Assembly (NCBI RefSeq): GCF_002001105.1
Contig: NZ_MUNP01000073.1
Location: forward strand, 1-42,460
Length of the DNA: 42,460 nucleotides
DNA from: Rhodanobacter sp. C06
GTDB lineage: Bacteria; Pseudomonadota; Gammaproteobacteria; Xanthomonadales; Rhodanobacteraceae
Reading direction: 5' to 3'
Of the stretch, positions 1 to 42,460 are shown piece after piece (the first letter of the stretch is position 1; every line of letters begins with the position of its first letter). The translations under genes and the position numbers were made by a program. Below the pieces are notes generated by a model, which ran no database searches, had not been told where the DNA came from, and was given only the letters and a program-made list of their open reading frames with translations.

Positions 1-1
1 C

Positions 2-94
2 GCAGTGCGCGGTTGGGTGACCTGGACGTTTGCCGCCTACAACCTGATCCGCCTCGGTGGCATCGGCGAGTGGTGGGAACCGTCGCCGACATGA
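2..94 (+). pseudogene. C-terminal end of an IS5-family transposase (cut by window edge)
   Basis: The second frame from the left edge reads through to a TGA at 92-94 and encodes a tail containing WTFAAYNLIRLGG and EWWEPSPT. This is the characteristic end of IS5-group DDE transposases, where a Y-N-L/M-x-R motif closes the catalytic domain. Only about 30 residues are visible, so it cannot be said whether the element is complete upstream. No clear terminal inverted repeat was seen just after the stop. It marks the left edge of the window as a former or present insertion site. Confidence 0.7.
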
Positions 95-535
95 GCAACG
101 GTGGGAGACGTGCGTCCGCAGGGCGGGGAAACGCGCCATGCGCCCACCATCACGACCGTCATGCATAGATCGCGGCTATCGAGAGTGGCGCGAGACGGTG
201 CTTCTCAACAGCCTGCTAGTGGCGGCGACCACTATGGCAATCAGACCATCCTTAGATGTAGACATCGAAATCAGGGTGTTGCACGGCATGCTGCGCTGTC
301 GCTGCGTGAGGCGTCAAGCAACTTTCCTCGTCAGAACAAAGGACTGCTGCGTGAACACGCTTACTGTCGCGTCATGCATGCCGTGCAACACACCACACAT
401 GAGGGTGTAACCGGTTATGGGGCGAAAATAAGGGCGTAGCAGTTGCCACACGAGCCGTCGGTTGAGGATATGTGGGACGCGGCGCACCGCGCTCTTGATT
501 CGGCTTTTCGAGCAGTGCGCGCAGGATGCGCGCTG

Positions 536-790
536 CTTTTCCGGGGCCCCTGGGCGGCGGTGAGGCGGGGACGATCAGGCCGCGCAGCGGGCGAGGCCAT
601 GGATGGCCTCGCCTTTTCGCGCGGGCAGGAGCCCGCTCGAAAAGCCCGGCACCGACTCACGGACGTTCCGTCCATGGAAGGACGGAACGCGCCAACCGGG
701 GTGGCCTTCTCTTTTGGTTACTTTTCTCTTGGCCACGCAAGAGAAAAGTAACTCGGGCGCCGGCAGGCGCACGAAACTGCTTTGTTGCTG
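536..790. repeat. Three-hairpin dispersed intergenic repeat
   Basis: Three perfect inverted repeats follow each other: 591-600 with 603-612 (GCGAGGCCAT arms), 664-673 with 680-689 (CGTTCCGTCC arms) and 717-731 with 738-752 (15-bp arms around GCCACG). The last arm reads TTACTTTTCTCTTG. From memory, this kind of sequence recurs between genes in Xanthomonadaceae/Rhodanobacteraceae genomes and is often mis-called as a small protein ending in LLATQEKSN. Copy number cannot be judged from one window. The outer boundaries are approximate. Confidence 0.6.
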
Positions 791-807
791 GCGGAGAAAA
801 GAGCAAG

Positions 808-870
808 AGCCCCCTCTCCCCTACCCCTCTCCCGCAAGCGGGAGAGGGAAGCTGGCATTGCGCGGGAGAG
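808..870. repeat. CCCTCTCCC-type palindromic element after the LacI gene
   Basis: A perfect 10-bp stem, CCCTCTCCCG at 825-834 with its complement at 839-848 around CAAG, is preceded by a second CCCCTCTCCCC run and followed by GGGAGAGGAGAAGGG. It lies just past the stop of the regulator gene and could act as its terminator. The same stem sequence occurs four times as insertions inside the Lhr reading frame, so this is one family of mobile or spreading palindromes. Confidence 0.65.
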
Positions 871-886
871 GAGAAGGGCGAGCGCG

Positions 887-1936
887 TCAGCGCTTCGCCG
901 GCGCGCTCCGCAGCGGCGCGGTGGAACCGCGCACCACCAGTTCGGGGCTGAAGCCCTCGTTGCCCTCCTCCAGCGGCTCGCCGTTGGCCGCGCGCTGCAG
1001 GTTGCCGATCAGGCGCTGGGCGGCGTGGCGGGCGATCTCCTCGGTGGCCTGGCGCGCGGTGGTGAGCGCGGGCCAGGACTGCTTGGAAAACGGGCTGTCC
1101 TCGAAGCCGGCGATGGAGAGTTCCCACGGCACGCTGATGCCGCCGGAATGCGCGGCGGCCAGCACGCCGGCGGCGATCTCGTCGTTGGAGCCGAAGATCG
1201 CGGTGGGGCGATCCTTCAGCGCGAGCAGCTTGCGCGCGCCGCGGAAGCCGTCGTCGAAGGAGTAGTCGCCGGGCAGGACCAGCTTGCGGTCCAGCGCGAT
1301 GCCGTAGTCCTTCAGCGCGTCCTCGTAGCCCTGGTAGCGCTCGGGACTGGAACGATGGTCGCGGCCGCCCCACAGGAAGCCGATGCGGGTGTGGCCGAGC
1401 TGGATCAGGTGTTCGGTGATCGCGTACGCGGCGTCGCGGTCGTCCACGTAGACGCAGGGATAGCCGTCCCTGGGGTCCTGCCGCGCGGAGATCACCCGCA
1501 TGAACGGGATCTTCGCCGCCGCCAGCGTGCGGATCAGCTCGGGCTGCTCGGACATCGGCGGCGCCAGCACCAGGCCGGCCAGCCGCGCGTGCGCCGTCAG
1601 CGCGACCAGCTCCTCGGCCAGCCGCGGCGAAGTGGAGTCGCAGGGATGGATCTGCAGGCCGTAGCCGCTCTTGCGGCAGGCGGCCAGCACGCCGCTCTGC
1701 ATGCTGATGATGTAGTGCGCGTTGGGGTTGTCGTAGACCAGGCCCACCGCGTAGGCGCGGGTGCTGCGCAGGCTGCGCGCGGACGGATCGGGCCGGTAGC
1801 CCAGCGCGTCGATCGCGCGCTGCACCTTCTCGCGCGTGCGCGCGTGCACCGAGGGCTCGTTGTTGATCACCCGCGAGACCGTCTTCAGCGAGACGCCCGC
1901 CTGCTCGGCTACATCCTTGATCGTGGCGCTGCGCAA
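887..1936 (-). CDS. LacI-family transcriptional regulator (NagQ-like)
   Basis: A LacI/GalR repressor. The N-terminus holds the helix-turn-helix and hinge (ATIKDVAEQAGVSLKTVSRV, then RPDPSARSLRS), followed by a periplasmic-binding-protein-like effector domain with the usual GFEDSPFS segment near the end. The TTG at 1936 is preferred because it leaves three residues before the conserved ATIKDVA and has a GAGG about 8 bases upstream; a GTG at 2008 would add 24 Arg/Pro-rich residues. It lies 109 bases downstream of, and co-directional with, the NagP-like permease. By analogy with the Xanthomonas campestris nag regulon, it probably binds the TGACAACGTTGTCA-type operators at 3416-3429 and 3692-3705 and responds to GlcNAc or its phosphate. 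The family is certain; the ligand is inferred from context. Confidence 0.88.
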   Translation of the reverse strand: MRSATIKDVAEQAGVSLKTVSRVINNEPSVHARTREKVQRAIDALGYRPDPSARSLRSTRAYAVGLVYDNPNAHYIISMQSGVLAACRKSGYGLQIHPCDSTSPRLAEELVALTAHARLAGLVLAPPMSEQPELIRTLAAAKIPFMRVISARQDPRDGYPCVYVDDRDAAYAITEHLIQLGHTRIGFLWGGRDHRSSPERYQGYEDALKDYGIALDRKLVLPGDYSFDDGFRGARKLLALKDRPTAIFGSNDEIAAGVLAAAHSGGISVPWELSIAGFEDSPFSKQSWPALTTARQATEEIARHAAQRLIGNLQRAANGEPLEEGNEGFSPELVVRGSTAPLRSAPAKR

Positions 1937-2045
1937 CCGTCGGGCCTCAGGTACCGTGGGATGGAAGGGCGCGCAACGCGGCCGGCCGGCCGCGCAAGCG
2001 CGCGGCACAGTCTAGCGGACGGCTGCGCGGTTGCCGCATGCGTCG

Positions 2046-3332
2046 TCAGGCCGCCGCGTGCTGGCCGACGCGGTGGCCGCGCAAGCCGTAGTAGAGGATG
2101 TACAGGTAGCACGGCACCATCAGCAGCACGAAGGCGAGCTGGAAGTTCACGAACTCCTTCAGGTGCACGAAGGCCTGCGGCACCAGCGCGCCGCCCACGA
2201 TGCCCATGATCAGGTAGGCCGAACCCACCTCGGTGTGGCTGCCCAGTCCCTTGATCGCCAGCGGGAAGATCGCCGGCCACATCATCGCGTTGGCGAAACC
2301 CAGCGCGGCGACGAAGGTCACCGAGGCATAGCCGGTGGTGACGTAGGCGCCGATCGCCAGCAGCACGCCGAGCACGGCCGACACCGCGAGGTAGCGCTGC
2401 TGCGAGACGAAGCGCGGGATCAGCACCAGGCCCACCAGGTAGCCGCTCAGCATCGCGAACATGGTGTACGCCGTGAAGTGCTTGGTGGCGTCCAGCGGCA
2501 GGCCCAGGCCCTGGCCGTAGATGCCGATCGCGTCACCCGCCATCACCTCCACGCCCACGTACAGGAACAGGCACAGCACGCCCAGCCACAGGTGCGGGAA
2601 GCTGAAGATGCTGCGGCCGGTGTGGCCGATCGCGTGCTCGTCGTTGGCACCCGCCGGCTTGATCTCCGGCAGGTTCGAACGCACCACCCAGATCGCCAGC
2701 AGCACCAGCAACGCGGCCATGGTCAGGTACGGCCAGTACACCCGCGAGGCGAAGCTGTTGAGCAGCGCATCGGCCGCCGCCGGCGTCGCCGCCGCCTTCA
2801 CCTGCTGGTCGAGCGTGTCGAGGCCGCTGAGCACCAGCCAGCCGAACACGAACGGCGCCGCCGCACCCGCCAGCTTGTTGCAGATGCCCATCGCCGCGAT
2901 GCGCTGCGCCGCGCTGTCGATCGGCCCCAGGATGCTGATGTAGGGATTGGAGGCGGTCTGCAGCAGCGACAGTCCCGCGCCGATCACGAACAGGCCCACC
3001 AGCGCGCCGTGGTAGACGCGCAGGTCGATGAACTGGGCGAACAGCACCGCGCCGATCGCCATGACGAACAGGCCCAGCCCCATGCCGTGCTTCATGCCGG
3101 TGCGCTTGAGGATCGCCGCCGAGGGCAGCGCCAGCACGAAATAGGACAGGTAGAACGCCACCGGTATCAGGAACGCGCTGACGTCGTCGAGCTTGAAGGC
3201 GAGCTTGACGAAGATCGTCAGCGGCCCGTTGAGCCACGTGAAGAAGCCCATGATGAAGAACAGCACGCCGATGATGATCATCGGCCCGATGTAGGAACGT
3301 TCGGACGGCGCGGCCGCCAGCGTGCTTGCCAT
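2046..3332 (-). CDS. nagP: MFS sugar permease, FucP/GluP family (NagP-like GlcNAc transporter)
   Basis: A 428-residue inner-membrane protein of about twelve transmembrane segments. It starts with SYIGPMIIIGVLFFIMGFFTWLNG, the hallmark of the FucP/glucose-galactose symporter branch, and contains the LLQTASNPYI segment conserved in that group. The ATG at 3332 is supported by GGGGAGAG upstream; an in-frame extension to 3380 adds only a poorly conserved leader. In Xanthomonas and Shewanella, members next to GlcNAc genes are called NagP and import GlcNAc by proton symport. Here the divergent kinase, a TonB-dependent receptor and a hexosaminidase support that substrate. An operator-like palindrome lies about 85 bases upstream of the start. 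Glucose or another hexose remains possible. Confidence 0.85.
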   Translation of the reverse strand: MASTLAAAPSERSYIGPMIIIGVLFFIMGFFTWLNGPLTIFVKLAFKLDDVSAFLIPVAFYLSYFVLALPSAAILKRTGMKHGMGLGLFVMAIGAVLFAQFIDLRVYHGALVGLFVIGAGLSLLQTASNPYISILGPIDSAAQRIAAMGICNKLAGAAAPFVFGWLVLSGLDTLDQQVKAAATPAAADALLNSFASRVYWPYLTMAALLVLLAIWVVRSNLPEIKPAGANDEHAIGHTGRSIFSFPHLWLGVLCLFLYVGVEVMAGDAIGIYGQGLGLPLDATKHFTAYTMFAMLSGYLVGLVLIPRFVSQQRYLAVSAVLGVLLAIGAYVTTGYASVTFVAALGFANAMMWPAIFPLAIKGLGSHTEVGSAYLIMGIVGGALVPQAFVHLKEFVNFQLAFVLLMVPCYLYILYYGLRGHRVGQHAAA

Positions 3333-3415
3333 GGAGTCTCTCCCCGGGAACGGCGTGTACGGCCGTGAGCATAACGGCACCAGCGGCCGCCGAAGACTCC
3401 TTTATTGGCCGCAAA

Positions 3416-3429
3416 GTACAACGTTGTCA
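3416..3429. promoter_or_regulatory. LacI-type operator on the permease side
   Basis: GTACAACGTTGTCA differs at its first two bases from the perfect palindrome at 3692-3705. The centre, ACAACGTTGT, is intact. It lies about 85 bases upstream of the permease start, suitable for repression. A similar palindrome is described as the NagQ box in Xanthomonas campestris. Confidence 0.7.
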
Positions 3430-3459
3430 ACCGGCAGTCGCCAACCGGCCGACGCACCC

Positions 3460-3540
3460 TGTAGGAGCGCACCCTGTGCGCGATGGCTTTTGGTTCCGCC
3501 CCAAGGCGCAAAGCATTCGCGCACAGGGTGCGCTCCTACA
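3460..3540. repeat. REP-like inverted repeat, 24-bp perfect arms
   Basis: The arms at 3460-3483 and 3517-3540 are exact reverse complements, beginning TGTAGGAGCGCACCCTGTGC, around a 33-base spacer. A closely related pair with 21-bp arms occurs at 36172-36241, also between genes. The GTAGGAGCG start resembles REP/BIME elements of Pseudomonas and Xanthomonadales, which are spread by RAYT transposases. No RAYT gene is in this window. Confidence 0.8.
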
Positions 3541-3691
3541 TGCACTTTCCCTCTGCGTTGCGCGTGGCGAGGCCCGATACAACGCATTCTGACGCTTCGG
3601 CGAAATTTGAATCGATCCAGTGCCGTGACCCCTGCCAACGGTCATGTTGCAAGGCCTGACAGGGGATGGTGAAAATCTCGGGACAGTCACT

Positions 3692-3705
3692 TGACAACGT
3701 TGTCA
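3692..3705. promoter_or_regulatory. LacI-type operator on the kinase side
   Basis: TGACAACGTTGTCA is a perfect 14-bp palindrome. It lies about 95 bases upstream of the chosen GTG start of the kinase and overlaps an in-frame ATG at 3705, which argues against translation starting there. It is the stronger of the two operators in this region and probably the main site for the linked LacI protein. Confidence 0.75.
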
Positions 3706-3800
3706 TGTCGATTCCAGACTCCGCCAACATCACCAGCCGGTGGCCTTGCGCGCAGCGCGCGCCGCACTGGCCGATCGCAGCGGACCAAGGGGAAAGCCAC

Positions 3801-4898
3801 GTGGGAGAGTTCGCCAGCCAGCGTCATGCCGCCCAGCCGTCGCCGCGACCGTCGGCGGCGAATGGCGCGCATGACCACGGCGAGCCGTTCCTCGCCGCCG
3901 ACGTCGGCGGCACCCATGCACGCATCGGCCTGATGCTCGGCACCCCCGGCGACCGCCAGCCGGTCCGCGTGCTGCACTACCACCGCTACCACTGCGCCGA
4001 CTGGTCCGACCTCGGCAGTCTGCTGCGCGATTTCGTGGCGCAGCTGGCGGTCGCCGGCCACGCCCCGCTGCAGGGGCGCATCCGCCGCTGCGTGGTGGCC
4101 AGCGCCGGCGTGGTGCTGGACGACGCCATCGTCAACGAGAACCTGCCCTGGCCGGTGTCGATCGCCGCGCTGCGCGAACAGCTGGGCCTGGCCCAGCTGG
4201 AAGTCATCAACGACTTCGAGGCGGTGGCCTGGGCCACCCAGTTCCTGAGCGTGGACGAGACACTGCCGGTGATCGAGACCGCGCAACCGGCCGCGCGCGG
4301 TCCGGTGCTGGTGATGGGCCCCGGCACCGGGCTGGGCTCGGCCGTGCTGCTGCCGCGCGCCGGCCATGCCCAGGTGCTGCCCACCGAGGCCGGCCAGATC
4401 GCGCTGGCGCCCGGCAACGAGCGCGAGATCGAGATCCTGCGCGTGCTGGCGCGCAGCCGCAGCCACGTCTCGTACGAGGAAGCCCTGTCCGGCCCCGGCC
4501 TGCTCAAGCTCTACCACGCGCTGTGCGAGCTGCGCGGCTGCGCGGTGGCGCTGATGACGCCGGCGGAAGTCACCGGCGCCGCGCTGGCCGGCTGCGACGC
4601 CACCGCGCTGGAAACGCTCGAGGTGTTCTGCGGCCTGCTCGGCAGCTTCACCGGCGACCTGGCGATGCTGTACGGCGCCAGCGGCGGCGTATTCCTCGCC
4701 GGCGGCATCCTGCCGCAGATCCACGGTTTCCTGCGCGCCAGCAGCTTCGCCGCGCGCTACTTCAACAAGGGCGTGATGCGCGCGTTCCTGCAGAAGGTTC
4801 CCGTACGACTGATCGAGCACGGCCAGCTAGGTGTCATCGGCGCCGCCGGCTGGTTTCTGGACGAGCGGCAGGGAGATCAAGCCATGCCACCGCTCTAG
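3801..4898 (+). CDS. Glucokinase-family sugar kinase (GlcNAc/glucose kinase)
   Basis: A 365-residue cytoplasmic ATP-dependent kinase of the Glk family (PF02685). The phosphate-binding motif DVGGTHAR is at residues 34-41, followed by the INDFEAVAWA segment with the catalytic Asp, and GPGTGLG at 173-179. A C-terminal YGASGGVFLAGG closes the ATP site. The GTG at 3801 has AGGGGA seven bases upstream; frames reaching back to 3666 or 3705 would run through the operator. About 30 low-complexity residues precede the fold, so the true start might be slightly later. In Xanthomonas GlcNAc loci, Glk-type proteins act as NagK and give GlcNAc-6-phosphate. The position beside NagP, the receptor and a hexosaminidase fits that role, but glucose cannot be excluded. 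Confidence 0.85.
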   Translation: MGEFASQRHAAQPSPRPSAANGAHDHGEPFLAADVGGTHARIGLMLGTPGDRQPVRVLHYHRYHCADWSDLGSLLRDFVAQLAVAGHAPLQGRIRRCVVASAGVVLDDAIVNENLPWPVSIAALREQLGLAQLEVINDFEAVAWATQFLSVDETLPVIETAQPAARGPVLVMGPGTGLGSAVLLPRAGHAQVLPTEAGQIALAPGNEREIEILRVLARSRSHVSYEEALSGPGLLKLYHALCELRGCAVALMTPAEVTGAALAGCDATALETLEVFCGLLGSFTGDLAMLYGASGGVFLAGGILPQIHGFLRASSFAARYFNKGVMRAFLQKVPVRLIEHGQLGVIGAAGWFLDERQGDQAMPPL

Positions 4899-4985
4899 CG
4901 ACACGGCGCCGAACGCCGCCAACCAAGCAAGCCACCACCACGACCATACGGTCCCGACTGATCCAGCCTCTGAGGGGAGGACATC

Positions 4986-7733
4986 ATGAACCATCGCAAG
5001 ACACTGCTAGCCGCGAGCATCGTCGCCGGCCTGTGCCTGTCCGTCGGCGCGTACGCGCAGGACAGCACACAGAACCCGAACAACCAGGGCAATGCCCAGA
5101 ACAATGCGGCCGCCAAGAAGAAAGTGACCGAGCTGCCGTCGGTCACCGTCACCGGCATCCGCGCCACCGAGGCCGCTTCGCTCGCGCTGAAGAAGGACGC
5201 GAACTCGCACATCGAGGTGGTGACCGCCGAGGACATCGGCAAGCTGCCGGTGAAGAACGTGGCCGACACGCTGCAGCGCCTGCCGGGCGTCAACATCAGC
5301 TCGGCCAGCGCCAGCGAGGGCGGCTTCGACGAGAACGACCGCGTCAGCCTGCGCGGCACCAACCCCAGCATGACCCAGACCCTGGTCAACGGCCACACCA
5401 TCGGCACCGGCGACTGGTTCGTGCTGTCGCAGACCTCGACCGTGGGTCGCAGCGTGAGCTACAGCATGCTGCCTTCGGAAATCGTCAGCGAGGTGGTGGT
5501 GCACAAGACCTCCGAGGCGCGCCTGCAGGAAGGTGGCGCCACCGGCACGGTGGACATCATCACCCGCAAGCCGCTGGAGTTCGCCAAGCAGACGACCGGC
5601 TCGGTGTCCGTCGGCGGCGTGTATTCCGACCTGCCGAGCTCGACCAAGCCGCAGGCCAGCGGCCTGTTCAACTGGAAGAACGACGACAACACCTTTGGCG
5701 TGATGGTGCAGGGCTTCTACGAGAAGCGCAGCCTGCAGCGCAATGGCCAGGAACTGATTGGCGGCTACAACCAGATCCAGGCCACCGACGCCGTGGCAAA
5801 GGCGCATCCCGACCTGGCCGGCGTCTATTACCCGCAGGAAATCGGCTCGACCTTCTTCACCCAGACCCGCACCCGCAAGGGCGGCGCGATCGACCTGGAG
5901 TGGAAGCCGCTCGACAACCTGACGCTGAACCTCAACGGCTTCGCCACCACGCTCAAGGCCGACAACTACAACCGCAACTACATGTTGTGGACCAGCCAGT
6001 TCATCAACCAGGGCGGTCTGCAACCCGGCTACACCGTGCGCAACAACATGCTCACCAACGCGAGCTTCGCGCAGGTGGCAGGCAACACCAACCCTTCCGT
6101 CGTGTATGACCAGATCTCGCGACCGGGCGCCGAGTCCAGTTCGAACTACGTGACGTTCGATGCGGACTGGCGCGCCACCGACAACCTGACCTTCAAGGGC
6201 CAGGTCGGCACCACCCACGGCACCGGCAAGAGCCCGACGCAGGACGTGCTCGAATTGGGCGCGCAGCCGGGTGCGGCCGCGAGCTGGGCCATCCAGGGCA
6301 CCGGCAAGCCCACCAACTGGACCGTCGGCGGCGACAACAGCTCGCCGAACGCGATCCTACCCTCCGCCGGCTGGATCTTCGGCGAGAACGGCATCGACGC
6401 GAAGGACAAGGAAAACTGGGTGCAGGGCGACGGCGAGCTCGACTTCGACCAGGGCGCACTGTCCTCGCTGCAGTTCGGCGTGCGCTATGCCGACCACACC
6501 CGCGAGAATCTGCGCAGCATTGCGCAGGGCCCGACGGGCGACTGGCAGAACCTCGCCAACTATCCGACCAGTTGGTCGAACTATCCCAGCGACCTGGCCA
6601 GCAGCGTGGGCGGCAACTTCCCCAGCAACATCTGGTACTACTCGCCGGCCCAGCTGGCCGCGTTCGACGCAAAGTTCGCCAACCGCGACCCGGTGGCCCG
6701 CTTCTATTTCAACGACATCTACAAGGTCAACGAAAAGGACGGCGCGGCCTACTTCCAGGCGAACTTCGACGGCGACCGCTGGAGCGGCAACGTGGGCGTG
6801 CGCTACGTCAACACCAAGGAAAACATCAGCTACTCCAGCACCAGCCCGATCGAGAGCGGCGCCATCGGCCCGATCACCGGCTCGGCCTTCGGCGACTACT
6901 ACTGGAACACCTACCACCACAGCTACGGCAAGCTGTTGCCGAGCGTGAACTTCAAGTTCAACCTCACCGACGACCTGCTGGCACGCTTCGCCGTGTCGCA
7001 GACGATGACCCGGCCCGACTATTCCTCGCTGGCCGGCTTCATCTCGCTCAACGACCTGACCCTCGCCGGCAGCGGCGGCAACCCGAAGCTCAAGCCACTG
7101 ATCTCCACCAACTTCGACAGCGCGCTGGAGTGGTATTTCGCCCCGCGTGGCCTGCTGTCGGCCAGCGTGTACTCGATGCAGCTGAAGGACTACGTGAACT
7201 TCAGCAACGTCACCATGAGCTTCAAGAACATGCAGGACAGCGCTACCGCCGGCCACGACGTCTTCACCAACTACCTGGTCAGCGTGCCGTCCAACGTCAA
7301 CGGCAGCGTCAAGGGCGTGGAACTGAACTACATCCAGCCAATCGGCGACAACTTCGGCGTGTCGGCGAACTACACCTACGCCGCCGGTCATGCCAACAAC
7401 GGCGCGCCGCTGCAAGGCACCTCGAAGACCACCGGCAACGTGTCCGCCTTCTTCGAGAACGCGAAGTTCAACGCGCGCGTCAGCTACACCTACCGCTCGT
7501 CGTTCTACGCGGGCGTGAGCCGTGCCGACAACTTCTACCAGGCGGGCATCGGCAACCTCGCGCTGTCGCTGGGCTACAACATCAACGACATGATGTCGGT
7601 GTCGTTCGACGCGATGAACCTCAACAACGCGACGCTGAAGTACTACACCAAGAGCGACGTGTTCGGGAACCAGCCGTACTACTTCTACGACAACGGCCGC
7701 CAGTACTACCTCAACGTGAACTTCAAGTTCTGA
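4986..7733 (+). CDS. TonB-dependent outer-membrane receptor (chito-oligosaccharide uptake, inferred)
   Basis: A 915-residue outer-membrane transporter. A signal peptide (residues 1 to about 24, ending AYA) precedes a TonB box-like LPSVTVTGI. The plug has the usual VVTAEDIGKLPVKNVADTLQ and LQEGGATGTVDIITRKPLEF. The barrel ends in YYLNVNFKF with a terminal Phe, as needed for assembly by the Bam machinery. GAGGGGAGGAC just upstream of the ATG is a strong ribosome site. It follows the kinase by 87 bases and is followed by a hairpin terminator, so kinase and receptor may share a transcript. Receptors of this oligosaccharide class beside GH20 and NagP genes import chitin-derived oligomers; the substrate is inferred from neighbours. 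Confidence 0.92.
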   Translation: MNHRKTLLAASIVAGLCLSVGAYAQDSTQNPNNQGNAQNNAAAKKKVTELPSVTVTGIRATEAASLALKKDANSHIEVVTAEDIGKLPVKNVADTLQRLPGVNISSASASEGGFDENDRVSLRGTNPSMTQTLVNGHTIGTGDWFVLSQTSTVGRSVSYSMLPSEIVSEVVVHKTSEARLQEGGATGTVDIITRKPLEFAKQTTGSVSVGGVYSDLPSSTKPQASGLFNWKNDDNTFGVMVQGFYEKRSLQRNGQELIGGYNQIQATDAVAKAHPDLAGVYYPQEIGSTFFTQTRTRKGGAIDLEWKPLDNLTLNLNGFATTLKADNYNRNYMLWTSQFINQGGLQPGYTVRNNMLTNASFAQVAGNTNPSVVYDQISRPGAESSSNYVTFDADWRATDNLTFKGQVGTTHGTGKSPTQDVLELGAQPGAAASWAIQGTGKPTNWTVGGDNSSPNAILPSAGWIFGENGIDAKDKENWVQGDGELDFDQGALSSLQFGVRYADHTRENLRSIAQGPTGDWQNLANYPTSWSNYPSDLASSVGGNFPSNIWYYSPAQLAAFDAKFANRDPVARFYFNDIYKVNEKDGAAYFQANFDGDRWSGNVGVRYVNTKENISYSSTSPIESGAIGPITGSAFGDYYWNTYHHSYGKLLPSVNFKFNLTDDLLARFAVSQTMTRPDYSSLAGFISLNDLTLAGSGGNPKLKPLISTNFDSALEWYFAPRGLLSASVYSMQLKDYVNFSNVTMSFKNMQDSATAGHDVFTNYLVSVPSNVNGSVKGVELNYIQPIGDNFGVSANYTYAAGHANNGAPLQGTSKTTGNVSAFFENAKFNARVSYTYRSSFYAGVSRADNFYQAGIGNLALSLGYNINDMMSVSFDAMNLNNATLKYYTKSDVFGNQPYYFYDNGRQYYLNVNFKF

Positions 7734-7796
7734 TCCACCGCTTTCCGCTACACCGCAGCATCCACGCGGGCCACGGACGGCCTGCACTCTCCCCGA

Positions 7797-7832
7797 GCGG
7801 GCCCGGCTTCACTTTGCGGGCCCGTCTTTTTA
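7797..7832 (+). terminator. Rho-independent terminator after the receptor
   Basis: CGGGCCCG at 7798-7805 pairs with CGGGCCCG at 7817-7824 across an 11-base loop and is followed by TCTTTTT. It lies 64 bases past the receptor stop and separates it from the hexosaminidase gene. Confidence 0.75.
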
Positions 7833-7921
7833 TCTGGCGCCCCGGGGATGGCATGCTGGCTTCACCAGTCCTTTCCCGCTTGCGGTAGAGGGCGCTGCAT
7901 CGAACCCTGCAGGAGCCGCCG

Positions 7922-10243
7922 ATGAATCGTCTTGCCTTGCTGTCCCGCTGCGCCTGCCTGTTGCTCGCGCTCGTCCTGCTGCCGGCACAGGCCGCCCGCG
8001 CCGACGATGCGACGCCACCCTCCTTGATCCCGCTGCCGGCGCAACTCGAGTTGCAGCACGGCGGCTTCACCGTGGACGCGCACACGCCGGTGGTGCTCGC
8101 GAGCCACGACGACGCAACGAAACAGACCGCGGACTACCTGATCGACCTCGTCGCGCGCACGCGCGACCTGCATCTGCGCGTTGCCACCGACGGCAAGGCG
8201 GCGCACGCGATCATGCTGCAGCGCGACCCGCACGCGCCGGTGGCGCAGGCCGAAGGTTACGCGCTCGATGTCACGCCGCAGGGCATCCGCGTCACCGCGC
8301 GCGACGACGCCGGCCTGTTCCACGGGGCTGTCACGCTGTACCAATTGCTGACGCCCGACGCGAAGCAGGGCGCGGTCGAAGTGCCCGCGCTGTCCATCCG
8401 CGACTGGCCGCGCTTCGCCTGGCGCGGGCTGATGCTGGATTCCGCGCGCCACTTCCAGAGCGTGGCCGAGGTCGAGAAGCTGATCGACCAGATGGCCCAG
8501 CTCAAGCTCGACGTGCTGCACTGGCACCTCACCGACGACCAGGGCTGGCGCATCGAGATCAAGCGCTATCCCGAACTCACGAAGATCGGCGCCTGGCGCA
8601 CCCCGCCCGACGCCGGCCATGACGGCGAGCCAAAACGCTACGGCGGTTTCTACACGCAGGCGCAGATCCGCGCCGTGGTGGCCTATGCCGCCGCGCGCCA
8701 CGTCACCATCGTGCCGGAGCTCGACATGCCCGGCCACGCGCAGGCAGCGGTGGCTTCGTATCCGCAGGTCGGCGTTACCGGCCGGCGGCCGAAGGTTTCC
8801 GTCGACTCGGGCGTGAACCCCTGGCTCTACAACGTGGACGATCCCACCTTCACCTTCATCGACCACGTGCTCGACGAGGTGATGGCGCTGTTTCCCTCGA
8901 CGTACATCCACGTGGGCGGCGACGAGGCGATCAAGGACCAGTGGCAGGCCTCGCCCGCGGTGCAGGCGAAGATGCGCGCGCTGGGCATCAGCAACGAGGA
9001 TGCGCTGCAGGGCTGGTTCATCGGCCGCGTCGGCCAATACCTCGACAAGCACGGTCGCAAGCTGATCGGCTGGGACGAAATCCTCGAAGGCGACAACCTG
9101 CCCGCCGACGCCACGGTGATGTCCTGGCGCGGCATCGACGGCGCGATCAAGGCCGCGCTGCTCGGCCACGACGTGGTGATGTCGCCCGCGCCGGATCTCT
9201 ACTTCGACCACGTGCAAGGCGATCTCGCCGACGAATACTCCGGCCGCCTCGGCGTGGAGTCGCTCAAGGACGTGTACGGCTTCCGGGCGCTGCCCGACGT
9301 GCTGAACGCCACGCAGGCGAAGCACGTGCTGGGCGTGCAGGCGAACGTGTGGACCGAGCACCTGCCGACGATGGCGCACGTGGAGCACGCCGTGTTCCCG
9401 CGGCTGGACGCACTCAGTGAAGTGGCCTGGTCGCCGGCCACCACGAACGACTGGCCGGGCTTCCTCGCCCGCCTGCCCGCGCAGCTCGCGCGCTACCGCG
9501 CGCAACACGTCGCCTACGCCGACAGCGCGTTCGCGGTGGACATCGCGGCGGACCGCAACGTGGCGCTGGCCACCGACAAGGCCACCGTCACCCTGTCCGA
9601 CCAGAGCGGCTTCGGCGACATTCACTACACGCTGGACGGCAGCACGCCCTCGCCGGCCTCGCCGCGCTACGACGCGCCGTTCAACGTGAGCCTGCCCACT
9701 ACCGTGCGCGCCGCCAGCTTCGCCGCCGACGGCAGCGCGCTGTCCGCGCCACGCGAACGCGTGCTGGACCGCGCCGCGCTGCTCAGCCTGCCCGGCACCG
9801 CGCTGGCGAACTGCCCCGGCAGCGACTTCCGCCTGCGCGTGCAACCGATGCCCGACGCGACGAGCACCCAGCCGGTGTACGCGGTGAACGTGTTCGACAC
9901 CTGCCAGCTGTTCCCGCCCACGCTGATGGATGGCATCGCCGCGATCCACGTCGACGCGGTGCGGCTGCCGCGCAACTTCGCGCTGGCGCACGAGCAGAAG
10001 CTGGTGGTCTCGCGCCCGCACCGCACGCCGTTCGGCGAACTGGTGGTGCACGCGGACCGCTGCGACGGCCCGGTGCTGGCCAGCATGCCGCTGCCCGATC
10101 CCGCGCACGCCCCGCGCCAGTTCCAGCTGGACGCGAAGCTGCCCGCGCAGGCCGGCGAGCACAGCCTGTGCCTGATCTACACCGCGCCCGTCGACGGCCC
10201 GCTGTATGCACTGGGGCGGGTGTCGCTGCAAGCCAGGCCCTGA
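7922..10243 (+). CDS. Family GH20 beta-N-acetylhexosaminidase
   Basis: A 773-residue exported enzyme releasing terminal GlcNAc from chito-oligosaccharides. The signal peptide covers residues 1 to about 27 (hydrophobic run, then AARA). The N-terminal GH20b domain is followed by the catalytic barrel, with HWHLTDDQGWR and the catalytic pair Asp334-Glu335 in HVGGDEA, which acts by the substrate-assisted mechanism. A C-terminal chitobiase-type beta domain follows (LDGSTPSPASPRYDAPF), with an extra sandwich-like tail. AGGAG upstream of the ATG supports the start. With no lipobox seen, a periplasmic location is likely. It would cut oligomers imported by the receptor at 4986 and supply GlcNAc to NagP. 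Confidence 0.93.
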   Translation: MNRLALLSRCACLLLALVLLPAQAARADDATPPSLIPLPAQLELQHGGFTVDAHTPVVLASHDDATKQTADYLIDLVARTRDLHLRVATDGKAAHAIMLQRDPHAPVAQAEGYALDVTPQGIRVTARDDAGLFHGAVTLYQLLTPDAKQGAVEVPALSIRDWPRFAWRGLMLDSARHFQSVAEVEKLIDQMAQLKLDVLHWHLTDDQGWRIEIKRYPELTKIGAWRTPPDAGHDGEPKRYGGFYTQAQIRAVVAYAAARHVTIVPELDMPGHAQAAVASYPQVGVTGRRPKVSVDSGVNPWLYNVDDPTFTFIDHVLDEVMALFPSTYIHVGGDEAIKDQWQASPAVQAKMRALGISNEDALQGWFIGRVGQYLDKHGRKLIGWDEILEGDNLPADATVMSWRGIDGAIKAALLGHDVVMSPAPDLYFDHVQGDLADEYSGRLGVESLKDVYGFRALPDVLNATQAKHVLGVQANVWTEHLPTMAHVEHAVFPRLDALSEVAWSPATTNDWPGFLARLPAQLARYRAQHVAYADSAFAVDIAADRNVALATDKATVTLSDQSGFGDIHYTLDGSTPSPASPRYDAPFNVSLPTTVRAASFAADGSALSAPRERVLDRAALLSLPGTALANCPGSDFRLRVQPMPDATSTQPVYAVNVFDTCQLFPPTLMDGIAAIHVDAVRLPRNFALAHEQKLVVSRPHRTPFGELVVHADRCDGPVLASMPLPDPAHAPRQFQLDAKLPAQAGEHSLCLIYTAPVDGPLYALGRVSLQARP

Positions 10244-10256
10244 AGCTCTCGTTCTT

Positions 10257-10282
10257 CGTCCACCCCGCGCGCGGGGTGGACG
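10257..10282. terminator. Perfect 26-bp palindrome between convergent genes
   Basis: CGTCCACCCCGCG and its exact complement abut at 10257-10282, only 13 bases past the hexosaminidase stop and before the convergent helicase stop. It would form a strong GC hairpin in either transcript. There is no T-run, so a terminator role is inferred from position. Confidence 0.5.
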
Positions 10283-10371
10283 GTGCAGCCATCAAGCGGA
10301 CGGCGCGCCTTCCTTTCGCCCTCGGCGCGGCAACGCGCCATCGCGGACGGAGGGATCAGAACGCCGTCATT

Positions 10372-13300
10372 TCAGGCAGTGCGGCGCTGCACGGCGCGCG
10401 GCTGCAGCGCCTGCCGCGCCGCCTGCGTCTCGGCGGCGCCCAGCTCCACCAGCGGCACGAACTTGCCCGCGACCTGCGCCGCCATGGGCATGCCGTCGCG
10501 ATACAGCACGCGCGAGCCGGCCACCGCCGGCACCTTGTCGCCCGCCAACACGCTGCCCACCAGGTTCAGCGGATCGCAGCCGCCCACCACGACCATCTCG
10601 CCATCCTCCGCGCGCTGACGGATCGCGCGCAGCGGCGCGATCGCCTCCGGCAACGCGAACTGCTCGCCCACCAGCCCTTCCACGAAACGCCCGCCGCGGA
10701 TCTCGCCACGCGCCTCCAGCCGGCGGTACACGCGCGACAACTCGCGCCAGCGCGGCAGCCACGGCGCCTCGCGCTCCAGCAGCTGCCAGAACACCACGCC
10801 GTAGCGGGCCAGCAGGGCGCGGGCGACATGCTCCAGATTTTCCCCCTCTCCCCTATGGGGAGAGGGTTGGGGTGAGGGGCCACTCTTGCCACTGTCTGCA
10901 TCAGGCGATGCTTCTGCGAGCACCCGCCCCTCATCCGCCCCCTTCGGGGCCACCTTCTCCCCAGCGGGGAGAAGGGAACGAGCTACCAGCGACCAGCGCC
11001 CCGCGTCCTCGATGCCGCCAAACACATGCCGGCGCATGCGCCGGTGCCGTGGCGCCTCGCGCTTCGCCGCGGGCAGCAGCAGGGCGCGCAGGCCGGCGAA
11101 GCTGTCGGCGCTGACGCGGCCGGCGGCGACCAGTTCGCCCAGCGCGTCCTCCAGCTCGGTGCGCAACAGGTGGACGATGGACTGCAATTCGTCGAAGAAC
11201 AGCGCGCCGTGCTCGCGCAGCGCGTCGGCCACCGCCTGCGCCCGCGAGGACAGCAGGCTGTCCTGCGGCGACGATGCCTGCGCGACGGACGTCCAGACGG
11301 CCATCTGCCGGCGCGGCAGCAGCACGATGGGCGTGGCGCGTACCGGTCCGCTGCCGCCGCCCGCGCGCAGGCGGCTCCAGCCGACGCGGCCGGCGCGGCA
11401 CTGCCCGTCCAGCCAGCTCGCCGAATAGTCGGCGAGGCGCGCCGGCAGGATCTCCGCTTCCCAGGCGCCGGCCGCGGCCTCGTAGCCCTCCAGCTGGTTC
11501 AGCACCGCCGGCAGCGCGTCGGGGCCGCGCAGTTGCGTGGCGGAACTCAGGTGTTGCCAGTCGAGCAGGAAGCGCATCAGTTGGCGCCGGCTCACCGGCT
11601 CGATCTCGCGGCGCAGGCGGCCCAGCGTGTAGCGATGGATGCGCGCCAGCAGATGGCGTTCGCACCATTGCGTTTCGGCAAGCGTCGGATCGAACACGCC
11701 CTGGATCACGTAGCCCTCGCCCTGCAGGCGCAGCAGCGCGGCTTCCACCTCGGCGGGCGCCACGCCCGGCGGCGCGGCCAAGGCCTCGACCGTCACCGGC
11801 CCCAGGCCCAGCAGGCGGCCACGCACCAGTTCACGCAGGGCGTCCTCGCGCGTCCATGGTTGCGCCGCATATTCGGCGGGCGCGGCGATGACGGGATGCA
11901 ACACGGCCTCAGGGTGCACGGCTCGCCACAGCGGCAATTTTTCCGCACTGACCCACACCGTGTTTTTCTCCCTCTCCCCCAACATCGTTGCGGGAGAGGG
12001 CGGGGTGAGGGGGAGGCTTTCGGCTTTGCTTGGCTGAGTCACGGGAGAAGCAAGAGCGTCTCCCTCACCCCAGCCCTCTCCCCCTGCCACAGGCAGGGGG
12101 AGAGGGAGTTCAAGGCGCGTGGCGCGCTGGTCCTTCGCCAGCGCGCGCAGCTTGTCGTCCCAGCCGTCGTTCGCCACCGCTTCGTCCACCGTGACCCCGC
12201 CCAGCGCATCCAGCGCCTCGTGCATCTCGTCCACGCTGCGCACCTCGGGCCAGGCTTCCGCGCGCACCGCGGCGATGGCCTCGGGATCGAGCCGGCCCAG
12301 GTCGCCGGCGCCGGCCGGCACGTCCTGGCGCACCGCGCGCGTGCGGCGTTCCTCCAGCGGCGCGTCGTCGAGGAAGGCGTAGGGCGCGGCATTGAGCACC
12401 GCGCCGGCCAGCGGGCTGGGCGCCGCGAGGTCGCGCGCGACGAGGCGGATCGTGCCGGTTTCGAGTTGTCGCAGCAGGCGCAGCAGGCCGTCCACGTCCA
12501 TCGCCTCGCGCAGGCAATCGTGCAAGGTCTGCGCCACCAGCGGATGGTCGGGAATCTGCCGCTCGCCCACGATGTTCTCCAGGCAGGCCACCTGGTCGGG
12601 GAATACCGCGGCGAGCAGGTCCTCGCTCTTCATGCGTTGCAGCTGCGGCGGCGTCTTCTTGCCGCCGATGAAGCGCGGCAGCGCCAGCGCGGTCACCGCG
12701 TTCCAGCGCCAGCGCGCGGGGAACAGCGGCGCGTCGAGCAGCGCCTGCACCAGCACGTGCTCGGCGGAGTTCGAGTGCAGGTAGCGCGCCACTTCCTCCA
12801 GCGGAAAGCTGTGGCTGGTGGACAGCGACAGCACGATCGCGTCCTCGGTGGCCGCCGCCTGCAGCTCGAAGTTGAACTGACGGCAGAAGCGCTTGCGCAG
12901 TGCCAGCCCCCAAGCGCGGTTGATGCGGCTGCCGAATGGCGCGTGGATCACCAGCTGGGTGCCGCCGGACTCGTCGAAGAAGCGCTCGAACACGATGACC
13001 GACTGCGTGGGCAGCACACCCAATGCGGCCTTGGCGCCGGCGAGGTAATCGGCCAGTTGCCACGCGGCGGCTTCGCCCAGGCCCAGTTCGTCACGCAGCC
13101 ACGCCAGTGCCTGCGCTCTTGTCTCCTCCCCCTGCTTGCAGGGGGAGGTTGGGAGGGGGTGCTCCTCTGCCGTAGCAGAAACCGAAGCACCCCACCCCGG
13201 CCCTTCCCTGCCAGCAGGGGAGGGGGAGTCGTGAGGTTCAAGCAAGGCGTCGACTTCCTCGCGCAAGCGCGATACCGCGAACGAGAGTTCGTCCGTGCGC

Positions 13301-15159
13301 CCCGGCGCCTCGCCCAGCCAGAACGGGATGCTGGGCGGCACGCCGTGCGCGTCTTCCACGCGCAGGCGGTCGCGCTCCACGCGCAGGATGCGGTAGCTGG
13401 TGTTGCCGAGCTGGAAGATGTCGCCGGCGAGGCTTTCCACCGCGAAGTCCTCGTGCACCGAGCCGATCACCGTGGCCTGCGGTTCCAGCACCACGAGGTA
13501 GTCGGCGGTGTCGGGGATCGCGCCACCGGAGGTGAGCGCGACCAGCCGCGCGCCACGCCGCGCGCGCAACTGCCGATGCACGGCGTCGCGGTGCAGGTAG
13601 GCCGCACGCGCGCCGCGGCGGGTGGTGAAGCCGTCGGCCAGCATGCGCACCACCGCGTCGAAATCCGCGCGCGCCAGATCGCGGTACGGATGCGCGCCAC
13701 GCACCAGCGCGTACAGCGCATCCTCGTCCCACTCGCGGCAGGCCACTTCGGCGACCAGCTGCTGCGCCAGCACGTCCAGCGGCTGCGGCGGCTGCACCAG
13801 CGCGTCGAGTTCGCCGCGGCGCACGGCATCGAGCAGTGCGGCGCATTCGACCAGGTCGTCGCGCGTGGTGGGGAACAGCCGCGCCTTGGGCGTGCCGCCG
13901 ACCTGGTGGCCGGAACGCCCCGCGCGCTGCAGGAAGGCGGCGATGGAACGCGGCGAGCCGAGCTGGCAAACCAGGTCCACGTCGCCGATGTCGATGCCCA
14001 GCTCCAGCGAGGCGGTGGCGACCAGCACCGACAACTCGCCGCGCTTCAAGCGCTGCTCGGCGTCCAGGCGCTGCTCCTTCGCCAAGCTGCCGTGGTGCGC
14101 GGCGACATGTTCCTTGCCCAACCGCTCGGAAAGATGCCGCGCCGCACGCTCGGCCAGCCGTCGCGTGTTGACGAATACCAGGGTGGTGCGATGTGCCTGC
14201 ACCAGTTGCGCGAGGCGGTCGTAGACCAATTCCCACGCGTCGTTGGACATCACTGCTTCCAGCGGCACGACGGTGAGTTCGAGGGCGAGGTCGCGCTTGC
14301 GGGTGTAGCCCGTATCTATGATGGTGACGCCGCTTTTCGCGTTCGCCTCCTCTCCCCTCAGGGGAGAGGATTGAGGTGAGGGGCGGGTGCTCGCGGAAAC
14401 GTCACCTAGAGCTGGCTCTGATGATGGTCGAGGCGAGAGTGGCCCCTCACCCCGACCCTCTCCCCAAAGGGGAGAGGGAGATGTTGTGCCGACCAAAAAG
14501 TCGGCCACCTCCTCGATCGGCTTCTGCGTCGCCGACAGTCCGATCCGCTGCAGCCGCCGCTGGCACAGCGACTCCAAGCGCTCCAGCGTCAGCGCCAGGT
14601 GCGCGCCGCGCTTGCTGCCGGCCACGGCGTGGATCTCGTCCACGATCACGCTGCGCGTGCTCTGCAGCATCTCGCGGCCGGAGGCGGAGCCGAGCAGGAT
14701 GTACAGCGACTCCGGCGTGGTGACGAGGATGTGCGGCGGCGTCTTGCGCATCCATGCGCGCTCGGCCTGCGGGGTGTCGCCGGTGCGCACCGCGGTGCGG
14801 ATCGCCACGTCGGGCAGGCCGCGTTTTTCCAGTTCCGCGCGGATGCCTTCCAACGGCTCTTCCAGATTGACGTGGATGTCGTTGGACAACGCCTTCAGCG
14901 GCGACACGTAGACCACCCGCGTCTCGTCCGGCAGCGCGCCGCCGTTCGCCACGCCTTCGCGCACCAGCGCGTCGATCGCGGCGAGGAAGGCGGTGAGCGT
15001 CTTGCCCGAGCCGGTGGGCGCGGCCACCAGCACATGGCCACCGTCGCGGATCGCCGGCCACGCCCCCGCCTGCGCCGCGGTGGGCGCGGCGAAGCGGCCA
15101 TCGAACCAGGCGGCGACGGCAGGGTGGAAACCGGTCAGCGGGGAGGCATCCGCTTGCAT
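10372..15159 (-). CDS. lhr: Lhr-type ATP-dependent helicase with four in-frame repeat insertions
   Basis: A 1595-residue superfamily 2 helicase of the Lhr (large helicase-related) family, thought to act in DNA repair. Walker A (APTGSGKT) is at residues 47-54, the DEIH box at 174-177, motif III (LSATQKP) near 209, and the second RecA domain contains [24 protein letters not shown]. The Lhr-core winged-helix and beta domains and a long C-terminal extension follow. Four low-complexity Pro/Gly/Glu-rich stretches interrupt it at about residues 226-275, 643-680, 1016-1067 and 1393-1440. Each is encoded by a palindromic repeat, listed separately. Removing them leaves about 1400 residues, within the usual family size. 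The frame stays open through all four, so the gene is likely functional. It converges on the hexosaminidase gene. Confidence 0.92.
10842..10982. repeat. Palindromic element inserted in lhr, copy 1
   Basis: Two hairpins bound this element: CCCTCTCCCC 10844-10853 with 10857-10866, and CCTTCTCCCC 10953-10962 with 10966-10975. Between them, GAGGGGCCACTCTTGCC at one side and GCGAGCACCCGCCCCTC at the other match the element at 14345-14485 read on the opposite strand. In the Lhr protein it adds about 47 residues, including [15 protein letters not shown]. Boundaries are estimated from where Lhr-like sequence stops and resumes. Confidence 0.8.
11962..12112. repeat. Palindromic element inserted in lhr, copy 2
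   Basis: Hairpins at 11970-11978 with 11992-12000 (CCCTCTCCC arms) and at 12074-12088 with 12092-12106 (15-bp perfect arms around ACA) enclose about 70 bases. It adds about 51 residues to Lhr, including [17 protein letters not shown] and [16 protein letters not shown]. The hairpin-spacer-hairpin layout matches the other copies, but the spacer is different. Confidence 0.75.
13120..13232. repeat. Palindromic element inserted in lhr, copy 3
   Basis: CCTCCCCCTGC 13125-13135 pairs with 13138-13148, and CCCTTCCCTGC 13201-13211 pairs with 13214-13224 with one G-T mismatch. The core sequence differs from copies 1 and 4 (CCTCCCCCTGC rather than CCCTCTCCCC), so it is a related subfamily. It adds about 38 residues to Lhr, including [13 protein letters not shown] and [13 protein letters not shown]. 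Confidence 0.75.
14345..14485. repeat. Palindromic element inserted in lhr, copy 4
   Basis: CCTCTCCCC 14349-14357 pairs with 14361-14369 and CCCTCTCCCC 14456-14465 pairs with 14469-14478. Its spacer shares the GAGGGGCGGGTGCTCGC and AGAGTGGCCCCTC ends with copy 1, but in the reverse orientation. It adds about 50 residues to Lhr right after motif III (residues 226-275, with [16 protein letters not shown]), between the two helicase RecA lobes. Confidence 0.8.
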
Positions 15160-15316
15160 GCAGGCAGGGGGCGATGGCAGTCGGGAACTATGGATTCTAC
15201 GCGTGCCAGGCGCGTGTCCGCGTCACCACCGCGGGCTGGCGATTCGCAATGCGTCGCGTATGCTTGGCCGCTGCAGCGATCTTGCACAACCACCGGAACC
15301 CGACAGGACAACAGAC

Positions 15317-16192
15317 ATGCAGTTGGCGTCATCGACTTCCGCTTCCGCGACGGCGACTGCGCCGGGTTCCGGACGCCGCTTGCCGATGCCCGACGGCCAA
15401 CCGCTCTGCCTGCACGACTGGCCGCTGCCGCAGGCGCGCGGCGGCGTGCTGATCGTGCACGGCCTGGGCGAGCACGCCGGGCGCCACGAGCGCCTCGCGC
15501 GCTGGTTCAATGCGCACGGCTACGCGGCGCGCAGCTACGACCAGCGCGGCCACGGCCGCACGCCCGGCCCGCGTGGTGCGCTCCAGCATGCCGACGACCT
15601 GCTGGCGGACCTGTCCGTGGTGCATGCCGACTACGCGCGCACGCTCGGCGTCGCGCCGCTGCTGCTCGGCCACAGCATGGGCGGCCTGGTCGCCCTGCGC
15701 GCCGTGCTGGACGAGCGCATCATGCCGCGGGCGCTGGTGCTCTCGTCGCCCGCGCTGCGCAGCCACGCCTCGCCCGGCCTGCGGCGGCTGGCCGCGACGC
15801 TGGCACGGCTCGCGCCGAACCTGCGCCTGCGCAACGGCCTCGAGCTGGAGCGCCTGAGCCACGACCCGCAGGTGGCGGCCACCTACCGCGGCGACCCGCT
15901 CTGCCACGACCGCGTCAGCCCGCGCCTCGCCGACTTCATCTTCCGCGCCGGCGCCAGCTGCATTGCCGACGCCGCTCGCCTCGAAGTGCCCAGCCTGCTG
16001 CTGGTGGCCGGCGACGACGCGCTGGTCGATGCCGGCGGCAGCCGCGATTTTTCCGCCGCCGCCGCGCGCACCAGGCAGCTCACCACGCGCTACTTCGCGG
16101 CGCTGTACCACGAGCTGTTCAACGAAGCCGAACCCGGCCGCAGCCAGGTGCTGCTGCAACTGGAGGATTGGCTGGAGCGGTTGGCGGCCTGA
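15317..16192 (+). CDS. Alpha/beta hydrolase, monoacylglycerol lipase/lysophospholipase type
   Basis: A 291-residue serine hydrolase of the Hydrolase_4 (PF12146) family. The oxyanion segment GVLIVHGLGEHAGRHERLA comes early, followed by YDQRGHGRTPGPRG, then the nucleophile elbow GHSMGG with Ser120. A late Asp (VAGDDALVD) and His (YHELFNE) complete the triad. No signal peptide is seen, so it is probably cytoplasmic and acts on monoacylglycerols or lysophospholipids. The ATG at 15317 is chosen because the family begins shortly before the LPMPDG segment; the upstream frame overlaps the start of the divergent helicase gene and has no homology. It is divergent from lhr. Confidence 0.87.
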   Translation: MQLASSTSASATATAPGSGRRLPMPDGQPLCLHDWPLPQARGGVLIVHGLGEHAGRHERLARWFNAHGYAARSYDQRGHGRTPGPRGALQHADDLLADLSVVHADYARTLGVAPLLLGHSMGGLVALRAVLDERIMPRALVLSSPALRSHASPGLRRLAATLARLAPNLRLRNGLELERLSHDPQVAATYRGDPLCHDRVSPRLADFIFRAGASCIADAARLEVPSLLLVAGDDALVDAGGSRDFSAAAARTRQLTTRYFAALYHELFNEAEPGRSQVLLQLEDWLERLAA

Positions 16193-16415
16193 AGCGGCCG
16201 ACAGATACAAGAACACACGGATATTGCTCGAAACCTTCGCCTTGATCCGCCGCCGTCCGGAATGTCTGCTGTTTCATCGTGTCGATCCCGTCGATCGTCA
16301 GTATGGGACCATGTTGCAGGTTTGTGAGACTTTTCGGCGTTGCCATAGAGCGGCTTCAGTTCGGCTCCGACTGCGCGAGTGGACACGCAGCCGGAACCGG
16401 GACATGCGCCTTACT

Positions 16416-19400
16416 TCATAGCTTGGCCTTGATGCCGATGAAGTACGTGCGTCCCACGACATCGTATGTCGCCGCATCCGTCAGCAGTGGTGCGCCCGCG
16501 ATCCGCGGCGGAACCTTGTCGGTCAGATTTGCAACGCCCGCTGTGAGCATGATGTTGTGGGTCGCCTGCCAGTGAGCATCCAGGTCGAAGTAGTTGTAGG
16601 CCGGGACACCGGGATCGCCGCTTCCGGCGCCGTCCATCAAGTCGGTCATCGCCGAGATGTAGCGCCAGTGCAGCGCCGCCGACACCGGCCCAACGGAATA
16701 GCCGATCGTCGTGTTGGCCTTCCATCTCGGATGCGACAGGTCAGAGATGCTCGAGCCATCGGCCGCCAGCGCCGTACTGGTATCGGCAACCGAGCCCGCG
16801 TAGTTGCTGGCCGCGATCCCAGGCACGCCGGAAATCGTCAGCGAGTGCACGTAGGAGATGAACGTCTGCAGCCTTACCTTGCCATCGAGGGGTAGCCCCA
16901 AGTCACGCAACGGGAAACCCCAGTGCGCTTCGACGTCGACGCCTGTCGTGACATACGAACCGATGTTCTCCGAGGATTCCCGGCCCAGCGTGATGGCTCC
17001 GGTGGTCGGATCACGCGTGATTCGCTGGCAGAAGGGGTTGCTCTCGGAGTAGCCCGGATTCGAGTTGTTGGCGTTGAAACAGTTCTGCAGGACCGAATCG
17101 AGGGTCACGCCTGCGATCGCGCCCTTGATCGCGGTGTGGTAGTAGTCAACGGACATGCCGAGGTCACGCGCCATCGGCGCATTGAAGCGCGGCGTCAGCA
17201 CCCAGCCCAACGTGTAGGTATCGGATTTCTCCGGCTGCAGATCCGTGTTGCCGGTGATGATGCCGTTCGCCGAATTGAGACCGTAGGTGAACGACGGATA
17301 CACCGATGCGGGCACACCCTGCGCCTGGCACAGCGCCTGCACCTGGGAGGCATTCGAACCGCTCCGCTGCGGACTGCCGACTTCGCACGGATCGCCATTG
17401 ATGCTGTCTTGCGCCTGCACGACCGGGTTGTACAGCTCCTGCAGGCTCGGCGCGCGAATCGCCCGGTTGAACCCGCCACGGAACATCAACGCGTCGTTGA
17501 CCTGCCAGCTCAGACCCACCTTCCAGGTGTTTTCGCCGCCGAACAGCTTGTAATGCGAATAACGTTCGCCGAGGTCGAGCGACAGATCCTTCGCAAGCGG
17601 CTCGTTGCTCAGCAGCGGCACACGCAGCTCGCCGAACGCCTCGCCCACATCCATCGAGCCGGCCGTCGAACCAATAAGGTCGTACGACGGGGAGATGATG
17701 TCCGGCGGGATCGGCGAGGGCATCACGTTGAACGCCGGATTCAGAGACGAATCGGCCCGGTAGTTGAACCTATCAGAGCGGTAATCGACGCCGAATGCGG
17801 CCTCCACAGTCCCTGCCCACAGGTCCCCGAGTTCCCCGCTCACGGAGGCCTGGAAGTAATCCTGCGTGAGCACCATGTTGTTATGCGCGGTGCCCGTGAC
17901 GTACGCCAGACAGCCGGGACTTATCGGGTGGCCACCGAGTGGATTCCAAGCGTAACCGACACAGTTGTTGCCATTGGAACCAATGTAGTTCGCCGTGCCG
18001 TACAAGATATTCTCGAGCGCCGGCAGATTGACGTTGTTCTGCTGATCGTTGTTGAAATTGGTCTGGCCGTACGACGCGAAAGCGTTCCACTTCCAGCTCG
18101 ACCAGCCGAACCAGCCATTGAGTCCGGTGGTCAGCTGGTAGTTATGGTAACGAAAGCTCTCGATGCGCGGCCCGAGCCCGGTCAGCCAGGCTTCCATCTC
18201 CAGCGGCCCGGTGCTCGGCGAACCACCGGCGGTCGTTGCAGTGCGGGCGTTGAGCAGGGACATCAGCGCGGCATTGCCCGTCACGAATGGATTGTTCTGC
18301 GGCACGTAGACGTACTTGCCCGGACCGGCGAACGCGGGGCCGTTGTTATCCGTGGCGGTCGAGCTCATGAAGTTGATCTGGGCATATGCCTCGAGGAATT
18401 CGTCGAATTTGTAGGTGACCTTCGAGAACAGATTGATCCGATGCGACGGAACCTGCACAAAGAAGTATTTCCCCAGGTAATTCTCGATCGTCGAGCAATT
18501 CGGTGAAATCTCAAGCCCCGGGATCTTGCCCACCGGCCCTTGGTAGTTCTGCACGCAGTTGCCCGCGGCGCGCGTGGTGAACAGGGTGCCGTTACTGTTC
18601 AGACCGATGTAGCCACCGTAGTTGCCGGTGCCCGAGATCGGCGTCGTGCCAGGGTAGCCAGCCAGGATGGAGTTGACCGCGGAAATCGGAATATTTCCAC
18701 CGAGCTCGCCCGCGCTGAAAATACCTTCCGGCGCGCGCGGCACGGCGCGGTTGAAGTTCACGGGGTCGGAAAAGAAGGAGCGATCCGCACCGGTGATCGC
18801 GTTGCGCCGGTTGTACTCGACGTCGAGGACCGCGTTGCCCTTGTTGTCCGCGAAGTTGTTGCCCATAAGGATGCTGGCGCTGTTTTCCTGCCCACCGCCT
18901 TGGGTGCTCCCCCCGGTCTGGGCGGCGAGCTGGATGCCCTGGAAGTGCTGACGCAGGCGGAAGTTGACGACACCCGCCACGGCGTCCGAACCGTACGTAG
19001 CCGAGGCGCCACCGGTGATCACATCGACGTCTTCGAGCAGCGCCATGGGAATCAAGTTCAGGTCTACCGCGCCGTTCGGGTTGGTCGGCACCAGGCGCTG
19101 CCCGTCGAGCAGCACCAAGGTGCGCTCCGCGCCGAGGCCACGCAGGTCGGCGTAGGACTGGCCGCCCTGGAAGCCGGTGGCCCCTTGCACGTCGCCGACC
19201 TCGCTCTGGCCCTGTGCAGCCGCGAACTGCGGCATCCGGCCGATTGCCGAGTCGAGGGAGACCTGGCCGGCGGCCGCGATCTGGTCGATGCCGATCGTCG
19301 CCAGCGGGCTGGAAGAAACTTCGCTGCGGCTGTGGACCTGGATCAGACTGCCGGTGACCGTGACGGCTTCCAGGCGCTTGACTTTCTTCTGCTCGACGGG

Positions 19401-19712
19401 GGGCGCGACCGAGCCTGCCGCTGCGGTCTGCGGCGCGGAATCGGCAGCCGGAGCGCTCGTCCCGCCCGCGGCCGCGGCGACCGGGGAATCGCCGGTGAGG
19501 CCTGCGGCGTGCGCCGCGGCGGTGGTGGCCATGAGCCCCGCCACGACCATGAATATGGCGCGCGCGAGTGGCCGCTGTACGAATGGCTGGGTGCGAGTAC
19601 CCATACCCGGTGGCACTGGATCATTCGCAAGCTTAGGCACCGGGACAAGCCGTGACGAAAATGCCGTCACAACCGGCTGCATCGCAGATGCGACGGTATG
19701 TTTGCTTTTCAT
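16416..19712 (-). CDS. TonB-dependent receptor, large Xanthomonadales type
   Basis: A 1098-residue outer-membrane receptor. GGGGAAGGGG seven bases before the ATG at 19712 supports this start even though it gives a long N-terminus: about 50 residues precede the hydrophobic signal segment (RAIFMVVAGLMATTAAAHAAG). A later ATG at 19604 would give a conventional signal peptide. A Pro/Ala-rich linker and LEAVTVTGSLI lead to the plug (SLDSAIGRMPQF, LRGLGAERTLVLLDGQRLVP, GGASATYGSDAVAGVVNFRL). The barrel ends GRTYFIGIKAKL, with a terminal Leu rather than the usual aromatic residue. The plug type matches receptors often linked to peptide or carbohydrate uptake. No substrate genes are adjacent. Confidence 0.88.
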   Translation of the reverse strand: MKSKHTVASAMQPVVTAFSSRLVPVPKLANDPVPPGMGTRTQPFVQRPLARAIFMVVAGLMATTAAAHAAGLTGDSPVAAAAGGTSAPAADSAPQTAAAGSVAPPVEQKKVKRLEAVTVTGSLIQVHSRSEVSSSPLATIGIDQIAAAGQVSLDSAIGRMPQFAAAQGQSEVGDVQGATGFQGGQSYADLRGLGAERTLVLLDGQRLVPTNPNGAVDLNLIPMALLEDVDVITGGASATYGSDAVAGVVNFRLRQHFQGIQLAAQTGGSTQGGGQENSASILMGNNFADNKGNAVLDVEYNRRNAITGADRSFFSDPVNFNRAVPRAPEGIFSAGELGGNIPISAVNSILAGYPGTTPISGTGNYGGYIGLNSNGTLFTTRAAGNCVQNYQGPVGKIPGLEISPNCSTIENYLGKYFFVQVPSHRINLFSKVTYKFDEFLEAYAQINFMSSTATDNNGPAFAGPGKYVYVPQNNPFVTGNAALMSLLNARTATTAGGSPSTGPLEMEAWLTGLGPRIESFRYHNYQLTTGLNGWFGWSSWKWNAFASYGQTNFNNDQQNNVNLPALENILYGTANYIGSNGNNCVGYAWNPLGGHPISPGCLAYVTGTAHNNMVLTQDYFQASVSGELGDLWAGTVEAAFGVDYRSDRFNYRADSSLNPAFNVMPSPIPPDIISPSYDLIGSTAGSMDVGEAFGELRVPLLSNEPLAKDLSLDLGERYSHYKLFGGENTWKVGLSWQVNDALMFRGGFNRAIRAPSLQELYNPVVQAQDSINGDPCEVGSPQRSGSNASQVQALCQAQGVPASVYPSFTYGLNSANGIITGNTDLQPEKSDTYTLGWVLTPRFNAPMARDLGMSVDYYHTAIKGAIAGVTLDSVLQNCFNANNSNPGYSESNPFCQRITRDPTTGAITLGRESSENIGSYVTTGVDVEAHWGFPLRDLGLPLDGKVRLQTFISYVHSLTISGVPGIAASNYAGSVADTSTALAADGSSISDLSHPRWKANTTIGYSVGPVSAALHWRYISAMTDLMDGAGSGDPGVPAYNYFDLDAHWQATHNIMLTAGVANLTDKVPPRIAGAPLLTDAATYDVVGRTYFIGIKAKL

Positions 19713-19891
19713 GATTTAACCCCTTCCCCGGTATGTCCGAATTGTTTCGAACGGGACACTACGATCAAAGATTCCGGTCGCCCAGCAACGACTATTTTCT
19801 CCCCGGTAACTTCGATTACACGAAACCTTTCGCCATCTCTAACCGCTCGACCTAAAAGCAACCTGAAACGAAAATAAATGTTTATTAAGGA

Positions 19892-20158
19892 TTGAACATC
19901 CGCTCCTATGGTTGCAGCAGGGAATACCATCTCATCGAGGCCGACCTGGTCATCCTCGACGAACTGGGCTACTTGCCGTTCTCGCAGGTTGGCGGCGCCT
20001 TGCTGTTGCATCTCATCGGCAAGCGCTACCAGCACACCAGTCTGGCCATCACCACCAACCTCAGCTTCGCCGAATGGGCGGCGGCCGCATCGACGTTCGA
20101 GTGCAGGTACGTGGCGAACGCTGTCGGGCCGGAGTTGCCGATATTGGCGTGGGCCTGA
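19892..20158 (+). pseudogene. istB fragment (IS21-family helper ATPase)
   Basis: About 55 residues match the middle of IstB: LVILDELGYLPFSQVGGALL (Walker B region), then SLAITTNLSFAEWA. The N-terminal P-loop and the C-terminal third are missing, and the remaining frame to the stop is unrelated. No istA is present. It is a remnant of an IS21-type element located downstream of the tRNA 3' end. Confidence 0.8.
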
Positions 20159-20563
20159 TGCAGGCAAACGATGGAACCGGTACCGGCCTCGTCAACCTGC
20201 GGGAGTGCGTGAGGCTGGCATTTGGTCCCGAAGCGCAACTATGGCTGAAGCCTGTTGGCGCTCAACGACCAGGGTCTCCGCGACTTCTATATACCGCAGG
20301 CGGTAAGCCCGCGGCGGGGATCAGGACGGTCAGCGGGTGCTTACATCATCAATCAGCTGCGCGCGCAATTGAAGGACTGCGAACGATCGCGTGCTCAAAG
20401 CACAGCGAACCGTCGCCTCCTCTCGAAATCCTGGTGAGCGGGCGTCCACTCCTGGCCACAGTTGGTCAGCTGATCTGTTGACCGCCGTTCTTGGCGCGCC
20501 GGTCCGCCACAACGTGCGGCCAAGTTATGGGTAAGTGCACACTGGAAGACTGGCTGCAGAAGA
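20159..20563. other. Gene-free stretch between istB remnant and tRNA
   Basis: Only short frames occur, the longest being 60 codons, with no recognisable family. A frame at 20255-20437 beginning MALNDQGLRDFYIPQAV might be a degraded gene fragment, but this is not supported by anything else. The stretch lies just past the tRNA 3' end and looks like decayed mobile DNA. Confidence 0.4.
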
Positions 20564-20639
20564 TGGTGGGCCCGGAAGGATTCGAACCTTCGACCAAGGG
20601 ATTATGAGTCCCCTGCACTAACCGCTGTGCTACAGGCCC
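20564..20639 (-). tRNA. tRNA with CAT anticodon (Met or lysidine Ile2)
   Basis: Read on the minus strand, a 76-base cloverleaf starts GGGCCTG and ends CGGGCCC-A-CCA. The acceptor stem pairs fully with one G-U, the anticodon loop is CTCATAA (anticodon CAT), and the T-loop is GGTTCGAATCC. CCA is encoded. The D-arm and the ATAATCCCTTGG segment resemble Ile2 tRNAs, whose C34 is changed to lysidine by TilS. Elongator Met cannot be excluded from sequence alone. The initiator is excluded because the 1-72 pair is G-C and the initiator GGG/CCC anticodon stem is absent. Confidence 0.92.
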
Positions 20640-20762
20640 ACGGAGAACGAGCATGGCATGGTAGCGGCAGGGAATGTGGGCGTCGAGACGATCGCGTCTG
20701 CTGACAGCACGCTGTCAGCAAATCGGCATAGTCTGTCCGCTCCATCCCTGTGGAGACCACCC

Positions 20763-21134
20763 ATGAACACCGAAGCCGTGGCGAAGCGATTGGTCGAGTT
20801 GTGCCGCAAGGGCGAGTACGAGCAGGCGCAGCGGGAGCTGTTTGCGCAGGACGCGGTGAGCATCGAGATGCCGGGCCTGCCGGCGGGTGCGCTGGGCGAC
20901 GCCAAGGGACTGGCGGCGATCTACGAAAAGGGTCGCCAGTTCGCCGCGATGGTGGAGGCGGTGCACGCGAACACGGTGAGCGATCCGGTGGTGGCGGGCA
21001 ACTGGTTCAGCGTGGCGATGGCCATGGATGTGACGTTCAAGGGCCGCGGCCGCACGCAGATGGCGGAGATCGCCGTGTACCACGTACGCGACGGCAAGGT
21101 GACGAGCGAGCAGTTCTTCTACGACATGGGCTGA
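20763..21134 (+). CDS. SnoaL-like/NTF2-fold protein
   Basis: A 123-residue small alpha+beta barrel protein. The N-terminal helix region AVAKRLVELCRKGEYEQAQRELF and a C-terminal AEIAVYHVRDGKVTSEQFFYDM are typical of SnoaL-like (PF12680) proteins, in which a cone-shaped fold forms a small pocket. The ATG at 20763 follows GGAGACCACCC. Members include isomerases and many proteins of unknown function, so no substrate is proposed. A 13-bp hairpin follows the stop. Confidence 0.8.
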   Translation: MNTEAVAKRLVELCRKGEYEQAQRELFAQDAVSIEMPGLPAGALGDAKGLAAIYEKGRQFAAMVEAVHANTVSDPVVAGNWFSVAMAMDVTFKGRGRTQMAEIAVYHVRDGKVTSEQFFYDMG

Positions 21135-21148
21135 GCGCCGGCCGGATG

Positions 21149-21178
21149 CGACGACGGCCGCTTGCGCGGCCGTCGTCG
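21149..21178 (+). terminator. Hairpin after the SnoaL-like gene
   Basis: CGACGACGGCCGC 21149-21161 pairs perfectly with 21166-21178 around TTGC, 15 bases after the stop codon. The T-run is short (GTTG). Its core, ACGGCCGCTTGCGCGGCCGT, is identical to the hairpin at 22767-22790. Confidence 0.65.
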
Positions 21179-21309
21179 TTGCCCTGTCTTGCGTCGCGCG
21201 ATCCTTCCACCTCGGGGAAGGAGCCCAGCTGCCGGGCGGGGCCCGGGTGGTGCCGTGTGCGCAACACCCTGGCCTTGGGTGCCCCGGCAGCCGCTGCCGG
21301 CCGACCTTC

Positions 21310-22004
21310 CCTGCATGACCTTTCCGGCCAGCACACCGATGCCAGCGGTCAACGCCATGGCCAAGGCGCCCCACGGCACGACACGCATCGCCGGTTTCAA
21401 TGCCTTGGCGCCGCCGGTCGTGGCACCGGCCACCCGAGCAGCGCGAGGCACAGGATTGAACCCGTCGCCACCGCCGGCACCAGTCGGGAATCCGGTGCCG
21501 CCAGCACCAGCGGCCGTGGCGCAGCGGCGCCGACGGGGAAGGTCGCCGCCGAGGTGAACGCGGCCTGCACCGGGCGTGCGGCCGTGAACTCGGAAATGCC
21601 CGGTTCGTCCCGCGCATGAGCGCTGAGGGTATCGTGGGCCATGAGCTGTTCCGCCACCTGCCGCGCCCGCTCCGTCGTCAATCCACGCGCGGCGTAGATC
21701 TGGGCCAGCTCCTTCGCCTCCGACTCCGGGCCTTCCGCCACTCGCGGCGCTCGCGCGCCACGTCGGCATGCCCGGTGTCCGACTGCGAGCTCACCGACAC
21801 CTACTCGCCCGTCGCCATGGACATGGCGCCGGCGATCCAGCCCGCCACGCCGGCGAGCAGCACGGCGTGCCTGCCCGATGCGGCAGCAGCCATGCCGAGC
21901 ACCAGGCTGGCGGTGGAAATGATGCCGTCGTTGGCGCCCAGCACCGCCGCACGCAACCAGCGTGCCCGGCTCGCCCGATGCGACTCGCGGCGCAGGCGGC
22001 TCAC
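21310..22004 (-). pseudogene. Broken VIT/CCC1-family metal transporter
   Basis: Segments of a VIT1/CCC1 (Fe2+/Mn2+) transporter occur in order but in different frames. The start is RASRARWLRAAVLGANDGII and AGWIAGAMSMATGE, then TAG stands where the family has Tyr (GEYVSVSSQ). VSVSSQSDTGHADVARERRE follows in the same frame, then a shift leads to ESEAKELAQIYAARGLTTER and the four-helix domain. A further shift precedes VPWGALAMALTAGIGVLAG near the end. The GTG at 22004 overlaps the TGA of the cytochrome b561 gene, so the two were once translationally coupled. At least one nonsense and two frame changes make it non-functional, unless they are sequencing errors. Confidence 0.85.
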
Positions 22005-22567
22005 GTCCCGCCGCCGCCCGTCATCCGCTTCAGGATGCCGTCCTTGAGGACGTAGTGATGGACCAGCGCAACCGTGGCATGCAGGCCAGCCAGAATCACG
22101 ATGGTCCAGCCGACAATGTCGTGCAGGTCGCCGAAGCTGTGCGCCAGCGGTCCGTTCCTGACGGTGGCGAAGCGCAGCGGGAACAGCCCGAAGAACTGGA
22201 AGGTTTCGGCCTGCGCCCAGCGCCAGGCGAAACCGAGGATCACCTGCACTGCCAGCAGCAGGTAGAGCAGGTAGTGCATCGCCGTGGCCGCCTTGCCTTG
22301 CAGCCCCTCCGCAGCCATCGGCAACCGCCTGCCGCGGGTGGCGCGCCACGCCAGCCGCAGCAACAACACCGCGGCGAGCACGATGCCCAGCGAGATGTGC
22401 AGGGAATGCATCTGCGTGCGCGTGGCGCGGGGCAGAAAGTCCCAGAGCATGGCCAGCACAAAAAGCACGAGCACCAGCAGCGCGGTGAGCCAGTGCAGGA
22501 CGATGGTAGTGCGGTCGTAGCGGATCGCCGCAGCTCGCGCGGCAACGGTGGATGACGTCTGCATCAT
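22001..22567 (-). CDS. Cytochrome b561 family membrane protein
   Basis: A 188-residue inner-membrane di-haem protein with four transmembrane helices. [28 protein letters not shown] carries the first His, [20 protein letters not shown] the next pair, and [28 protein letters not shown] the last ones. Members pass electrons from quinol, in some bacteria to superoxide. The Met at 22567 begins just before the fold; a GTG at 22597 has no ribosome site. It overlaps the broken VIT gene by four bases (GTGA). Confidence 0.87.
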
Positions 22568-22766
22568 GGGCCTGCGCGCTCGTTGATTCACTGGCACAAC
22601 TGGTCTTGCGGCATCCGGGGCAGGTACGGCAAAACCGGTCCGGTGATGCCGGCAAGCCGCCGGCAGACCGCAAGGCCGGGCGGAGCACGCATGCTAGCTG
22701 CGGAAACTGTGGCATTTCTGAGCCGCAAGCGCCGCGTCCCGGAGCAGAATCGGCAGTCGCATGCGA

Positions 22767-22790
22767 CAACGGCCGCTTGCGCGGCCGTTG
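22767..22790 (-). terminator. Hairpin downstream of rpoD
   Basis: CAACGGCCGC 22767-22776 pairs with 22781-22790 around a TTGC/GCAA loop, 23 bases past the rpoD stop. No T-run follows on the minus strand. It shares a 20-base core with the hairpin at 21149-21178. Confidence 0.55.
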
Positions 22791-22812
22791 AAGGCTATGT
22801 TGCGGGTAGCTG

Positions 22813-24684
<1,872 letters not shown>

Positions 24685-24830
24685 TCACCGACCGCCGCAG
24701 GGTTCAAGAACCGGACATTATAGCGATGTGTTGCTTTTTTGACCAGTTTTCAAGGTGGAAATTTCGCCGGAACTGACAGCAAAAATCGCGCCATATCGCG
24801 GGTTTGCATGACAACTCCCGCGCCGGCCGT

Positions 24831-25271
24831 TCAGCCCGTGTCGAGCCGGAACGTCACCGGCCCGTCGTTGACCAGACTCACCACCATATGGGCGCCGAAG
24901 CGCCCGGTTTCCACTGCCGGATGCGCGGCACGGGCCAGTTCCAGCAGCCGTTCGAACCAGCGCCGGCCATGCTCGGGCGGCGCCGCGCCGGTGAAGCTGG
25001 GGCGCATGCCGGAACGGGTGTCGGCGGCCAGCGTGAACTGGCTCACCAGCAGCAGGCCGCCGCCGGTGTCGGCGAGCGAGCGGTTCATCTTGCCGGCGGC
25101 GTCGGAAAACACCCGGTAGCCGAGCAGGCGTTCCAGCATGCGCCGCGCCTGCGGCTCGCCGTCGTGCGGTTCCACCGCCACCAGGGCCAGCAAGCCGGGA
25201 CCGATCGCTCCCACGGCCTCGCCTGCGACCTCGACACGGGCGGAGAGCACACGCTGGATCAAGGCGATCAT
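24831..25271 (-). CDS. dtd: D-aminoacyl-tRNA deacylase
   Basis: A 146-residue cytoplasmic proofreading enzyme that removes D-amino acids (and glycine from tRNA-Ala) from mis-charged tRNA. It begins [15 protein letters not shown] and has the two signature motifs [10 protein letters not shown] and VNDGPVTF, which form the active site at the dimer interface. The length matches the E. coli enzyme (145). The ATG at 25271 fits the family start; upstream sequence in frame is unrelated. It lies 146 bases upstream of rpoD on the same strand. Confidence 0.96.
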
Positions 25272-25336
25272 GGCGACTCGGCGGCAGGCGAAGTGCGCAG
25301 CATAAGCGCGCCGCACGGCCGGTGGAAGGTGGTCGC

Positions 25337-26257
25337 ATGACGATCCCGTACACTGCGCCGATGCGTGTCTACATGTACCTCCTTTACCTGCTGCTGCGCC
25401 TGCTCGCGCTGCTGCCGCTGCGCACGCTGCAGGCCGCCGGCGCGCTGCTGGGTCGCCTCGCGCTGTGGCGGCGCACCCGCACCGCGCACCACGTGGCGGT
25501 GAACCTGGCGATCGCCCGGCCCGGGCTGGACAAGGCCGCACGCGCCGCACTGCTGCGCGAGGCGCTGGCCGAGAGCGGCAAGTCGGCCACCGAGATCGTG
25601 AAGATCTGGGGCGGCGGTGCCGAAAGCGCGCTGCAGCTGGTGCGCGAGGTGCGCGGCGAGGCGCTGTTCGACGCGGCGCTGGCCGCGGGCAAGGGCGTGA
25701 TCATCGCCGCGCCCCACCTGGGCTGCTGGGAACTGCTGAATTACTGGCTGTGCCGCAAGACGCCGATGGCGATCCTGTACCGCCCGCCGCGCATCGCCGC
25801 GGTGGAAGGCCTGCTGCGCAAGGTACGCGGCGCGCTGGCGCCGGAGCAGGTGCGCGCCGAGGGCGCGGGCGTGCGCACGCTGTACAAGCGGCTGGCTGCC
25901 GGCGGCACGGTGGGCATCCTGCCCGACCAGAAGCCGCGCGCCGGCGAAGGCGAATTCGCGCCGTTCTTCGGCCGCGACGCGCTGACCATGGTGCTGCTGC
26001 CGCGCCTCGCCGCGCGCACCGGTGCCACCGTGCTGTACGCCTTCGCCGAACGGCTGCCGCAGGGCGCCGGCTACCGCATCCACATCCTGCCCGCGCCGGA
26101 TGGCTTGACCGACGCCGATCTCGGCGTGGCCTGCACTGCGCTCAATCGTGGCGTGGAAGTCTGCGTGGAACTGGCCTTCGCCCAGTACCAGTGGCAGTAC
26201 AAGCGTTGGTCGGCCCACGACCGGCCCAGCCCGTACGACACCGAGAACCACGCGTAG
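25337..26257 (+). CDS. LpxL/HtrB-type lipid A acyltransferase
   Basis: A 306-residue inner-membrane-anchored acyltransferase (PF03279) that adds a secondary acyl chain to Kdo-lipid A. An N-terminal hydrophobic segment ([17 protein letters not shown]) anchors it. The catalytic HX4(D/E) motif is His127-Leu-Gly-Cys-Trp-Glu132. [21 protein letters not shown] follows, as in LpxL/LpxM proteins. The ATG at 25337 has GAAGGTGG upstream; ATG 25361 is also possible. Which acyl position or chain it adds cannot be read from sequence. It diverges from dtd and is followed by a strong hairpin. Confidence 0.88.
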
Positions 26258-26259
26258 GC

Positions 26260-26290
26260 GCGCACCCCCGGATCGAATCCGGGGGTGCGC
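26260..26290. terminator. Bidirectional hairpin between convergent genes
   Basis: GCGCACCCCCGGAT 26260-26273 pairs perfectly with 26277-26290 around CGA, two bases past the acyltransferase stop. The following CTCCTGC resembles the end of the REP elements at 3460 and 36172, so it may be a decayed REP reused as a terminator. Confidence 0.7.
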
Positions 26291-26320
26291 TCCTGCAAAG
26301 ACACTCGGGTTTTCGACGCG

Positions 26321-29300
26321 TCAGCCCAGCACCACGCGCACGACGTGCGCGGCGCCGTCATCGAGCAGCGCGACGGGCTCGCCGGCGGGCAGCGATTGGC
26401 CGTCCAGCTCCAGTGTCGCCACACCACGGCAAACGCCATGCGGGTTTTCCACGCGGATCGTGTAGCGGGTGCGGCCGCGGTGCCGGTAGTCGAGCTCGAA
26501 GCCGGGCCATGCTTTCGGTATGCAGGGGTCGATGCCCAACGCGTCGCCCTGCTTGCGGAAACCAAGGATGGCTTCCAGCCCCGCGCGGTACAGCCACGCG
26601 GCCGAACCGGTGTACCAGGTCCAGCCGCCGCGGCCGGCCAGCGCGCCCACCGAGTACACATCGGCGCAAGAGACGTAGGGCTCGACCTTGTAACGCGCCG
26701 CCGCGTCTGCATCATTGCTGTGACGGATCGGGTTGAAGAACCCGAACAACTCGCCGGCGCGGTCGCCGTCGCCCAACGCGGCCCAGGCGAAGATCGACCA
26801 CACCGCGCCGTGGGTGTACTGGCCGCCATTCTCGCGCACACCGGCCGGGTAGCCCTTGATGTAGCCCGGATTCTCCGCATTGCCCTGATCGAACGGCGGC
26901 GTGAACAGGCGCGAGAGCCGGTGTTCGCGGTCGACCAGCTCGCGCTCGTTCGACGCCATCGCCTGCGCCGCGTGCGCCGCATCGGCGGCGCCCGCCAGCA
27001 CGCTCCACGATTGCGCGATGGTGTCGATGCGGCAGGCGTCGCTGGTTTGCGTGCCCAGCGGCGCACCGTCGTCGTAATAGCCGCGGCGGTACCACGCGCC
27101 GTCCCAGGCCTGTTCCAACGCCGCGCGCATGGCCGTGGCGTACTCGCGCCAGGCCCTCGCGCGGGCGATCTCGCCGCGGCTTTCGGCCAAGGGCGCATAG
27201 GCTTCGATGCTGCGTATCAGGAACCAACCCATCCAGCTGCTTTCGCCGCGGCCGCCCGCACCCACGGCGTTCATGCCGTCGTTCCAGTCGCCGGTGCCCA
27301 TCAGCGGCAGGCCGTGCTCCCCGCGGGTGAGCGCGCTGTCCAGCGCACGGGCGCAATGCTCGTGCAGGCTGGCCTTGTCGTTCGAACTGCCGGGCTGGAA
27401 ATAGGCGTCGGTGGCGCCATCGGCAATGGCCTGCCCGGTGAGAAAGGGCAACGCCTCATCCAGCACCTTGGCATCGCCGCTGACCTCGACGTAGTGCGCG
27501 GCCACGTGCGCCAGCCACACGCGGTCGTCGCTGATGCGGGTGCGGATGCCCTGCCCGTTCGGCGGCAGCCACCAGTGCTGCACGTCGCCCTCGGCGAACT
27601 GGCGGCCGGCCGCACGCAGCAGGTGTTCGCGCGCCAAGTCGGGGCGGCTCACGCACAGCGCCATCACGTCCTGCAGCTGATCGCGGAAACCCCAGGCGCC
27701 GCTGGCCTGGTAGTAGGCGGTGCGCGCCCACAGCCGGCAGCCGGCCACTTGGTAGAGCAGCCAGTCGTTGAGCATGAGGTCCAGCGCGCGGTCGGGCGTG
27801 CGCACCTGCACCGCGTCGAGCAGGCCGCTCCACTGCGCGGCGATCGCGGCCAGCACGGCGTCGAGGTCGATCGCGCGGTATTTCGCCACCAGCGCCTGTG
27901 CACCGGCCTCGTCGGCGGCATCACCCAGCAGCCAGCGCAGTTCGAGTTCGGTATGCGGCGGCAGCTCGATGCGCAACTGCAGCGCGCCGCAAGGATCGAG
28001 CCCCGCGCCGAAGCGGTCGGGCAGCGGCGCATCGTCATGCAACGCAGCCGGACGATCCAGCGCGCCCAGCGGGCCGAGGAAGGCCGCGCGGTCGCCGCTC
28101 ATCGATTGCTGGGCGCCACCGAGGTCGGCGAAGGCCACACGCTCGCCGAAATCCGGCCGCCAGCGATTGCGTGCGAACAGCGCGCCGGTTTTCTCGTCGG
28201 GCGCGGTCTGCACGAAGGGCGCGGGCACGGAGCCGTTCGGGCCCAAGGCCCACTCCACGTAGGCGGTCAGCGAGAGCCGTCGTGTGCGCGTGGAGCGATT
28301 GACCAGCCGCAGCCGCGCCAGCTTCAGCGAGTCGTCCACCGGCACGCATTGCACGAGCTCCAGCGCGATGCCGTGGGCGTCCGTCTCGAAGCGGCTCCAG
28401 CCCTTGCCATGGGTGGCCACGTACTTGGCACCGGCCACGCGGATCGGCAGCGCGGTGGCGCTCCACAGCGCACCGTTGTCCGCGTCGCGCAGGTACAGCA
28501 CCTCGTGCGGGCTGTCGCTTACCGGGTCGTTCGGCCAGGGCGTCAGCGGGTTCTGCTGGCTGTTGATCGACCATGCGTAGCCGCCGCCCTCGGCCGAAAC
28601 GAGGAAGCCGAACGCGGGATTCGCGAGCACGTTCACCCAGGGCTGCGGCGTGCAGCGGCCCGCGGCGAGCTCGATGCGATAGGCGCGGCCCTGGTCCACG
28701 AAGCCACCCAGGCCGTTCGAGTATTCCGGCGCCGCAGGAGCGGTGGCGTCGCGTGCCGCCACGGTGGCGCGCAACACCGGCGCAGGCACCGCGCGGGCCG
28801 GGGCGGCCACGCGATGGGGCGCCGCTTCGCCATCCAGCACCACGCGCGCCACGCTCAGCAGGCCGTCGCGCAGTTCGGCGCCGATCGCGCCTTCCTGCAG
28901 CGCGAACAGTTCGGCCTTGGGCAAGTTCTCGTCGGCTTTCAGTTGCGCCTGCTGTGCCTGCACCAGCGGAGCGAGCGCGGTCTGCACCGCGGCGCTGCCT
29001 GCATCGAGCAGCACCACGTCCATCGCGAAACGTTGCGCGCGCCACAGTTGCTGCGCACGCAGCAGCTCCTGCACGCGCGGCAGATCGGCTTCGCCGTGCA
29101 ACCGCAGCAGCGCGATCGGGCGATCGCCGGAAATACCCGCGGCCCACAGCGTGGGCGCGCCGCCGCGGCCTTGCGCGATGGCCTCCGGTGCGGCGCGTTG
29201 CGCGGCATCGCTGAGCAGCAGCGCATCCAGCCAGTGCGCGGCGCGGTCGGCCTCCGCAACGTCGATGCCGAACTCGCGCAAGCGCGCCTGCGCCTGCTGC

Positions 29301-30184
29301 GCGGCGCCGTCGAACAGTCGCGCGGCAGCGTCCGCAGCACCCACCTGCGCGGCGAGCGCCAGCACGCCGTCGCGGCTGTCGGCCAGCCGCGTCCACAGCA
29401 GCACGGCGACCTCGCTGTCCGGCGCCAGCACGAAATGACGGCGCTGCGCGAACACCGGGTCGAGCACACAGCCCGTGACGCCACCCAGCGCGGTGCCCGG
29501 CTGCAGCAGCGCCTGCGCATGGCGCAGCGTGCGGCCGCGGCCGAGGAAGGCCATGCGGTCGGTCTCGAACTCCGGCACGCCGGCTTCGCCCCCAGGGATG
29601 CGCAACGCCTGCGCGGCCCAGATCGTGGCCTCGTCGTTCGAACGCTTGCGACGCGTGCCCAGCAGCAGGTCGCTTGCGGCGTCCCATTCGGTCCGCACGA
29701 ACATCTTGGAGAACGCGGGATGCGCGTCGTCCGCGCCCGCCGGACCCAGCACCAGTTCGGCGTAGCTGGTGATCGAGAGACGCCGCACGCGGTCGCCGTG
29801 GTTGCTCAACGTGAGCCGGCGCAGCTCCACGTCCGCATCGGCGGCCACCGCGACCTCCAGCGTGCTGTGCAGGCTGTGGTGGCGGCGCCGGAACGTGGCG
29901 CGGCCGGGCTCGAACTGCATGGCGTCGTCGGGCGCGTCGTGACCGAGCGGCTGCCGCGTGGGCGACCATATTTCGCCGCTGTCTTCGTCGTGCAGCAGCA
30001 GCCAGCTGCCCCAACCGTCGACCACCGGATCCTCGCGCCAGCGCGTCACCACGAGGTCGAGCCAGCGGCTGAAGCCGGCGCCGTGGCGGTCGAGCATCAC
30101 GGTGCTGCGGCCGTTGGAAAGCAGACAGTGTCGCGGCGTGGCGGCGATCATCGGCGGGATTTCAGGCGGGGAAGCGTCGAGCAT
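26321..30184 (-). CDS. GH94 phosphorylase-like protein (beta-1,2-glucan type, NdvB C-terminal half)
   Basis: A 1287-residue protein corresponding to the C-terminal part of cyclic beta-1,2-glucan synthase NdvB without its GT84 transferase half. Two supersandwich modules are visible: residues about 20-330 (HCLLSNGRSTVMLDRHGAGFSRW style) and about 530-800 (EYSNGLGGFVDQGRAYRIEL, then PWVNVLANPAFGF). The (alpha/alpha)6 barrel follows with YYQASGAWGFRDQLQD and the general-acid motif GTGDWNDGMN (Asp969 in WND), then QYTHGAVWSIFAWAALGDGD. Such stand-alone proteins include 1,2-beta-oligoglucan phosphorylases giving glucose-1-phosphate. No signal peptide is seen, so cytoplasmic. It is divergent from a GH144-like gene by 77 bases, which supports a beta-1,2-glucan substrate. 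Confidence 0.87.
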   Translation of the reverse strand: MLDASPPEIPPMIAATPRHCLLSNGRSTVMLDRHGAGFSRWLDLVVTRWREDPVVDGWGSWLLLHDEDSGEIWSPTRQPLGHDAPDDAMQFEPGRATFRRRHHSLHSTLEVAVAADADVELRRLTLSNHGDRVRRLSITSYAELVLGPAGADDAHPAFSKMFVRTEWDAASDLLLGTRRKRSNDEATIWAAQALRIPGGEAGVPEFETDRMAFLGRGRTLRHAQALLQPGTALGGVTGCVLDPVFAQRRHFVLAPDSEVAVLLWTRLADSRDGVLALAAQVGAADAAARLFDGAAQQAQARLREFGIDVAEADRAAHWLDALLLSDAAQRAAPEAIAQGRGGAPTLWAAGISGDRPIALLRLHGEADLPRVQELLRAQQLWRAQRFAMDVVLLDAGSAAVQTALAPLVQAQQAQLKADENLPKAELFALQEGAIGAELRDGLLSVARVVLDGEAAPHRVAAPARAVPAPVLRATVAARDATAPAAPEYSNGLGGFVDQGRAYRIELAAGRCTPQPWVNVLANPAFGFLVSAEGGGYAWSINSQQNPLTPWPNDPVSDSPHEVLYLRDADNGALWSATALPIRVAGAKYVATHGKGWSRFETDAHGIALELVQCVPVDDSLKLARLRLVNRSTRTRRLSLTAYVEWALGPNGSVPAPFVQTAPDEKTGALFARNRWRPDFGERVAFADLGGAQQSMSGDRAAFLGPLGALDRPAALHDDAPLPDRFGAGLDPCGALQLRIELPPHTELELRWLLGDAADEAGAQALVAKYRAIDLDAVLAAIAAQWSGLLDAVQVRTPDRALDLMLNDWLLYQVAGCRLWARTAYYQASGAWGFRDQLQDVMALCVSRPDLAREHLLRAAGRQFAEGDVQHWWLPPNGQGIRTRISDDRVWLAHVAAHYVEVSGDAKVLDEALPFLTGQAIADGATDAYFQPGSSNDKASLHEHCARALDSALTRGEHGLPLMGTGDWNDGMNAVGAGGRGESSWMGWFLIRSIEAYAPLAESRGEIARARAWREYATAMRAALEQAWDGAWYRRGYYDDGAPLGTQTSDACRIDTIAQSWSVLAGAADAAHAAQAMASNERELVDREHRLSRLFTPPFDQGNAENPGYIKGYPAGVRENGGQYTHGAVWSIFAWAALGDGDRAGELFGFFNPIRHSNDADAAARYKVEPYVSCADVYSVGALAGRGGWTWYTGSAAWLYRAGLEAILGFRKQGDALGIDPCIPKAWPGFELDYRHRGRTRYTIRVENPHGVCRGVATLELDGQSLPAGEPVALLDDGAAHVVRVVLG

Positions 30185-30261
30185 GCGGGGCCGTGCGCAT
30201 TCACGGCGTCAATGCAGCGCGGGCGGCACGCTGATCGACGAACATTCCACCACGTCCGCGC

Positions 30262-31587
30262 ATGCCCACCATCACTCCGCACCCTCCGCTGGAATCCGGC
30301 CCGCAGCTGCAGCATCTGCAGAACAAGGCCTGGGCGTATTTCCAGTACGAGACGAATCCGCACAACGGCCTGGTGGCGGACAAGACCGCGCCCGACTGGC
30401 CCGCCAGCATCGCCGCCACCGGCATGGCGCTCACCGCGTACCCGGTGGCGGTGGAGCGCGGCCTGCTCAACGAACAAACCGCGATCGCGCGCACCCTGGC
30501 CACGCTGCGCTTCTTCCGCGACGGCGTGCAGGGCGAGGCGCCCGACGCCACCGGCCATCGCGGCTTCTACTACCACTTCCTCGACATCAAGACCGGCAAG
30601 CGCGCGTGGCAGTGCGAGCTGTCCACCGTGGACAGCGCCTTCCTGTTCGCCGGCATGCTCACCGCGGCGGCGTACTTCCGTGCCGACACGCCGGAGCAGC
30701 GCGAGATCCGCGAACTGGCCGACCTGCTGTACCGCCGCGCCGACTGGGCCTGGGCGCAGGCCGCGGACGGCACCATCGGCCACGGCTGGCGACCGGAGAG
30801 CGGTTTCATCCCGCACCGCTGGCAGGGCTACGACGAGGGCTTGCTGCTGTACACGCTGGCGCTGGGCTCGCCCACGCACGCGCTGCCGCCCGCCGCGTTC
30901 GCCGCCTGGGCTTCCACCTACGAGTGGAAGCATGCCTACGACCTCGACTTCCTGTACTGCGGGCCGCTGTTCACCCACCAGCTGTCTCACGTGTGGATCG
31001 ACTTTCGCGGCATCCAGGACGCCTTCACGCGCGGCAAGGGCATCGACTACTTCGAGAACAGCCGCCGCGCCAGCCTGGTGCAACAGCGCTACGCGATCGA
31101 CAACCCGCTGGGCCTCAAGGGCTACGCGGCCGAGTGCTGGGGCATCACCGCCAGCGACGGCCCCGGCGAAACCACCCGCCGGATCGACGGCGTCGAACGC
31201 CAGTTCTACGGCTACGCGGGTCGCGGCGCGCCGTGGGGCATCGACGACGGCACGCTGTCGCCGTGGGCGGTGGCGGCCTCGCTGCCGTTCGCGCCGGAGA
31301 TCGTGCTGCCCACGCTGCACCACTTCATCCACACGCTGGCGCTGCACGACCGCCATCCCTACGGCTTCGAGGCCAGCTTCAACCCCAGCTGGGGCGGCGA
31401 CACCGCCTGCGGCTGGATCTCGCCGTACTTCTTCGGCATCAACACCGGACCGATCCTGCTGATGATCGAGAACCAGCGCAGCGGCCTGCTGTGGAAGCTC
31501 TTGCGCGGCTGCCGGTATATCGTGGACGGTCTGCGTGCCGCCGGCTTCAGCGGCGGCTGGCTGGACACGCACGGCAAGCGGTCCTGA
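30262..31587 (+). CDS. Glycoamylase-domain protein, GH144-like (endo-beta-1,2-glucanase)
   Basis: A 441-residue protein of the Glycoamylase family (PF10091), which includes GH144 endo-beta-1,2-glucanases. It has the typical LQHLQNKAWAYFQYETNP start, WQCELSTVDSAFLFAGML, HRWQGYDEGLLLY, FTHQLSHVWIDFRGI and a late GWISPYFFGINTGPILLMIEN. The fold is an (alpha/alpha)6 barrel. No clear signal peptide is present, which is unusual for a polysaccharide endo-glucanase and may mean a cytoplasmic role on imported oligomers. The ATG at 30262 starts close to the family core. Divergent from the GH94 gene; the 77-base gap probably holds both promoters. Confidence 0.85.
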   Translation: MPTITPHPPLESGPQLQHLQNKAWAYFQYETNPHNGLVADKTAPDWPASIAATGMALTAYPVAVERGLLNEQTAIARTLATLRFFRDGVQGEAPDATGHRGFYYHFLDIKTGKRAWQCELSTVDSAFLFAGMLTAAAYFRADTPEQREIRELADLLYRRADWAWAQAADGTIGHGWRPESGFIPHRWQGYDEGLLLYTLALGSPTHALPPAAFAAWASTYEWKHAYDLDFLYCGPLFTHQLSHVWIDFRGIQDAFTRGKGIDYFENSRRASLVQQRYAIDNPLGLKGYAAECWGITASDGPGETTRRIDGVERQFYGYAGRGAPWGIDDGTLSPWAVAASLPFAPEIVLPTLHHFIHTLALHDRHPYGFEASFNPSWGGDTACGWISPYFFGINTGPILLMIENQRSGLLWKLLRGCRYIVDGLRAAGFSGGWLDTHGKRS

Positions 31588-31643
31588 ATCTCATGGCGGC
31601 GCGTCGCGCCGTCGGCAACCTTTCAATCAAGCGGAGCAATGCG

Positions 31644-32555
31644 ATGGAACTGGGCATGGTCGGACTGGGCAAGATGGGCGCCTACATGGCGGAGCGACTG
31701 GTGCAGGGCGGCCACAAGGTCACCGGGTTCGACCCCAGCGCCGACGCGCGCAAGGCGGTGGCGGCCAAGGGCATCGCCGGCGCCGACTCGCTGGCGGCGC
31801 TGGTCCAGGCGCTGCCCGCGCCGCGCGTGCTGTGGCTGATGGTGCCCGCGGGCAAGGTCACCGACGATACCGTCAACGCGCTGCTGCCGCTGCTGGCCAA
31901 GGGCGACACCGTGATCGACGGCGGCAATTCCAATTACAAGGACACGCTGCGCCGCGCAGCGTTGTACGCCGAGCACGGCCTGGGCTACGTGGACTGCGGC
32001 ACCAGTGGCGGCGTCTGGGGCCTCAAGGAGGGCTACAGCATGATGGTGGGCGGCGACGAAAAAACCGTAGCCGCGCTCAAGCCCATCTTCGAGACGCTGG
32101 CGCCCGCCGCGAACCAGGGCTGGGGCCGCGTCGGCCCGGTGGGCTCCGGCCACTTCACCAAGATGGTCCACAACGGCATCGAATACGGCCTGATGCAGGC
32201 CTACGCCGAGGGGTTCTCGATCCTCGGCCATAAGAAGGAATTCGGCCTCGACCTGCACCAGGTCGGCGAGATCTGGCGCTACGGCAGCGTGGTGCGCTCC
32301 TGGCTGCTCGACCTCACCACCGACGCGCTGGGCAAGAACCCCACGATGGACGGCGTCGCTCCCTACGTGGTCGATTCCGGCGAAGGCCGCTGGACCGTGG
32401 ACGAGGCGATCGACCTCGACGTGCCCGCTCCCATCATCACCGCCTCGCTGATCGAGCGCCTGCGCTCGCGCGACACCGATTCGTTCTCCGACAAGCTGCT
32501 CGCGGCGATGCGCAACGAGTTCGGCGGGCATGCGATCAAGAGCGAGGCGAAGTAG
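31644..32555 (+). CDS. gnd: 6-phosphogluconate dehydrogenase, decarboxylating (short GntZ/YqeC type)
   Basis: A 303-residue cytoplasmic enzyme turning 6-phosphogluconate to ribulose-5-phosphate and CO2. The Rossmann start MELGMVGLGKMGAYMAERL is followed by VIDGGNSNYKDT, CGTSGGVWGLKEGYSMMVGG and the catalytic VGSGHFTKMVHNGIEYGLMQ with its Lys and His. The length of about 300 residues marks the short, often NAD-preferring class rather than the 470-residue E. coli Gnd. GGAG lies 8 bases before ATG 31644. It follows the GH144-like gene by 56 bases and may be in the same transcript. Confidence 0.95.
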   Translation: MELGMVGLGKMGAYMAERLVQGGHKVTGFDPSADARKAVAAKGIAGADSLAALVQALPAPRVLWLMVPAGKVTDDTVNALLPLLAKGDTVIDGGNSNYKDTLRRAALYAEHGLGYVDCGTSGGVWGLKEGYSMMVGGDEKTVAALKPIFETLAPAANQGWGRVGPVGSGHFTKMVHNGIEYGLMQAYAEGFSILGHKKEFGLDLHQVGEIWRYGSVVRSWLLDLTTDALGKNPTMDGVAPYVVDSGEGRWTVDEAIDLDVPAPIITASLIERLRSRDTDSFSDKLLAAMRNEFGGHAIKSEAK

Positions 32556-32577
32556 GTCGCGATGGCATAGTGCAGCC

Positions 32578-32610
32578 AAGCCAGCCACCCATGATTCGGG
32601 CGGCTGGCTT
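32578..32610 (+). terminator. Hairpin after gnd
   Basis: AAGCCAGCC 32578-32586 pairs with GGCTGGCTT 32602-32610, 22 bases after the stop. The 15-base loop can form an inner CCC/GGG pair. There is no real T-run. Confidence 0.55.
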
Positions 32611-32749
32611 CACCATCGAATTCGCCCCGTCCCCTTGGCGGCTTTCGCACCAGCAAGCCCGGTTCGCGCCGGGTCTGCTGAAGCCGTGTGGCATCACGTG
32701 CTTGCCTGCATGAGGCAAAGGCGCACGGCTGATGCGGATGAAGCGATCG

Positions 32750-33097
32750 TCAATGCCGCGCGGTGCGGGCAAATACCCGGTTCTTGTTGCCCGTCTGGTT
32801 CAGAATGTAATTGTTGTAATTGTATGGAGACAGCCTTCCCGAAATCAGGGTGGCGTAGTCCTTGAAATGCATGCGCAACGGCCGCAGCGACGCAACGTTA
32901 TCGGGAATATCGCTACGGTTGAGGTAACCGCGATGATGCGTATCCAGGCTCTGGAAGCTGGGGAAACTCAACTGGCTGGTTGCTTGCACGTTCTGTGCGG
33001 AATGTGCCGCAGCAACGGGAGCCTGCGCATAGGCAGCGACGCCCCATCCGGACAGGATCAGCAACGAAAGCGCGACGAGCGAGCGGTTCTGTTTCAT
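32750..33097 (-). CDS. Small secreted protein with an EF-hand-like segment
   Basis: A 115-residue protein with a signal peptide (MKQNRSLVALSLLILSGWGVAAYA, cleaved near residue 24). The mature part holds FQSLDTHHRGYLNRSDIP, which follows an EF-hand loop pattern (Asp, then Gly, then a hydrophobic residue and a second acidic residue), and ends in an Asn/Arg-rich stretch. AAGGAG six bases before the ATG is a strong ribosome site. I do not recognise a named family; the closest suggestion is a periplasmic EF-hand-type protein. It stands alone between gnd and the transporter. Confidence 0.7.
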   Translation of the reverse strand: MKQNRSLVALSLLILSGWGVAAYAQAPVAAAHSAQNVQATSQLSFPSFQSLDTHHRGYLNRSDIPDNVASLRPLRMHFKDYATLISGRLSPYNYNNYILNQTGNKNRVFARTARH

Positions 33098-33285
33098 GCA
33101 GATCTCCTTGACCTTGAATCATGAAAGACGGCACGGGTGCCGAGGTGATTCTACACGTCGATTGTCATGATCGAATCAAGAACGTTGGCGCATGGCTCGT
33201 TCCACGAACGGCCGTAAGCCGCAGTCCCCAACCGCGGATTTCGCAAGATTTTCTGACGCACGCCGCGATGACCACTTGCCCACCA

Positions 33286-35055
33286 TCACCCCGGATAAAA
33301 CGGCCAGAACTTCGGGATCAGCCACATCGACAGCGTGCAGAACAGCGCGATCAGCGGGATGCCCACCTTCATGAAGTCGGTGAAGCGGTAGCCGCCGGCG
33401 TAATACACCATGGTGTTGGTGGGATAACCCACCGGAGTGGCGAACGAGGTGGCGGCGGCGAAGGCCACCGCCACCACGAACGGGCGCGGGTCGGCGTGCA
33501 TGGCGTGGGCCACGCTGGCGGCGATGCCGACCATCAGCACCACCGAGGGGTTGTGGCCCATCAGCTCGGTGAGCAGGGCGGTAAGCAGATACACCATCAC
33601 GAGCGCGGCCAGCGGGCCATGGTTGCCGATCAGATGGAGGCCCGCCTGCACCACTTCCTGCGACAAGCCGGTCTTCTCGATCGCGGTGCCCAGCGGCAGG
33701 ATCGCGCCGAGCAGGATGATGATCTTCCAGTCCATGCCCTCGTAGACGTCCTTGCGGCCGAAGCAGCCGGTGAGCGCCATCGCCGCCGCGCCGCAGATCG
33801 CCGCCACCGGAATCGGCAGCCAGCGCAGGCCGGAGACCACCACCACGCTGGCCATGATCGCCGCGGCCACGATGGCCTTGCGCGACATGCGCCGCGCGTC
33901 GTCGCGCTCGCTGAGCACGATGAAGGCGTCGTCGCCGCGTAGCTGCGGCATGCTGCCCTCGTCCACCAGCACCAGCAGCACGTCGCCCACCGCGAGGCTG
34001 ACATCGCTGAGCTTGTCGCGCAGCACCTGGCCGCGGCGGTGGATCGCCAGCACCACCGCGTCGGGGCGGCGGCCGAGGTCGGTCTCGGCCAGCCGGCGGC
34101 CTTCGGCGAGGCTGGCCGGCGCCACCATGATCTCGGCCAGCACGCGCGGATGGTCGGGATCGCGCACGTAACGGCTTTCCGGCACGTTGTGCAGATGGGC
34201 TCGACGCTGGAATTCCTCGATCTTCTCCCAGTCGCCGCGCACCAGCAGCACGTCGCCTTCCTCCATCTGCTGCGAACGCGGCGACCACATGCGCCGCTCG
34301 CCGCGCAGCAGCTCCAGCGGATACACGCCGTAGCGCTCGCCCAGCTGCGCCTCGCCGATGCTCTTGCCCAGCAGCGGCGAAGACTCGGTGAGCGCCAGCT
34401 CGGTGACGTACTTGCCGATCTCCACTTCCTCGATCTCGTCGGCGTCGATATGGCGCGGCAACAGCCAGCGCCCCACCAGCATCAGGTAGAGCATGCCGAC
34501 CACGGCGAGGATCGCGCCCATGCCGGTGAACTCGAACACGCCGAACGCGGGCAGCCCCAGCTTCTGCGCCAACGAATCGGTAAGCAGGTTGGAGGAGGTG
34601 CCAATCAGGGTGCACACGCCCCCCATCTGCGCGGCGTAGGCCATCGGCATCAGCACCCGCGCCGGCGAGGTGCCGGTGCGCTGGCACACGCGCAACGCCA
34701 GCGGCAGGAAGGTGGCGACCAGGGCAATGTTCTTCACGAATGCCCCCAGCGGCGCGATCGCCAGCATCAGGGTGAGCGTGAGCAGCCAGGGCTTGCGGAT
34801 GCGCATCAACAGCCGGCTCAGCGGCTCCAGCACGCCGGAGCGCTCGATGCCGATGGAGAGCGCGAACATCGCCGCCACCGTCACCGTGGCCTCGTTGCTG
34901 AAACCTGACAGCGCCTCGCTGGGGCTGACGATGCCCAGCACCACCAGCGCGGCCAGCACCAGCAACGCCACCAGATCGATGCGCAGCTTCTCGCTCGCGA
35001 ACAGCGCCATCGCCACCGCGATCACGGCGACCACCGCCCAGGCCTGCCAGCTCAT
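33286..35055 (-). CDS. SLC13-type anion permease with RCK_C (TrkA-C) domains
   Basis: A 589-residue inner-membrane protein of the DASS/ion-transporter superfamily (CitMHS/SLC13-like). The first transmembrane block (LRIDLVALLVLAALVVLGIVSPSEALSG, GFSNEATVTVAAMFALSIGI, FVKNIALVATFLP) is followed by two TrkA-C domains (ELALTESSPLLGKSIGEAQL and VLAEIMVAPASLAEGRRLAE). The second membrane block ends LTELMGHNPSVVLM and ATPVGYPTNTMVY, the two anion-site hairpins. The substrate may be sulfate or a dicarboxylate. ATG 35055 is chosen because it directly precedes the first membrane helix; upstream in-frame sequence overlaps the divergent patatin gene region and is polar. Confidence 0.88.
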   Translation of the reverse strand: MSWQAWAVVAVIAVAMALFASEKLRIDLVALLVLAALVVLGIVSPSEALSGFSNEATVTVAAMFALSIGIERSGVLEPLSRLLMRIRKPWLLTLTLMLAIAPLGAFVKNIALVATFLPLALRVCQRTGTSPARVLMPMAYAAQMGGVCTLIGTSSNLLTDSLAQKLGLPAFGVFEFTGMGAILAVVGMLYLMLVGRWLLPRHIDADEIEEVEIGKYVTELALTESSPLLGKSIGEAQLGERYGVYPLELLRGERRMWSPRSQQMEEGDVLLVRGDWEKIEEFQRRAHLHNVPESRYVRDPDHPRVLAEIMVAPASLAEGRRLAETDLGRRPDAVVLAIHRRGQVLRDKLSDVSLAVGDVLLVLVDEGSMPQLRGDDAFIVLSERDDARRMSRKAIVAAAIMASVVVVSGLRWLPIPVAAICGAAAMALTGCFGRKDVYEGMDWKIIILLGAILPLGTAIEKTGLSQEVVQAGLHLIGNHGPLAALVMVYLLTALLTELMGHNPSVVLMVGIAASVAHAMHADPRPFVVAVAFAAATSFATPVGYPTNTMVYYAGGYRFTDFMKVGIPLIALFCTLSMWLIPKFWPFYPG

Positions 35056-35218
35056 GCGGCGGCCCCGGCTGGCGCGGTCGGCGACGACGCCCCGCGTACT
35101 GTCTGCATCGGTCTCACCCTCGCGCCGGTCGCGGCATGCAAGCCGCATGCTACGCGACGGTGGCGCCGGCGCAAACCGCGCACGGTGCATTCACCCCGAT
35201 CCGGGGCAGAATGCGCGG

Positions 35219-36151
35219 ATGAACACGCCGCTTTCCCTCGAAGCCGCCGGCACGCGTCGCCAGCCCACCGTGGCGCTGGCGCTGGGTTCGGGCGGCGCCA
35301 AGGGGCTGGCGCACATCGGCGTGATCGAGGAGCTGGAGGCGCAGGGTTACCGCATCACCGCGATCGCCGGCAGCTCGATGGGCGCGCTGATCGGCGGCAT
35401 CCACGCCACCGGCAAGCTCGACGTCTACCGCGACTGGGTCGGCGCGCTGGCGAAGCTCGACGTGCTGCGGCTGGTGGACTGGACGTTCTCCGGCGGTGGC
35501 TTGATCAAGGGCGAGAAGATCATCGGCACGCTGCGCGGGCTGATCGGCGACGCGCTGATCGAGGAGCTGCCGCTGGCGTTCACCGCGGTGGCGGTGGATA
35601 TCGACCGTGGGCGCGAGGTGTGGCTGTCGCGCGGCCCACTGTTCGACGCGCTCCGCGCCTCGATCGCGATTCCCACCGTGTTCCGTCCGCATCACCTCGA
35701 CGGCCGCCGGCTGGTGGACGGCGCCCTGCTCAACCCGGTGCCGGTGACGCCGCTGATCCGCGAGCCGGCGGACTACCTGATCGCGGTGAGCCTGGACGGC
35801 GCGGCCACCGGACCCGCGCCGCCGGCCGCCGGCGAGGAAACCGACGACGCGCCCGGCTACCGTCACCGCATCGGCGCCTTCATCGGCCGGCTGATGCCGC
35901 ACGGCGGCAACGGCGACGTGCCGCGCGAGCCCGGCGCGCTCGAACTGCTCACCCAGGCGATGGACTTGATGCAGGCGAACATGGCGCGACTGCGCCTCGC
36001 CGCCTACGAGCCGGACCTGCTGATCCAGCTGCCGCGCAACATGGCCAGCCCCTACGAGTTCTACCGCGCCCGCGAACTGATCGAACTGGGCCGGCTGCAG
36101 GCGCGCGAGGCGCTGGCGCACTGGCCGCGTGGCGCCACGCCGTTGACGTGA
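35219..36151 (+). CDS. Patatin-like phospholipase (RssA type)
   Basis: A 310-residue lipid acyl hydrolase with a Ser-Asp dyad. GSGGAKGLAHIGVIEEL gives the oxyanion loop, GSSMG holds the nucleophile Ser53, and DGA holds Asp167. The layout matches bacterial RssA/YlbK proteins, which are cytoplasmic or membrane-associated and whose exact lipid is mostly unknown. The C-terminal third (LLTQAMDLMQANMARLRL) is the usual helical cap. ATG 35219 begins about 15 residues before the family core. Divergent from the permease. Confidence 0.92.
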   Translation: MNTPLSLEAAGTRRQPTVALALGSGGAKGLAHIGVIEELEAQGYRITAIAGSSMGALIGGIHATGKLDVYRDWVGALAKLDVLRLVDWTFSGGGLIKGEKIIGTLRGLIGDALIEELPLAFTAVAVDIDRGREVWLSRGPLFDALRASIAIPTVFRPHHLDGRRLVDGALLNPVPVTPLIREPADYLIAVSLDGAATGPAPPAAGEETDDAPGYRHRIGAFIGRLMPHGGNGDVPREPGALELLTQAMDLMQANMARLRLAAYEPDLLIQLPRNMASPYEFYRARELIELGRLQAREALAHWPRGATPLT

Positions 36152-36171
36152 CCCGGCGCGGATCGCCCGCG

Positions 36172-36241
36172 GGAGCGCACCCTGTGCGCGAATGCTTTTG
36201 CTTCGATCAACGCCAGAGCTTTCGCGCACAGGGTGCGCTCC
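36172..36241. repeat. REP-like inverted repeat, 21-bp arms
   Basis: GGAGCGCACCCTGTGCGCGA at the start of the left arm (36172-36192) pairs perfectly with 36221-36241. The sequence is nearly the same as the 24-bp pair at 3460-3540, and the spacer is similar in length (28 bases). It lies between the convergent patatin and DUF488 genes and could stop transcription in both directions. Confidence 0.8.
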
Positions 36242-36266
36242 TACCCGTATCGGTAGCCGCCCCGCC

Positions 36267-36635
36267 TCAACGCGGCCCGTGCGTGTGCAGCCAGTTTTCC
36301 AGGTAGGCCTTCATCACCACCGCGTTGTTGTGTTCCTCGTCGCGGGCGCCGTAGAGCAGGGTGACGGGATGTTTCGCGGCCCGCTCGGCCAGCGGGCGCC
36401 AATGTTCGGCACGCTTGTCCAGTTCGCCCGCGTAGCGCTGGCGGAAGCCTTCCCACTTCGCCGGATCGTGGTCGAACCACTGGCGCAGCGCGGTGGACGG
36501 CGCCAGCTCCTTGGCCCACAGGTCCAGCGGCACGTCTTCCTTCTTCAGCCCGCGCGGCCACAGGCGGTCGATCAGCACGCGATAGCCGTCGGACTTCGCC
36601 GGCGGCTCGTAGACACGTTTCACGGCAATGCTCAT
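36267..36635 (-). CDS. DUF488 family protein (YeaO-like)
   Basis: A 122-residue cytoplasmic protein of the DUF488 family. It starts MSIAVKRVYEPPAKSDGYRVLIDRLWPRGL, the family signature, and has WFDHDPAKWEGFRQRYAGEL and a central VTLLYGARDEEHNNA. The function is unknown. AGGGAG seven bases before the ATG at 36635 favours this over a GTG three bases earlier. Ends near a REP hairpin shared with the convergent patatin gene. Confidence 0.88.
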   Translation of the reverse strand: MSIAVKRVYEPPAKSDGYRVLIDRLWPRGLKKEDVPLDLWAKELAPSTALRQWFDHDPAKWEGFRQRYAGELDKRAEHWRPLAERAAKHPVTLLYGARDEEHNNAVVMKAYLENWLHTHGPR

Positions 36636-36701
36636 CACGCAACTCCCTGCAGGGAATGCGTTCCAGCATACGCCCGCGCCATCGCGCGGGCGTGATGCAG
36701 A

Positions 36702-37418
36702 TCAGAGCTCCTCGACCCGGGTGACCTTGCCACGGCGCATCAGCCAGGCCACGCCGCGCAGGTCGGCCAGGCCCACCCATAGCCGATCCAGCATGCCGTA
36801 CTTGGACACGCCCGCGGTGCGCGGGCGGTGGCCCACCGGCACGCTGGTGCTCTGGAAGCCGGCGCGCTTCACCAGCGCCGGCAGGTAGCGGTGCATGTGG
36901 TCGAAGTAGGGCAGGCGCAGGAACACCTCGCGCTCGAACAGCTTCAGGCCGCAGCCGGTGTCAGGGGTGGCGTCCTTGAGCATGCGCGAGCGCACCGCGT
37001 TGGCGATCTTCGACGAGATGCGCTTGTTGAAGCTGTCGCGGCGCGTGGTGCGCCAGCCGGCGAACAGCTTCACCTCGGCCGCGGCAACGTCGCGCGCGGC
37101 GAGCAGTTTCGGGATGTCGGCGGGGTCGTTCTGGCCGTCGCCGTCCAGCGTGGCGATCCAGGTGCCGCGCGCCGCGCGCACGCCGTTCCACACCGCGGTG
37201 CTCTGGCCGCTGCGGGTGACGTGGTGCAGCACGCGCAATTCCGGATGCTGCGCCTTCTGTGCATCCAGCACGGCACGGCTGTCGTCGCTGGAATCGTCGT
37301 CGACGTAGACCACCTCGTAGTCCACCTTGCCGCGCAAGGCGGCGGCGATCTCGGCGAGCAGCGGCGGGATGTTGTCGCGCTCGTTGAACACGGGAACGAC
37401 GACGGACAGTTGCGGCAT
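36702..37418 (-). CDS. Family 2 glycosyltransferase (dolichol-phosphate-mannose-synthase type)
   Basis: A 238-residue GT-A transferase. The start MPQLSVVVPVFNERDNIPPLL and VYVDDDSSDDS bind the nucleotide sugar, and LDGDGQNDP carries the metal-binding DXD. TPDTGCGLKLFEREVFLRLP forms the acceptor side. There is no C-terminal membrane domain, so it is a soluble or peripheral enzyme that would charge a polyprenyl phosphate. The lipid A N-terminal domain protein that often follows this gene is absent. Donor sugar cannot be told. It is divergent from the bufferin operon. Confidence 0.88.
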   Translation of the reverse strand: MPQLSVVVPVFNERDNIPPLLAEIAAALRGKVDYEVVYVDDDSSDDSRAVLDAQKAQHPELRVLHHVTRSGQSTAVWNGVRAARGTWIATLDGDGQNDPADIPKLLAARDVAAAEVKLFAGWRTTRRDSFNKRISSKIANAVRSRMLKDATPDTGCGLKLFEREVFLRLPYFDHMHRYLPALVKRAGFQSTSVPVGHRPRTAGVSKYGMLDRLWVGLADLRGVAWLMRRGKVTRVEEL

Positions 37419-37517
37419 GGGACAGGCCTTTCAGCGGAAACGGGCGCCACGGACGGCAGCGAATGCGCAGTTTAATGCCTGCCGGCGCCGACCGCCGGCA
37501 CGGGACGCAAAACCCGC

Positions 37518-37545
37518 TGTAAGGAAATCCCGGGCCGCCGGGTCT
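37518..37545 (+). promoter_or_regulatory. Possible ECF-sigma promoter of the bufferin operon
   Basis: TGTAAGG at 37518-37524 and GGTCT at 37541-37545, with a 16-base spacer, resemble ECF-type -35 (GTAA) and -10 (GTC) elements. It lies about 40 bases before the precursor gene. Related operons in Caulobacter and Neisseria are ECF-controlled. No sigma or anti-sigma gene is adjacent, so the assignment is tentative. Confidence 0.45.
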
Positions 37546-37586
37546 CCTTCCGCAGCCGGAATCGTCCGGCCCCACGGGAGAGACCC

Positions 37587-37895
37587 ATGCAAGCCCAGAC
37601 CATCCTCAGCTCCGCCCTGCTCAGCCTGCTCGCCGCCGGCGCACTGGGCGCCGCCAGCACCGCCCATGCCGCCGACAAGATGGCCGCCAGCGCCACGCAG
37701 AAGTGTTACGGCGTCAACGCCGCGATGAAGAACGACTGCCAGTCCCCGGGTCATTCCTGCGCCGGGCAGGACAGCAAGGCGCGCGATCCGCAGGCCTTCG
37801 TGGCGGTGCCCACCGGCCTGTGCGGCAAGCTCGAGGGCGGTTCGCTGCAGGCCCATGCCGCCATGTCGCACGACGACATGATGAAGAAGAGCTGA
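37587..37895 (+). CDS. bufA: Bufferin-type RiPP precursor (DUF2282, BufA1-like)
   Basis: A 102-residue exported precursor. A signal peptide (to about residue 28, AHA-A) is followed by a core with four Cys: 40 (QKCYGV), 51 (KNDCQ), 58 (HSCAGQD) and 79 (TGLCGK). In characterised bufferins the two inner Cys become 5-thiooxazoles, and the outer ones form a disulfide; the peptide binds copper in the periplasm. The tail here, QAHAAMSHDDMMKKS, has His and Met residues that could add metal ligands. ATG 37587 follows GGGAGA. It is the first gene of a four-gene operon with bufB five bases downstream. The family is clear; copper as ligand follows from the family. Confidence 0.88.
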   Translation: MQAQTILSSALLSLLAAGALGAASTAHAADKMAASATQKCYGVNAAMKNDCQSPGHSCAGQDSKARDPQAFVAVPTGLCGKLEGGSLQAHAAMSHDDMMKKS

Positions 37896-37900
37896 TAGCC

Positions 37901-38827
37901 GTGCCCCCGTCACGCCCCGTGCGTGCGCAGCCGATCCCGACCCAGGTCGGGATCGGGCTGCGGCCGGCGCACGTCGCTCACGTGCTGGAACACCGGCCTG
38001 CCGTGCCGTTCTTCGAGCTGCACAGCGAAAATCTCTTTTGCGCCGGCGGCGCGCTGTGGGATGCATTCGACGCGCTGCGCCGCGACTACCCGGTGAGCCT
38101 GCACGGCGTGGGCCTGTCGCTGGGTTCGGCCGATCCGCTCGACTCTGCCCACCTCGCCGCGCTGCGTGCACTGGTGGAACGCGCCGAGCCGGCGCTGGTC
38201 TCCGAGCACCTGTGCTGGGGCGCCGTAGCCGGGCGCCACTACAACGACCTGCTGCCCTTGCCCTGCACCGAAGAAGCGCTGGAGCTGATGGTGGCGCGCG
38301 TGGGTCAGCTGCAGGACGCACTGGGCCGCCGCGTGCTGGTGGAGAACGTCTCCAGCTACATCCATTTCACCCACTCGACGCTGCGCGAGTGGGAGTTCCT
38401 CGCCGCGCTCGCCGCACGCAGCGGCTGCGGCCTGCTGCTGGACGTCAACAACGTCTACGTCAACAGCGTGAACCACGGCTTCGACGCGCAGCGCTACATC
38501 GACGGCATCCCCGCCGCCGCGGTGGGCGAGCTGCACCTGGCCGGCTTCACCCGCAAGGAAGGGCTGGGCGGCCCGCTGCTGATCGACTCGCACAACTGCC
38601 GCGTCGATCCCGCCGTGTGGGCGCTGTACGACTACACGCTGGCGCGCATCGGCGCGCAACCCACCCTGATCGAATGGGACCAGGACCTGCCCGACTTCGC
38701 CGTGCTCGAAAACGAGGCGCGGCTCGCCACCGCCTGTCTCGACCAGTACGGCCTCGATGAGCAAGACGCCGATGAACACCATCCCGATGAGCACACCCAT
38801 GTCGACCTCGCCGCCGTCGCTGGCTGA
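37901..38827 (+). CDS. bufB: DUF692 multinuclear iron oxidase (BufB)
   Basis: A 308-residue MNIO (DUF692, MbnB-like) TIM-barrel enzyme expected to oxidise Cys of the precursor to thiooxazole using iron and oxygen. Metal-site motifs are visible in order: FFELHSEN, SLHGVGLSLGS (His68), VSEHLCWG (Glu102, His103), LVENVSSYI, LLLDVNNVYVNSVNHGFD, GELHLAGF and LIEWDQDLP. The GTG at 37901 is the only suitable start: it lies five bases after the precursor stop. The C-terminus is Asp/His-rich (DEHHPDEHTHVDL) because it overlaps the next gene by about 70 bases in another frame. Confidence 0.9.
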   Translation: MPPSRPVRAQPIPTQVGIGLRPAHVAHVLEHRPAVPFFELHSENLFCAGGALWDAFDALRRDYPVSLHGVGLSLGSADPLDSAHLAALRALVERAEPALVSEHLCWGAVAGRHYNDLLPLPCTEEALELMVARVGQLQDALGRRVLVENVSSYIHFTHSTLREWEFLAALAARSGCGLLLDVNNVYVNSVNHGFDAQRYIDGIPAAAVGELHLAGFTRKEGLGGPLLIDSHNCRVDPAVWALYDYTLARIGAQPTLIEWDQDLPDFAVLENEARLATACLDQYGLDEQDADEHHPDEHTHVDLAAVAG

Positions 38828-39593
38828 ACTGCAGCGCGCGTTCGCCGGCGCCATCGTCGACGGCGCCGCGCCCACGCTGGAACCGTGGATCGCCGCGCGC
38901 GGCATCGCGCCCGCCGCCCGCCTGCGCATCTACCGCCACGCGAACCTCGCGATCCACGTCGATGCGCTGGCCACCAGCTACCCGGCACTGCAACGCCTGC
39001 TCGGCGCGGACTGCCTCGACGGCCTCGCCACCCGTCACGCCGCGTACCGCGGCAGCCGCAGCGGCAACCTGCAGGACTACGGCGCGGACTTCGCCGATTA
39101 CCTCGCCGCGCAGCCGGAAACCGCGGCTTGGCCGTGGCTGGGCGACGTGGCACGACTGGAATGGCTGCGCCAGCAAGTCGCGCTGGCCGCGGACACCGCG
39201 CCCGCCGACGCCGATGTGTTGGTCGCCGCCCTCGCCGATCCACATGCCGCGCTGCACCTGCGGCCTTGCGTGCGCGTGCTGAGCTCGGCGTGGGCCGTGC
39301 TCGACCTGTGGCGCTACGCGCAGGCACCGGAAGACGGCGACGTCGAGCCCGCCGTACCGCAATCGGTGCTGCTGTGGCGCGAAGGCGGCCAGGTGGCGAT
39401 GCGCGCGATCGCGCCCGCGCAAGCCGCGTTCGTGCGCGCGCTGCGGCACAAGGCATCGCTAACCCTGGCGCTCGCGGCCGCGCAGCTCATCGATGCGCAA
39501 GTCGCGCCCGAGACCCTGCTGCTTCCCCTGCTCGAACACGCGCTGCTCGCCGCGTGCCCCGTCACTTCTTGCTCCGAGGAACCGCCCGCATGA
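38757..39593 (+). CDS. bufC: DUF2063 protein, precursor-binding partner (BufC)
   Basis: A protein of up to 278 residues. The DUF2063 domain begins SLAELQRAFAGAIVDG and holds RLRIYRHANLAIHVDALATSYPALQRLLG, matching MbnC/BufC-like partners that present the precursor to the DUF692 enzyme. Four ATGs (38757, 38772, 38787, 38799) are possible; the last, MSTSPPSLAEL, would give the least overlap with bufB. Its TGA overlaps the ATG of the DoxX gene (ATGA), so translation is coupled. C-terminal half is helical and poorly conserved. Confidence 0.85.
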   Translation: MSKTPMNTIPMSTPMSTSPPSLAELQRAFAGAIVDGAAPTLEPWIAARGIAPAARLRIYRHANLAIHVDALATSYPALQRLLGADCLDGLATRHAAYRGSRSGNLQDYGADFADYLAAQPETAAWPWLGDVARLEWLRQQVALAADTAPADADVLVAALADPHAALHLRPCVRVLSSAWAVLDLWRYAQAPEDGDVEPAVPQSVLLWREGGQVAMRAIAPAQAAFVRALRHKASLTLALAAAQLIDAQVAPETLLLPLLEHALLAACPVTSCSEEPPA

Positions 39594-40063
39594 ACGCTAC
39601 CGTCGCCATCGCCCGCTGGTCGCGCCTCACCGCGCAACTCGCCGTGCTCACCCCGCTCGCCCTGCTGCTGTTCCGCCTGTTCGTGGCGATCGCGTTCTGG
39701 CGCGCCGGCGTGGTGAAGTGGGCCGACCCCACGGGCACCGCCTACCTGTTCGAGAACGAATACCACGTGCCCCTGCTCGCGCCAGCCGTCGCCGCCGCCC
39801 TGGGCATGTGGACCGAACTGGTGCTGCCGTGGTTCCTCGCGCTGGGCCTCGGCACCCGCGTGGTCGCCGCCGTGCTGTTCGTCTACAACATCATCTGCGT
39901 GATCTCGTATCCCGCACTGTGGCCCAACGGCTTCTGGACCGGCCTGATCGGCGGCGACTTCAACGACCACAAGGCGTGGGGGCTGATGCTGCTGGCCTTG
40001 GTGGCGCTGGGGGCGGGAAGGGTGTCGGTGGACGCGCTTCTACGGCGCGGATTGGCGCGATAG
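39590..40063 (+). CDS. DoxX-family membrane protein of the bufferin operon
   Basis: A 157-residue inner-membrane protein with four helices. LLLFRLFVAIAFWRAGVVKWADP and FENEYHVPLLAP are the DoxX signatures, followed by two further helices around GMWTELVLPWFLALGLGTR. DoxX members close DUF2282/DUF692/DUF2063 operons in many proteobacteria (for example the gold-induced gig locus of Cupriavidus); their role is not settled but may concern redox or export. The ATG overlaps the bufC stop. Confidence 0.9.
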   Translation: MNATVAIARWSRLTAQLAVLTPLALLLFRLFVAIAFWRAGVVKWADPTGTAYLFENEYHVPLLAPAVAAALGMWTELVLPWFLALGLGTRVVAAVLFVYNIICVISYPALWPNGFWTGLIGGDFNDHKAWGLMLLALVALGAGRVSVDALLRRGLAR

Positions 40064-40129
40064 CGGTAGACGACGGCGCTGCCGCAGTGCGCCTGCCGCG
40101 CCTGCCGCGCCTCGAGCGCCATGACGTCT

Positions 40130-40145
40130 TGCGTCATATGACGCA
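40130..40145. promoter_or_regulatory. Palindromic operator of the toxin-antitoxin pair
   Basis: TGCGTCATATGACGCA is a perfect 16-bp palindrome ending 18 bases before the toxin ATG. It is well placed for autorepression by the HigA-like protein. A half-site ATGACGTC lies just upstream at 40121-40128. Confidence 0.7.
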
Positions 40146-40163
40146 CTGCGTTATGGTCAAGCC

Positions 40164-40445
40164 ATGATCCGGACGTTCGACGACAGGGAAGCCGAGAAGA
40201 TCTGGCGCGGCGTGCCGTCTCGGCGACTGCCCACGGATATCCAGTCGGTCGCGCGTCGCAAGCTGCGCATGCTGAACAACGCTGCCACGCTGGACGATCT
40301 GCGCATACCGCCCGCGAACCGGCTCGAAGCCCTGAAAGGCGACCGCAAAGGCCAGCACAGCATCCGGATCAACGACCAATGGCGCATCTGCTTTCAATGG
40401 AAGGATGGTGATGCGATCGGCGTGGCGATCGTCGACTACCACTGA
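40164..40445 (+). CDS. higB: HigB-type toxin (RelE superfamily)
   Basis: A 93-residue ribosome-dependent mRNA interferase. MIRTFDDREAEKIWRGVPSRRLP and LRIPPANRLEALKGDRKGQHSIRINDQWRICFQW are the usual HigB/RelE features, with the basic residues that contact mRNA. The toxin precedes the antitoxin, as is typical for higBA. A perfect palindrome is upstream. Confidence 0.95.
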   Translation: MIRTFDDREAEKIWRGVPSRRLPTDIQSVARRKLRMLNNAATLDDLRIPPANRLEALKGDRKGQHSIRINDQWRICFQWKDGDAIGVAIVDYH

Positions 40446-40458
40446 ACAGCGAGCCAGC

Positions 40459-40749
40459 ATGAAGACCCTGCCCAACATCCATCCCGGTGAAGTGCTGCTG
40501 GAGGAGTTCCTCGCCCCTCTGGGCATCAGCCAGAACGCCCTCGCCCGCGCCGCCGACGTGCCGCCACGCCGCATCAACGAGATCGTGCTCGGCAAGCGCG
40601 GCATCACCGCCGACACCGCCGTGCGCCTCGCCGCTGCGCTCGGCACCAGCGAACGCTTCTGGCTCGGCCTGCAGGCCGACTACGACCTCGAAGAAGCCCA
40701 CCGCGCCCTCGGCGGGCAGATCACGCGCATCGAGCGGATTGCCGCGTGA
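40459..40749 (+). CDS. higA: HigA-type antitoxin (XRE helix-turn-helix)
   Basis: A 96-residue Cro/C1-type DNA-binding protein that neutralises the toxin and represses the operon. IHPGEVLLEEFLAPLGISQNALARAADVPPRRINEIVLGKRGIT is the HigA/VapI helix-turn-helix, followed by RLAAALGTSERFWLGLQADYDLE, which is highly conserved. It starts 13 bases after the toxin stop. Confidence 0.95.
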   Translation: MKTLPNIHPGEVLLEEFLAPLGISQNALARAADVPPRRINEIVLGKRGITADTAVRLAAALGTSERFWLGLQADYDLEEAHRALGGQITRIERIAA

Positions 40750-40867
40750 TCCGGCGCGCCTGGCGTCTGCCAACCACCGGTAGTGCCCCTGGTACCAACT
40801 TCGCCCCCTGACGAAAGTTCACTCTGACCCGGGTTTCGGTCTGAAACAGCGTGGCCGCTTACCTGCT

Positions 40868-41992
40868 TCAGGGCACCTCGGTATTCCCATGTGTATCCTC
40901 GCCAATCACATAGACCCGAACCCCTCTCTTCCTGAGTTCCTCAACGTCGCCCGGTTTCGCCGTTCGAACCGGATATACCCGGACGTTGTCGAGAAAGGTC
41001 TTTTTCATCTCAGCCACCTGCGTCTTCGCTCGGGCCTTCTGGTCTTCGGTCAATGAGATGGGGGTCCGGTCTACTACTTCGACGCCCAGGTGTTCCTGGA
41101 AGTAGTCGATGCTCGCACGTACCTGCTCCTCCAGCGCTGCACCACTGAAGCCGTTTCGCTCCAGCGTTTTGACCAGCATGACCTTGGCGGCAGTAGCACA
41201 CGTTCTGATGCTATCTGCGACTTCCGAAAGCACATCCGGCGGAAATAGTGTTTTGCCACCGTCAAACAGATCGTTGTACTGGCATCCGCAAGCCGCATCG
41301 TGCCGAAAAGTGAAGATGTCTCCATCGATTTCTTCGAAGTCGGCTCCGAGCGGGACCAAGAGCGTGCACCCCTTTTGTTCGCCAGGTCGCGGCCACGCCT
41401 GCTTGCCAATCCATTCCAGATAGAACTCACGGTGTTTCCCCAACCCTTGCATGAGGCGCGGCACACCGACGCGATAAACCACCCCTTCCCCGTCCTCCAT
41501 GGGATACCACGTCCCAGAGTCGTCTCGCCAGTTGGTGGCAAAGAACGCGGCTACGTCGGGGTCTTGGGTGAGATCCAGGCGCCCCGTTGGCAATTCATAG
41601 TGCTGCGCGAGCGCTTCCGAACTCACCACCAATCCCATCTTGCTTGAGAACTCGTACGCGGGATGCTCGGTGAGCGCCCACATGAACTCCTCCAGGCGAA
41701 CGCCAGCCAAATAGGATTGTGCATGGTCGCGGCGCGGCAGTTGGTCCGGGTGGTTCACCTTTGGGAGGCCGCGAAAGACGCCGGGGACGCAAGGGGTATA
41801 GCGACGCGTCTGCCCCCGGTAGAGAAACGGCGACCAGAATGACGAGCCTTTGGACGGAATCAGTCGCCCTGCGCCACCGTCATTGACCCATTGATAACCG
41901 CTCTTCATGAACTGGGCATAGGGGTTTGCGGGCACCTCGGAGCGGAGATGCGCCATCACTTCATTCATGGAGTCGAAGTGCTTTACTTGCAT
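40868..41992 (-). CDS. FRG-domain protein
   Basis: A 374-residue protein with an FRG domain (PF08867). The name-giving FLYRGQ is at residues 56-61 and AQHYELPTGRLDLTQDPDVAAFFA at 129-152. The C-terminal 170 residues are helical and charged, with no recognised domain. AAGGGG before ATG 41992 supports this start over one 30 bases upstream. FRG proteins are common in accessory regions and sometimes near defence genes, but their activity is not established. The location beside a toxin-antitoxin pair and an IS21 remnant fits an accessory island. GC is visibly lower than in the neighbours, suggesting transfer. Confidence 0.85.
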   Translation of the reverse strand: MQVKHFDSMNEVMAHLRSEVPANPYAQFMKSGYQWVNDGGAGRLIPSKGSSFWSPFLYRGQTRRYTPCVPGVFRGLPKVNHPDQLPRRDHAQSYLAGVRLEEFMWALTEHPAYEFSSKMGLVVSSEALAQHYELPTGRLDLTQDPDVAAFFATNWRDDSGTWYPMEDGEGVVYRVGVPRLMQGLGKHREFYLEWIGKQAWPRPGEQKGCTLLVPLGADFEEIDGDIFTFRHDAACGCQYNDLFDGGKTLFPPDVLSEVADSIRTCATAAKVMLVKTLERNGFSGAALEEQVRASIDYFQEHLGVEVVDRTPISLTEDQKARAKTQVAEMKKTFLDNVRVYPVRTAKPGDVEELRKRGVRVYVIGEDTHGNTEVP

Positions 41993-42066
41993 GAACGCCC
42001 CTTCTCGTCGTCTAGGCCCCAAAACAGGTTAGCCCGTCTAAGGACGCAGAGCACCGCCAGCAGGGT

Positions 42067-42190
42067 GAGTGGGACCGGTTTTTAAAACGTCTGGCGCGAG
42101 TGCAACTGTTGGTGCTTGACGATTTTGCGCTGGAGCGCTGCTCGTCCGAGGAGACCTACTGTCTGTTTGAGTTGGTGGATGTCCGAAGGG
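42067..42190 (+). pseudogene. istB-like remnant (IS21 family)
   Basis: An unbroken stretch encodes EWDRFLKRLARVQLLVLDDFALE followed by CSSEETYCLFELVDVRRDA, which resembles the Walker B region of IstB (LARVDLLVLDDFGLEP...RRDLLEVLEDRY). No start, no P-loop and no conserved C-terminus are present. The following bases to the right edge hold only an open frame without recognisable homology. Confidence 0.6.
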
Positions 42191-42460
42191 ACGCACGCCA
42201 TGCATTGGACTCACTCGCACTGCCAGATGCCTGCGGTCACTCCTGGGAAATAGGCTTCCGCAAAGCTGACGCTCGCGACCGGCAGCTCAGGGTCGATAAC
42301 GGCCACTTCCAGCGCGACCGCATCGCTCCCACGGCGGTCAACATGAGTTCGACGAGGATGACCGGAGAGATCCGGTCTCGCGGGTTAGACGCTTTGGCGT
42401 ACTCCAAAACACCGGTCGCCCCTCAAGGCGCCAACCGCCCCAGCTCTGCCTCCACCCCGC

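Follow-up and report, generated by a model that had tools for sequence, protein, structure and literature searches.

Intragenic REP sequences with GTAG or CGTC tags that are retained in frame are known outside Rickettsia, many of them in genes for DNA synthesis and repair (PMC3733652). One uvrA gene carries two REP dimers, and the recB genes of two Xanthomonas species carry different REPs at approximately the same site (PMC3733652). The Rickettsia palindromic elements (RPEs) are similarly described in PMC3733652, which refers to Ogata 2002 and to Claverie and Ogata 2003, as palindromic elements lying in frame within apparently functional proteins.

The locus presented here lies in a 42,460-nucleotide stretch from Rhodanobacter sp. 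C06 (the window). An earlier note on this DNA had pointed out four palindromic inserts in the gene for Lhr, had compared them with RPEs, and had known of no such description for this family. The comparison is apt, as both are palindromic elements kept in frame; the claim of novelty is too strong, since intragenic in-frame REPs outside Rickettsia are already in print. Lhr is a DNA-repair helicase, and we take its host here to be a soil bacterium. Very probably, the inserts are REPIN-like mobile palindromes which have been retained only in frame and within flexible linkers.

The lhr gene and its four inserts

The product of the gene (Table 1) has Pfam matches above cut-offs to DEAD, Helicase_C, WH_Lhr, DEAD_assoc, WH3_Lhr and WH4_Lhr, which constitute the Lhr domain set and include three Lhr winged-helix models; among the matches listed, it scores below the cut-offs of the NCBIfam equivalogs. 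An Rfam search of the gene matched no known RNA. The best solved relative is structure 7lhl, whose chain is presumably the M. smegmatis Lhr. Alignment to this chain is broken at S1 (query 226|279 against chain 223|226), S2 (636|694 against 620|637) and S3 (988|1077 against 930|968).

Table 1. Position and properties of the lhr gene and its inserts. Insert borders were read off the alignment with relatives, so that residues and coordinates are approximate.
Feature	Position	Strand	Residues	Location in the protein	Type	Hairpins
lhr gene	10372..15159	-	1595 aa	single open frame spanning the four inserts		
S1	14347..14484	-	~226-271	between DEAD and Helicase_C (interdomain)	A-type	14456-14478 and 14348-14370
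S2	13120..13233	-	~643-680	between WH_Lhr and DEAD_assoc (interdomain)	T-type palindrome, unlike A-type (CTCCCCCTGC...GCAGGGGGAG)	
S3	11971..12108	-	~1018-1063	Pfam-free stretch from DEAD_assoc to WH3_Lhr		12076-12104 and ~11972-12000
S4	10843..10974	-	~1396-1439	directly ahead of WH4_Lhr	A-type, opposite orientation to S1	10953-10975 and 10845-10865

The open frame, the Pfam domains and the folding scores given below confirm the four in-frame hairpin-spacer-hairpin inserts first proposed, and the borders obtained from relatives lie close to those proposed at that time. The earlier statement that, the inserts apart, this Lhr is no longer than usual is also borne out: two relatives, L063 and L118, have a 1454-aa open frame without any long insert. 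Of the 92 loci from relatives, 7 of which are duplicates, 91 have their best Lhr match within one open frame. The match is split near residue 1165 in L110 and stops at 1495 in L140, where the frame probably shifts since the match ends while the frame continues; both places are outside the four insert sites.

Folded as single-stranded DNA and compared with dinucleotide shuffles, the four segments gave z-scores of -3.81, -8.11, -3.97 and -5.87 (the second having been entered 2 bases short), and for each of them 0 of 200 shuffles folded as well as the real segment. Three have a minimum-energy fold with two terminal hairpins closed by an inner stem, while segment 13120-13232 folds chiefly as a single long palindrome. 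Segments 10842-10982 and 14345-14485 have 64 nt in common at 84% identity, in opposite orientation. AlphaFold models of the protein are poor (mean pLDDT 56.7 and 64.0), and their low confidence at the inserts is therefore weak evidence for disorder.

A family of REPIN-like elements

A genome-wide search identified 88 core-hairpin matches in the Rhodanobacter sp. C06 genome, a few of them counted twice (contig C44 mirrors itself), against 0 in a reversed control, together with 83 arm matches (control 0). An alignment of 19 two-hairpin copies shows that they are built alike, the arms being conserved and the middle variable. Both these copies and the folds of the four inserts consist of two inverted palindromes with a short stretch of variable sequence between them, as do REPINs or REP dimers, and the copies resemble these also in being numerous and mostly extragenic. 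Elements of the A family are ~120-147 bp long. Of the 121 genomes examined from the order, 8 have the exact arm motif, and every one of these belongs to the host's own family, which is represented by 19 genomes; in a sample of the class the motif occurs in 3 of 143, namely the host genome and two others with a single match each. No conserved GTAG or CGTC tetranucleotide tag was seen on inspection beside the 19 printed arms or in the 19 aligned copies. A full-text literature search with six arm or hairpin stretches returned nothing on the subject, as judged by title and the start of the abstract.

The lengths of 17 copies outside the window are spread over the three classes modulo 3 (4, 7 and 6 copies), the class of a copy depending on where its ends were cut, and 2.5 of 6 frames are open in them versus 2.0 in mononucleotide shuffles. 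We therefore reject a built-in coding design for the element; some filter must act on its copies. An in-gene test (coding signal, one frame, both flanks) was passed at 12 of 86 examined places, which were drawn from the full arm-match list and the first 100 listed core-hairpin rows and thus represent part of the copies, places at contig ends not being judgeable. Among the copies examined, UvrD, MurL, PEP carboxylase, LpdA and RibD have one insert each. Two in-gene candidates were dropped: C9:14300, in an open frame without a Pfam match, and C29:381, at a DUF559-EpmA junction that may be intergenic.

Linked Y1_Tnp genes of the genus were rejected as the mobiliser, since none has the arms nearby: the arm motif was found within ~1.5 kb of the Y1 transposase at 0 of 13 loci. 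The flanks of one such locus (L162) carry GTAG-type motifs and those of L153 and L154 carry other inverted ends. Genome G014 has 50 core hairpins and no Y1_Tnp match; all five of the most hairpin-rich genomes have one, and a Y1 enzyme may act on the elements in trans. Arm-flanked copies of 0.9-1.2 kb in genome G239 were considered as an autonomous element and turned out to be nested repeats; a Pfam search of 9 of their larger open frames found no transposase and gave two weak, below-cut-off matches to other families. No autonomous parent with the same ends was found, and inspection by eye revealed no target-site duplication at the junctions, which like the flanks have diverged.

Recurrence of the inserts among relatives

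Taking as occupied any site with at least 45 extra nt, 105 of 220 cells (55 close rows by four sites) are occupied in relatives that include Rhodanobacter, Dyella, Frateuria and Fulvimonas; by site, S1 is filled in 42 rows, S2 in 9, S3 in 22 and S4 in 32. The four events are therefore not peculiar to the lhr gene of this genome. A palindrome motif is present in 93 of the 105 occupied cells (88 leaving out five with the unspecific T motif alone), including a GTAG-type REP in 5, and 12 have no recognised motif. Among the 115 unoccupied cells, 8 carry a motif, some of these being short or one-armed copies; as a control, 39 core windows were taken from the gene in the window, and 2 of them contain a motif, in both cases the T motif only. 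The minimum number of presence/absence changes on a 61-row tree is 12 for S1, 4 for S2, 13 for S3 and 13 for S4. As judged from the sequences, some of the fillings of the four linkers in relatives go back to common descent and others are different elements. Hairpin elements, whether alike or not, are thus found at these four joints in many relatives, and the joints seem for this reason able to tolerate parasitic DNA.

The inserts are very probably copies of non-autonomous REPIN-like palindromes, comprising the A family and related or different types, with an arm motif almost confined to the Rhodanobacter family. We infer that they are moved by a transposase, probably supplied in trans, to landing sites that would be widespread in the genome, and that selection spares genic copies only if the frame is kept, no stop is introduced and the linker is flexible. 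Lhr, a long multi-domain protein, has four such linkers. As the family evolved, these have probably been filled time and again, their elements being exchanged, extended by nested insertion or cut down to one arm. The peptides, if translated into the mature protein, would probably be disordered Pro/Gly/Glu-rich spacers, weakly constrained and close to neutral. Element exchange could also reflect gene conversion instead of new insertion.

Alternatively, the insertions might be ancient, present in the family ancestor and mainly inherited, then diverged, recombined or deleted, with few new arrivals. The filling of S1 in 42 of the 55 close rows points in this direction. So does the S3 insert, which resembles those of L152 and L065 along its full length and was for this reason probably inherited from a common ancestor with them, and so do L063 and L118, in which one hairpin is left at S3 and what looks by eye like a decayed hairpin at S1. 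Yet S2 is empty in 46 of 55 close relatives, nearly all with a stretch of 57 nt and 0 of 46 with a motif; the segment is thus not a conserved ordinary part of Lhr, and where filled the site holds three palindrome types (F, T and GTAG). Moreover, the sister L152, which is 95% identical over the columns used for the tree, shares S3 with the window and differs from it in the insert at S1, S2 and S4, with another element at S1 and S2; and at S1 the reading frame through the same arms differs, by eye, between some Dyella and Rhodanobacter. We regard mainly ancient insertion as rather unlikely.

The earlier note had left a choice between a hot spot and unusually tolerant loops. Some IS200/IS605-like elements recognise a target motif, and a transposase recognising one at the four sites could account for the several occupancy changes at each of them and for the similar pattern at single sites in UvrD and MurL. 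The same sites are, however, used by unlike palindromes (at least the GTAG type in Lhr and, in UvrD of genome G002, a GGGACTCGGGACTC family both differ from the A arms), and S1, S2 and S4 are interdomain by Pfam, with S3 in a domain-free stretch. Furthermore, when 658 gaps are ranked by length range, these sites take the first four places among the 26 outer rows and again among the 56 close ones, S3 being fourth in the outer rows by a small margin (range 16, the next gap having 14), and a motif is present in 0 of 36 long linkers of the outer rows. Since the same linkers vary in length in outer relatives without the motif, tolerant linkers are favoured; a sequence-specific hot spot is not needed and seems to us very unlikely.

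It is more doubtful still that the inserts were selected as useful, for example as longer linkers or as mRNA hairpins slowing translation between domains. Their interdomain or domain-free positions would suit such a role, as would the low dN/dS of some insert pairs, although the palindrome constraint itself could lower this value. Their presence, however, comes and goes on the tree, and L063 and L118 lack a long insert at every site. In addition, insert dN/dS (0.33-1.76) exceeds core dN/dS (0.05-0.22) in 18 of 18 chosen pairs, compared without flanks after a first set of 27 pairs, also chosen, that included them. An assembly or sequencing artefact, which the several repeats at draft contig ends and the mirrored contig might suggest, is practically excluded by the open frame of the gene within one contig and by the same insert type in relatives from other projects, including the one-or-two-contig genomes G013 and G014.

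The preferred reading, that of mobile palindromes retained in frame in flexible linkers, suggests that turnover of selfish palindromes extends beyond intergenic DNA into conserved coding sequence and that the sites of survival mark tolerant protein joints. The places where inserts recur in Lhr, UvrD, MurL and LpdA could be used as a naturally drawn map of where these proteins tolerate insertions. A broader idea, which we put forward tentatively, is that the linkers of large repair helicases form a standing reservoir, across a whole bacterial family, of several competing families of mobile palindromes, which enter coding sequence, displace each other and there nest or collapse. If so, they would provide a natural linker-insertion experiment and a route by which selfish DNA persists inside conserved frames, and the mobiliser would possibly not be of the linked-RAYT type.

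Comparison with known systems

MITEs, which may be moved in trans, are like the present elements short, non-autonomous and bounded by inverted repeats, but no autonomous element sharing the ends of the present ones came to light. Rickettsia palindromic elements likewise insert in frame and leave their genes open; they occur in another host group, and the comparison made here is one of description. The closest resemblance in anatomy is to REPINs or REP dimers (BIMEs), which share the inverted short palindromes, variable middle, high copy number and restriction to a lineage, together with in-frame genic copies, many of them in DNA synthesis and repair genes. Unlike REPINs, the present arms show neither GTAG nor CGTC as a conserved tag, and none of the 13 Y1_Tnp loci of the genus proved to be a linked RAYT. 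Unlike published REPs, four inserts are found in one gene, and several palindrome types occur at the same four linkers in at least four genera. In-frame REPs in genes are thus known already; what is unusual here is the number of inserts, their recurrence and the mixture of families.

Four palindromic segments in the lhr frame and their family

The 1595-residue open frame of the window gene is that of Lhr according to its domain matches. The four hairpin-forming segments which the earlier note had read within this single frame are borne out: each has a hairpin-rich fold more stable than 200 of 200 shuffles, and two of the four belong to one element type and run in opposite directions. These inserts are real and are one instance of a family-wide pattern, in which several mobile palindrome types repeatedly occupy tolerant linkers.

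A genome-wide search for the lhr elements, suggested with the original observation, found many copies: in the 4.14-Mb draft genome the core hairpin pattern has 88 matches and the arm motif, with at most three mismatches, 83, the reversed controls giving 0 in both cases. One contig (C44, with the stretch pairs L210/L213 and L211/L212) is an exact mirror of itself over the two pairs compared, which looks like an assembly artefact, so that matches within it are counted double. Alignment of 19 distinct two-hairpin copies reveals a common anatomy: the two outer hairpins each carry an inward tail, of type GGGGTGAGGGG on one side and its mirror image on the other, and the tails enclose a variable middle. 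Such an architecture is that of a REPIN. In a sample of 121 genomes of the order, 8 contain the 20-base arm motif in exact form (8 of 19 from the window's own family, 0 of 102 others); a class sample of 143 genomes has it in 3, that of the window and two others with a single match apiece. Core-hairpin counts across 15 genomes of the genus range from 0 to 123. GTAG-type REP motifs are also present in the window (Table), and hence two palindrome kinds coexist there. In another genome (G239), seven copies flanked by A-type arms (L270-L276; 0.9-1.2 kb) are built of nested inverted repeats, some with internal short tandem repeats; Pfam identified no transposase among the 9 open frames searched in them.

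The four linker sites in related Lhr proteins

The sample of relatives comprised 80 named loci and twelve genus genes (92 loci, seven repeating a named record). The best Lhr match lies inside one open frame in 91 of the 92; the exception is L110, with a split near residue 1165. The L140 match stops at residue 1495, probably by a frame shift. Both positions are outside the four linker sites, S1-S4. The alignment omits the seven duplicate loci, together with L096, L105, L109 and L110, which are truncated or split. In rows from Rhodanobacter, Dyella, Frateuria and Fulvimonas (close rows), the inserts of at least 12 amino acids that were listed lie at S1-S4 only, gene ends aside (N-terminal extensions in L094 and L104, C-terminal end of L140).

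Taking at least 45 extra nt as occupancy and excluding L104 also, S1 is occupied in 42, S2 in 9, S3 in 22 and S4 in 32 of 55 close rows. A palindrome motif is present in 93 of these 105 occupied cells and absent from 12. The types are A, G and F arms, which are mutually similar, T type, nested loop and GTAG-type REP (5 cells). The T motif is unspecific, being the sole motif in five of the 93 cells and the only one in control core windows of the window gene (2/39). Of the 115 unoccupied close cells 8 carry a motif, which in some is a short or one-armed copy. An extra palindrome lies inside the hairpin loop of certain copies (L065, L068, L094, L095).

Pfam domains flank S1, S2 and S4 on either side, and S3 is situated in a Pfam-free stretch; the alignment of the window Lhr to 7lhl, viewed over S1, S2 and S3, is interrupted at all three. 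Of 658 gaps delimited by conserved anchor columns, S1-S4 have the four largest length ranges both in 56 close rows and in 26 more distant (outer) rows, where S3 is fourth by a narrow margin (16 vs 14 for the next gap). The outer rows have 36 long cells of 104 (S1 8, S2 13, S3 1 and S4 14 of 26) and a palindrome motif in none of the 36, so the same joints lengthen by other sequence where these palindromes are absent. For this reason tolerance explains the places of insertion better than a target motif; of the hot spot or tolerant loops proposed earlier, the loops are favoured and a target-motif hot spot is not. AlphaFold models, of low overall confidence (56.7 and 64.0), predict the inserts as mostly coil with very low confidence, a prediction of little weight because other model parts are low as well.

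On a tree of 61 rows, five of them outgroups, built without the site columns, presence and absence require at least 12 (S1), 4 (S2), 13 (S3) and 13 (S4) changes, a few of which are not palindrome events since outgroup rows include long cells without motif (two at S1, one at S4). The window and its sister genome (L152) have the S3 insert in common; at S1 the sister carries a different element, at S2 a different palindrome, and its S4 insert is shorter and one-armed. L063 and L118 retain a single hairpin at S3 and, judged by eye, a decayed one at S1; these single hairpins look like internal deletions between two hairpins.

Inserts in other genes and the coding filter

A census, which misses palindromes of other type, covered 86 hairpin or arm places among the matches listed; they lie in the window or in one of 64 fetched stretches. 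Both flanks of 12 of these places show coding signal in one frame (Table); one of the 12, on contig C9, was rejected as an in-gene insert. Among the matches listed, Lhr has four inserts and five other genes one each, and by rough arithmetic four of nine in one gene far exceeds random placement.

Places with coding signal on both sides, and coordinates of features
Feature	Places	Coordinates (strand)	Remark
Lhr	4	window 10372-15159 (-)	S1 14347-14484; S2 13120-13233; S3 11971-12108; S4 10843-10974
UvrD	1
MurL	1		insert one-armed in appearance
PEP carboxylase	1
LpdA	1
RibD	2		same insert, mirrored contig; one-armed in appearance
DUF559-EpmA junction	1	L199 41-1483 (+)	ambiguous
GTAG-type REP motifs		window 3461-3539	inverted pair
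GTAG-type REP motifs		window 26254-26296	inverted pair
GTAG-type REP motif		window 36233

The UvrD linker, judged by eye, holds palindromic inserts in 8 of the 13 genus genomes where the site was found (L246-L268), one of which (G002) has a palindrome from the GGGACTCGGGACTC family; UvrD has one such linker, with recurrent occupation of the same kind as in Lhr. MurL has a palindromic insert in 6 of 14 (by eye), and an A element is found in the LpdA linker of another genus too (L277). At L199 one open frame spans DUF559 and EpmA with a palindromic element as the joint, either an element-made fusion or two separate genes whose intervening gap is open.

Among 17 copies from outside the window, including the one in PEP carboxylase, the three length classes modulo 3 are all represented (4, 7, 6), and the mean number of open frames is 2.5 of 6 (2.0 in mononucleotide shuffles). 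Many insertions into a gene would therefore break it, and the inserts found in genes are survivors. In 18 of 18 pairs, chosen for similar inserts, dN/dS is higher in inserts (0.33-1.76, values possibly biased by conservation of the palindrome itself) than in the core (0.05-0.22).

Candidate mobilisers and relation to known REP sequences

Eight of 15 genus genomes have a match to PF01797 (Y1 transposase), among them all five of the hairpin-richest (83 to 123 core hairpins); G014, with 50, has none. The arm motif is present at 0 of the 13 PF01797 loci of the genus, two of which (L153, L154) are flanked by other inverted ends. Another of these loci, a Y1 transposase gene in genome G003 (L162), has GTAG-type motifs on both sides and is plausibly the RAYT for the GTAG REPs, which are likewise seen in linkers of Lhr. 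A possible mobiliser of the arm-bearing elements is a Y1 enzyme that acts in trans.

Among the papers listed, none had a title or abstract opening concerned with Lhr palindromes or the present repeat family. PMC3733652 describes REPs of the GTAG and CGTC kinds within genes, many of which serve DNA synthesis and repair; one uvrA contains two REP dimers, and recB of two Xanthomonas species has unlike REPs at roughly the same position. It regards the relation of tagged and untagged REP families as in need of study. Small in-frame variable segments are described in other bacteria (PMC2884548). In-frame REPs within genes are already known; the repeated filling of tolerant linkers by several palindrome types is a new variant.
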